Part shown: piece by piece, positions 1 to 43,195 of the stretch
How positions within the stretch are numbered: position 1 is the stretch's first letter
How the letters are laid out: the number at the start of each line of letters is the position of its first letter
Source of the DNA: Ruminococcus sp.
GTDB lineage: Bacteria > Bacillota > Clostridia > Oscillospirales > Ruminococcaceae
Reading direction: 5' to 3'
Assembly: GCA_017542475.1 (NCBI GenBank)
Contig: JAFXXD010000029.1
Coordinates: 1-43,195 of the forward strand
Length of the DNA stretch: 43,195 nt
Position numbers and translations under genes: made by a program
Notes under the pieces: model-generated
Database searches by the model: none
The model's input: only the letters and a program-made list of their open reading frames with translations
What the model was told of the DNA's origin: nothing

Positions 1-249
1 AGTAGTAGTTGTTGTTGTTGTTGTGGTGGTTTTAGGGATACCGTGATAAGCGTTGTATATATCGAATACATTGAAAGGCACTTCCGTGAGAGAAGCCTCT
101 TTACTTTCAGCGCCCGATGTGCTATCATATATTACAGAGGTATCTTCAGTTCCCGCAGCAGCGCTTGTAACAGGAATAGCGACTGCGGCTGAACTCAAGG
201 CTATCGCACATGAAAGGAATACTGAAAGTAATTTTTTTGCTGATTTCAT
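1..249 (-). CDS. Secreted protein, N-terminal fragment with poly-Thr linker
   Basis: The first 83 codons are present and the gene runs off the left edge of the window. It begins with a clear signal peptide: Lys at residues 2, 5 and 6, a hydrophobic core at about 7-26, and a likely cleavage after an Ala-rich stretch near residue 32. A short acidic/polar segment follows, then a run of at least nine threonines at the window edge. The start is fixed by an AAAGGAGG ribosome binding site about 10 bases upstream. In ruminococci such Thr runs separate modules of extracellular, often cellulosomal, proteins, so a catalytic, binding or dockerin module probably lies outside the window. Function cannot be assigned. 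Confidence 0.85.
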   Translation of the reverse strand, partial: MKSAKKLLSVFLSCAIALSSAAVAIPVTSAAAGTEDTSVIYDSTSGAESKEASLTEVPFNVFDIYNAYHGIPKTTTTTTTTTT

Positions 250-281
250 GACACGTAAGCCTCCTTTGCCATAAAAGATTT

Positions 282-320
282 ACGGTCAAACAGCTAAAAC
301 TTAGCTAATTATTTGACCGT
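282..320 (-). promoter_or_regulatory. 5'-terminal mRNA stem-loop
   Basis: A perfect 9-bp inverted repeat (ACGGTCAAA at 282-290, TTTGACCGT at 312-320) encloses a second 6-bp one (AGCTAA at 292-297, TTAGCT at 301-306). The promoter at 327-355 would start transcription at about 320, so the message of the secreted protein would begin exactly with this hairpin. A stabilising 5' stem-loop or a repressor operator are both possible. Confidence 0.55.
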
Positions 321-326
321 GAGTTT

Positions 327-355
327 ATTATATCATTTTATGGCTTATATTTCAA
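327..355 (-). promoter_or_regulatory. Sigma-A-type promoter of the truncated secreted gene
   Basis: On the minus strand a TTGAAA -35 box (350-355) is followed after 17 bases by a consensus TATAAT -10 box (327-332). The leader to the ATG at 249 would be about 70 bases long. Confidence 0.7.
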
Positions 356-535
356 CCCTTTCGGGACATTTTTACATCTCGGACACAAAATATTGTAGAA
401 ACAAAACTAAACAAGAAACGATTATTTGTGCACATTAACAAATAGCTGATATTATGTTTCCATATTATCAGACACACGAACCGATTAATTTTCGCACATA
501 ATTTAAGAAAAATTTTCTCATTGTGGGAGGTCAGA

Positions 536-1483
536 ATGAAGGAATTTACGATAAATACAAACGACAGTGGACAGAGAATAGACAAATTCCTGTCGAAGGC
601 GATGCCCGACCTGCCTAAGAGTATGATGTACAGGCTCATACGCAGGAAGGACATCAAGATAAACGGCAAGCGCTGCGAGAATTCGGCTATTCTATGCGAA
701 GGAGACATAGTCCGCGTATATGTGAAGGACGATGTTGCGGCTGCAAAGACGCACGATGTTTCATTTAAGCAGTCATCTGACGATTTACAGATCGTATATG
801 AAGACTCCAATATACTTGTAGTATTCAAGCCCGTCGGAGTTGACTCCCATTCCAACAGCACATCGTCTGCTGACACCCTCATCGATCGCGTGAAGAAGTA
901 CCTGTGGCAGAAGGGCGAGTACGTCCCCGAGGAGGAGAGCTCCTTCGCACCAGCATTATGCAGCCGCCTCGACCGCAACACAGCAGGACTTGTCACCGCC
1001 GCAAAGAATGCGGCGGCTCTGCGCGAGGTCAATGCCGCGATACAGAGCGGCTCGCTGCACAAGATATACCGCTGTGTCACGGTATCGGCGCCGCCGTCAA
1101 CAGAGGCTGTCGCGACCGCATACCACTGCAAGGACGAGGACAGGAACATCGTCCGTATATCGGACACACCCGCCGACGGCTACCGCGAGATACGCACAGG
1201 TTGGCGAACCATAGCCGAAAAGAACGGCTTGTATCTGCTTGAGGTCACGCTGTACACCGGACGCACCCATCAGATACGAGCCCACCTCGCACATCTCGGA
1301 GCTCCGCTGCTCGGCGACGGCAAATACGGCGATATCCGCTCAAACAAGCGATACGGCGTGTTCCGTCAGCAGCTCTGCGCCTATGCGCTTGAATTCAGCC
1401 TTCCCGAGGATTCGCCGCTCGTATATCTCAACGGCAAGCGGATAACAGCTCCCGAGCCCGAATTCGAGAAGCGATTTCGCTGA
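536..1483 (+). CDS. RluA-family RNA pseudouridine synthase
   Basis: This 315-residue protein converts specific uridines in rRNA (or tRNA) to pseudouridine. It has an N-terminal S4 RNA-binding domain (about residues 12-62) and an RluA-type catalytic domain. The family motif reads C-S-R-L-D-R-N-T-A-G at about 142-151, with the catalytic aspartate at residue 146, and an R-T-H-Q-I-R motif lies further on. The ATG at 536 is preferred over an in-frame TTG at 521 because GGGAGG sits seven bases before it. The gene stands alone. A weak promoter (TTGTGC at 426-431, TATTAT at 450-455, 18-base spacer) is possible. The exact target base cannot be read from the sequence; RluC/RluD-like is the likely subgroup. 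Confidence 0.9.
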   Translation: MKEFTINTNDSGQRIDKFLSKAMPDLPKSMMYRLIRRKDIKINGKRCENSAILCEGDIVRVYVKDDVAAAKTHDVSFKQSSDDLQIVYEDSNILVVFKPVGVDSHSNSTSSADTLIDRVKKYLWQKGEYVPEEESSFAPALCSRLDRNTAGLVTAAKNAAALREVNAAIQSGSLHKIYRCVTVSAPPSTEAVATAYHCKDEDRNIVRISDTPADGYREIRTGWRTIAEKNGLYLLEVTLYTGRTHQIRAHLAHLGAPLLGDGKYGDIRSNKRYGVFRQQLCAYALEFSLPEDSPLVYLNGKRITAPEPEFEKRFR

Positions 1484-1499
1484 AATTCCATTAAATGTA

Positions 1500-1529
1500 T
1501 TGACTTTTCAGCAAAAACGGATATATAAT
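1500..1529 (+). promoter_or_regulatory. Promoter of rubrerythrin
   Basis: TTGACT (1500-1505) and TATAAT (1524-1529) are separated by 18 bases, just after the stop of the pseudouridine synthase gene. No PerR-like palindrome was recognised. Confidence 0.6.
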
Positions 1530-1573
1530 AGTATCAACGGCATATGCCGAATAAATGAAACGGAGTGAATAAT

Positions 1574-2113
1574 ATGGCTAACCGCTACTCGGGAACACAG
1601 ACAGAAAAGAATCTTCTTGCTGCATTTGCAGGAGAATCCGAGGCAAGGAACAAGTATACCTTCTTTGCGTCGAAGGCTAAGAAGGAGGGCTTTGAGCAGA
1701 TATCCGCTCTCTTCACAAAGACAGCCGACAACGAGAAGGAGCACGCGAAGATGTGGTTCAAGGAGCTTGAGGGCATTGGCACCACAGCCGAGAACCTTGG
1801 TGCTGCCGCCGACGGCGAGAACTACGAATGGACAGATATGTACGAGGGCTTCGCAAAGACAGCCGAGGAGGAGGGCTTCCCCGAGCTCGCAGCTAAATTC
1901 AGGCAGGTCGGCGAGATAGAGAAGCACCATGAGGAGCGTTACCGCGCACTTCTGAAGAACGTCGAGATGCAGCAGGTATTCGAGAAGAGCGAGGTCAAGG
2001 TGTGGGAGTGCCGCAACTGCGGTCACATCGTAGTGGGAACAAAGGCTCCCGATGTCTGTCCCGTCTGTGCTCATCCTCAGTCCTATTTCGAGCTGCACGC
2101 CGAAAACTACTGA
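1574..2113 (+). CDS. rbr: Rubrerythrin
   Basis: This 179-residue non-haem iron protein reduces hydrogen peroxide in the cytoplasm of anaerobes. The N-terminal ferritin-like four-helix domain carries the diiron glutamates (for example in the G-E-S-E-A-R motif near 20-25 and the E-K-E-H motif near 54-57). The C-terminal rubredoxin-like domain has Cys146, Cys149, Cys162 and Cys165 in two CxxC pairs. Length and domain order are normal for the family. The ATG at 1574 follows GGAG by eight bases; an in-frame GTG at 1565 lacks such spacing. It has its own promoter, and no obvious terminator separates it from the next promoter. Confidence 0.97.
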
Positions 2114-2115
2114 TA

Positions 2116-2144
2116 TTGACATTTCCCGACATATATGCTATAAT
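2116..2144 (+). promoter_or_regulatory. Consensus promoter of the zinc-ribbon/TM2 pair
   Basis: A perfect TTGACA (2116-2121), 17-base spacer and TATAAT (2139-2144) with an upstream TG. A 7-bp hairpin (GCTCCGC 2162-2168, GCGGAGC 2175-2181) lies in the leader just before the ribosome binding site. Both -10/-35 boxes match consensus, so expression is probably strong and constitutive. Confidence 0.8.
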
Positions 2145-2206
2145 ACCTTATAGTCCTTGTTGCTCCGCTCAACGGCGGAGCATCGGACATAAAGGAGGAA
2201 ATAAAT

Positions 2207-2653
2207 ATGTATTGTAAAAACTGCGGAAGCGCTGTTGAAATGGGCGCAGCCATATGCACCAACTGCGGTGTGCCTGTAGGACAGGGAACGAATTACTGCG
2301 GCAACTGCGGTACCGAGCTCCAGCCCGGAGCTGCTGTATGTATGGCTTGCGGCTTTGCGGCAAATACGACAGTCAAGGCTGCTCCTGTGCCAGGTGCAAA
2401 GTCTAAGATGGCGGCAGGTCTGCTCGGAATTTTCCTCGGCGGCTGGGGAGTACATAACTTCTATCTCGGCTATACAGGCAAGGCGGTTGCGCAGCTCTGC
2501 ATCACTATCGGAGCGATAATCCTTTCCGCTCTTACCTGCGGATTTGCAACTCCTCTCGCACTTATTTCACCTATTTGGGCGCTTGTTGAGGGCATAATGA
2601 TACTCACGGGCAGCATTAACACGGACGCCGACGGCGTACCGCTCACCGACTGA
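2207..2653 (+). CDS. Zinc-ribbon and TM2 domain membrane protein (copy 1)
   Basis: This 148-residue protein has two zinc-ribbon-like knuckles built from CxxC pairs (Cys3/Cys6 with Cys18/Cys21, then a second set at about 30-50). A TM2 domain with two membrane helices follows (about residues 65-135), including the typical Gly-rich F-L-G-G-W-G-V-H-N-F-Y-L-G-Y motif. TM2 proteins are widespread and their molecular role is unclear; the cytosolic ribbon suggests protein or nucleic acid interaction at the membrane. AAAGGAGG precedes the ATG. The gene after it, 21 bases downstream, is a paralogue and is co-transcribed. Confidence 0.9.
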   Translation: MYCKNCGSAVEMGAAICTNCGVPVGQGTNYCGNCGTELQPGAAVCMACGFAANTTVKAAPVPGAKSKMAAGLLGIFLGGWGVHNFYLGYTGKAVAQLCITIGAIILSALTCGFATPLALISPIWALVEGIMILTGSINTDADGVPLTD

Positions 2654-2674
2654 TAATTTTTTGGAGGGATAAAT

Positions 2675-3091
2675 ATGTATTGTAAGAATTGCGGCAGCGC
2701 GGTTGAACAGGGCGCTGCGATATGCACCAACTGCGGAGTACCCGTAGGACAGGGCGGAAACTACTGCGCTAACTGCGGTAATCAGGTACAGCCGGGAGCT
2801 GCTGTATGTATGGCTTGCGGCTTTGCGACGAACTCGGCGGTCAAGGCACCTGCTATGCCCGGTGCAAAGTCGAAGATGGCAGCAGGACTGCTCGGAATCT
2901 TCCTCGGAGCATTCGGTGTACATAACTTCTACCTTGGCTACACGGGCAAGGCAGTAGCTCAGCTGCTTATCACCGTACTCAGCTGCTTTATGCTCAGCGA
3001 GGTAAGTGCTATATGGGGACTTATCGAGGGCATAATGATACTCTGCGGCAACATCAACACCGATGCAGACGGCAATCAGCTTGCAGACTGA
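2675..3091 (+). CDS. Zinc-ribbon and TM2 domain membrane protein (copy 2)
   Basis: This 138-residue paralogue of the preceding gene clearly arose by tandem duplication. The first 20 or so residues and the TM2 core are nearly identical, while the end of the second helix region has diverged and is ten residues shorter. Both CxxC ribbon sets are kept (Cys3/Cys6, Cys18/Cys21 and the second set near 30-50). GGAGG precedes the ATG. A strong terminator follows at 3111-3147. The two proteins may form a hetero-oligomer, but nothing in the sequence proves this. Confidence 0.9.
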   Translation: MYCKNCGSAVEQGAAICTNCGVPVGQGGNYCANCGNQVQPGAAVCMACGFATNSAVKAPAMPGAKSKMAAGLLGIFLGAFGVHNFYLGYTGKAVAQLLITVLSCFMLSEVSAIWGLIEGIMILCGNINTDADGNQLAD

Positions 3092-3110
3092 TAACTGAAT
3101 AACAACGCGA

Positions 3111-3147
3111 AAAGACCGCTTGACTGAAAACAAGCGGTCTTTTCTTT
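3111..3147. terminator. Bidirectional intrinsic terminator
   Basis: A 12-bp stem (AAAGACCGCTTG 3111-3122 with its complement at 3131-3142) is flanked by T-rich runs on both strands. It serves the TM2 pair and the convergent htrA gene. Confidence 0.85.
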
Positions 3148-3175
3148 ATACAGTAAGGAGAATAGAGATATGCGT

Positions 3176-4573
3176 TTATTCGGCAGCCTCGGTAGTTTCG
3201 GTGCTGCTCTTTTTGCCTGCCTTATCGGCATTGGCGTCCTGCAGCGTCACGCGGACATCAATATCGGTGTTGCTGCGGCTTATTTTCAGCGTGATGGTAT
3301 CTCCCGCCTTGTACTTGTTCTTGATCTTGTTGAGGTCGTCGATCGAAGTAACAGCCTCGTCCTCGATACCGATGATAACGTCGCCCTCCTTGATACCCGC
3401 GAGCTCAGCGGCGCTTCCCTCCGATACGGAGCGGACAAGCACGCCCATAGGAAGTCCGAGGTAGCTCGAATAGGACTCGGTTATATCCACACCGCTGATA
3501 CCTATCTGCGGTCTGCCTGTCACGTAGCCGTTGTATACGAGCTCGTCAACGATATTCTTTGCTTCATTGATCGGGATAGCGAAACCGAGACCCTCAACGC
3601 TTGCCGAGCCGTAGCTTGACGACATCTTCGCCGAGTTGATACCGATGACCTGACCGCAGCTGTTGAGCAGCGGACCGCCCGAGTTGCCCTCGTTGATGGC
3701 GGCGTCGGTCTGGATAAGGGTCATATTCTTCTCGTTGATAGCTATCTGACGGTTCAGAGCCGAAACGATACCGCTTGTGACCGAGCCGAAGAGGTCGAAG
3801 CCGAGCGGGTTGCCGACTGCAATAACGAGCTCGCCCACACGGAGCTCATCGCTGTTGCCGAAGGTAGCGGGAGTAAGTCCCGAAGCGTCTATCTTGAGCA
3901 CAGCGATGTCAGTTTCAGTGTCGTAAGCGATTATCTTTGCGTCGTTCTTGGACTGGTCGCTGAACTGCACATATACCTTTACAGCCTCACCCGCATTGTA
4001 TTCCTCGTCGTAGATGACGTGTGCATTTGTGACAATGTAGCCGTCGTCTGTCATAACGATTCCCGTACCCGTAGCAACAGCCTTGCGCGTTCTTGTCTCG
4101 GACTGGAAACCGCCCCAGCCCCAAGTTGTATAGGGCTCGTTTATCTCGAACGTCGAGGATACGCCGACAACAGACGGCATTATCTCGTCAACGATGTCGG
4201 GGAGCTGCTTTGCGTCAGTGCGCGAAGCTATATCGAAGAGGCTCGGGAGGTTTTGCGGAGGAGGGGACGAGGGGAGAGTTCCCTGCTTCACAGCCGCGGC
4301 TATTTCCTTCGGCATCTCGGGAACAACGACATTTTCGTCCTCTTCCGTGACCTGTATCTTGCTGTCGTCGAAGAATTTATACACCTGCACAGAGCCCGCT
4401 CCCACGAGAACGAGCGAGAGCGCGAACGCGAGCACCTTCAGAGCAGTATGGGAAGACTTCTTCTTTATCGGCTTATTTTCGGGCGCGGCAGACGGAGCGT
4501 CATAGTAGCTGAACGAGCCGTTCTCCGACTGCGGCATATTGTTACCGTTATTATCGCTGTAAAATTCAGACAT
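3176..4573 (-). CDS. htrA: HtrA/DegP-like membrane-anchored serine protease
   Basis: This 465-residue quality-control protease acts on misfolded proteins outside the membrane. A polar N-terminal tail (1-42) is followed by one membrane helix (about 43-65), a trypsin-like domain with the catalytic triad His185, Asp222 and Ser298 (in G-N-S-G-G), and a single C-terminal PDZ domain (about 350-445) for substrate recognition. This matches the HtrA layout of low-GC Gram-positives. The start is chosen from GAGG nine bases upstream; another ATG five bases earlier is out of frame. A TATACT box lies just upstream but no good -35 was found. It is convergent with the TM2 pair. Confidence 0.95.
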   Translation of the reverse strand: MSEFYSDNNGNNMPQSENGSFSYYDAPSAAPENKPIKKKSSHTALKVLAFALSLVLVGAGSVQVYKFFDDSKIQVTEEDENVVVPEMPKEIAAAVKQGTLPSSPPPQNLPSLFDIASRTDAKQLPDIVDEIMPSVVGVSSTFEINEPYTTWGWGGFQSETRTRKAVATGTGIVMTDDGYIVTNAHVIYDEEYNAGEAVKVYVQFSDQSKNDAKIIAYDTETDIAVLKIDASGLTPATFGNSDELRVGELVIAVGNPLGFDLFGSVTSGIVSALNRQIAINEKNMTLIQTDAAINEGNSGGPLLNSCGQVIGINSAKMSSSYGSASVEGLGFAIPINEAKNIVDELVYNGYVTGRPQIGISGVDITESYSSYLGLPMGVLVRSVSEGSAAELAGIKEGDVIIGIEDEAVTSIDDLNKIKNKYKAGDTITLKISRSNTDIDVRVTLQDANADKAGKKSSTETTEAAE

Positions 4574-4697
4574 TGCATTTTACCTCACAACAATAGTATA
4601 ATAGTAGGCTTACCGCCTAAGCATATTTTTATTCACTATACTTATTATAAAGCTGTATGTGATAATAATATGATAGCATATAGAAAAAATAATGTAT

Positions 4698-4729
4698 GAA
4701 AAAATCCCGCAGGATTGTTCCTGCGGGAT
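4698..4729 (-). terminator. Intrinsic terminator of the LtaS-thioesterase operon
   Basis: A perfect 11-bp GC-rich stem (4704-4714 and 4719-4729) with a 4-base loop, followed on the minus strand by six T residues. Confidence 0.9.
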
Positions 4730-4733
4730 AGTT

Positions 4734-5126
4734 TTATTTCAGTTTGGCTTTAGTTTTTTCGAGGAACCTGCCGCCGTACACAAGGAAGCGCTTGTGCGTA
4801 CCCTTGCCGATAAGTCCTGCACCGTCGGAGGCAGTCACCTCGAACGTGAACTCGCGGCCGTTTACCTCGGTGAGGACAGCCTCAGCGGTAACCTCCATAC
4901 CCTCGGGAGTAGCCGACAGGTGCTGAACGTCGAGAGCCGTACCTACGGTAGTCTCGTCCCCTTCGAGGCAGTCCGCGAGCGCATTGCAGGCGGCATTTTC
5001 CATAAGTGCTATCATAGCGGGAGTAGCGAACACGTCAAGGCAGCCGCTTCCCATAGAGGATGCGAGATTGCCTTTTTCAGCCTTGGCTGATGCTGTACCC
5101 CTGATACCTTCTTTAACTTCTTTCAT
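4734..5126 (-). CDS. FlK-like hotdog-fold acyl-CoA thioesterase
   Basis: This 130-residue hotdog-fold protein resembles fluoroacetyl-CoA thioesterase FlK and its many uncharacterised relatives. The FlK catalytic triad Thr42/Glu50/His76 is matched in identity and spacing by Thr35, Glu43 and His69, the last within a V-Q-H-L-S-A-T-P motif. The C-terminal strand contains the G-K-G-T-H-K-R-F motif typical of the family. Fluoroacetyl-CoA is not expected to be the natural substrate here; a small or toxic acyl-CoA or acyl-ACP is more likely. The ATG overlaps the stop of the LtaS-like gene by four bases, so the two are translationally coupled. Confidence 0.85.
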   Translation of the reverse strand: MKEVKEGIRGTASAKAEKGNLASSMGSGCLDVFATPAMIALMENAACNALADCLEGDETTVGTALDVQHLSATPEGMEVTAEAVLTEVNGREFTFEVTASDGAGLIGKGTHKRFLVYGGRFLEKTKAKLK

Positions 5127-7000
5127 TCCTGTGCTCCTTTATGCGACTCGAACGCCTCGCTCGGTATCGGGCAGGGCGAGTATACGTCGCCGATAACTCT
5201 GTCATATGTGAGAACGTCGAGCTCCTCGTTGTCGGGAGTGCCGTCATTGTAGTCAACGGAGTAAACGGGAACGGTCTCCATAAAGCCGTTCATCTTCTCG
5301 ATGAATTCATCGTGCGGAGCGCCGATGATGTCGATGAGGACATAGGGCATATAGAAGAAGGAAACGGGATTCTCGGGAACGCAGCTGTAGTCAGCGCCGT
5401 AGTTGTCCCAGATGAAGTATTCCTGCTCATAGAGGATACTGCAATTCGAGCCGTTGAGGTCGAGCTGATTGTAAACGCTCGTCTCGCCTCTCATAGAGGG
5501 GAAGTGGTCGCCTACGAAGAAAACGAGAGTAGGCTCGTCGAGCTGCTTGAGCTCGTCGAGGAATACTGTCAGTCCTTCATTGGAGTGCTGAATCCACTGG
5601 AGGTAGTTACCGAGCTCGTCGTCGGGATCCTCGCCCTGATCGTAGGGCTGGTGGTTCTGCATCGTAGTGGTATGTATGTATATAGGCTCGTCGGTAGTTT
5701 TTACGAGGTCATAGAGCTGGTCGTATACGGTCTTGTCGTCAACGTATGTGCCGTAGTGCTCAACAGGAACAGTGAAATCGGTAACGTTGTCGATGTCGTC
5801 GTGGAATATCATTTCATCGAAGCCGAACTGGTCATAGATACGGTTCCTGCTGTAGAATGAGCCGAGGAAGGGGTGAACGTAAGCGGTCTTGTAGCCCCAG
5901 CTCTTGTAGTACTGCGCGAGAGCGGGCTGCTCGCGCTCTGCGAGGACTCTCTGCGGCATATTCGGAGCATTGATACCTCTTACAGGCAGACCGAACAGAA
6001 GCTCGAATTCCGAGCGGACAGTATAGCTCGCATAGGTAGGAGTGATAGCCGTTCCTGCATAGCCCTCGGAGCGAGCCTTATCGAAGCCCTCGTAGTATTT
6101 GTCGTCGATACCGAGCTCGTCGAACACGCGGAAATCTGCGTAGGATTCGCTCATAATAACGATAACGTTGGGCTGGATTCCGTCCTTGAAGCCTGCCGCA
6201 TTAGCGACCTGAACATCGTCTGTGATGTTGTCAACGAGCTCCGCGCCGTAGTTCTCGGGCACGGAAAGCCTGTTGGAATAGCTTTCGGAAGCCGTTTCGA
6301 CGAGGAAGGCGAGGAAGCTGTTGTTGTCGAACTTCTCATTTAGCAGAAAAGCGTTCGTAGCCGCCGTTGTATCGAGCTTGAAGAGCTTGTATACGGGGTT
6401 ATAGAAGGAGGGCACGATTATCATACCCGTGCAGAGTATCGCGCACACTATGCCCGCAGTCGCTCTCTTGAACGGAACATGGTGCGGGAGAACAGGGTTG
6501 AAGTGGAATATCAGCAGCACCACCGCGACAACGATAGCGCAGTAGATTATGAGCGCGGGAGTTATCCTGATATACGCGAAGGATTTGAGGCTTTTCGCAC
6601 TTCTGATGAGCTTCATATCCGAGAGGATGAGGTGGTTTCCGTTAGTGCCGTACTTGAAGAGCTCGGTGATACTGAGCGCCATAAACACGAAGCTCTGAAT
6701 CGCTGCGGCGACCCAGCCCTTTCGGAATGCGGCGAGCAGCAGGATGAAGATTATACCGGCGGCTGTCACATCGAAGAGTATGACCGACGGACGCTCAACG
6801 AGGAACTTCCCGAAAGCGGTGACCTTCTTGAACTGGTTTATCTCCGCCATAAAGGTAATGAACACGGGGTAGAGTATTAACAGTGCAAGGTTGAGCCACT
6901 TGTACTTCTCGGTGTTTTCTTCTCGCAGAGCATTGTAACTCTTAGCCCACTTGAAATAGTCTTTTTTGGTTGTTTTGTTTGCCTTCAGTGTTTCAGTCAT
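5123..7000 (-). CDS. LtaS-like phosphoglycerol transferase (sulfatase superfamily)
   Basis: This 625-residue membrane enzyme most likely builds polyglycerol-phosphate (lipoteichoic acid-like polymer) or transfers phosphoglycerol onto an envelope glycan, outside the membrane. About five helices occupy residues 33-200. An alkaline-phosphatase-fold catalytic domain follows, with metal and nucleophile residues readable as Glu285 (M-S-E-S), Thr327 (Y-T-V-R-S-E-F-E), His450 and Asp498-His499 (G-D-H-F-P). The Y-S-R-N-R-I-Y-D motif near 383-390 corresponds to the glycerol-phosphate-binding region of LtaS. The ATG has a GGAGG site eight bases upstream. It is the first gene of a two-gene operon; a weak promoter is possible within 7090-7125. 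The exact polymer cannot be decided. Confidence 0.9.
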   Translation of the reverse strand: MTETLKANKTTKKDYFKWAKSYNALREENTEKYKWLNLALLILYPVFITFMAEINQFKKVTAFGKFLVERPSVILFDVTAAGIIFILLLAAFRKGWVAAAIQSFVFMALSITELFKYGTNGNHLILSDMKLIRSAKSLKSFAYIRITPALIIYCAIVVAVVLLIFHFNPVLPHHVPFKRATAGIVCAILCTGMIIVPSFYNPVYKLFKLDTTAATNAFLLNEKFDNNSFLAFLVETASESYSNRLSVPENYGAELVDNITDDVQVANAAGFKDGIQPNVIVIMSESYADFRVFDELGIDDKYYEGFDKARSEGYAGTAITPTYASYTVRSEFELLFGLPVRGINAPNMPQRVLAEREQPALAQYYKSWGYKTAYVHPFLGSFYSRNRIYDQFGFDEMIFHDDIDNVTDFTVPVEHYGTYVDDKTVYDQLYDLVKTTDEPIYIHTTTMQNHQPYDQGEDPDDELGNYLQWIQHSNEGLTVFLDELKQLDEPTLVFFVGDHFPSMRGETSVYNQLDLNGSNCSILYEQEYFIWDNYGADYSCVPENPVSFFYMPYVLIDIIGAPHDEFIEKMNGFMETVPVYSVDYNDGTPDNEELDVLTYDRVIGDVYSPCPIPSEAFESHKGAQE

Positions 7001-7217
7001 TTACTTTCCTCCGTTTGAAACAGGAAAAATGTGTCTATATGTTGTATGGTAAGCCGAAAAACAGCATAAATATAGAGTTTTGTATAGCATAATGATATCA
7101 TATCGGAAATGAAGATTCAAGGGAAATTTCAAAATATCATAATTCTGTCATTATTTTCGGCGTTTTAGTAATAGTGTATGGAAACGGTATATTTGATTTG
7201 TGCAAACTGCATATCGA
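7001..7217. other. Gene-free spacer
   Basis: A 217-base A/T-rich stretch between the HD hydrolase stop and the LtaS-like gene. It must hold the latter's promoter; the best minus-strand candidate is TTGAAT, 17 bases, TATCAT. No clear terminator for the HD gene, RNA or repeat was found. Confidence 0.5.
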
Positions 7218-7802
7218 TTATTTGAGCCAGCCTTTACTTTCGGCGTCGTTGATTATGTCGAGTATGACCTCGGCGAGCTCGTCCGATACGTCTAAATACT
7301 GCGAATTACGCGCGAGCACCTGCTCCCTGCGGATACCGTGCTCCTGCCACGAGACACCGCCCTTGGTGTAGTTGAGCAGCAGCGGCTGTATGCGGTCGAG
7401 CACAGCCGCGAATCTCGCGTCTGCCGTCTCCGAGTCCTCGAATTCGCGCCACAGAGCGTAGAATTCGTCTCGCTGGTCGTCGGGCAGTAGCCCGAATATA
7501 CGCTGAGCCGCCTTTTCCTCGCGTTCAGCCTTGGATTTGTAGCCCTCGCTGTCGTAGCAGTAGGTATCGCCTGCGTCTATCTCCACAACGTCGTGGAGGA
7601 GCACCATTTTCATCACGTGCAGGACGTCAACGGGCTCCTTCGAGTATTCGGCGAGCATAAACGCGAGAATGGCGAGGTGCCACGAATGTTCGGCGTCGTT
7701 TTCCTTCCTGTCCTCGTGGAGCACGTAGGTCTGCCTGTAGAGATTCTTCATCTTGTCGAGCTCGAGGATAAAATCGAGCTGTTTTCTCAGTCTGTTGTCC
7801 AT
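7218..7802 (-). CDS. HD-domain phosphohydrolase (HDDC2/YfbR-like nucleotidase)
   Basis: This 194-residue protein belongs to the HD superfamily branch related to human HDDC2 and bacterial YfbR, which dephosphorylate (deoxy)nucleoside monophosphates. The metal ligands are visible: His39 in A-E-H-S-W-H, His70-Asp71 in L-L-H-D, and Asp136 in L-D-R-I-Q-P, together with the family's E-I-D-A-G-D-T motif at 74-80. The length is typical. It starts nine bases after the SDR stop, with GAGGTGAT as ribosome binding site, so both form an operon. A housekeeping nucleotide-pool role is likely; the substrate is inferred from the family only. Confidence 0.88.
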   Translation of the reverse strand: MDNRLRKQLDFILELDKMKNLYRQTYVLHEDRKENDAEHSWHLAILAFMLAEYSKEPVDVLHVMKMVLLHDVVEIDAGDTYCYDSEGYKSKAEREEKAAQRIFGLLPDDQRDEFYALWREFEDSETADARFAAVLDRIQPLLLNYTKGGVSWQEHGIRREQVLARNSQYLDVSDELAEVILDIINDAESKGWLK

Positions 7803-7811
7803 ATCATCACC

Positions 7812-8519
7812 TCATATCACCATTCCGCCGTTGACGGCGAGAACCTGTCCCGTGATGTACTCAGCCTGCTCCGAGACGAGGAAAGCCACGGCGTCTGCGA
7901 CGTGCCGCGGCTCGCCAAATATTCCGAGCGGTATGTCATCACGTATGAGCTCAAGGTCTTCCTGCGAGAAGCGCGAGTTCATCTCCGTCATTATAAATCC
8001 CGGGGAAACGCAGTTCACTCTTATCCCCGATGGAGCGACCTCCTTCGCGAGTGCCTTGGTGAAGCCGATAATACCCGCCTTTGATGCGGAATAGTCCACC
8101 TCGCACGAAGCCCCGACCTGTCCCCACATCGAGGAGATATTGACGATACAGCCCGATTTACGGGAAATCATTCCCTTGACGAAGGTACGCGCACAGCTCA
8201 TCGCGCCGACGAGGTTTACCTCCATAATACGGCGGCTGTTCTCAGGGTGGAGACTGTCGAACAGCCCTATCTCGGACACTCCCGCGTTGTTGACGAGGAT
8301 ATCCACGTCTCCGCAGAGCTCCGCCGCCTTTTCAATATCGGCAGGGGAGGTGACATCGAGCTTGACAGCTTTTCCGCCAATTTCAGCAGCGAGAGCTTTC
8401 GCTTTCTCCTCCGAGGTCGAGTACCCGATATATACAAGGCAGCCGTCAGCGGCAAGACGTCGTGAAACAGCCGCGCCGATACCGCCTGCGCCGCCTGTTA
8501 CAAGTGCAGTTTTTGGCAT
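7812..8519 (-). CDS. Short-chain dehydrogenase/reductase (FabG/YmfI-like)
   Basis: This 235-residue NAD(P)-dependent oxidoreductase has the T-G-G-A-G-G-I-G dinucleotide-binding loop (8-15), N-N-A-G (77-80) and the catalytic Ser130, Tyr143 and Lys147. It is FabG-like, but the neighbourhood has no fatty-acid synthesis genes. Stand-alone FabG-like proteins in Firmicutes include YmfI, which finishes the modification of elongation factor P, so that role is an alternative. AGGAG precedes the ATG. Its promoter lies at 8550-8578, back to back with the exonuclease gene. Confidence 0.88.
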   Translation of the reverse strand: MPKTALVTGGAGGIGAAVSRRLAADGCLVYIGYSTSEEKAKALAAEIGGKAVKLDVTSPADIEKAAELCGDVDILVNNAGVSEIGLFDSLHPENSRRIMEVNLVGAMSCARTFVKGMISRKSGCIVNISSMWGQVGASCEVDYSASKAGIIGFTKALAKEVAPSGIRVNCVSPGFIMTEMNSRFSQEDLELIRDDIPLGIFGEPRHVADAVAFLVSEQAEYITGQVLAVNGGMVI

Positions 8520-8549
8520 AGAAATGCTCCTTTTAAAAATAATGTAATT

Positions 8550-8578
8550 ATTATACCATAAAGCCGAAAAAAAGTCTA
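8550..8578 (-). promoter_or_regulatory. Promoter of the SDR-HD operon
   Basis: Minus strand: TAGACT (8573-8578), 17-base spacer, TATAAT (8550-8555). The divergent exonuclease gene has a TATAAT at 8615-8620 but no good -35 box. Confidence 0.6.
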
Positions 8579-8644
8579 TTCACTTCTTGCTATTTTTGTC
8601 GGAATATGTTACTATATAATATAGTAAATTTCTGGAGGAAAGCT

Positions 8645-9397
8645 ATGAAATTCATCTCATGGAACGTAAACGGCTTCCGCGCGTGCCTTACGAAGGGCTT
8701 TGCGGACTTTTTCACGCAGGCGGACGCCGATATCTTCTGCATACAGGAAACAAAAATGCAGCCCGATCAGGCTGATTTCGCGCCCGAGGGCTACCACTGC
8801 TACTTCCACAGCGCGGAGAAGAAGGGCTACTCGGGAACAGCCATATTCACCAAGAAAGAGCCGCTCGCGGTCACATACGGGCTCAACGGCGAGCATCTCA
8901 ACGAGGGACGCGTCATCACCTGCGAGTATGCGGACTTCTACTTCGTGGGCTGTTATGTCCCGAACGCACAGGACGGCTTGAAGCGCATTGACTACCGTAT
9001 GGAGTTCGAGGACGCCATGCGCTCCTATCTCTCGGAGCTTGACAAGAAGAAGCCCATCGTGTACTGCGGCGACCTCAACGTCGCGCACAACGAGATAGAC
9101 CTCAAAAACCCCAAGTCCAACAGAGGCAATGCAGGCTTCTCCGACGAAGAGCGCGGCAAATTCACGGAGCTTCTCGCGGCTGGCTTTGCCGATACATACC
9201 GCACGCTTTATCCTGATGCGGCGGGCGTGTACTCGTGGTGGTCGTACCGCTTCAAGGCTCGCGAGAAGAACGCGGGCTGGCGTATCGACTACTTTGTGGT
9301 GTCCGAGCGGCTTATGGAGAAGGTCACGGATTCGCGCATACTCACCGACATCTACGGCAGCGACCACTGCCCTGTGGAGCTTGATATCGACCTGTAA
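8645..9397 (+). CDS. xth: Exodeoxyribonuclease III (AP endonuclease)
   Basis: This 250-residue enzyme of the exonuclease III family cuts DNA at abasic sites and removes 3' blocking groups in base-excision repair. It opens with the family motif S-W-N-V-N-G-F-R-A and has I-Q-E-T-K-M (metal-binding Glu), G-D-L-N-V-A-H-N and the C-terminal S-D-H-C-P-V motif with the catalytic Asp-His. The ATG at 8645 is chosen because GGAGG lies nine bases upstream; an earlier in-frame start at 8606 would place the promoter inside the gene. A perfect terminator follows. Confidence 0.96.
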   Translation: MKFISWNVNGFRACLTKGFADFFTQADADIFCIQETKMQPDQADFAPEGYHCYFHSAEKKGYSGTAIFTKKEPLAVTYGLNGEHLNEGRVITCEYADFYFVGCYVPNAQDGLKRIDYRMEFEDAMRSYLSELDKKKPIVYCGDLNVAHNEIDLKNPKSNRGNAGFSDEERGKFTELLAAGFADTYRTLYPDAAGVYSWWSYRFKAREKNAGWRIDYFVVSERLMEKVTDSRILTDIYGSDHCPVELDIDL

Positions 9398-9401
9398 CAA
9401 C

Positions 9402-9432
9402 AAAGGGACTGCAAAGCAGTCCCTTTAATTTT
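9402..9432. terminator. Bidirectional intrinsic terminator
   Basis: A perfect 11-bp stem (AAAGGGACTGC 9402-9412, complement 9416-9426) with a three-base loop and T-rich flanks on both strands. It ends the exonuclease gene and the convergent YGPP/radical SAM operon. Confidence 0.88.
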
Positions 9433-10504
9433 AGAAAAGTATGTCCTTGAAGCACACCTGCGGCTCGTGCCTGTCAAAGTCCCAGCTGTGGTAGGAATCG
9501 CCGTGACAGCGGTCTTTCTCCGAGCACGCCGAGCACTTCTCGTTCTCGTCGCAGAGGTTCTTGCGGAAGATCTTGAAGCCGTTCTCCCACACGTCCTTGA
9601 AGCGGTCGCGGAGGATATTTCCCTGAATGAACTCGGGACGGCGCTCGATATCGAGACAGGCGGTGATATCGCCGTTAGCCATAATGCTGGCGATGTAGGT
9701 ACCCGCCGTGCAGATATAGTACCAGTCGCGCACCTCGCGCTCGTACTCCATACCGAGGTAGTGGCTGCACCCGTAGGTCACGGGCTCGCCTTTGATTCGC
9801 ATATTGCGTATGTACTCGAACATATAGCGGTAATCGTCGGGCGTGAGCACCAGCTCGGGGTGCTGCTTTGCACGACCGATAGGCTCCATATTGATAATAC
9901 GCCACGAGTCGATGTCCATCTCGTTGAATATCTTGTAGAGATCGTCAAGCTGCCCTATATTCTGATGAGTGACTACCGTGGTAGCCTGTATCGCCTGAAA
10001 GCCTCCCTCGCGGATAAGGCATTCGATACCGTTCATAGCCTTCTTCCAGCCTCCGGGAGTACGGCGGAAGGCGTCGTGCGTCTCCTCGAGACCGTCAATG
10101 CTTATGGAAATGGTATTCATACCCACGCGCCTGAGCTCCTTGGCGACGTGCTCGTCGATGAGAGTGCCGTTGCTTGTCATGCCCCACTTGAAGCCGAGCT
10201 CGTGAGCATTGCCCATAATGTCGAAGAAGTCCTTGCGCAGGAGCGGCTCGCCGCCCGTGATACAGAGCATTTTCTTCTCCGTACCGAAGTCGCCCTTGAC
10301 CTCGGCGAGGAATTTCGCGTACTGCGCCGCAGTGAGCTCCTCGCTCGCAACGTCGCCGCAGCTGCTTCCGCAGTGGAGACATCTTTCGTTGCAGCGCATG
10401 GTCAGCTCGAGGAAGAGGTTGCGGAGCGTGGGCTTTACCATGAGCCCCGCGCGGTACGCCTCAAGCGTTTTCATATTGTCCTTTTTTACGTTTACGTCAA
10501 GCAT
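9431..10504 (-). CDS. Radical SAM/SPASM enzyme, predicted modifier of YGPP proteins
   Basis: This 357-residue protein has the radical SAM CxxxCxxC cluster (Cys38, Cys42, Cys45) and a G-G-E-P-L motif. Its C-terminal SPASM domain carries the seven-cysteine pattern expected for two auxiliary iron-sulfur clusters: Cys246, 265, 283, 318, 324, 327 and 333, plus Cys351. Characterised SPASM enzymes such as AnSME, sactisynthases and cyclophane-forming maturases modify peptides or proteins. The ATG lies three bases after the stop of the dockerin-YGPP gene, so it is the last gene of that operon. A second possible start is Met11. The substrate (the Tyr-Gly-Pro-Pro repeats of the two upstream genes) is inferred from the operon. 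It may belong to the NCBIfam group of radical SAM enzymes paired with a putative lipoprotein; this is from memory and not verified. Confidence 0.92.
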   Translation of the reverse strand: MLDVNVKKDNMKTLEAYRAGLMVKPTLRNLFLELTMRCNERCLHCGSSCGDVASEELTAAQYAKFLAEVKGDFGTEKKMLCITGGEPLLRKDFFDIMGNAHELGFKWGMTSNGTLIDEHVAKELRRVGMNTISISIDGLEETHDAFRRTPGGWKKAMNGIECLIREGGFQAIQATTVVTHQNIGQLDDLYKIFNEMDIDSWRIINMEPIGRAKQHPELVLTPDDYRYMFEYIRNMRIKGEPVTYGCSHYLGMEYEREVRDWYYICTAGTYIASIMANGDITACLDIERRPEFIQGNILRDRFKDVWENGFKIFRKNLCDENEKCSACSEKDRCHGDSYHSWDFDRHEPQVCFKDILF

Positions 10505-10507
10505 ATC

Positions 10508-11212
10508 TTAATCCTCGGCAGTTTCATCGACCTCTGGAACGGCGGTCGTCTCGGTATTTCTCATCATCGCAGGCGGACCGTACACCGTGGTAAATGTGGT
10601 CTCGGTGTCGCCGATGGGGTCTTCATACGGAGCTGTGGTAGTTGCAGTCTGCTGCTCGAACCACGCAGGCGGACCGTATACAGATGCATAGTTATTTTCG
10701 GTGGTAGTAGTAACATCGGGCTCGTCGTTAATGTCGGGCACGCCGATGACCTTGTCCCTGCCGAGCAGATACCTGTTCATCAGAACGAGGTCAGCGACAG
10801 TCAGAATACCGTCCTCGTTGATGTCGGCTGCTCTGTCATAGTATACGGAGTAGTTAGCCTTAGAGAACAGCTTGCGCATATTTATGAGGTCGAAGCTGTC
10901 AACAACGCCGTCGAAGTTCATATCGCCCGTCGCTATCGGCGGACCGTAGGCAGGCTGCGGTATTACCTCAGTCACTTCTGTGGTAGTCTCCTCGGGGACA
11001 GCAGTAGTCTCCGTAGTCCACGCAGGCATAGGACCGTAATCGGGCTGAGGAACAGGCTCCTCAAAGGTCGTGGTCTCGTAGTAAGCAGGCGGACCGTACA
11101 CGTCCTGAATTTCCTCTTCAGACGGGTCATAAGCCGAAGCACCCATGGGTACGACATTCAGCGCAGCCGCGAAAACGGCAGCAGTAAGAGCGGTCTTATC
11201 GGTCTTTTTCAT
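10508..11212 (-). CDS. Secreted YGPP-repeat protein with central dockerin
   Basis: This 234-residue protein has a signal peptide (about 1-27, ending G-A-S-A) and five Y-G-P motifs: YGPP at residues 39, 89, 179 and 211 and a variant YGPM at 59. They are separated by Thr/Glu/Pro-rich linkers. A complete dockerin with two calcium-binding repeats (about 96-151, G-D-M-N-F-D-G and D-I-N-E-D-G) sits between the third and fourth motifs, so the product should bind a cohesin on a cellulosome scaffold or the cell wall. Its first dozen residues share K-T-A-L-T-A-A with the neighbouring lipoprotein. AAAGGAG precedes the ATG. I infer that the repeats are substrates of the adjacent radical SAM enzyme before export. 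No catalytic domain is present. Confidence 0.9.
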   Translation of the reverse strand: MKKTDKTALTAAVFAAALNVVPMGASAYDPSEEEIQDVYGPPAYYETTTFEEPVPQPDYGPMPAWTTETTAVPEETTTEVTEVIPQPAYGPPIATGDMNFDGVVDSFDLINMRKLFSKANYSVYYDRAADINEDGILTVADLVLMNRYLLGRDKVIGVPDINDEPDVTTTTENNYASVYGPPAWFEQQTATTTAPYEDPIGDTETTFTTVYGPPAMMRNTETTAVPEVDETAED

Positions 11213-11234
11213 ATGTCATAGCTCCTTTCGTATG

Positions 11235-11630
11235 TCAGTCTTCAACAGCACTGGGAGGACCGTACACAAACTGCATATCTATCGGCTTGGTCGTTGTATC
11301 GGTGCTCACTTCGGTGACAGTCTCGGCAGTAGTCTCCTCAGGGAGGATATCTATCTGCGTCGTGACCACAGTCGGGTCTTCATCCATAGTCGGCGGCGGA
11401 CCGTACACGTCCTGCGGCTCTTCGGTCTCGGGCACATAGGCAGGCGGCGGACCGTACTCTGTCTGCAAGAGCGGGGGCTCGTCAGTTGCAACAGTTGCGG
11501 CGGGTCCGTCCGTATCGGGCGGACCGTAGGCTGTCTGCGGGTAGCACGACGTCAGCGTGACCGCGGCAGTCATAGACACAGCTGCGGTCAGCATAGCGGC
11601 TGTCAATGCAGTTTTTCTTGTGTGTTTCAT
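11235..11630 (-). CDS. YGPP-repeat putative lipoprotein
   Basis: This 131-residue protein has a signal peptide ending in a lipobox-like T-L-T-S-C, with Cys29 as the predicted lipidated residue. The rest is low-complexity and rich in Thr, Pro, Glu and Asp. It contains four exact YGPP motifs at residues 35, 59, 76 and 123, each preceded by a small, hydrophobic or acidic residue (A, E, V, V). The N-terminus resembles that of the dockerin-YGPP protein 22 bases downstream. It is the first gene of the operon, about 30 bases after the predicted transcription start; its ribosome binding site (GGGATG) is weak. It looks like a scaffold for a repeated modification rather than an enzyme. Confidence 0.85.
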   Translation of the reverse strand: MKHTRKTALTAAMLTAAVSMTAAVTLTSCYPQTAYGPPDTDGPAATVATDEPPLLQTEYGPPPAYVPETEEPQDVYGPPPTMDEDPTVVTTQIDILPEETTAETVTEVSTDTTTKPIDMQFVYGPPSAVED

Positions 11631-11665
11631 TTAATCATCCCATTTGTATCAATATACTTACTATT

Positions 11666-11694
11666 AGTATAACACTGCAGCCGTATAATGTCAA
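11666..11694 (-). promoter_or_regulatory. Promoter of the YGPP/radical SAM operon
   Basis: Minus strand: perfect TTGACA (11689-11694), 17-base spacer, TATACT (11666-11671). It starts four bases after the uvrA stop codon, so the operon is separate from uvrA although read-through is possible. Confidence 0.78.
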
Positions 11695-11697
11695 CAA

Positions 11698-14529
11698 TTA
11701 TTTTCCATTTGAAAGATAACTTTTCAGATATTGTCCCGTATAGGACTTCTTACACTTTGCGACCTCCTCGGGCGTACCCTCGGCAACTATCAGACCTCCG
11801 CCGTCACCGCCCTCGGGACCGAGGTCTATGATGTGGTCGGCGACCTTTATGACGTTGAGGTTGTGCTCGATCACGAGAACGGTATTTCCTTGGTCGGTGA
11901 GCTCCTGCAATACGTCTATGAGCCTGTGGACGTCAGCCGTATGAAGACCTGTTGTCGGCTCGTCAAGGATGTAGATAGTCCGCCCCGTAGCCCTTTTCGA
12001 GAGCTCAGTCGAGAGCTTCACACGCTGAGCCTCACCGCCCGAGAGAGTAGTCGCGGGCTGACCAATTTTGATATAGCCGAGCCCGACGTCCTGCAACGTT
12101 TTAAGCTTTCGTGCTATCTTGGGCAGATGCTCGAAGAACTCCACGCCCTCGTCAACGGTCATTTCGAGCACGTCGTATATCGACTTGCCCTTGTAGTGGA
12201 CCTCAAGTGTCTCACGGTTGTAGCGTTTGCCCTTGCAGACCTCGCAGGGCACATAGATATCTGGCAGGAAGTGCATTTCTATCTTGATGATACCGTCGCC
12301 CTCGCAGGCTTCACAGCGGCCGCCCTTCACATTGAAGCTGAATCTCCCTGCTGCATAGCCATGAGCCTTCGCATCGGGGGTCTGAGCGAAGAGGTCGCGG
12401 ATATCGTTGAATACGCCTGTATATGTCGCAGGATTCGAGCGCGGAGTGCGTCCTATCGGCGACTGGTCGATGCATATGACCTTATCGAGCTCGTCAATGC
12501 CGTCCATAGACTCAAACTGTCCCGCACGTATCTTCGCACGGTTGAGCTTGGCGGCGAGGTGCTTGTAGATTATCTCGTTGACGAGGCTGGACTTGCCGCT
12601 TCCCGACACGCCCGTAACGCAGACAAGCTTGCCGAGCGGAATCGTCACGTCTATGTTTTTGAGGTTGTGCTCGGTCGCTCCGTGCACGGTCAGGAAACTG
12701 CCATTGCCCTCGCGGCGCTTGTCGGGGAGCGGTATACGCTTCCGTCCGCTGAGGTACTGACCCGTTATAGAATCCTTACATTTGAGGAGCTTGTCCACAG
12801 TCCCCGCAAATACGATATTGCCGCCGTTCACGCCCGCACCCGGACCTATGTCCACGATGTAGTCGGCGGCGAGCATGGTGTCGTCGTCGTGCTCGACCAC
12901 TATCAGCGTGTTGCCGAGGTCGCGCAGACGCTTCAGCGTGGCTATGAGCTTGTCGTTGTCGCGCTGGTGCAGACCTATGCTTGGCTCGTCGAGGATATAC
13001 AGCACGCCGACAAGCGACGAGCCTATCTGCGTGGCAAGGCGGATGCGCTGGCTCTCACCGCCCGAGAGAGTACCCGCGGCACGTGACAGCGTGAGGTATT
13101 CGAGCCCGACGCTTTTGAGGAAGCCGAGGCGCTCCTTTATCTCCTTGATAATGCGCTCGCCGATGAAGGTCTCGTGCTGGGTTAGCTTCAGTCCCTCGAA
13201 GAAATCGAGCCCGTTCTTGACCGAGAGATCGGTGACCTCGCTTATGTTTTTCCCTCCGACAGTGACCGCGAGGTACTCGTCGCGCAGCCTTTTTCCCTTG
13301 CAGACGGGGCACTCGACCTCGCTCATACACTCCTCGATGTCGTTGCGGGAGTAGTCGCTGTTGGTTTCGCGGTAGCGGCGTTCGAGGTTATTGATAACGC
13401 CTTCGAATGGAGTTCTGTACGTGCCGCCGCCGAGCGACTTCGGGCGCTTCAGTTCGAGCGTTTCGTCGCCTGTACCGTAGAGGAAGTAGCTGAGCTGCTT
13501 CTCTGTCAGCTCCCTTACAGGCACATCGAGCGGCACTCCGTACTTCTCGGAGATAGCACGGTAGTACATCAGCGAAATGGACGTTTCGTCGAGATTGTTC
13601 CAGCCGCTTGCCTTGATAGCTCCGCCCTCGATGGTGAAGTCCTTGTTCGGGATTATGAGGTCGGGGTCGATGTGCTTGAACACGCCGAGACCCGTACACT
13701 TCGGGCAGGCTCCGACGGGATTGTTGAACGAGAACATCACGGGCTCGAGCTCGCCTATGCTGATATTGTGCTCGGGACAGGCGTAATTCTGTGAGAACAG
13801 CATCTCCTCGCCGTCAATGACGTCCACGAGAGCCAGTCCCTCCGTGAGCTTGAACACGGTTTCGAGACTGTCTGTGATACGAGACTCGATACCCTCCTTG
13901 ATGACGATACGGTCGACGACAATTTCGATGTTGTGCTTCTTATTCTTGTCGAGCTTTATCTCCTCCGCGAGCTCGTACATAATACCGTCAACGCGCACGC
14001 GGACAAATCCCGACCTCCTCGCGGAATCGAGCTCCTTCGTGTACTGCCCCTTGCGGTTGCGTACTATCGGCGCGAGCAGCTGGAGCTTCGTGCCCGCGGG
14101 GAGCTCCATTATCGTATCTACTATCTGGTCTATGCTCTGCTGTGATATCTCGCGTCCGCATATCGGACAGTGCGGCACGCCTATCCTTGCATAGAGCAGG
14201 CGCAGGTAGTCGTATATCTCGGTGACTGTTCCCACCGTAGAACGCGGGTTCTTCGAGGTAGTCTTCTGGTCAATGGAAATGGCGGGCGACAGACCCTCAA
14301 TGCTGTCAACATCGGGCTTTTCCATCTGTCCGAGGAACATTCTCGCGTATGAAGAAAGGCTCTCAATGTAGCGGCGCTGACCGTCGGCGTATATGGTGTC
14401 GAAGGCGAGTGACGACTTGCCCGAGCCCGATAGTCCCGTCATAACGATGAGCCTGTCTCGCGGGAGCTCAAGGTCTATGTTTTTGAGGTTGTTGGCGCGG
14501 GCGCCCTTGATGATTATTTTGTCTATCAT
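11698..14529 (-). CDS. uvrA: UvrA, excinuclease ABC subunit A
   Basis: This 943-residue damage-sensing ATPase of nucleotide excision repair loads UvrB at lesions. It has two ABC ATPase modules: a first Walker A (G-L-S-G-S-G-K-S-S) near residue 32, and a second (G-V-S-G-S-G-K-S-S) with its own L-S-G-G-E signature. CxxC zinc-finger motifs are present, including C-E-A-C ... C-E-V-C in the second half. The ATG at 14529 has AAGGAGA six bases upstream; an in-frame start eight codons earlier lacks a site. uvrB lies 106 bases upstream in the same direction, so both are probably one unit, with a small palindromic repeat in between. Confidence 0.98.
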
Positions 14530-14553
14530 AAAATCTCCTTGAAAATGTAACAA

Positions 14554-14621
14554 TGTAGGGGCGCATTCCGTGCGCCCGAAAGATTCTCGGTCGCTGCGGG
14601 CGAGCGGAACTCGCCCCTACA
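14554..14621. repeat. Short palindromic intergenic repeat between uvrB and uvrA
   Basis: A 68-base element bounded by the perfect inverted repeat TGTAGGGGCG (14554-14563) and CGCCCCTACA (14612-14621), with further internal GC-rich complementarity. It resembles small dispersed palindromic elements often seen between genes of Clostridia. It contains no reading frame. Confidence 0.7.
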
Positions 14622-14635
14622 GTTTTATCGGGAAA

Positions 14636-16597
14636 TCATTCTCCCTGTAATTCCTTTATCTTATCCCGCAGATACGCGGCGTGCTCGAATTCGAGCAGCT
14701 TCGCGGCGTTTTTCATCTCAAACGTGAGCTTGTCTATGAGCTGCTGCTTTTCCGAGCCCGAGAGCTTCTTCTTATTGAGCCGCTTTTCGAGCTTCGGCTT
14801 CGAGGTTATCTCCAGCACGTCGCGGACGTCCTTGATTATCGTCTTCGGGACTATGCCGTGCTCCTCGTTGAACTTGGTCTGTACGGCACGGCGTCGCTCG
14901 GTCTCGGTGATAGCGCGCTCCATAGAGCCTGTCACCGTATCCGCGTACATTATGACCTGTCCCGAGGCGTTACGCGCGGCACGTCCGATAGTCTGTATAA
15001 GGGAAGTCTCACTGCGCAGGAAGCCCTCCTTGTCCGCGTCGAGGATAGCGATAAGGCTCACCTCGGGGATATCGAGACCCTCACGGAGCAGGTTGATACC
15101 GACAAGCACGTCGAAAACGCCGTTTCGCAGGTCCTTGATTATCTCCATACGCTCGATGGTGTCGATATCGTGATGGAGGTAGCGCACCTTCACGCCCAGC
15201 CCTTCGTAGTAGGAGGTTAGGTCCTCAGCCATTTTCTTGGTCAGCGTCGTGACGAGGACTCGCTCGTGCCGTTCCACGCGCTCGTTTATCTCGGACAGCA
15301 GGTCGTCTACCTGTCCCTGTGTGGGCTTGACGATTATTTCAGGGTCAACAAGTCCCGTCGGACGAATGAGCTGCTCGACTATGGTATTCGTCTTTTCGCG
15401 CTCTATCTGACCGGGTGTAGCACTGACGTATATCGCCTGATGAATATGCGCGTTGAACTCGTCGAAGTTGAGCGGGCGGTTGTCCATAGCGCTCGGCAGA
15501 CGGAAGCCGTAGTCTACAAGGGTGGTCTTTCTCGCGCGGTCGCCCGCATACATCGCACGCACCTGCGGGAGCGTAACGTGGCTCTCGTCCACTATGAGGA
15601 GGAAGTCCTCGGGGAAGTGGTCCATAAGCGTGAGGGGAGTGCTTCCCGCGGGACGTCCCGCCAGCACACGCGAGTAGTTCTCAACGCCCGAGCAGTAGCC
15701 GACCTCGCGTATCATCTCCATATCGTAGTGGGTGCGCTGTTCGATACGCTGAGCCTCGATGAGCTTGTTGTTCTTCTGGAACCAGTCTATTCTCTCGGCG
15801 AGCTCGCGGTCTATCTCTTTCAGTGCGGATTCGAGCTTGTCGTCGCCGACAACGTAGTGCGAGGCGGGGAAAATAGCCGCATGGCTGACAGTCGCCTTCA
15901 CCTCGCCCGTGACAACGTTAATCTCGGAGATACGGTCTATCTCATCGCCGAAGTATTCAACACGGACAGCTGTATCGCTCGACCGTGCGGGGAAAATTTC
16001 GACTACGTCGCCGCGCACTCTGAACCTGTTTCGCTCAAAGGCAACGTCGTTGCGCTCATAGCGTATGCGCACGAGCTCGGAGATGAGCTGGTCGCGCGGC
16101 TTTTCGGCTCCCTGACGAATGGACACGCACATAGAGCGGTACTCATCAGGGCTTCCGAGGGAGTATATGCACGACACGCTCGCCACGATGATTACGTCCC
16201 TGCGCTCGGCAAGGGCAGTGGTCGCGGAGTGGCGGAGCTTGTCTATCTCGTCGTTTATCGAGGAATCCTTCTCAATGTAGCTGTCAGTCGAGGGCACATA
16301 CGCCTCGGGCTGGTAGTAGTCGTAGTAGGAGACGAAGTATTCGACGGCATTTTCGGGGAAGAATTCGCGGAACTCCGAGCATAGCTGTGCCGCCAGTATC
16401 TTATTGTGTGCGAGTACGAGCGTTGGCTTATTCACACGGGCGATGACGTTAGCCATTGTGAAGGTCTTGCCCGAGCCAGTAACGCCGAGCAGGATCTGCT
16501 CCTTTCTGCCCGATTCTATGCCGCTTACGAGCTTATCTATAGCCTGCGGCTGGTCGCCTGCGGGCGCATAATCCGAGTGGAGAATAAAGTGGTCCAT
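14636..16597 (-). CDS. uvrB: UvrB, excinuclease ABC subunit B
   Basis: This 653-residue DNA helicase-like subunit is loaded by UvrA and verifies the lesion before UvrC cuts. It has Walker A G-V-T-G-S-G-K-T, the [10 protein letters not shown] beta-hairpin that inserts between the DNA strands, helicase motifs including the D-E-S-H box, R-A-A-R-N motif VI, and a C-terminal UvrC-binding helix pair. The length is typical. GGAGG lies before the ATG. The promoter at 16632-16660 partly overlaps a possible LexA box. Confidence 0.98.
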
Positions 16598-16631
16598 AAT
16601 TACCTCCGTGGTGCGGTGAAGTTACTCTACT

Positions 16632-16660
16632 ATTATACCACAACTGTTTCAAAATAGCAA
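16632..16660 (-). promoter_or_regulatory. Promoter of uvrB-uvrA
   Basis: Minus strand: TTGCTA (16655-16660), 17-base spacer, TATAAT (16632-16637). The same -35 hexamer occurs at 41673. Confidence 0.65.
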
Positions 16661-16673
16661 GAACAAATTTTCG
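16660..16673 (-). promoter_or_regulatory. Possible LexA (SOS) box at uvrB
   Basis: The minus-strand sequence CGAAAATTTGTTCT matches 11 of 14 positions of the Bacillus-type SOS box (CGAACRNRYGTTYC). It touches the -35 box of the uvrB promoter, where a repressor would block RNA polymerase. uvrBA is LexA-controlled in Bacillus subtilis. Confidence 0.4.
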
Positions 16674-16674
16674 C

Positions 16675-17490
16675 TCAGCGTTTTCCGCGGCAAACCTGCC
16701 AGAACGCCACAGCCGAAGCCGCCGCCACATTCAGCGAATCCACCTCGTTGGACATCGGTATGCATATCGTGTAGTCGGCGGCGGAGATAGTCTGCTCGGA
16801 CAGCCCGTCGCCCTCCGCTCCGAGAATGACCGCGAGCCTTTCCTCGGAGTTGAGCCGCTCGTCGTCGATGTCAACGCTGTCCTCGACGAGAGCCATAGCC
16901 GACGTCTTGAAGCCCATACCGTGCAGGAGCTCCGTATCCGTGAGAGCACCGCTAAAATACGTCCACGGCACTTGGAAAACCGTACCCATACTCACGCGCG
17001 AGGAGCGCCGATAGAGCGGGTCGGAGCAGGTATCGGTCAGCAGTACAGCCTCCATACCGAGAGCCGCCGCCGAACGGAATATTGCACCGACATTGGTCGG
17101 ATTAACTACGTTTTCGAGGACGGCTATCCTGCGGGCTCCGCGGCATATCTCCTCGGGGGCGGGCAGGGGACGCCTTCTCATCGCGCAGATAGCTCCGCGA
17201 ATGAGCCTGAAGCCAGTAAGCTCGGTTATTGTATCGCTGTCAGAGGTGTAAACAGTTACTCCCGCCGCCTCTATGACCTCGGCGGCTTCTCCTGTGATGT
17301 CGCGGCGCTCGCAGAGAATGGATATCGGCTCATAGCCGCCGCGCAGGGCACGCTGTATCACCTTCGGGCTCTCGGCGAGAAAAACGCCTGTGTCAGGCTC
17401 GAACCAATGGAGGAGCTGCGTCTCCCTCTGAGGTCGGTACATACCGAGCTCGGGAGCATTTATGTCAGTAAATTCAATTATTTCGGGCAT
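16675..17490 (-). CDS. TrmH/SpoU-family RNA 2'-O-methyltransferase
   Basis: This 271-residue SPOUT methyltransferase uses S-adenosylmethionine to methylate a ribose in rRNA or tRNA. An N-terminal substrate-binding region (1-110) precedes the SpoU domain with its three motifs: N-P-T-N-V-G-A-I-F-R-S near residue 130, L-A-V-I-L-G-A-E-G-D-G-L-S near 220, and I-P-M-S-N-E-V-D-S-L-N-V-A-A-A near 245. The deep C-terminal knot is complete. Target nucleotide unknown. A promoter lies at 17522-17550. It is upstream of uvrB in the same direction, with no clear terminator between them. Confidence 0.9.
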   Translation of the reverse strand: MPEIIEFTDINAPELGMYRPQRETQLLHWFEPDTGVFLAESPKVIQRALRGGYEPISILCERRDITGEAAEVIEAAGVTVYTSDSDTITELTGFRLIRGAICAMRRRPLPAPEEICRGARRIAVLENVVNPTNVGAIFRSAAALGMEAVLLTDTCSDPLYRRSSRVSMGTVFQVPWTYFSGALTDTELLHGMGFKTSAMALVEDSVDIDDERLNSEERLAVILGAEGDGLSEQTISAADYTICIPMSNEVDSLNVAAASAVAFWQVCRGKR

Positions 17491-17521
17491 TATATCACCT
17501 TATTTGAATAGTATAGCTACA

Positions 17522-17550
17522 ATTATAACACAAACATTTTTTAATGTAAA
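17522..17550 (-). promoter_or_regulatory. Promoter of the TrmH-family gene
   Basis: Minus strand: TTTACA (17545-17550), 17-base spacer, TATAAT (17522-17527). On the plus strand a TATAAT at 17584-17589 may start the ABC transporter gene, but no well-spaced -35 was found. Confidence 0.68.
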
Positions 17551-17620
17551 CACTTAGTTGAGGAAGATTTGAGAAAAGGGGAATATAATGGCAGAGTAAT
17601 CTTATTTTGGAGGGTAATAT

Positions 17621-20600
17621 ATGCTTGAACTCAAAGGCATAAAGAAGGACTACCTTGCGGGCGAGAACACCGTTCATGCGCTCAAGGGCATAGACCTCAA
17701 GTTCAGAAAGTCTGAATTCGTGGCTATCCTCGGACCTTCGGGCTGCGGAAAGACCACAATGCTCAATATCATCGGCGGACTTGACAAGTACACCGAGGGC
17801 GACCTCATCATCAACGGACGCTCCACTAAGGAGTACAGGGACCGCGACTGGGATGCATACCGCAACCATTCGATCGGCTTCGTTTTCCAGAGCTACAACC
17901 TTATCCCGCACCAGACCGTTCTGCGCAACGTAGAGCTTGCGCTGACGCTTTCGGGCGTGTCCAAGTCGGAGCGTGTGGAGCGTGCAAAGAAGGCTCTCGA
18001 ACAGGTCGGACTGGGCAACCAGTTCAACAAGCGACCGTCGGAGATGTCGGGCGGACAGATGCAGCGTGTAGCAATAGCGCGTGCTATCGTCAATGACCCC
18101 GATATTATCCTCGCAGACGAGCCTACGGGAGCTCTCGATACCGTAACGAGCGAGCAGGTAATGGAAATCCTCAAGGACATCTCCAAGGACAGACTCGTTA
18201 TAATGGTTACTCATAACCCCGAGCTCGCAGAGAAGTACTCGACACGTATCGTGCGTATGCTCGACGGCGTTATACAGGAGGACTCCGCTCCGCTCAATGA
18301 GAAGGAGATACAGATGGAGGAGGTCCGCGACAAGACCTTACAGGACGAGGAAGCGGGCACGAAAAAGAAGAAGCCTTCGATGTCGTTTATGACGTCGCTG
18401 GGACTTTCAATGAAGAACCTCTTCACCAAGAAGGGACGCACTATGCTGACCTCCTTCGCGGGAAGCATAGGTATCATCGGTATAGCCCTTATTTATGCGG
18501 TATCGCAGGGCTTCCAGAACTACATCGACGACATACAGGAGGAGACCCTCTCGTCCTATCCGCTCTCGATAGAGCACACCAACACCGACCTCTCCGCAAT
18601 TATGGAGACATTTATGAAGCTCGGAAGCGACAGTACCGAGCACGATAAGGACGCTGTCTACAAGCGCTCGGCTGTCTATGAGATAGTCAACGCCTTCAAC
18701 GATAAGGAGAACTCCGAGAACGACCTCAAATCCTTCAAGGCTTACATCGAGGAGCAGGACGCTGACGAGAACTCGAAGCTCCACAGTGCGCTCAACGGCG
18801 TGCAGTATGCGTATGACTACGATATGCTCGTCTACACCAAAAATGCTGACGGCGACATCATTATCTCCGACGCTCAGCAGCTTATGACAGAGCTTATGGC
18901 GGAGGCTATGAACGTTGATATGTCCGCGATGTCCAGTATGAGCGGAAGCTCTATGATGGGCGGTATGATGGGCGGCAGCAGTATGCAGATGAAGCTGTGG
19001 CAGGAGATGCTCGCAGGCGATAACGGCAAGAAGGTAAGTCCTCTCCTTGAAAAGCAGTACGACGTCGTTTACGGCTCGTGGCCGAACAGCTACGACGAGG
19101 TGGTGCTCGTACTCGACAAGAACAACGAGCTCAACGACGTGGCTCTTTATGCTCTCGGACTTGAGACCAAGGAAGAGATAGACAAGATAATGACCGCCGC
19201 TATGGACGGCACGACAAAGCTCGAATTCAACGCGCAGTCGTGGAGCTACGAGAATATATGCAGTCAGACCTACCGCGTGGTGCTCAACTCCGACTGCTTC
19301 AAGTACGACAAGAGCACGAATACCTACTCCGACCTCCGCGATACAGAGGCGGGTATGACCTACCTCTATGACAACGGTATCGACATCAAGGTCAGCGGAA
19401 TCATTCGTCCCGCAAAGGATTCCAAGACGGCTATGCTCACGGGAGCTATCGCCTATACGAGCGACCTTACCGAATACATTATCGAGAACTCGCGCGAGGC
19501 TGACGTTATCAAGGCACAGCTCGATACGCCCGAAAAGGATGTTATCTCGGGACTTCCCTTCAAGCCCGCGGCAGGTACTCTCACCGACGAGGAGAAGCAG
19601 GAGCTCTTCCGTACCTATGTTGACGGCAAGGGCGACACCGATAAGGCGGCTCTGTACGTTCAGCTTATGGGTACGCCCAAGCCCGAGGAGCTCGCGCAGA
19701 TGACTGCCGAGGCTATGAAGGACGTCAAGCGAGAGGATATGGAAACGGCTCTCATTCAGATGCTCACTCAGCAGATGGGCGTTGCTGAGGATGAGATCCG
19801 CGGCTACCTCGCTCAGATGTCCGACGACGACCTCACAGCCGCCTACACTCAGGGCGTGCAGGAGCAGATAAAGGCTCAGTACGCTCAGCAGGTGATGGGT
19901 CAGATAGGCACTATGGAGCCCGCTCAGATGCTTGTGGCTCTCGACGAGATGATGAAGACGATGAAGGCTTCCGATGCCGCTTACTTCTACGATGAAATAG
20001 TTGAGTTCTCGAATTCGTCCTACGACGATAACCTCCGTAAAATGGGCTATATCGACCTCGATGACCCTTCGATGATTAGCCTCTATTCCAAGTCCTTCGA
20101 GAAGAAGGACGTCATCGAGGACGTTATCAAGGACTACAACGAGGGCAAGGACGAGCTTGATTCCATCAAGTACACCGACTACATCGGTCTGATGATGAGC
20201 AGTATCACCACTATCATCAATGCTATCACCTATGTGCTTATTGCATTCGTCAGCATTTCGCTCATCGTTTCGTCGATAATGATAGGCGTTATCACCCTCA
20301 TATCCGTACAGGAGAGAACCAAGGAGATCGGTATTCTCCGTGCTATCGGTGCTTCCAAGCGCAACGTAAGCAATATGTTCAATGCCGAGACTATGCTTAT
20401 CGGCTTCACTTCGGGACTTCTCGGAGTTATCGTTTCGTGGCTCGCGACCTTCCCGATAAATGCGATAATCAAGGGACTTACGGGTATCACGAATCTCAGG
20501 GCTGTTCTGCCGATACCTGCGGCTCTGATACTGATAACGATAAGCGTGCTCCTCACGCTCATATCGGGTATAATCCCTTCAAGAAGTGCGGCTAAGAAAG

Positions 20601-20629
20601 ACCCTGTCGTTGCACTCAGAACGGAATGA
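17621..20629 (+). CDS. MacB-like ABC transporter, ATPase fused to FtsX-type permease
   Basis: This 1002-residue single-chain transporter half likely exports peptides or other compounds or works in envelope stress. The LolD/MacB-type ATPase (1-225) has Walker [10 protein letters not shown], signature M-S-G-G-Q-M-Q-R and Walker [11 protein letters not shown] short charged linker leads to a first membrane helix near 280. A very large external domain (about 305-865) follows, then three helices of the FtsX domain at the C-terminus (about 870-995), with the usual [14 protein letters not shown] motif. The external domain contains an unusual Met/Gly/Ser stretch near residues 435-465. GGAGG precedes the ATG. 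No separate partner or two-component system is adjacent; it probably homodimerises. Confidence 0.93.
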
Positions 20630-20636
20630 TGTTCTG

Positions 20637-20673
20637 AAAAGCCCTTCTACAATAGGGCGGAAATGGGGCTTTT
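20637..20673 (+). terminator. Terminator of the ABC transporter gene
   Basis: AAAAGCCC (20637-20644) pairs with GGGCTTTT (20666-20673) around an internal CCC/GGG pairing. It is less compact than the others. Confidence 0.55.
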
Positions 20674-20773
20674 ATCAATGGAAAACCGTTGATTATCGGA
20701 AAATGTTCACAAAAAGTTTACAATTTGCGCGCTGCTTTGTCCGCGGTACACATATTGTATAAAGTCTGTTTCG

Positions 20774-20811
20774 GGAAAGGATCATTCGGAAGAATGGTCC
20801 TTTCCTTTTTT
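20774..20811 (+). terminator. Strong intrinsic terminator in a gene-free spacer
   Basis: A 14-bp stem with one G-T pair (20774-20787 and 20792-20805), a GGAA loop and six T residues. The 318-base gap 20630-20947 holds this, the terminator at 20637 and the promoter at 20837, but no gene. A poor promoter just upstream (TTTGTC, 16 bases, TATAAA) might make a very short RNA; otherwise this is a second, backup terminator. Confidence 0.8.
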
Positions 20812-20836
20812 GTTATGAAAAAATACAGGAAAGGTA

Positions 20837-20865
20837 TTGCGGAACAATTTGTAAAATGGTATAAT
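20837..20865 (+). promoter_or_regulatory. Promoter of the dockerin-transglutaminase gene
   Basis: TTGCGG (20837-20842), 17-base spacer, TATAAT (20860-20865). The leader of about 75 bases can form a GC-rich stem-loop (CGGT/ACCG nested in TGGG/CCCA, about 20881-20904). It matches no riboswitch class known to me. Confidence 0.7.
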
Positions 20866-20947
20866 TGTGTCATAACGGCTGTGGGCTCACGGTGCCGACC
20901 GCCCATAAACAGAACGAGTCTTAGTTGCATTTTGGAGATAGTAAGCT

Positions 20948-22432
20948 ATGAAAATGAAAAAGATGATCGCAGTTATATCTGCGCTTGCGGTGTCGTATAT
21001 GCCGCTTTTCAGAGCTGAGTACAGCGTATATGAACATCCGCTGACATCTGTTGCCGCCGATGAACGTGCTCTCGGCGATGTGAACGATGACGGAAGGGTT
21101 GACGGCAAGGACGCCTCGGACATTCTCGTCGTGTACAGTCAGCTGTCGTCGGGAGTTCCTGTTGCCGTGCCGCTCGATACCTTCAATTACGGTGATGTGG
21201 ATAAGGACTCAAAGCTGACGGCTAAGGACGCCTCGGATATACTTGCCTTTTACTCCTATATCTCCACAGGCGGTACGGAGGATATCGAAGCCTTCTTAAA
21301 CAGCAGAAGCGAAAACGTCACCACGACAGCTGCTCCCGCTGTGACAACATCTCCTGCGGTCACAACTGCGGCTTCGGGCGGAGCTGTCGTAACGCCTGAG
21401 CTTGCAGCTCCTGCGTTAACACTTACATCTGACAGCGACAGCTCGGTGAAGATAACGTGGGACAAGGTCGAGGGCGCAGAGAATTACTGCCTCCAGTTCT
21501 CGAAGAAGCCTGATTTCAGCTTTGTAAATATCACGTTTACTACCAACGGGACGAGCTGTGAGCAGTCCTCCCTTGACATTGGCGTGACTTATTATGTCAG
21601 GATATATGCGCAGAAAAAGTCAGGCGGCGACATCTATATCTCGGAGTACACAACGACTGAATTCGTTCTTCCGTTAGAGGTCACGACCACCACCGAGTCG
21701 ACGACTACCACCACCTCGACGATTACAACTACAACAACTACCACTACCACCACAACTACTACCACATCTGCGGCGACTACAACTGCCACAAGTGCTCCTG
21801 TTACTGAGGCAGCAACTACTACCGCGCCCGTTAAGGTTGTGAGAAGGGAATCGTGGACTGACCCGAATACGGGCAAGAACGTCTCCTATACGCTTACATT
21901 TGAAAAGAGCATTTCTGACCACTACAGCTCCATTCCGCGTATCACCGATATCAGCAGGTGGACGGAATACTGCTCCGACGAGGTGAACAAGAGCCTGATG
22001 AAGGAATTCGCCGCATGGGTGAATAAGGCGGGCGACACCTTCGGCTACACGGACTATCAGAAGGTGCTGCTTGCGGCTCAGGTCGCGCAGAAGATTCCGT
22101 ACAAGACGGATATCGAGTCGAGAGGCGTGAATGAGTACCCCAAGTACCCGTATGAGACCTTCTACGACGGCTGCGGTGACTGTGAGGACAAGTCTATTAT
22201 TCTCGCGGGTATCCTTCACGAGATGAATTATTCTGTCGCTCTGCTGCATTTCTCGAGCCATATGGCTGTCGGGATATCGGGCGGAAGCGGTATCTACGGG
22301 CAGTACTATACCATAAGCGGCAACAGCAGGAGATACTTCTACATCGAATCGACCGATTTCGGCGCAAAGATCGGTGAGTGTCCCGCTGAGGTAAGGAACG
22401 AGATACCTAAGATGTATATCCTGAATTTTTAG
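20948..22432 (+). CDS. Dockerin protein with Fn3-like and transglutaminase-like domains
   Basis: This 494-residue exported protein has an N-terminal signal segment and an N-terminal dockerin (about 42-108) whose two calcium repeats share the same K-D-A-S-D-I core. A Thr/Ala-rich linker leads to a fibronectin-III-like domain (150-240), then a long Thr linker (244-297) and a transglutaminase-like/bacterial cysteine protease domain (about 320-494). The catalytic Cys412 is in G-D-C-E-D-K-S, His438 in S-S-H-M-A-V-G, and the acid is Asp470 (or Glu467). The enzyme may cut or cross-link proteins on the cellulosome. Two closely spaced ATG codons exist; 20948 follows GGAG by eleven bases. Confidence 0.88.
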   Translation: MKMKKMIAVISALAVSYMPLFRAEYSVYEHPLTSVAADERALGDVNDDGRVDGKDASDILVVYSQLSSGVPVAVPLDTFNYGDVDKDSKLTAKDASDILAFYSYISTGGTEDIEAFLNSRSENVTTTAAPAVTTSPAVTTAASGGAVVTPELAAPALTLTSDSDSSVKITWDKVEGAENYCLQFSKKPDFSFVNITFTTNGTSCEQSSLDIGVTYYVRIYAQKKSGGDIYISEYTTTEFVLPLEVTTTTESTTTTTSTITTTTTTTTTTTTTTSAATTTATSAPVTEAATTTAPVKVVRRESWTDPNTGKNVSYTLTFEKSISDHYSSIPRITDISRWTEYCSDEVNKSLMKEFAAWVNKAGDTFGYTDYQKVLLAAQVAQKIPYKTDIESRGVNEYPKYPYETFYDGCGDCEDKSIILAGILHEMNYSVALLHFSSHMAVGISGGSGIYGQYYTISGNSRRYFYIESTDFGAKIGECPAEVRNEIPKMYILNF

Positions 22433-22439
22433 CAGCAGC

Positions 22440-22475
22440 CTGTCCCGACAAACAGAGCAGAAAAAGTCGGGACAG
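22440..22475 (+). terminator. Hairpin after the transglutaminase-like gene
   Basis: A perfect 10-bp stem (CTGTCCCGAC 22440-22449, complement 22466-22475) follows the stop codon. No good T-run follows it, so termination may be partial. Confidence 0.5.
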
Positions 22476-22488
22476 CTGTTCCCTGATG

Positions 22489-22497
22489 TGATATACT
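22489..22497 (+). promoter_or_regulatory. Extended -10 promoter of the AraC-type gene
   Basis: TG-A-TATACT (TG at 22489, hexamer 22492-22497) lies about 30 bases before the ATG at 22526, without a good -35 box. This is typical of an activator-dependent or weak promoter. Confidence 0.4.
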
Positions 22498-22525
22498 GTG
22501 ATTACAGCGGAAAGAGGTGAACACA

Positions 22526-23359
22526 ATGCAGGGGTGGATAGACGGGTTTCAGAGGTCGATAGAGTACATCGAGCAGAACCTTTCCGAGACGCTTGATATT
22601 GAGGATATCGCAGCTGCAGCCGCGCTTTCTCCGTTTTACTATCAGCGTATATTCGGAGCTCTGTGCGGTATGACCGTCGGTGAGTACATCCGCGCGCGCA
22701 GAATGACACTTGCCGCTCAGGAGCTCGCACACTCGGACGAAAAGGTGATCGACGTTGCTTTCAGGTACGGCTACGACTCGCCCGACAGCTTTGCAAAAGC
22801 GTTTCAGCGGTTTCACGGCATAACGCCGTCACAGGCTCGGGAAACGGGCGCTACGCTTCGTTCATTCGCTCCGCTGCATATCAAAATCACTATGGAGGGC
22901 GGAAATATGTTAGATTATCGAATTGTTGAAAAGGCTCCGTTTACATTGGTCGGGATCAAGAAGAGATTCAGTGCCGAGACGAGCTACAGTGAAGTACCGA
23001 AATTCTGGAGCGAGTGGATGTCGGATAAGAAGGGATTGAAGGGAATGTTCGGCTTTTGCTCGGCTATGGACGGAAAAAACTTCGACTACTGGATCGCTGA
23101 CCTGTATCTGCCGTGGGATGATATCCCCGAGGGCTGCTCAGTATATCAGGTGCCTGCCGGGTTATGGGCACAGTTTGTGTGCAAGGGTCAGCTTCCCGAT
23201 AGTCTCCAGAAGGTCAACACGCAGATATGGTCGGAGTGGCTTCCCTCGCTGAAGGGCTACACTCTGGCGGGGAACTATTCGCTGGAGGTCTATATGCCGC
23301 CTGCGGAGGATCCTGACGATACTGTCAGCTATATCTGGGTTCCGCTGAAAAAGCTGTAA
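22526..23359 (+). CDS. AraC-family regulator with GyrI-like effector domain
   Basis: This 277-residue regulator has an N-terminal AraC/XylS DNA-binding domain with two helix-turn-helix units (about 5-105), including the conserved V-A-F-R-Y-G-Y-D-S-P-D-S-F-A-K-A-F-Q-R-F signature. A GyrI/SOUL-type ligand-binding domain (about 120-277) follows, as in Rob, SbmC-like and multidrug-sensing regulators. The ATG at 22526 follows AAAGAGG with normal spacing; an in-frame GTG at 22517 overlaps that site. It is monocistronic and ends at a strong terminator. The inducer is unknown; a small hydrophobic or cationic compound is usual for this architecture. Confidence 0.92.
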   Translation: MQGWIDGFQRSIEYIEQNLSETLDIEDIAAAAALSPFYYQRIFGALCGMTVGEYIRARRMTLAAQELAHSDEKVIDVAFRYGYDSPDSFAKAFQRFHGITPSQARETGATLRSFAPLHIKITMEGGNMLDYRIVEKAPFTLVGIKKRFSAETSYSEVPKFWSEWMSDKKGLKGMFGFCSAMDGKNFDYWIADLYLPWDDIPEGCSVYQVPAGLWAQFVCKGQLPDSLQKVNTQIWSEWLPSLKGYTLAGNYSLEVYMPPAEDPDDTVSYIWVPLKKL

Positions 23360-23374
23360 AATCTATATGTACAG

Positions 23375-23415
23375 AAAAGCCTTACCGTGACCGATGCTGT
23401 CAGGGTAAGGCTTTT
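23375..23415. terminator. Bidirectional terminator
   Basis: A 12-bp stem AAAAGCCTTACC (23375-23386) with its complement at 23404-23415, extended inward with one mismatch. It lies between the convergent AraC-type and dockerin-SH3 genes. Confidence 0.82.
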
Positions 23416-23430
23416 CATATGTTTCTATTC

Positions 23431-25461
23431 TCAATAGCTGTATGCTGTCACATCTTGGCTGATGTATGCGAGCTCTGTGAACTCGATATTGGGGTCATCT
23501 TCGTTATTGATGTACACCCTTATCCAGCCGTGCTTTCCGTCGTGCTCGGCGTACACCCACTCTCCGTTTCCCTTGTTGAAGCCAGCCTCGGTTATCAGGA
23601 CGTGCTCGGATACAGTCTCTACCACCGCGTAATCCGTGCTCGGACCCGAGTACATATTCGGGTCGCTGCCGATGATATTGAAGTACGCATAGCTCGTTGC
23701 TTCGGTATCGGGAGGAACAACAGCTATGCCCTCCTTTACGAGCCTTTGCCTCATCAGGCAGAGGTCATATATGTCGAGCTTGTTGTCGCGGCAATAGTCC
23801 GCGGCTTTCCAGTTATCAAGCTTGACACCTGTTCCCGCGAGCAGCCACTTCTGGAGGAGTGCGGCGTCCGCGACAGTGAGACTGCCGTCGCCGTTTGCGT
23901 CACCGTTTGGAGTGAATTTCAGACTGCACGAGACCTCGGTGAGGTTATCCTTTTCCGATGTGACCTTGAACGTGGGCGAGGAATAGCTTCCCGCCTTCGT
24001 GTACGTGTTAATGGTGTATCTCCAGTCGGGCTCGTAGAAATCCTTTGTCTCTACTATGGCGGGATTCGAGCTCACTGTATAGGTCTCAATGGGGAAGGGC
24101 TCCTTCATCAGTTCCTTGCGAATGATGGTATCCTTTTGGATATCTATGAGCTCGCCTGTGTCCGCGTCGTAGAAGGTTATCTTCGTTTCTCCCGCGGACG
24201 GGTCTTTTGCATTGCTGAGCCTGAATACTACCTCGGATGAACCGTTATCGTACTCGGTGAGTGTCATATAGCCGTCGGGTGTGATCGTACCGTTATAATA
24301 GCCCGAAGCAGCGTCATAGTTCGGCAGTCTGTAGCCCTTGGGAAGCCCGCCGTCTCTCAGACCGAATGAAATCTCGTCCGCATTGAGGAAGCTGCTCAGA
24401 TTCCTGATGATAGTCGGGTTGCTTCCGATCTCATATATCGGACCCGTGGACTTTTTACCCTCGGGTGTGTTGTAGCTGATATTTGTCCATATCGAGGGCA
24501 TTGCGTCTTCATCTAATGTGAGCAGCTCGCCTGTTGCAGAGTCAGCGAGCGATACCTTCATATCGCCGGGAAATAGTATGGTCTGTGTATCGTCGATTAT
24601 CTGACAGTCGGCGATAAGCCGCTTTTCGACTTCTTCGGGACGGTATACAACTCCGTAGTTGTTGATGTAATCGTATGTTATCTTTGCGTGCCCGTCTTTT
24701 TTCGCCTGATATACGGCTATTCTGTGTTTATAATTATCATCTGTCGCAGTATCACGATCTTCACCGCAGTATGATTCGCCCACGTAATCAATGACGTCCG
24801 TGTCATCACTGTCGGGCGATTTGTACCAGTCGAAGCCTGTTCCTGTTGTTGTTTCAAGGCAGAAAGTCAAATAATTGCCATGTCTCGCTACATTGCCGTT
24901 TGAATTGACATAATGGCAGTATTCGGTAAAGCAGTCGGGCAGCCAGCTGTAGATGTCCGTTTCTACCGTGTTCAGTATTCCTTCGTTTGAGGTTGTCGTG
25001 AATGTGTATGTTATCTTTCCGTCGGGATAGTAAATGTCGGATGGGGAAAGATTCACCGTATCCGTGAGCGTGACCTCAAAATCGCACTTATTCAGCGGTA
25101 TGTAGACAAGCACCTCGTAGTTGAATTCGCTGTCCTTCGTACCGTAGACCTCGTGCTTCACACACATTACGGTGTCGCTGTCGTCATCAAGGATATAACG
25201 CAGCATTCCGCGCGGCTCGCCCTCGGGTATCTTTTCGTTTACCTCCTTGAAAACAACGCATATCAGTCCGTCGTCAACGCGAGTTCCGCCGTAGGTGCTG
25301 CTGAATTCTTCTGCCGCTTCAAGGTCGTTCGGTATCCATGCGGGGAGCTCCCCGACCGTTGTATCCTCTGTTGGTGAAAGTGCAGCATATGCAGGCGGCA
25401 GGACAGTCGCCGAAGATAGTATCATTCCTGATGTGATAAGTGCAAGCAGCCTGTTCTTCAT
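23431..25461 (-). CDS. Dockerin protein of unknown function with C-terminal SH3-like domain
   Basis: This 676-residue exported protein begins with a signal peptide (about 1-27). Roughly 490 residues of unrecognised, probably beta-rich sequence follow. A dockerin lies near 518-582 (G-D-A-N-G-D-G first repeat, degenerate second repeat C-R-D-N-K-L-D). A bacterial SH3-like domain (about 605-665) ends the protein, with S-G-P-S-T-D-Y and G-W-I-R-V-Y motifs. SH3-like domains often bind cell-wall peptides or polysaccharides. The ATG at 25461 is chosen because GGAGG lies eight bases upstream; a start ten codons earlier has no site. The promoter at 25530-25559 is preceded by phased direct repeats. No catalytic motif was recognised in the long N-terminal part. 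Confidence 0.85.
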   Translation of the reverse strand: MKNRLLALITSGMILSSATVLPPAYAALSPTEDTTVGELPAWIPNDLEAAEEFSSTYGGTRVDDGLICVVFKEVNEKIPEGEPRGMLRYILDDDSDTVMCVKHEVYGTKDSEFNYEVLVYIPLNKCDFEVTLTDTVNLSPSDIYYPDGKITYTFTTTSNEGILNTVETDIYSWLPDCFTEYCHYVNSNGNVARHGNYLTFCLETTTGTGFDWYKSPDSDDTDVIDYVGESYCGEDRDTATDDNYKHRIAVYQAKKDGHAKITYDYINNYGVVYRPEEVEKRLIADCQIIDDTQTILFPGDMKVSLADSATGELLTLDEDAMPSIWTNISYNTPEGKKSTGPIYEIGSNPTIIRNLSSFLNADEISFGLRDGGLPKGYRLPNYDAASGYYNGTITPDGYMTLTEYDNGSSEVVFRLSNAKDPSAGETKITFYDADTGELIDIQKDTIIRKELMKEPFPIETYTVSSNPAIVETKDFYEPDWRYTINTYTKAGSYSSPTFKVTSEKDNLTEVSCSLKFTPNGDANGDGSLTVADAALLQKWLLAGTGVKLDNWKAADYCRDNKLDIYDLCLMRQRLVKEGIAVVPPDTEATSYAYFNIIGSDPNMYSGPSTDYAVVETVSEHVLITEAGFNKGNGEWVYAEHDGKHGWIRVYINNEDDPNIEFTELAYISQDVTAYSY

Positions 25462-25529
25462 TTCAGTTCCTCCGTTCCGTGTGATGATCATCCCATTTTA
25501 CCCGAGGTTTCAGGCTTCTTATTATTGTC

Positions 25530-25559
25530 ATTATACATTGGTATAGTACCATACGTCAA
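25530..25559 (-). promoter_or_regulatory. Promoter of the dockerin-SH3 gene
   Basis: Minus strand: TTGACG (25554-25559), 18-base spacer, TATAAT (25530-25535). Phased direct repeats begin 11 bases upstream of the -35 box. Confidence 0.68.
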
Positions 25560-25568
25560 CAAAAAAGA

Positions 25569-25621
25569 GGTAAGTTGCAGAAATAGAATGGTAAGTTGCA
25601 GAGAGGGGAGCGTAAGATGTT
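25569..25621. promoter_or_regulatory. Three 21-bp-phased direct repeats, LytTR-like binding sites
   Basis: GGTAAGTTGCAGA occurs exactly at 25569-25581 and 25590-25602. A third, degraded copy (TAAGATGTT) starts at 25613, so the TAAG cores begin at 25571, 25592 and 25613. The TAAGTTG core fits the first seven positions of the LytTR/AgrA box ([TA][AC][CA]GTTN). Two helical turns between sites and the position next to the -35 box are typical of LytTR response-regulator promoters. Confidence 0.5.
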
Positions 25622-26128
25622 TTACTTTTCTGTGGTCAGTCCCTTGTTGTCGGTGGTGTAGCGCTGCTTGAGCTGCTGATTCATAATTGAGGTGTGCTTT
25701 CTGTCAACAAGGTAGTGGACGAAGAAGGTGAAGAGGTAAATGAATACAACAGCAAAGAATGTGAGCAGCACCGACATCGGAGTGATAGCACACCAGCCGA
25801 ATGTCCGGAGCAGCAGGAGCGTTATGCCGAATATAAGTACGAAATGTCCCGCCCACAGCAGCAGTGAGAGCTTCGGGCTCTCTGCGTCGAAGCAGAGGAG
25901 GACAGCCTTCGGAGCGAGCCGTCTGTATACTTCCTTTCTGATATCAAGCAGCTTATCCGAGCCTTGATAGGGAAATACGGCGAGCTCGGCGTTCCTCGGG
26001 TAGTCGGTTTCATTATCAAGGGAGAGGCTTCCGAGTATGAGGATACGCTTGCCGTATGCCTCCGCAAGATAGCACAGTGTCTCGTTCTTTTCGGGGTATC
26101 CCGCGATTTTCAGCAGCTTATTTATCAC
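25622..26128 (-). CDS. Small membrane protein of unknown function, GTG start
   Basis: This protein of about 168 residues has a cytosolic N-terminal region of about 90 residues and two adjacent membrane helices (about 91-113 and 117-142), followed by a short basic tail. No family was recognised. The frame is closed two codons before the GTG, so GTG at 26128 is the only usual start. It overlaps (GTGA) the stop codon of a 15-codon frame starting at 26172. Either translation is coupled to that mini-ORF, or a frameshift has split the true N-terminus. No good ribosome binding site or promoter is visible, and the terminator of the xylanase gene lies just upstream. Confidence that it is expressed is moderate. 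Confidence 0.6.
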   Translation of the reverse strand: MINKLLKIAGYPEKNETLCYLAEAYGKRILILGSLSLDNETDYPRNAELAVFPYQGSDKLLDIRKEVYRRLAPKAVLLCFDAESPKLSLLLWAGHFVLIFGITLLLLRTFGWCAITPMSVLLTFFAVVFIYLFTFFVHYLVDRKHTSIMNQQLKQRYTTDNKGLTTEK

Positions 26129-26172
26129 GCCTTACGGTTCATTATCACTCGCTTGCTGAATATAGCTTTCAT
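26125..26172 (-). CDS. Mini-ORF overlapping the small membrane protein gene
   Basis: This frame of 15 codons begins at ATG 26172 and ends in TGA overlapping the GTG start of the next gene by four bases. It encodes a basic peptide with several Lys and Arg residues and lacks a clear ribosome binding site. It may be a leader peptide, or the true N-terminus of the membrane protein separated by a -1 shift. Confidence 0.3.
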   Translation of the reverse strand: MKAIFSKRVIMNRKA

Positions 26173-26203
26173 AATATAAATGGGGCTGAACCTGATATAT
26201 AAT

Positions 26204-26249
26204 AAAAAAACAGCCCTGTTCCCCGCGTTCACGGGAAGCAAGGCTGTTT
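26204..26249 (-). terminator. Terminator of the bifunctional xylanase gene
   Basis: A two-part stem: AAACAGCC/GGCTGTTT outer pairing (outer arms ending 26215 and starting 26242) and an inner TCCC/GGGA pairing, followed on the minus strand by seven T residues. Confidence 0.8.
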
Positions 26250-26257
26250 GAGAGCTG

Positions 26258-29200
26258 TCAGCTGAGGCTCCAGCTGTCCATTGAGATGTTATTGTTGAAT
26301 ACGAAATAGAGGTCGCTCTTGCCGCTGAGACCCTGTACGGGAACTGTTACCTCCTGCATGGAGCTTCCTGCGGGTATCTCCGCATATGCGACTGCCGTAC
26401 CCGAAGCACTGCCTGTGCATAACTTCACGATACAGCCGCTGCTTGCGGACGCCTTTACTGTCAGTGCCTTTGCACTGCCGCAGTCAACGCCCGAAACGCG
26501 GAACCAGTCGCCTTTTTCAGCCTTGACGAGCGAGTTGCCGCTGCCTGTTATCTCGATTCCGCCCTGATGTGAGAACGTTGCCGCACGTACAGTCTTGGTC
26601 GGGTCGAGAGCCTTTATCTGCTCGATACCTGCCTTTGTACCCTTGACCTGCTGCATCGTGCCGTCAGCGTTCATTGTGATCTTGTCGATGTGGGTGCTTC
26701 TGTAGCCCATGCCATTCAGATCCATAACATCCTGCAGGTACTGAGCATGATAGAAGAGATACCACTGACCGTTGAATTCCATAATAGTATGGTGATTGTT
26801 GCCTGTCGTGCCGAAGAAGTTGCCGATGTTCTTGAACACCTCACCCTTGTAGGTGAAGGGTCCGAGAGGGCTGTCGCTGACCATATAGTCAATAGCGGCA
26901 GTTGAAAGTCCGTACTGATTGCCGCCTGTGCTCCAGTTGGTGCAGTAGCTGTAGTAGTATTTGCCGTTGTACTTGTGGATGCCGCTGTCCTCAAACATAT
27001 AAGGAGCGTCGATAGTTACGGGTGTACCAACGATAGAGGTCATATCATCGCTGAGCTTTACGCAGCGTGAAGACTTCGGGTGGTCGGAGGGAAGGTTGTC
27101 TGTACCGCCGCCGAAATAGAGATAGCCTGTACCGTCGTCATCGACGAGCACTGCGGGGTCGAAGACCCACGGAACAACATTGCTGGTACAGTTTGCAGTA
27201 TTACGATCGATCATTGCGCGTCCGTTGGGATCTGTCCAAGGACCTGTCGGACTGTCAGAAGTGAGCACTCCGATACCGTTCGCATTATTTGCAAAGTATA
27301 GGAAGAACTTTTCCTTGCCGTTTATCTTCTTGTGGCAGGCTGTGGGAGCCCACGAGTTGCCCGCCCATTTTGCGATACCGTTCTGACCTGCGACATTGAT
27401 AAGACCGTGGTCGGTCCAGTTTACCATATCGTCAGACGATATGCAGCGCAGGCAGTTGATAGTGCTGTAGGTCTCTTTTGTGACATTTCCGTTCTCATAG
27501 AGCAGATGGTCGTCAGTCATATAGATGTAGACTCTGCCGTCGTACTCCATAACGCCCGGGTCAGCGCCGAAATATTGCGTGATGAGCGGGTTGTGCTCGT
27601 TCTCGGCTTTATAGGATTTTGCGATAGTAACACTGCCGAATTTCTGAGCCATTTCTGTGAAGTTAACCTGCTGAACGGGCTGAGTGGTTGTGGTTGTAGT
27701 TGTTGTTGTTGTTGTTGTCTCAAACCCTTCGCTGTAGCTCTCGGGAAGGCTCTTTAATACGCCTGCGTCGAGCATCTGGATCGAAAGCGCATCTCTTGCT
27801 GTTACGCCGTCGCCTCTGAGATATACGTCAGCGTTGTCAAGAGCCTTAGCGTTCAGCTTGTACTTGTCCTTGTTTCCGAGGTACTGGAGGATAGCCGTGG
27901 CATCGGCAATTGTGACTTTTCCGTCGAGGTTTGCGTCGCCGTAGAGCGTATCCGTTGTCGGAGCAGCTGTTGTAGTCTGCTGTGGTGTGGTTGTTGTCAC
28001 TGTCGGCTTAGGTCCGTCGATCTGGGTGCCTGCTTTGGCAACGATAGCCTCGTCGATGGAGAAGTCGGAAGTGCCTTCCTCAGTCTCAACGTAGAGGATA
28101 TATCCCGAACCCTCGGGGAGCTTGTAGTTGGTATTCGCAAGCTGTACGTAGTCGCCGTCGGACTCGCCGCTTGCGATGTGGTCGTACTTAGTCTCGCCGC
28201 TTGCGTCCGTGTACTGGAGCGAGAGCATCATATTGCCCGAGCCCGAAGCCGCTACGCTGAAGCTGTACTCCTCGCCTGCCTTGAAGGTCAGCGAATCGAG
28301 TGTCTTCATTGCGCCGTGCCAAGCACTGCCGCGGTCGGAAACTGTAAGAGCCTTGGTGCCTGCGTAAGCTGTGCCGCCAGATGTGGAGACAGAAGCGCCG
28401 CCTCTGCCTTCCCAGTCGTCTGTACCGTCCTCGAAGGTGTCGTGGTAGTAGTAGCCGTTAGCGTCGGGGGTGATTGGGTCGCGCTGCACAGGACCGTCTG
28501 TGTCAGCGGGGAGGTCCTTGCCGTCGCTTGTCATTGTTACAACGAACGTAGATACGCTGTTTGCGGGGAGCTGTGCGTAGAAGGATTCTCCGCTCGCTTC
28601 CATTCCCTTTGTAGCCGCGATGTTCTCGCTGCCGGACGTTCTGTAGCGGTCAACGTTGGTTATGCTTCTGCCGCTGAGCGTGAACTGCTGTGTTACCTCG
28701 CCGCTGCCCTTATTGATAGCAACGATAGTTGCCTGTGTATCGCTGTGCTTGTATGCCGAAACGAGAATGTTCGTGTTGGGCTGCTCGGTGGCGTCGATAC
28801 GCATATCGCCCGGGCGTACCCACTTCGAGAACTGCGCCATTGCGTAGCCTCTCTTGGATATCTTTCCGTTGTCCCACATAGGGCTGTACTGGCGGCGGAT
28901 ATACCACCATACATATGCGTTCATATTGCCGACTACCATTGCGTTGTGGATGTTCTCGGCGACCTGTACGCCCTCGGGCCAGCGGTCTGCGGAGTTGTTA
29001 TCCGAGTTCGGAACATAGACCTCGGTCATCCAGATCTCCTTGCCGCACTGCTCGAGTGCGGGGAAGTCCATCGCGCTTCTCTGCGTGCCGTAGAAGTGTG
29101 TACCGAACATATCGCAGTTCTCAAATGCCTTGGAATCATTGAGAATCGCGTTGTAGTAGTCCTTGCTGTAGCTGAAGCTCTCGGGCGACATCATTTTCGT

Positions 29201-29857
29201 GTTTGTTCCAGCGGTTACGGAGGGACCGTAGTTCGCGAGGAATGATGCGCATCTCGAGGGTGCCCAGTATGTCCACTCGCCCGACCAGTCGGGCTCGTTC
29301 TGAACAGAGATCGAGTTGAGCTCCACGCCCTTGCTGTTGCAGAACTTGATGAAGTCGTTGAGGTGCTTCGCGTAGTTTGCCTCAGCGCCGTTATTGAGCA
29401 CGTACTGACCTCCGCGAGGTCCGCCAGAACCGTTGCTTCTCATGGAAGCGGGAGGGTTCCACGGAGTTGCAAATACAGTAGCACCGAGCTCTGAGGCTCT
29501 CTGCGCTGTGGGGATAGCGTTGCTCCACGCGTTCTGCTGGTCGCTGACGAAGATACGGAGTATCGTGAGACCGAGCTCGTTAGCGCCGTTGCCGAAGGCT
29601 GTCTGTACCTGAGCTGCCGTCATATCTCCGGGAGCTCCGTCCTGAGCGTTATAGCTCTGCCACTCCGGGTGGTTCATACCGCCGAAGCCGCGTATCCTCT
29701 GGTATGTCTTGTTCGTGTTGACTGTGCAGGCGCCTGCCGCATTCGCGTCAAGCTCCGCAGTGAATGTGCCTGCAGGTATTACCGAAGCCGCCGAGAATAC
29801 CATTGTTCCCGCGCAGATACCTGCCAGCACCGATTTGAGCGTTCTTATTCTGCTCAT
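26258..29857 (-). CDS. Cellulosomal xylanase: GH30-CBM22-dockerin-GH43-CBM6-like
   Basis: This 1199-residue secreted enzyme attacks the xylan backbone and its arabinose or xylose ends. Order: signal peptide (1-41); GH30 (about 43-445) with acid/base Glu188 in Q-N-E-P and nucleophile Glu279 in W-M-T-E-V, resembling subfamily 8 glucuronoxylanases; CBM22-like module (about 465-620); dockerin (about 636-705); Thr linker (near 716); GH43 (about 728-1060) with D-P-G-V base, F-D-P-A and M-F-E-D-S-G acid motifs; and a CBM6/36-like module (about 1085-1199). Having the dockerin in the middle of the protein is unusual outside ruminococci. AGGAGG precedes the ATG. It has its own promoter and terminator. 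GH43 specificity (arabinofuranosidase or xylosidase) cannot be settled from motifs. Confidence 0.93.
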   Translation of the reverse strand: MSRIRTLKSVLAGICAGTMVFSAASVIPAGTFTAELDANAAGACTVNTNKTYQRIRGFGGMNHPEWQSYNAQDGAPGDMTAAQVQTAFGNGANELGLTILRIFVSDQQNAWSNAIPTAQRASELGATVFATPWNPPASMRSNGSGGPRGGQYVLNNGAEANYAKHLNDFIKFCNSKGVELNSISVQNEPDWSGEWTYWAPSRCASFLANYGPSVTAGTNTKMMSPESFSYSKDYYNAILNDSKAFENCDMFGTHFYGTQRSAMDFPALEQCGKEIWMTEVYVPNSDNNSADRWPEGVQVAENIHNAMVVGNMNAYVWWYIRRQYSPMWDNGKISKRGYAMAQFSKWVRPGDMRIDATEQPNTNILVSAYKHSDTQATIVAINKGSGEVTQQFTLSGRSITNVDRYRTSGSENIAATKGMEASGESFYAQLPANSVSTFVVTMTSDGKDLPADTDGPVQRDPITPDANGYYYHDTFEDGTDDWEGRGGASVSTSGGTAYAGTKALTVSDRGSAWHGAMKTLDSLTFKAGEEYSFSVAASGSGNMMLSLQYTDASGETKYDHIASGESDGDYVQLANTNYKLPEGSGYILYVETEEGTSDFSIDEAIVAKAGTQIDGPKPTVTTTTPQQTTTAAPTTDTLYGDANLDGKVTIADATAILQYLGNKDKYKLNAKALDNADVYLRGDGVTARDALSIQMLDAGVLKSLPESYSEGFETTTTTTTTTTTTQPVQQVNFTEMAQKFGSVTIAKSYKAENEHNPLITQYFGADPGVMEYDGRVYIYMTDDHLLYENGNVTKETYSTINCLRCISSDDMVNWTDHGLINVAGQNGIAKWAGNSWAPTACHKKINGKEKFFLYFANNANGIGVLTSDSPTGPWTDPNGRAMIDRNTANCTSNVVPWVFDPAVLVDDDGTGYLYFGGGTDNLPSDHPKSSRCVKLSDDMTSIVGTPVTIDAPYMFEDSGIHKYNGKYYYSYCTNWSTGGNQYGLSTAAIDYMVSDSPLGPFTYKGEVFKNIGNFFGTTGNNHHTIMEFNGQWYLFYHAQYLQDVMDLNGMGYRSTHIDKITMNADGTMQQVKGTKAGIEQIKALDPTKTVRAATFSHQGGIEITGSGNSLVKAEKGDWFRVSGVDCGSAKALTVKASASSGCIVKLCTGSASGTAVAYAEIPAGSSMQEVTVPVQGLSGKSDLYFVFNNNISMDSWSLS

Positions 29858-29909
29858 TTCTGATTCCTCCTAAAATTGATTTCCCTGTATAACTAAATTA
29901 TACTAATTC

Positions 29910-29938
29910 ATTATACGTTAATAAAGCCTCAGCGTAAA
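29910..29938 (-). promoter_or_regulatory. Promoter of the xylanase gene
   Basis: Minus strand: TTTACG (29933-29938), 17-base spacer, TATAAT (29910-29915). The leader is about 45 bases. No CcpA site was recognised. Confidence 0.7.
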
Positions 29939-30030
29939 CCCACAATGTGTAGGAAAGGTGGACGAAAGAAAAATTTGTCTGAACAAATTATATCAGAGCT
30001 GGTATATACATACAACTGCCTGAAACAATG

Positions 30031-30067
30031 AAAAACAGCGTATGTACGGAGGTGTACATACGCTGTT
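30031..30067 (-). terminator. Terminator of the pilin gene
   Basis: A perfect 14-bp stem (30034-30047 and 30054-30067) with a 6-base loop, followed on the minus strand by a run of T residues. Confidence 0.85.
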
Positions 30068-30113
30068 GATTTAGCGGGATATGCTTACGCTGACTTTTTA
30101 TATTGTGACAGTG

Positions 30114-30851
30114 TCAGTACCATCCGCCCTGATTTCCGTTAGCTCCGATCTGCTTGTCTGCCAGCGATATCTTATACAGCTCTTCGGAGGCAGAAACACC
30201 CGTATCGGTATAGATGGAGCTCCACGTATTCGTGCCGACAAAGTGTGCATTTCGGTTTGTATTGGCGATGTATTCGCCGTTGATGTACGTTACCAGTATG
30301 CCCTTGCGGTATATCTGCATCATACGGACAGTACACTCCGAGTCGTACACAACGACCAGTCCGAAGTTTGTGTTATCGCTTTTCAGATAATCGGCGCAGG
30401 TACCCTTTCTGCCGTAACCGAGCGGATTATTGCCCTTGCCTGCCTTCCACTGCTCGGAGAACATTTCGTCCAGTCCGCCAGCAATGACCTTATCGACCTT
30501 CTGCGACGCTCCGCCGTTGTTCAGCTTTTTCTTGTAGGTATACCAGCTCTTGTTCGTGAACGCTCCGACTATTTCGACCTGTCTGTCCTTGACATTTTTG
30601 CTCTGGTCGAGGTAAAGTATCTTATTGAAGGCACCGTCAAACTCACCGGGGTTGCTGTTGTCAAGGAAATGCGATGACAGCGAGGATTCCACCGATGATT
30701 TTATTGTTTTGGCGTCACTTATGGCAGCCGATACCTTCGCCTTCCGGATATAGCCCGACATTGTAGGGGCAAGTATAGCTGCAAGTATTCCGATGATCGC
30801 TATTACGACGATCAGCTCTATAAGTGTAAAGCCTTTAAATTTTCTTTTCAT
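30114..30851 (-). CDS. Type IV pilin-like protein
   Basis: This 245-residue protein has a classic class III/prepilin signal: a short basic leader M-K-R-K-F-K-G, cleavage after Gly7, then F-T-L-I-E with Glu at mature position 5, and a hydrophobic helix (8-30). The C-terminal globular domain of about 200 residues is not close to any pilin I can name and is rich in Gly, Asn and Lys. In Ruminococcus albus, Pil proteins of this type help cells adhere to cellulose, so adhesion is the likely role. The ATG at 30851 follows GAGGTGAT; the 27 codons before it are a leader frame without a site. No pilus assembly genes are in the window. Single gene with promoter and terminator. Confidence 0.9.
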   Translation of the reverse strand: MKRKFKGFTLIELIVVIAIIGILAAILAPTMSGYIRKAKVSAAISDAKTIKSSVESSLSSHFLDNSNPGEFDGAFNKILYLDQSKNVKDRQVEIVGAFTNKSWYTYKKKLNNGGASQKVDKVIAGGLDEMFSEQWKAGKGNNPLGYGRKGTCADYLKSDNTNFGLVVVYDSECTVRMMQIYRKGILVTYINGEYIANTNRNAHFVGTNTWSSIYTDTGVSASEELYKISLADKQIGANGNQGGWY

Positions 30852-30993
30852 AATATCACCTCTCAGTGACTGTTCTGTCAGAAACCGTGCTGTTTTTTGC
30901 AGCACAGTTGATAGTGTCGCGGTATTGACCATAAAGCGGTCACGAGTTGTTGTACATTCTCGGATAACATATACAAGATTTTCTTATACACTA

Positions 30994-31022
30994 ATAATAA
31001 CACAAAAATTCGATTTTGTCAA
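30994..31022 (-). promoter_or_regulatory. Promoter and long leader of the pilin gene
   Basis: Minus strand: perfect TTGACA (31017-31022), 17-base spacer, TATTAT (30994-30999). Transcription would start near 30987, leaving a leader of about 135 bases with several small hairpins, for example GTGCTG/CAGCAC near 30880-30900. The 304-base gap 30852-31155 contains this leader, the promoter and the hairpin at 31109, and no gene. Confidence 0.75.
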
Positions 31023-31108
31023 CAAAAAATTATTAATAAAGCAAAAATATTTATAGCATATAAACAAATTGTAATATGCGATGGAATGTTAACGCTCCGG
31101 TATAATTA

Positions 31109-31141
31109 AGGACTTCAGACCCTGTAACGGGCTGAAGTCCT
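31109..31141 (-). terminator. Hairpin after the MORN-repeat gene
   Basis: AGGACTTCAG (31109-31118) pairs perfectly with 31132-31141, extended by CCC/GGG after one bulged base. The following minus-strand sequence is only moderately T-rich. Confidence 0.65.
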
Positions 31142-31155
31142 GTTTGATGTCATAT

Positions 31156-32328
31156 TCAGTTCTGATGGGAGCTTTCGGCGTGCGTCTTTGCGGGCTTGAC
31201 CGAGCATATGAACGCGTCGCTTACCAGCTTGTCGTTATCCCACTTCTGACGCTTTTTCCTGCCGTCAAAGCAGGTGAGTATGCCTTCTCCGTGGCGCTTG
31301 TCGCCCTGCCATTCGCCTTCAAATACGTTTCCGTTCTGGTAGTAGTAAACCCCGTGTCCTTCCTTCAGGCTGTTGGAGTAGCCGCCTTCGTATCTGTCGC
31401 CGTTTTTATAGTAGAATATGCCCTGACCGTTTTTTACGTTGTCCTTCCACTCGCCCTCGTAGACATCGCCGTTCGTGTAGCGGAAGATGCCCTTGCCGCT
31501 TCTCATATCGTTTTCATATTCACCGTCGTAGCACATACCGTCCGCCCACGTGAAAACGCCCTTGCCGTGCTTGAGACCTTCGTTGTAACCGCCCTCATAG
31601 CGGTCGCCGTTGGTGTAGGAGAAAACGCCTTTTCCGTGCATCTTGCCCGTGAAGCCGAGCTCGCCTTCATATACGCCGTTATCGAATTTGAGAGTTCTCA
31701 TAGAATCAGGGTCGCGCGGGGGAGTGCCGCTTATAAGCTTTTCTATGAGCACCTCATTATGCTTGTAAAAGCGCTTGTACACGCAGCCGTCGCGCTTGCT
31801 GAGCTCCGCATATCCTTCAAGCAGACCGTCGCGCCATTCACCCTTGATAACGTCGCCGTTCTCGTAGGTGTATACGCCGCTGCCGTTATATCTGTCACGC
31901 TTCCACGTTCCGACGTACTTGACCGAGCCGTTGGCGTAGTATTCCGTACCCTCGCCCGATTTCCAGCCGTCCTCCCAATCGCCGTCATATGCGACCTTGC
32001 CGCTCTGGTGGAAGAACTTGCCTTTCCCGTGAAATCTGTCGTCCTTGAATTCGCCTGCATAAAAAAGGGATTTGTTTGGCTCGTCGTCGTCCTCTTGGGT
32101 CATATCATAGTATCCCTTGGCATACTTTCTTCCGAAGCCGCAGAGCTTGCCGTCCTTCCACTCGCCGTCGTACTCTATATCAAGCTCGTTGATAAATACG
32201 CCGTGTCCGTCCGGCAGCTTTGACGCTCCGACGTGACCGGAATACGTGCCTGTACCGAGAACCTTACTGGTGAAGCTGATACTGTTTGCAATGCCATTGC
32301 TTATTTTGAAAAAATTTAACATTCCCAT
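31156..32328 (-). CDS. MORN-repeat protein
   Basis: This 390-residue protein consists mainly of MORN repeats. I count twelve units of the form Y-x-G-x-W/Y/F-x-x-x-x-x-x-G-x-G, in two blocks (about 35-180 and 220-360) interrupted by a divergent charged segment with a T-P-P-R-D motif. MORN repeats form elongated beta-hairpin rods that bind proteins or lipids. No signal peptide or enzyme domain is present, so it is probably cytosolic, although residues 8-28 are moderately hydrophobic. Function unknown. It is transcribed from its own promoter, divergent from the diguanylate cyclase gene. Confidence 0.88.
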   Translation of the reverse strand: MGMLNFFKISNGIANSISFTSKVLGTGTYSGHVGASKLPDGHGVFINELDIEYDGEWKDGKLCGFGRKYAKGYYDMTQEDDDEPNKSLFYAGEFKDDRFHGKGKFFHQSGKVAYDGDWEDGWKSGEGTEYYANGSVKYVGTWKRDRYNGSGVYTYENGDVIKGEWRDGLLEGYAELSKRDGCVYKRFYKHNEVLIEKLISGTPPRDPDSMRTLKFDNGVYEGELGFTGKMHGKGVFSYTNGDRYEGGYNEGLKHGKGVFTWADGMCYDGEYENDMRSGKGIFRYTNGDVYEGEWKDNVKNGQGIFYYKNGDRYEGGYSNSLKEGHGVYYYQNGNVFEGEWQGDKRHGEGILTCFDGRKKRQKWDNDKLVSDAFICSVKPAKTHAESSHQN

Positions 32329-32421
32329 AATATCTTCTCCCTGTTACATAGGTTCTTTACGGAGAATCTGATGAATCGCATTGTAAATCGAGTTTATGTC
32401 CGTACATCATTCAACTTATAT

Positions 32422-32450
32422 ATTGTAACATATTACAGAGGTAATGTCAA
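32422..32450 (-). promoter_or_regulatory. Promoter of the MORN-repeat gene
   Basis: Minus strand: TTGACA (32445-32450), 17-base spacer, TACAAT (32422-32427). The leader is about 85 bases. Confidence 0.75.
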
Positions 32451-32508
32451 TAATATAATATGATAAAAAAGCTAACTTAATATAGACCGCGAATATTTAT
32501 TGGTGGGG

Positions 32509-32537
32509 TTGAAATTTATCAAAAAATATGATATAAT
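32509..32537 (+). promoter_or_regulatory. Promoter of the diguanylate cyclase gene
   Basis: TTGAAA (32509-32514), 17-base spacer, TATAAT (32532-32537), about 60 bases from the divergent MORN promoter. Confidence 0.72.
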
Positions 32538-32607
32538 AATATAATTACAATATAAGGTTATATTTACCGAGGACAATTTAACTCTGACTGAAAAAGGAAG
32601 GTGTGTT

Positions 32608-33906
32608 ATGCAGGGTATCAACGATATTACGTTCGATAAAGCTTTGGATTATTTCGGAAAATCTGTCGGTGCGCTGATCGTCGCCGATCAGGCTGCCGAT
32701 TCCTACCGCGCTCTGGTTCGCAGAGGCATATTTTCCGATGTTCTCGGAGAGAGCGGTACCTACACAAGTCTTGTGCAGACCCTGTGGTTCCATTACAGCT
32801 CGGACGGCAGGAAAATAACCGATGAGTATAATGTTTTCATACCCAATATGGGCAAATTCGTCGGCAAGTACAGCAAGCGCCTGAAGCTCCTGCTCGGCGA
32901 TATCCCGCACATCGTCCAGATGACGATAATTCCCGTTGAGGATAGCGGTCGTTACCTTTTCCTGCTTGACGAGCTCGATGAGCACGAGAAGGAGGAGGAC
33001 GAGGAGACTCAGAATAAGGTCAGCACGATACAGAACAATATCTACGTGTTTACAATGGTGTTTGACCTTGTGCGCGATACGACGAGCAGCGTGTCGCTGA
33101 CCGAGATATCCGACGAGGCGCTGAATTATCAGCTTAGCTACTCTGAATGGCGCAATACTATCGTCAATATGATGCGCGACGAGGAAAAAGCACTTTTCCT
33201 TGAGCGCTCGTCGCCCGAATACCTGCGTGCACACTTCAAGCCCGGACACGTAGAGTCCTTCGATCTTCAGATGATGGACCTCGACGGCGTTTTCCAGTGG
33301 GTAAAGCTGATTTTCAGCCGTATGGAGACAACCAACGAAAACGACTACCGCTTTGTGTATATGGTTCAGAATATCCATGAAGCTACGATAAGTATGAATG
33401 AGACCCTCAAGCACTACGAGGAACTCGCTTCAAAGGATTCACTGACGCAGCTCTTCAACCGCGGACGCATAGAGACGGAGCTCTGCAACGCTATTGAGCA
33501 GTATGGCAGGGATGGAAAGCCTGTCGGACTGATGATACTCGATATCGACTTCTTCAAGGCTGTCAACGATCGTTTCGGTCATCCGGTAGGCGACGCTACT
33601 CTCAAGCATTTCGCGGATATCATCAGACAGACGATGAGCGGATGTAATTCTGCCTACGGTCGCTGGGGAGGCGAGGAATTCGCAGTTGTGCTCTATGATG
33701 CTGACGAGACGGGCTTGCAGCAGCTGGCGGAGAAAATACGTACATCCGTTGCTGCGGAAAAATACGAAGCCGTGGGCTCGATAACGTGCAGCATTGGAGG
33801 CACGCTTCTCAGGCGGGAGGACGACCTTGAATCATGGTTCGGACGAGCCGATGAAGCCCTCTACAACGCCAAGCAGAAAGGCAGAAACTGCGTTAGTGTA
33901 TCATAA
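32608..33906 (+). CDS. GGDEF diguanylate cyclase with N-terminal sensory region
   Basis: This 432-residue soluble protein makes cyclic di-GMP from GTP. The GGDEF domain (about 272-432) has D-S-L-T-Q-L-F-N-R, the metal-binding D-I-D-F-F-K and an intact active site R-W-G-G-E-E-F (GGEEF near 354-358). No RxxD inhibitory site stands before the active site, so product inhibition through that site is not expected. The first 160 residues match no domain I recognise; residues 165-265 look like a PAS-type fold that would sense an unknown signal. No membrane helix is present. Start: ATG with GGAAGG upstream. A single gene with its own promoter and strong terminator. Cyclic di-GMP could influence pilus-based adhesion nearby, but that is inference. 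Confidence 0.92.
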   Translation: MQGINDITFDKALDYFGKSVGALIVADQAADSYRALVRRGIFSDVLGESGTYTSLVQTLWFHYSSDGRKITDEYNVFIPNMGKFVGKYSKRLKLLLGDIPHIVQMTIIPVEDSGRYLFLLDELDEHEKEEDEETQNKVSTIQNNIYVFTMVFDLVRDTTSSVSLTEISDEALNYQLSYSEWRNTIVNMMRDEEKALFLERSSPEYLRAHFKPGHVESFDLQMMDLDGVFQWVKLIFSRMETTNENDYRFVYMVQNIHEATISMNETLKHYEELASKDSLTQLFNRGRIETELCNAIEQYGRDGKPVGLMILDIDFFKAVNDRFGHPVGDATLKHFADIIRQTMSGCNSAYGRWGGEEFAVVLYDADETGLQQLAEKIRTSVAAEKYEAVGSITCSIGGTLLRREDDLESWFGRADEALYNAKQKGRNCVSVS

Positions 33907-33915
33907 TCGAATCCG

Positions 33916-33942
33916 AAAAGCTCCCCTCGGGGAGCTTTTTTT
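33916..33942 (+). terminator. Intrinsic terminator of the diguanylate cyclase gene
   Basis: AAAAGCTCCCC (from 33916) pairs across a two-base turn with GGGGAGCTTTT and runs into seven T residues. Confidence 0.9.
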
Positions 33943-33982
33943 GTTGTTACATTTTGTACTGCAAAAAAGACATTAATGCATA

Positions 33983-34011
33983 TTGACAAGGTGCTGCAGG
34001 TGTGGTATCAT
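33983..34011 (+). promoter_or_regulatory. Promoter of the metallophosphoesterase pair
   Basis: TTGACA (33983-33988), 17-base spacer, TATCAT (34006-34011). Confidence 0.75.
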
Positions 34012-34061
34012 AAAAAACTCACCCCATTTATACGGAGATTTGAGAAAGGCAGGAGAATAAT

Positions 34062-34748
34062 ATGGTATACATTACAGGCGATATACACGGCTCGCTTGAA
34101 CCGATAAGAGAGCTGTTCGATAAATTCGCTCAGTCAAAGTACGATATCATAGTCCTGCTCGGAGATGTGGGCGTTAACTACTGGGGCACGCTGAAGGACA
34201 TCGAGCTCAAGCACGAGATGAACAGCCTCGGTGCGACATTCTTCTGTATTCACGGCAACCACGAGAACCGTCCGCAGAATATCGCTTCATACAGGGAGAA
34301 GGATTGGAACGGCGGGCGTGTCCTCTATGAGGAGGATTTCCCGAATATCCTCTTCCCGACGGACGGCGACATCTTCACGCTCGAGGGCAGACAGTGCCTT
34401 GTTATCGGCGGAGCTTACAGCGTTGATAAGCTCCAGCGCCAGCGTAACGGCTACAAGTGGTGGTACGACGAGCAGCCGTCTGCTGCTGTGAAGGAGTACG
34501 TTGAGGAGCAGATAGCCGCGAAGAGGGTGGATGTCCTGTTCTCGCACACCTGTCCCGCGAAGTACATACCGACGGAGTGTATGATGTCCTGCGTTGACCG
34601 CTCGACCGTGGACACGAGCACAGAGGACTGGCTCGATACCATAGAGGACAGGCTTGACTATGAGGCGTGGTATCTCGGGCACTGGCATATCGACAAGCGC
34701 ATAGACAAGATGCATTTCCTGTACCACGGGGTTGAAACGCTTATTTGA
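34062..34748 (+). CDS. Calcineurin-like metallophosphoesterase
   Basis: This 228-residue soluble phosphoesterase has the full set of metal-binding motifs: G-D-I-H-G (Asp7, His9), G-D-V-G, G-N-H-E, a later S-H-T-C and a G-H-W-H near the C-terminus. The substrate is unknown; related proteins act on protein phosphates, diadenosine tetraphosphate or RNA ends. AGGAG precedes the ATG. It forms an operon with a small acidic protein 19 bases downstream. Confidence 0.92.
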   Translation: MVYITGDIHGSLEPIRELFDKFAQSKYDIIVLLGDVGVNYWGTLKDIELKHEMNSLGATFFCIHGNHENRPQNIASYREKDWNGGRVLYEEDFPNILFPTDGDIFTLEGRQCLVIGGAYSVDKLQRQRNGYKWWYDEQPSAAVKEYVEEQIAAKRVDVLFSHTCPAKYIPTECMMSCVDRSTVDTSTEDWLDTIEDRLDYEAWYLGHWHIDKRIDKMHFLYHGVETLI

Positions 34749-34767
34749 ATCGTAAAGGAGAATAGCT

Positions 34768-35007
34768 ATGAAATTTACTGTTGACACCAATGATTTCGAG
34801 AATATAAAGCTCGATATCGCAGAAGAAGAGCTGGATAGCCCCGAGAAGCTGATAGAGGATTTCTGCTTTGCTGCAGCAGGCTTCTACATCGACCTCACGA
34901 GGAAGATAGGCGCAAGTCCCGAGCAGATAAGAAGCTTTGACAAGGTCTGTGCTCCCTTCATCAACAGTCTGATAGAGCAGGCTGTTGAAGACGGGATATA
35001 TGACTGA
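34768..35007 (+). CDS. Small acidic protein of unknown function
   Basis: A 79-residue, mostly helical and strongly acidic cytosolic protein without cysteines in a motif or a membrane helix. I recognise no family. AAAGGAG lies eight bases before the ATG, and the gene is co-transcribed with the metallophosphoesterase, ending at a perfect terminator, which supports it as a real gene. It may be a partner or regulator of that enzyme. Confidence 0.75.
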   Translation: MKFTVDTNDFENIKLDIAEEELDSPEKLIEDFCFAAAGFYIDLTRKIGASPEQIRSFDKVCAPFINSLIEQAVEDGIYD

Positions 35008-35015
35008 AAAGAGCG

Positions 35016-35052
35016 TGCCTTATCGGTCTATTTGTCCGATAAGGCATTTTTT
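35016..35052 (+). terminator. Intrinsic terminator of the metallophosphoesterase operon
   Basis: A perfect 11-bp stem (TGCCTTATCGG 35016-35026, complement 35036-35046) and six T residues. Confidence 0.9.
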
Positions 35053-35064
35053 CTTGAAAAGGGC

Positions 35065-35093
35065 TTTACAAATGTGAAAAAATGATGTATAGT
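35065..35093 (+). promoter_or_regulatory. Promoter of the dockerin-CotH gene
   Basis: TTTACA (35065-35070), 17-base spacer, TATAGT (35088-35093). The leader is about 125 bases and A/T-rich. Confidence 0.65.
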
Positions 35094-35224
35094 AAAGATA
35101 TATAGATAGACATAAATGTTTCTTTATTAACAATCTGTTCGTTAATATATGAAATGTTTGTGTACGGGAAAAGGGTTACTGAAAATATCATATCGGAACA
35201 GATGTGAAAAAGGAGTATGGTTTT

Positions 35225-37927
35225 ATGAGGATCAAACGCACACACCTTTTTGCGGTACTGTTCTCAGCTTGTCTGATGGCTTCAGCAACACCTGTAATTT
35301 CAGCGGCAGAGACAATACCCAAGAGTATCGGCGACGTGAACAGTGACGCAAGGGTCACGGCGGCAGACGCGGTCGCGATACTGCAATTCGTGGCAAACAG
35401 CGGGAAGTACCCGCTCGATGCCGAGGCTCTCAACAGAGCGGATGTCTACAACAGGGGAGACGGCGTAACCGCACGCGACGCACTTACGATTCTGAAGTAT
35501 GACGCGGGGCTGCTGACATCGCTGCCCGAGTCGTGGGCGGAGCAGCCGACAACTGAGGCTCCAACCGAGCCTGCTACAGAGGAGACCACCGAAGCTCCCA
35601 CCGAGCCGACAACAGAAGCTCCCCTTGTGGTCGAGGACGTAGAGACCTACATCAAGCTCAACGGTTCAAGCGTTGACATCGACGGCAAGTACGCGCAGGC
35701 TGAGGGCTCGAACGTGACTATCAGCCATTCGGGAAGCTATTTCATCAAGGGCAGGCTCGATAACGGACAGATAAGGGTGGAAGTCCCCGATGAGAACGCA
35801 GACTCGGGAACCGTAAAGCTCATTTTCGGCGGCGTTGATATCAGCGGAAAGAACGCTCCCGCGATACTTGTGAAGAACGCCGACAAGACCTCGATAACGG
35901 TCGAGGACGGCACGGAGAACAGCATATTCGACGGCGAGACTGCCTACTCGGGCGACTGGCTCGACAACGCTCTCATTGAGGCTAAGGACGACCTTACGAT
36001 CAAGGGCGGCGAGCTCGGGACGGGAGTTCTCGATATTACGGCAAATACGCAGAATGCCATTATCTGCAACAACGACATTAAGATAACGGGCTGCAACATC
36101 AATATCACAACGCTCAACAAGGAGGACAAGACCGACGCTGTTAAGGGCAAGACCTCGGTGACTGTCAAGGGCGGCAGGCTCATTATCGACGCTGAGGGCG
36201 ACGGTATCAAGTCCTCGAAGGGCAATGTTGACATCTCGGGCGGCGAGATAGTCATAAAGGCGGGCAGCGATGCTATACAGGCGGAGACGGAGCTCAATAT
36301 CTTGGGCGGAGATATCTCAGCCTGCGGCGACAGAGGTCTGCGCAGTGAGGGCACTATCAGTATCACAGGCGGAGAGCTTCTTGCGACCGCTACCGACAAT
36401 CAGTGCGACAACCTGACCTCTACGGCTCAGCCCGCGGTCGTGCTCGATATGACCAAGCAGTGGTCGAAGAACAACCCGATAACGCTTACAGACGCGGGTA
36501 AGAACGTCGTATTTGATAAGAACACGCGCAAGAAGTACCGCTATGTCATAGTTTCCTCGCCCGAGCTCAGCGACGGCTCTTCCTACAGCGTATTTGCGGG
36601 CGGTATCGAGACAAAGGCTTCCTCTGACATCAAGGCGGGAACTCCCGCTGCATATACCGACGTAAACAACTCCGACGACGCCGACCTTCTCTACGCCGAC
36701 CTCTTCGACCAGAGCAGCGTGCACAAGATAGAGGTCGAGATGAGCAACTGGGACGAGTTCCTCAAGCACTCGCAGGAGGAGGAATACTACCCCTGCAATG
36801 TCATCATAGACGGCGAGCGCCTTGACAATGTCGGCATAAGAACAAAGGGACACAGCTCCAATATGTTCGTATATCAGGCGGGCAAGGACAAGTACAGCTT
36901 CCGCTTCAAGCTTGACAAGTACGACAAGTACCAGAATTACAAGGGCCTGACGGAGATATGCGTCAACAACTTCTACTCCGATCCCTCGTGTATGCGCGAT
37001 GTGCTCTGCTATAACGCGATGTACGACCTCGATGCCTACGCTCCGAATGTCGGATACACGGATATGTACCTCAACGGCAAGCTCTACAGCTTCTACCTGC
37101 TGTGCGAGCAGCCCGACAATACCCTTGGCGAGCGCCTTGCCACCGCAGATGACGCCGTATTATACAAGGCGGCAGACGTCGGAAACTCCTATGACTGCAC
37201 GTTCAGACCGTCAATGGCTCTGAATAACTTCGAGGTAAAGTTCGGCACGGATGACGACCTGAAGCACATTCAGGAGGTCAAGGACGCTATCAATAAGGTA
37301 ACAGCCGACAACTACAAGTTCATCGAGGACGTCATCGACGTACCGAGCTTCCTCAAGGGCTTTGCCGTGAACGCGGTAATGGCTAACTATGACAGCTACA
37401 ACGGTCAGATGGCGCACAACTACTACGTGATGTACAACGCGGGCAAGATGTACTACGTGGGCTGGGACTACAACCTCTCCATCGGCAACTTTATGGACAA
37501 CGGCGCGGCGGCGGAGTCCGACATAACAACGGGTCTGTATCAGGCGAATGCCAACGACCGCCCGATGCTCACGAAGCTTCTTCAGGTGCCGCAGTACAGG
37601 GAGATGTACTACAGCTACGTAAAGCAGATAGTAAGCCTCTACAGCGACCCCGAGCAGACTGTGAACGGTCTTGCTTCGCTTATCCGTGACCACGTCAAGG
37701 CTGACCCGCGCTTCTTCTTCACATACGACCAGTTCGAGAGCAACATCTCGAAGAGCCCGAACGGACTGCAGGTCGGTCAGGGCGGCGGCATGGGCGGAAT
37801 GTGGGGCGGCTTCCCCGGAATGTGGGGAGGCGGCGGAGGTCTATTCTCCTACGGCGGCGATAAGGTCTCGATAGTTGACTTTATGATAAAGCGCAACCAG
37901 TATATCCACCAGAAGCTCGGCTACTAA
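35225..37927 (+). CDS. Dockerin protein with carbohydrate-binding-like and CotH kinase domains
   Basis: This 900-residue secreted protein begins with a signal peptide (1-28), an N-terminal dockerin (about 36-100) and a Thr/Glu/Pro linker (107-135). A repeated beta-strand region (about 145-420) resembles the 'carbohydrate-binding domain-containing' DUF4353 type. A CotH kinase-like domain (about 490-890) follows, with the Y-L-N-G-K-L-Y-S-F-Y-L-L-C-E motif and W-D-Y-N at 747-750, the site of the catalytic or metal-binding Asp. Gly/Met/Trp-rich loops occur near 850-875. CotH proteins phosphorylate spore-coat proteins in Bacillus; many bacterial relatives are secreted. The ATG at 35225 follows GGAG by nine bases and is preferred over a GTG seven codons earlier. 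Confidence 0.9.
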   Translation: MRIKRTHLFAVLFSACLMASATPVISAAETIPKSIGDVNSDARVTAADAVAILQFVANSGKYPLDAEALNRADVYNRGDGVTARDALTILKYDAGLLTSLPESWAEQPTTEAPTEPATEETTEAPTEPTTEAPLVVEDVETYIKLNGSSVDIDGKYAQAEGSNVTISHSGSYFIKGRLDNGQIRVEVPDENADSGTVKLIFGGVDISGKNAPAILVKNADKTSITVEDGTENSIFDGETAYSGDWLDNALIEAKDDLTIKGGELGTGVLDITANTQNAIICNNDIKITGCNINITTLNKEDKTDAVKGKTSVTVKGGRLIIDAEGDGIKSSKGNVDISGGEIVIKAGSDAIQAETELNILGGDISACGDRGLRSEGTISITGGELLATATDNQCDNLTSTAQPAVVLDMTKQWSKNNPITLTDAGKNVVFDKNTRKKYRYVIVSSPELSDGSSYSVFAGGIETKASSDIKAGTPAAYTDVNNSDDADLLYADLFDQSSVHKIEVEMSNWDEFLKHSQEEEYYPCNVIIDGERLDNVGIRTKGHSSNMFVYQAGKDKYSFRFKLDKYDKYQNYKGLTEICVNNFYSDPSCMRDVLCYNAMYDLDAYAPNVGYTDMYLNGKLYSFYLLCEQPDNTLGERLATADDAVLYKAADVGNSYDCTFRPSMALNNFEVKFGTDDDLKHIQEVKDAINKVTADNYKFIEDVIDVPSFLKGFAVNAVMANYDSYNGQMAHNYYVMYNAGKMYYVGWDYNLSIGNFMDNGAAAESDITTGLYQANANDRPMLTKLLQVPQYREMYYSYVKQIVSLYSDPEQTVNGLASLIRDHVKADPRFFFTYDQFESNISKSPNGLQVGQGGGMGGMWGGFPGMWGGGGGLFSYGGDKVSIVDFMIKRNQYIHQKLGY

Positions 37928-37938
37928 ATATATGATGA

Positions 37939-37974
37939 AAACGGCGGCACTCTGTACGGGTGCCGCTGTTTTTG
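37939..37974 (+). terminator. Terminator of the dockerin-CotH gene
   Basis: GCGGCAC (37944-37950) pairs with GTGCCGC (37960-37966), with flanking AAAC/GTTT pairing and five T residues. Confidence 0.8.
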
Positions 37975-38028
37975 TCTGTGGTAATGCACAAAGAAGTATT
38001 GCTATATTTGTGCAATCATACGAAATTT

Positions 38029-38082
38029 AAAAAAGTTTCGGAAAAAATCAACTTTTTTGCCTCCGAAATGCACTTATAAGTG
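38029..38082. repeat. A/T inverted repeat and palindrome before the solute-binding gene
   Basis: AAAAAAGTT (38029-38037) and AACTTTTTT (38050-38058) form an inverted repeat, followed by the perfect 12-base palindrome CACTTATAAGTG (38071-38082). The first may act as a weak terminator and the second as an operator. No convincing promoter was found between here and the ATG at 38163. Confidence 0.4.
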
Positions 38083-38162
38083 AAGTCAGTGAAAGGCTTG
38101 TCACAAAAGCGGCTTCAATTTCGTTATATTATGTAGTGAAACTAAAAAAAGGAGGCTTTTCT

Positions 38163-39692
38163 ATGAAAAAAATATCGGCAATCCTGCTCGCGGGAGCTCT
38201 GCTCCTCACAGGCTGCGGCTCGAAGGAAGTGTCGCAGTCAGCGTCCGAGAGCGCGGTCACGTCCGAGGGCGGTGACACCAACGAGCACACGGACGACGTA
38301 GTCATCACTCTCGGCTGGGCGAACGGGCAGACCTACGACTGGGGAATAGAGACCACTGCCGAAAACTCTATGAAACACTTCATTGACGAGTTCAACGCTA
38401 AGGACAACGGCGTGCGAGTGGAGGTCAAGATATTCAGCGAGCTCGAAGAGTTCAAGAATTACGGGTACGACGAGAGGGGCAGCTATCAGGGCTACAGCGA
38501 TGACGAGTGCAAGCAGATGGATTTCTTTATCTCGCAGGAGCTCATCAACAAAGACACTGTCGACATCATCTCCAAAAACTCCTTCTGTAATCCCGCAAAG
38601 TACGAGATTTTCAAGCGCAAGGGAGCCTTCGCTGACCTGTACAAATTTATGGAGGACGACCCAGAGGTCAACCGCGATACCCTCAACAGCCATATCCTCG
38701 ACCTCTGCGAATACGAGGGCGGGCTCTACTCCATCCCGACTAATTACATAGTAAACACGATGATAGGCAAGTCCGAGTATGTCGGCACTAAGCAGAACTG
38801 GACGATTGACGAGTTCGTTGACCGCTGGAACGCCATGCCTGCGGGATCTATGGTGAATCACAGCCTCACCGCCGAGTACATCTATTACGATGTGCTCAGA
38901 GCTAATACCACAGCGTTCATCGACTACGACAATTTCGAGACTCACTTCGATCACCCCGACTTCCGCAAAATGCTCGAATTCTGCAAGGGCTTCGAGAGCA
39001 ATATGGGTCAGAAGCTGGAAGGCGCCTATGACCAATCCAGACCGAACCTCGTCGAGCTGTACAGGATATGGGGCTACAATGGGGCGATTTACGAGGACGT
39101 GGACTATGCAAACAACACCGTCGATTACCCGCATATCCGCGACGGCGAGATGACACTCGTCGGTTTCCCGACCTCCGACGGCAGAGGAGCATACCTTAAC
39201 GGAGGCGGTGGTTTCGGCGATATCTCCATTCGCGCAAACACCTCCGAGGAGAAGCAGGCGGCGGCGTGGAAGTTCATTCGCGAGTTCTATCTTGAGGAGT
39301 TTCAGCTCGAAAACTTCGCTCAAGCCAACGAGTACACCGACCACGAGAATGGTCAGCCCGCGAAAACGTGGACGATACTGAGCGGCTTCCCGATAAACAA
39401 TGCCGCCCGCAAAACAACGGCGGAGCGCTTTATGAGCGGTTACTACGACAACGTGAACTACACTCTGTCGGTGCAGAACAAGGTCTGCAAGGATAATCTC
39501 ACGCAAGCCGACATTGACTTCATTGACGATTATGTAAACTCCATTGACCGCTGGGGAGTAGGCACCGACCGTGAGCTTTTCAACATAGTCGAGTATGAGG
39601 TGCTCGCGTATCTGAAAGGGGAGCAGGACATAGACACGACCGTGGACGTCATACAGAACCGCGCAAATATCTGGATAAGCGAGCAGATGTAA
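38163..39692 (+). CDS. ABC-type extracellular solute-binding lipoprotein
   Basis: This 509-residue lipoprotein has a signal peptide ending in the lipobox L-L-T-G-C (Cys18). The family 1 solute-binding fold follows, with typical aromatic residues for sugar stacking and a recognisable I-P-T-N-Y segment after the first domain. It would capture an oligosaccharide or other solute at the membrane for an ABC importer. No permease or ATPase gene is adjacent, so it must use a transporter encoded elsewhere. The ATG at 38163 follows GGAGG by eight bases; a start nine codons earlier overlaps that site. Single gene followed by a strong terminator. Confidence 0.9.
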   Translation: MKKISAILLAGALLLTGCGSKEVSQSASESAVTSEGGDTNEHTDDVVITLGWANGQTYDWGIETTAENSMKHFIDEFNAKDNGVRVEVKIFSELEEFKNYGYDERGSYQGYSDDECKQMDFFISQELINKDTVDIISKNSFCNPAKYEIFKRKGAFADLYKFMEDDPEVNRDTLNSHILDLCEYEGGLYSIPTNYIVNTMIGKSEYVGTKQNWTIDEFVDRWNAMPAGSMVNHSLTAEYIYYDVLRANTTAFIDYDNFETHFDHPDFRKMLEFCKGFESNMGQKLEGAYDQSRPNLVELYRIWGYNGAIYEDVDYANNTVDYPHIRDGEMTLVGFPTSDGRGAYLNGGGGFGDISIRANTSEEKQAAAWKFIREFYLEEFQLENFAQANEYTDHENGQPAKTWTILSGFPINNAARKTTAERFMSGYYDNVNYTLSVQNKVCKDNLTQADIDFIDDYVNSIDRWGVGTDRELFNIVEYEVLAYLKGEQDIDTTVDVIQNRANIWISEQM

Positions 39693-39697
39693 CAAAT

Positions 39698-39734
39698 CAG
39701 GCACCTCCGAGTCTCGGAGGTGCCTGTTCTTTTC
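39698..39734. terminator. Bidirectional terminator
   Basis: A perfect 12-bp stem (39698-39709 and 39715-39726) with a five-base loop and a T-rich tail on the plus strand, between the convergent lipoprotein and VWA genes. Confidence 0.82.
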
Positions 39735-39735
39735 G

Positions 39736-40389
39736 TCAGCCGCGCTTTGCCTTGTCCTCTTCGAGAGAATCAGCCCATTCACGGTCTATCTTCATATTCT
39801 TTCTCATAGCTGATATCGGAGCGGCAAGCGCGTTGAATACCATACTCGTACCCATACTGTCGCACTTGTAATTGGCGGTTCTCTCGCGGGAAATGCCCAC
39901 TCTCTCCGCGACCTCTACAGCGTCGATGTTAGCGCCGATGAAGAGGAATTCCCAGCCGTACTTCTCCTTCTGATGCTCGATGAGCTTCTTTATCTCCTTG
40001 TAGTCGTACTTGTGGCTCGCGTTCTCCATTCCGTCGGTCGTGATGACGAACATTGTGTGCTCGGGTACGTCCTCGGGACGTGCGTACTTGTGGATATTCC
40101 CGATGTGCTTCACTGCGTCGCCTATCGCGTCGAGCAGAGCCGTGCACCCGCGGACATAGTAGTCCTTGTCGGTCATGGGACGGATCTCCGAGAGCTTTGC
40201 GCGGTCGTGGATGACCTCGCTCTCGTTGTCGAAGAGGATGGTCGAAACGTAAGCCACGCCGTCCTCCTTCTTCTGCTTCTCGATCATACCGTTGAAGCCG
40301 CCTATGGTGTCGGCTTCGAGTCCGCCCATAGAACCGCTTCTGTCGAGAATGAATACCAGCTCGGTGATGTTATTGTTCGTTTTTTTCAT
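39736..40389 (-). CDS. VWA-domain protein
   Basis: This 217-residue cytosolic protein is a single von Willebrand factor A domain. The metal-ion-dependent adhesion site is complete: D-R-S-G-S at about 16-20, the Thr in G-C-T-A-L-L-D-A, and the Asp in T-T-D-G-M-E-N. Such domains mediate metal-dependent protein contacts; this type also occurs near stress and tellurite-resistance-like genes. GGAGG precedes the ATG. It lies downstream of the macro-domain gene in the same direction, but about 100 bases with a hairpin separate them. A TATAAT box is near 40435 without a good -35 box. Confidence 0.88.
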   Translation of the reverse strand: MKKTNNNITELVFILDRSGSMGGLEADTIGGFNGMIEKQKKEDGVAYVSTILFDNESEVIHDRAKLSEIRPMTDKDYYVRGCTALLDAIGDAVKHIGNIHKYARPEDVPEHTMFVITTDGMENASHKYDYKEIKKLIEHQKEKYGWEFLFIGANIDAVEVAERVGISRERTANYKCDSMGTSMVFNALAAPISAMRKNMKIDREWADSLEEDKAKRG

Positions 40390-40465
40390 AGTTATTACCT
40401 CCGTTTTGATATGGTGTTTGGTTTATCCCTGTGATTATATATTACCATATCCTGCGGAGGGAGTG

Positions 40466-40489
40466 GTCGCCTGTCAGGCGACATTTTTT
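40466..40489 (+). terminator. Near-palindromic hairpin with T-run
   Basis: GTCGCCTG (40466-40473) and CAGGCGAC (40475-40482) are followed on the plus strand by six T residues that overlap the stop codon of the macro-domain gene. No plus-strand gene ends here, so its role is unclear. Confidence 0.5.
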
Positions 40490-41552
40490 ATCCGCCGATA
40501 AGCGGCTGGTCGAAGGCGAAAAGAGCCTCGTTTATCTCAATGATATCGTACATCTTATGTGTGAAGAAATACTCGATGATGATGTCGAACTTGCTGCTGT
40601 GTGAGAGCGCAAAGCCTGCCTTCATCAGCATATCCCGCGCCTCGTCTATCGGCAGCTCGAGTGCTGCCGCGAACGCGATGACGGTTATCTTCTTGGGCTT
40701 GTAGTGGACGTCGCTTCGTATCTTCGAGAAGAGCTTGCGGTCGATGTTCGCCTTTTTGTAGCACTGAGCGTCCGTCAAGCCCTTTTCGTCTATCTTGCGG
40801 AGGAGCATTTCCGTGAAGCTCTCGTCTATCTGCGCTACTGCCTTTTCGAGGTCGTCGGGGAGAGCCTCCTCACAGCATAGCTCCGCCATCGGCATATCGA
40901 GCTTTGCTGACTTCGCGCGGAAGAGGCGGGGCTTCCTTTCTGCGGCATCCGACATTGCCTGCGGAGCTGCCATAGCCGCCCCGAACGGCTCCGAGCGGCG
41001 TCTGCTCTCATTCGCAGTCATCTCGGAGACGTAATTGTCGTCAACATAGCGGCGTATATCCGTGAAAAGCTTCTCGCTCACGAAGAGGGAGTCCCTGTCG
41101 AATACGACGATGTATATCATCATATCGTGTTCCATAAGGAAGTCGCTGCACGTATCCATTGCCACTCGCAGAGCTTTCGCTCGCGGGTAGCCGTAAGCTC
41201 CTGCGGAAATGAGCGGGAAGGCAACGGACTTGCAGCCGTTATCAGCGGCAAGTGCAAGGCTCTCGCGGTAGCAGGACGTGAGGAGCTCGCGCTCACTGTA
41301 GTCTCCGCCGTGCCATATAGGTCCGACGGTATGAATAATGTATTTAGCGGGGAGCTTGTAGCCCTTGGTTATCTTGGCTTTTCCCGTATCACAGCCTCCG
41401 AGCGTGCGGCATTCCGCAAGAAGTTCGGGACCTGCGGCACGGTGTATGGCTCCGTCAACTCCGCCGCCGCCGAGAAGGGAGTTGTTTGCGGCGTTTACAA
41501 TGGCGTCACATTCCATTTTGGTTATATCGTTCCTTACGATAGTAAGAGGCAT
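40488..41552 (-). CDS. Macro-domain protein with C-terminal helical domain
   Basis: This 354-residue protein begins with a macro domain (about 1-165) that binds ADP-ribose. It has the [18 protein letters not shown] motif and the later S-A-G-A-Y-G-Y-P loop, close to deacetylases of O-acetyl-ADP-ribose and ADP-ribosyl hydrolases. A low-complexity charged linker leads to a helical C-terminal domain (about 240-354) that resembles XRE-like DNA-binding folds, with [13 protein letters not shown] and L-F-S-K-I-R motifs. The fusion suggests a sensor or regulator of ADP-ribose signals. The ATG at 41552 follows GGAGG; a longer frame upstream has no site and would run through the promoter. Confidence 0.9.
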
Positions 41553-41609
41553 AGCGTGCTCCTCCTTTTTATGGCTCGTGTGTTGCGAGCTCAGAAATAT
41601 CTTAGTTAA

Positions 41610-41638
41610 ATCATACCATAAAAGCGTCGTAATATCAA
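41610..41638 (-). promoter_or_regulatory. Promoter of the macro-domain gene
   Basis: Minus strand: TTGATA (41633-41638), 17-base spacer, TATGAT (41610-41615). A small hairpin with a TTCG loop (41644-41659) separates it from the divergent promoter. Confidence 0.7.
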
Positions 41639-41672
41639 GAGGTTTTTGCTTCGGCAAAATATTCCGTACGCC

Positions 41673-41701
41673 TTGCTATTTTTTCCATATTGTGTTATAA
41701 T
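41673..41701 (+). promoter_or_regulatory. Promoter of the coiled-coil protein gene
   Basis: TTGCTA (41673-41678), 17-base spacer, TATAAT (41696-41701). Confidence 0.72.
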
Positions 41702-41734
41702 GAGGTCACAAGTTTATTACGGGAGGTATCCGCT

Positions 41735-42244
41735 ATGAAAATGACATCAGCTCAGGCAGCAAAGCTGCTCCGACAGCTCAACGACGAGCTCAGAACGCTT
41801 CAGTACCGCGAGGAGAACACAAAAAGCTTCCTTGCAGCTCTCGGTGAAGACCCTGAGTCCGTCCGTCCCGACTACGATTACGCCGCTTCGCAGACGCAGC
41901 AGAACGAGGTCGAGGCTAAGATACGCAGGCTCAAGCATACGTTGAACGTGTTCAATGCTACGACAGTCATTCCCGAATACGGTATCACCATTGACGAAAT
42001 GCTCGTCTATCTCCCGCAGCTCAGCAGGCGCGCGGGAAGGCTCTCTATGATGAAGGACGCGCTCCCGAAGGTGCGCGAGAGTGCGGGCTATTCCCGCGGA
42101 AATACAGTCATCGACTACCGTTATGCAAACTACGACATCGAGCAGGTCAACAAGGACTACCTCACTGTTTCCGAGGAGCTCGCAAAGGCGCAGACAGCGC
42201 TCGATTATATCAATAACACCGCCGAAATGGATATCGACGTGTGA
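41735..42244 (+). CDS. Predicted coiled-coil protein, DIP1984-like
   Basis: A 169-residue cytosolic protein with two charged helices likely to form coiled coils (about 5-80 and 125-165). The central segment with N-A-T-T-V-I-P and the last helix recall the poorly studied DIP1984/DUF6847 family, but that is only a resemblance. The ATG at 41735 follows GGGAGG; an in-frame ATG at 41690 precedes the promoter's -10 box and is excluded. Own promoter; no clear terminator. Function unknown. Confidence 0.75.
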   Translation: MKMTSAQAAKLLRQLNDELRTLQYREENTKSFLAALGEDPESVRPDYDYAASQTQQNEVEAKIRRLKHTLNVFNATTVIPEYGITIDEMLVYLPQLSRRAGRLSMMKDALPKVRESAGYSRGNTVIDYRYANYDIEQVNKDYLTVSEELAKAQTALDYINNTAEMDIDV

Positions 42245-42495
42245 GAATGTTCCGCTTGCTGTTCCCTCTCATATTGGATTTGAAGAGTCAGACGCTGTTC
42301 AGTGTTTAAGTCGTCCGTTATTCTTTTTATTGAGGGTATCCTCGGTTCAACGTTCGTGTTTTCGTTCAGTGGAGGAAAAGAATTCTTTTTGCCTTGCGCA
42401 AACACTTAGGAACAGCAAGAAAAACCTTTCGGTAGCGGAGGTTCGGTTACAAGCTGCTGATTTTAAGTTAAAATAAAAAAATATATTTCTTGCTG
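42245..42495. other. Gene-free region before the initiator tRNA
   Basis: About 250 bases without a supported gene. CTTGCTGTTCC (42255-42265) recurs inverted as GGAACAGCAAG (42409-42419), and CTTGCTGTT occurs again at 42489-42497. Small frames on the minus strand lack ribosome binding sites. Nothing else was recognised. Confidence 0.5.
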
Positions 42496-42524
42496 TTGAC
42501 ATAGTATCACTTACGTGGTATAAT
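42496..42524 (+). promoter_or_regulatory. Consensus promoter of the initiator tRNA
   Basis: Perfect TTGACA (42496-42501), 17-base spacer and TATAAT (42519-42524), ending about 27 bases before the tRNA. Confidence 0.9.
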
Positions 42525-42551
42525 AATATAGTCGTCAAGGACATTATTTAT

Positions 42552-42628
<77 letters not shown>

Positions 42629-42660
42629 TATTAGCATGACTAAAAGTATGACATGCAGGA

Positions 42661-42687
42661 AAAAGCCCGAAATATCGGGCTTTTTTG
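42661..42687 (+). terminator. Terminator of the initiator tRNA
   Basis: AAAAGCCCGA (42662-42671) pairs with TCGGGCTTTT across a four-base loop and ends in six T residues. Confidence 0.9.
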
Positions 42688-42751
42688 CTACCCAAATTCC
42701 GAAAAAATTCTTGAAAAAATGAGGGATGACATTGGGGTATTTTAGGCCTCT

Positions 42752-42766
42752 GGCTGGATTTGAACC
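42752..42766 (-). repeat. Inverted 15-bp copy of the tRNA T-arm
   Basis: The minus-strand sequence GGTTCAAATCCAGCC is identical to 42604-42618 inside the tRNA. The surrounding bases do not form a tRNA. It may be a remnant of an element that recombined at the tRNA. Confidence 0.45.
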
Positions 42767-42852
42767 CTCACAAGGAAAAATTTTGGAGTGAATATAGGTC
42801 GAAATACAGGCAAATATCGATTTTCTCGGCAAAAAATAGTATACAAAGTTTC

Positions 42853-42910
42853 GGACTCGGTTTTAGTGGTTTTCACGAAATGTGAAAACACTGGGATCGA
42901 GTCCTTTTTT
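42853..42910 (+). terminator. Long hairpin with T-run
   Basis: GGACTCG (42853-42859) pairs with CGAGTCC (42898-42904) around an inner TTTTCAC/GTGAAAA stem, followed by six T residues. No gene is visible upstream on this strand. Confidence 0.7.
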
Positions 42911-43111
42911 GTTTCCTCGAAAACCAAGTGATAGAAAACCTATCAGCGATTTGTGAGCCGTTTTTGACGACATCGGTGGCAGGTCGGGAAACTACACCAC
43001 CGAGAGCAAATAAAGCCGCTGTGAATGATTTTTGAGCCTCCTGTGGCAGATACATAGAAAGCAGATCACGCCTGCTGTCTATGGAATAATTATGTAACAG
43101 GAGGAAAACAG
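42911..43111. other. Structured gene-free region
   Basis: Three further stem-loops follow each other: GATAG/CTATC (42930-42944), TCGGTGG/CCACCGA (42973-43003) and a 12-bp stem with one mismatch (43053-43064 with 43072-43083). The region leads into the gene that begins at 43112. It could be an mRNA leader, a small RNA or the end of a mobile element; no known RNA family was recognised. Confidence 0.45.
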
Positions 43112-43195
43112 ATGAACAAATTCTACATGAACGGTAAGCTGATACACAAGGCTTCCGATCACAACACCAAACGCTGTGAGGTCGAGAAATGGGTA
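43112..43195 (+). CDS. Unknown protein, N-terminal fragment at the window edge
   Basis: The first 28 codons of a gene that runs off the right edge. An excellent ribosome binding site (AGGAGG, nine bases before the ATG) supports it. The peptide starts with Asn/Lys/Tyr-rich residues and contains a Cys at residue 22. Small proteins with a similar beginning occur in integrative elements of Clostridia, but this is only an impression. No function can be given. Confidence 0.55.
   Translation, partial: MNKFYMNGKLIHKASDHNTKRCEVEKWV

Follow-up and report, generated by a model that had tools for sequence, protein, structure and literature searches.

A radical SAM/SPASM enzyme encoded in a small operon of a rumen Ruminococcus (genome 2.66 Mb) is paired there with exported proteins that carry repeated Tyr-Gly-Pro-Pro (YGPP) motifs, and comparison of loci showed that, as far as sequences can tell, enzymes of this kind are inherited together with mostly exported X-Tyr-Gly-Pro-Pro proteins. 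We consider it very probable that YGPP is the site that is modified, and we are reasonably confident that the three-gene operon as a whole serves the maturation of the YGPP proteins, the chemistry being considered separately. In the mechanism that we infer, the enzyme would very probably act in the cytosol on every X-Tyr-Gly-(Pro/x)-Pro site, ahead of export and in the fashion of a repeated core, and the modified proteins would then be tethered, A to the envelope and B to the cellulosome. A more tentative suggestion, which may well be wrong, is that envelope and cellulosome-docking proteins of rumen ruminococci bear arrays of ribosomally encoded and then rebuilt residues, either ketoamides from tyramine splicing at the motif or Tyr-Pro cross-links, that are present as single copies in lipoproteins of Bacteroidota and Spirochaetota.

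If this reading is correct, radical SAM protein modification would be added to the cellulosome and to the gut-bacterial surface, and radical chemistry would act on structural surface proteins instead of yielding small peptide products. It might also provide new enzymes that label proteins site-specifically and need no leader, and the YGPP proteins are short, multi-site substrates suited to simple co-expression.

The three-gene operon and its motifs

The features of the operon are listed in Table 1, numbered along the window, which is the whole stretch of 43,195 nucleotides that was analysed. The preliminary description had reported nine YGP motifs, eight of them exact YGPP, in two adjoining exported proteins, and our counts agree with this (four in A; four plus one YGPM in B). 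The sequence likewise bore out its KTALTAA start common to A and B, both of which open with MKxTxKTALTAA, and its SPASM gene starting three bases past the stop of B. A promoter common to A, B and the enzyme, as had been proposed, is putative: one sigma-70-like site was observed before A, but shuffled versions of the region had a mean of 2.0 such sites. The neighbours of the operon, read by eye, are an excinuclease-A-type gene and, on the opposite strand, an exonuclease-III-type gene.

Table 1. Features of the YGPP operon, with positions in the window
Feature	Position	Strand	Basis or description
Enzyme gene, radical SAM/SPASM, 357 aa	9431-10504	-	ORF reading, NCBIfam and Pfam matches
Gene B, 234 aa	10508-11212	-	Signal-peptide-like start, four YGPP and one YGPM, type I dockerin in mid-protein
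YGPP in B, VYGPPAMM	10571-10582	-	Sequence
YGPP in B, VYGPPAWF	10667-10678	-	Sequence
Dockerin type I domain in B	10763-10927	-	Pfam; best-ordered part of the predicted model; 37.7 bits in the genome-wide scan
YGPP in B, AYGPPIAT	10937-10948	-	Sequence
YGPM variant in B, DYGPMPAW	11027-11038	-	Sequence
YGPP in B, VYGPPAYY	11087-11098	-	Sequence
Gene A, 131 aa	11235-11630	-	Signal-peptide-like start, lipobox-like LTSC, four YGPP
YGPP in A, VYGPPSAV	11253-11264	-	Sequence
YGPP in A, VYGPPPTM	11394-11405	-	Sequence
YGPP in A, EYGPPPAY	11445-11456	-	Sequence
YGPP in A, AYGPPDTD	11517-11528	-	Sequence
Candidate promoter, TTGACA-17-TATACT, TG ahead of the second hexamer	11666-11694	-	About 35 nt before A; within the chance rate

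The enzyme is a member of the radical SAM/SPASM superfamily: it exceeded the Pfam cut-offs for both PF04055 (79.1 bits, cut-off 29.5) and PF13186 (31.6 bits, cut-off 21.5), and it has CxxxCxxC at C38/C42/C45 and, in the SPASM part, invariant cysteines at 265, 283, 324, 327, 333 and 351. These radical SAM and SPASM cysteines were invariant in 39 of 39 aligned enzymes. In a Pfam scan of B, nothing but the dockerin (PF00404, 34.7 bits, cut-off 22.9) exceeded a cut-off, and the motifs of this protein lie mostly within linkers that are predicted to be disordered. In A, the first YGPP follows the Cys of the lipobox-like sequence by six residues.

An origin of the motifs by chance or low complexity was rejected on shuffles and genome pattern counts. 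When the letters of each protein were shuffled 20,000 times, the mean number of YGPP was 0.004 for A and 0.007 for B, with a maximum of 1. The pattern TAYGGNCCNCC occurred at 15 sites in the genome, eight of them inside A and B, and read backwards it occurred at six. In alignments with orthologues from six close relatives, the motif columns were invariant at 12/16 positions in A and 13/16 in B, versus 23/115 and 58/218 elsewhere in the respective proteins. Seven further TAYGGNCCNCC sites, on contigs C14, C21, C30, C51 and C57, were considered as possible unlinked substrates in this genome; the four on C14 and C21 were read, and none of these was adopted. One lies within a RuvB-like gene (YGPPGLGKTT), one within an ORF of 125 aa that has just one YGPP, and the remaining two outside any YGPP ORF of at least 50 aa.

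Linkage of the enzyme to YGPP proteins

We assembled 133 loci (the window, 77, 11, 29 of 49 other matches, and 15), from which duplicates or strays (L001, L079 and L091-L094) had been left out. The number of distinct enzymes, 105, is given as well because some genomes may be present twice, and the sample is tilted to close relatives because the search that yielded 77 loci used the window enzyme's own peptides. A genome search for YGPP proteins beside SPASM enzymes, which the preliminary description had proposed, found YGPP ORFs upstream of the enzyme and on the same strand in 127 of the 133 loci, and with 99 of the 105 distinct enzymes. In 124 of these 127 loci the YGPP ORF ended at most 150 bp from the enzyme; the nearest one was farther off in L047 (263 bp), L126 (198 bp) and L118 (864 bp). 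Frames of at least 50 aa over 972 kb contained 568 YGPP, of which 562 were in these upstream ORFs and the remaining six were upstream too, on the same strand. In the less biased draws, YGPP was upstream in 10/11 and 11/15 loci.

The six loci without YGPP upstream comprised two contig ends, one genome with unlinked YGPP genes, and three distant enzymes. In L125, one of the loci scored as misses, two YGPP lie in a frame that is cut by the contig end. The 14 kb around the enzyme of G096 contained no YGPP ORF, and three other sites in this genome encode four YGPP proteins, which start with (M/V)KK(T/S)xxTxxTAAxLSAA and have dockerin repeats by eye. No YGPP was found upstream of the enzymes of L135-L137, which are at most 43% identical to that of the window; small ORFs downstream of them contain LYGVP, AYGID and MYGSP, respectively, and to call these substrates would be a guess.

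The enzyme was present in 50 of 100 congeners. YGPP-type DNA matches had a median of 11 in genomes with the enzyme and 2.5 in those without it (Mann-Whitney p 7.6e-14), although a reversed-pattern control also differed slightly (means 11.74 with and 8.84 without the enzyme, p 0.04). Together with the pairing across loci, this covariation upheld the earlier proposal of exported multi-YGPP proteins served by a dedicated SPASM enzyme. YGPP repeats found widely without the enzyme would have spoken against that proposal, and of the five enzyme-negative congeners (out of 50) that were richest in matches, among them G579 in a tie for fourth place, we inspected four, namely G597, G576, G558 and G200. 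G597, G576 and G558 had well-spaced single YGPP sites only, judged from untranslated positions, and in G200 the A and B genes run off the contig end where the enzyme would come next.

YGPP proteins and the parent enzyme family

The motif shared by these proteins is X-Tyr-Gly-Pro-Pro, in 1 to 17 copies per locus, where X is usually Val, Leu or Ala (about 90% of 425 motif windows, with Val in 63%). Thr, Glu and Pro are abundant in the linkers around it, for which disorder is predicted. By simple rules of our own, 169 of 184 substrates had a signal-like start and 64 of 184 a lipobox; Dockerin_1 was found by Pfam in 85 of the 146 substrates scanned. Two substrates have a DUF805 membrane domain. 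Lipobox, dockerin and DUF805 domain are interchangeable as anchors. Export is not universal, because the short YGPP ORFs of L046, L057, L085 and L087 have no signal peptide. The KTxLTAA start was rejected as a universal leader, being absent from the DUF805 and the small unsignalled substrates; it nevertheless looks specific, and none of the six other dockerin-like proteins with a visible start in the window's own genome has it. In this genome, cohesins were matched 11 times (10 of them above the cut-off) and dockerins 96 times (93 above it). Given its own type I dockerin and the genome's cohesins and dockerins, B would qualify as a component of a Ruminococcus flavefaciens-type cellulosome, from which it differs in that nothing but the dockerin passes a Pfam cut-off.

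Of the 77 NCBIfam models listed for the enzyme, the best was TIGR04133 (270.9 bits, below its cut-off of 425). On its model scores the enzyme is thus best regarded as a divergent relative of TIGR04133, the enzyme of NCBI's uncharacterised rSAM/lipoprotein pair. The Parabacteroides (607.9 bits) and Treponema (451.4 bits) enzymes pass the same cut-off, and those of L138 (385.9) and L135 (330.6) fall short of it. In a quick tree of 60 rows, the YGPP enzymes, TIGR04133 with L138, and L135-L137 were each set apart by a single branch (SH-aLRT 99, 98 and 99), and the three groups jointly were separated from six outgroup rows, four of them long-branched, with an SH-aLRT of only 85.

A pair of such an enzyme and a YGxP lipoprotein in Bacteroidetes, which the preliminary description had mentioned, proved to be real: it is TIGR04133/TIGR04134, and the annotated pairs of Parabacteroides and Treponema have one YGxP near the start of the mature lipoprotein (CEYGSP, CYGMP and CEYGTP in the TIGR04134-type partners fetched). 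The window system shares with this pair its best enzyme model, the six-Cys SPASM pattern (by eye), an adjoining exported partner, and YGxP near the partner's mature N-terminus. By our own reading of the fetched TIGR04134 members, A appears to have in common with them a YGxP soon after the signal peptide. Neither A nor B matched TIGR04134 up to E 10 (cut-off 39.8 bits); the partner in L138 did so with 57.2 bits, and its YGPP lies inside the matched stretch. TIGR04134 matches in a relative were rejected: of L091 and L092 the former was read, and its frame is by eye a phage-structural-type protein. The window system differs in carrying the motif many times rather than once, and the YGPP substrates have dockerin or DUF805 anchors where the known partners have a carboxypeptidase-regulatory-like domain.

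Because of the probable kinship with TIGR04133 and the YGxP in its annotated pairs, we regard the system as a new, multi-core and partly cellulosomal variant of that named pair. It had been called undescribed; the parent pair does have NCBI model names, but these carry no function, and in the open-licence literature we found no paper on the function of the parent pair or on the YGPP system. With a single motif per protein in the parent pair, the target is hard to see. Here the motif is multiplied, set on unrelated anchors and once unlinked from the enzyme, and these four residues are therefore the likely target.

Possible chemistry at the motif

One possible chemistry, which we advance with reserve, is PlpX-like splicing, in which tyramine would be excised at X-Tyr-Gly with a loss of about 135 Da (C8H9NO) per site. 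All nine sites in the window carry X-Tyr-Gly. Nif11-class maturase 3 (TIGR04103), which we take to be PlpX's model, ranked second for the enzyme of L138, and almost its whole length aligned to that of Parabacteroides; the window enzyme, however, scored 109.3 bits, far under the cut-off of 725, and this model came ninth of those listed, behind AhbD, MftC and NirJ. The operon, its neighbours read by eye, also has no gene like that of the PlpY/RRE partner, and no nif11-type leader was detected by Pfam, a nif11 or nitrile-hydratase-type domain being found in 0 of 146 substrates. In published work, PlpXY targets XYG, with MYG and LYG as its natural sites, needs no RiPP leader, and accepts engineered tags that contain PIRPGYGLPI (PMC10533398), and several splicing events occur per precursor (PMC10373908). 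The resemblance to the YGPP system extends from the SPASM radical SAM enzyme and the X-Tyr-Gly core to the GYGLP (YGxP) tags, the several sites per precursor and the leader-free action (PMC10533398, PMC11002830, PMC10373908). Yet XYG suffices for splicing and the prolines of YGPP are conserved, and many tags within FtsZ failed, LYG ones included (PMC10533398). On the cellulosome and at the cell surface, we speculate, reactive carbonyls from splicing could trap proteases or offer handles for anchoring.

Some other change of Tyr or Pro (oxidation, desaturation, epimerisation, decarboxylation-like or side-chain cleavage) is likewise possible, though we would not count on it. Next after TIGR04133 rank the models for AhbD (152.2 bits) and MftC (140.9 bits). 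The target of MftC is a C-terminal Tyr, whereas the YGPP sites are internal, and nothing supports this reading specifically. MftC decarboxylates a Tyr and joins it by a bridge to the neighbouring Val (PMC8326336), and Val is the residue that most often precedes Tyr here.

We consider it rather doubtful that the Tyr ring is cross-linked to a nearby carbon in Y-G-X (e.g. the C-beta of Pro, forming a three-residue cyclophane), which would cost about 2 Da per site and produce stiff, protease-resistant linkers. The shift of -2 Da per motif that the preliminary description gave as an example is thus one option, and the X-Tyr-Gly core fits tyramine splicing as well. Known substrates for three-residue cyclophanes are aromatic-x-x motifs, and the third residues of YGxP among the 20 commonest xGxP tetrads (P, A, V, I and S) all offer a C-beta hydrogen, YGGP not being among those 20. 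Against this, the models for PapB (81.7 bits) and dynobactin DynA (75.3 bits) scored far under TIGR04133. In favour of a cross-link, the predicted fold of the enzyme is closest to the solved folds of the peptide-modifying SPASM enzymes SkfB, SuiB and CteB (Foldseek, E 1e-17 to 1e-13; at most 25% identity), which have their own RRE domains and substrate motifs other than YGPP, and of which SuiB forms a C-C cross-link and SkfB and CteB form thioethers. A further point against it is that SuiB has an RRE-like N-terminus and that no such domain was seen in the predicted model of the window enzyme. As a guide to chemistry the fold search was rejected, since it does not separate the chemistries.

It is improbable that YGPP serves instead for recognition or binding, be it by the enzyme, in export or by a surface partner, and that the modified residue lies elsewhere, such as a Cys at -2. 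Among 131 non-lipobox Cys in the 184 substrate ORFs, 27 were exactly at -2 of the motif and four at -3, with none at -1 or at -4 to -6, and CEYG occurs in lipoproteins of Parabacteroides and Phocaeicola. However, a Cys at -2 was present in only 8% of the 425 motif windows, B is free of Cys, and the lipobox-like Cys is the only one in A. That the YGPP repeats are just linkers of the kind usual in surface proteins, with the enzyme acting on something else, is very improbable and strongly disfavoured: their composition and predicted disorder would suit such linkers, but the linkage in 99/105 distinct enzymes, the covariation with the enzyme and the unrelated anchors argue against this.

The YGPP operon and its products

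The window corresponds to contig C48 in a 2.66-Mb genome that is 94% complete. In it the genes for two exported YGPP proteins, A and B, precede that of a radical SAM/SPASM enzyme, with gaps of 22 bases between A and B and 3 bases between B and the enzyme. By eye, the operon lies between an excinuclease-A-type gene upstream and, on the other strand, an exonuclease-III-type gene downstream.

Features of the window (positions, strand and content)
Feature	Position	Strand	Content
A	11235-11630	minus	YGPP protein
B	10508-11212	minus	YGPP protein with dockerin
Enzyme	9431-10504	minus	radical SAM/SPASM
Further dockerin match	23740-23904	minus	open frame of 688 aa
Further dockerin match	27779-27943	minus	open frame of 1203 aa
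Further dockerin match	35330-35500	plus	open frame of 914 aa

Protein A begins MKHTRKTALTAA and has LTSC at residues 26-29, followed by four YGPP, while B begins MKKTDKTALTAA and carries four YGPP, one YGPM and a Dockerin_1 domain (residues 96-150; 34.7 bits, Pfam). In the AlphaFold2 model of B (mean pLDDT 52.4; 12 sequences in the alignment), order was confined to the dockerin surroundings (residues ~90-160), with ten-residue block means below 55 elsewhere. The repeats in A and B are not due to chance, as judged by letter shuffles, the genome-wide pattern and an orthologue alignment; 8 of the genome's 15 TAYGGNCCNCC sites fall inside 1.1 kb, at A and B. The genome's other dockerin proteins were screened for YGPP through this DNA pattern only. 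Because B has a dockerin and the genome encodes cohesins (11 matches, six within one 1824-aa frame, alongside 96 dockerin matches including B's), B would be predicted to attach to a cellulosome.

An alignment consensus, MKKTxKTxLTAAxFAAA, describes the start of many substrates, A and B included, and was absent from all six other dockerin-like proteins with a visible start; it may be a signal peptide that doubles as a leader. The enzyme contains PF04055 and PF13186 (Pfam), and its structure model (mean pLDDT 86.4; 39 sequences) most closely resembled SkfB, SuiB and CteB in the PDB. Only ~30 residues precede its radical SAM domain, and thus no space for an RRE was seen. Its nearest relatives, at 96% identity, are from Ruminococcus flavefaciens strains.

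Occurrence of YGPP proteins with the enzyme

The preliminary description had proposed a search for YGPP-repeat proteins beside SPASM enzymes, and same-strand YGPP ORFs were indeed found upstream of the enzyme in 127 of 133 related loci (105 distinct enzymes), ending within 150 bp of it in 124 of those 127, with 1 to 17 motifs per locus. Two loci, L052 and L058, each have eight substrate ORFs upstream and 17 motifs, and several ORFs in these arrays have YGPP near both ends of a dockerin-like stretch.

Of the six remaining loci, L076 and L125 lie at contig ends (L125 with two YGPP in a cut frame). In L135, L136 and L137, whose enzymes share no more than 43% identity with that of the window, small downstream ORFs carry LYGVP, AYGID and MYGSP, respectively, the first matching TIGR04134 weakly (E 0.033); these are possibly single-site cousins of the YGPP substrates. 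The genome of the sixth locus, L084 (G096), encodes four YGPP proteins at three sites apart from the enzyme gene (L181, L182, L183), and therefore substrates need not be linked to it. These four start with (M/V)KK(T/S)xxTxxTAAxLSAA and have dockerin repeats by eye.

The enzyme was present in 50 of 100 sampled congeners, and matches of YGPP-type DNA had a median of 11 in enzyme-positive versus 2.5 in enzyme-negative genomes (p 7.6e-14); the reversed-pattern control differed weakly (means 11.74 with and 8.84 without the enzyme, p 0.04). YGPP repeats widespread without the enzyme had been named as fatal to the pairing, and as a check in part we examined G200, G597, G576 and G558, four of the five enzyme-negative congeners with most matches (the fifth being G579, 8 matches). 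G597, G576 and G558 had lone DNA-level sites kilobases apart, and in G200 the A and B genes run off the contig end ahead of the expected enzyme position.

Simple rules applied to 184 distinct YGPP ORFs recognized 169 with a signal-like start and 64 with a lipobox-like stretch, and Dockerin_1 was detected in 85 of the 146 substrates from loci retrieved with the window enzyme's own peptides (Pfam scan, E up to 0.01). Two other substrates, at L089 and L090, have a DUF805 membrane domain, in place of a cleavable signal peptide, followed by YGPP units. Some short YGPP ORFs lack any signal; those near the enzyme with one YGPP (L046:868-1074, L057:4053-4334 and upstream ORFs of L085 and L087) are possibly cytosolic substrates or regulators.

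Relation to a named family and candidate chemistry

The system had been proposed as undescribed, which holds in part: NCBI already has a name for pairs in which a radical SAM enzyme is accompanied by an exported YGxP protein, while the form with many cores, dockerin carriers and, in some cases, no linkage is new to us. This form makes the likely target motif plain. No publications on the function of such pairs were found in the open-licence PMC literature searched.

The enzyme's best NCBIfam model was TIGR04133 (270.9 bits, below the cut-off of 425). A plasmid search turned up annotated pairs of TIGR04133 enzyme and TIGR04134 lipoprotein in Parabacteroides distasonis and in Treponema saccharophilum, each scoring above the cut-offs, and in Phocaeicola massiliensis an unannotated look-alike whose lipoprotein follows the enzyme. 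Near the mature lipoprotein start these carry CEYGSP, CYGMP and CEYGTP, respectively; the first two lipoproteins also match carboxypeptidase-regulatory-like models. One locus, L138, which comes from the same class as the window, bridges the two groups: beside an enzyme scoring 385.9 bits to TIGR04133, under the cut-off, it has a lipoprotein that matches TIGR04134 (57.2 bits) and contains MYGPP. A quick tree placed the YGPP enzymes together (SH-aLRT 99), beside TIGR04133 plus L138 (98); the split from outgroups reached only 85, and long branches call for caution.

Across groups X-Tyr-Gly is constant, and in almost all cases there is a Pro at +3 or +2. Position -1 was V in 63%, L in 19% and A in 8%, and position +6 was F in 34%, of 425 distinct windows. 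Variants numbered 25 YGPM, 24 YGPA, 22 YGAP, 7 YGVP and 7 YGIP against 564 YGPP.

Because the substrates have signal-peptide-like starts and radical SAM enzymes are cytosolic, the enzyme would modify YGPP proteins in the cytosol, with export afterwards. Tyramine splicing, as by PlpXY, is a tentative candidate for the chemistry, by analogy. PMC10533398 describes excision of tyramine at X-Tyr-Gly (natural X = Met, Leu), with working tags including GYGLP and no need of a RiPP leader, although many tags in FtsZ failed; PlpX has the RRE protein PlpY as partner (PMC11002830). What speaks for splicing is the likeness of site, the occurrence of several sites in one precursor and the independence from a leader; the missing PlpY and nif11 leader and the enzyme's weak model score speak against it. 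Some other tyrosine or proline chemistry at YGPP is likewise conceivable without being probable, and a tyrosine cross-link there is only slightly less likely. That the motif is only a tag, or unrelated, is improbable.

Cysteine was far commoner two residues before the motif Tyr than at neighbouring positions: of 131 non-lipobox cysteines in the 184 ORFs, 27 lay at -2 and 4 at -3, and positions -1 and -4 to -6 had none. This CxYGxP sub-type occurs, for example, in L088, L086, L124 and L128, and also in the L139 and L141 lipoproteins.
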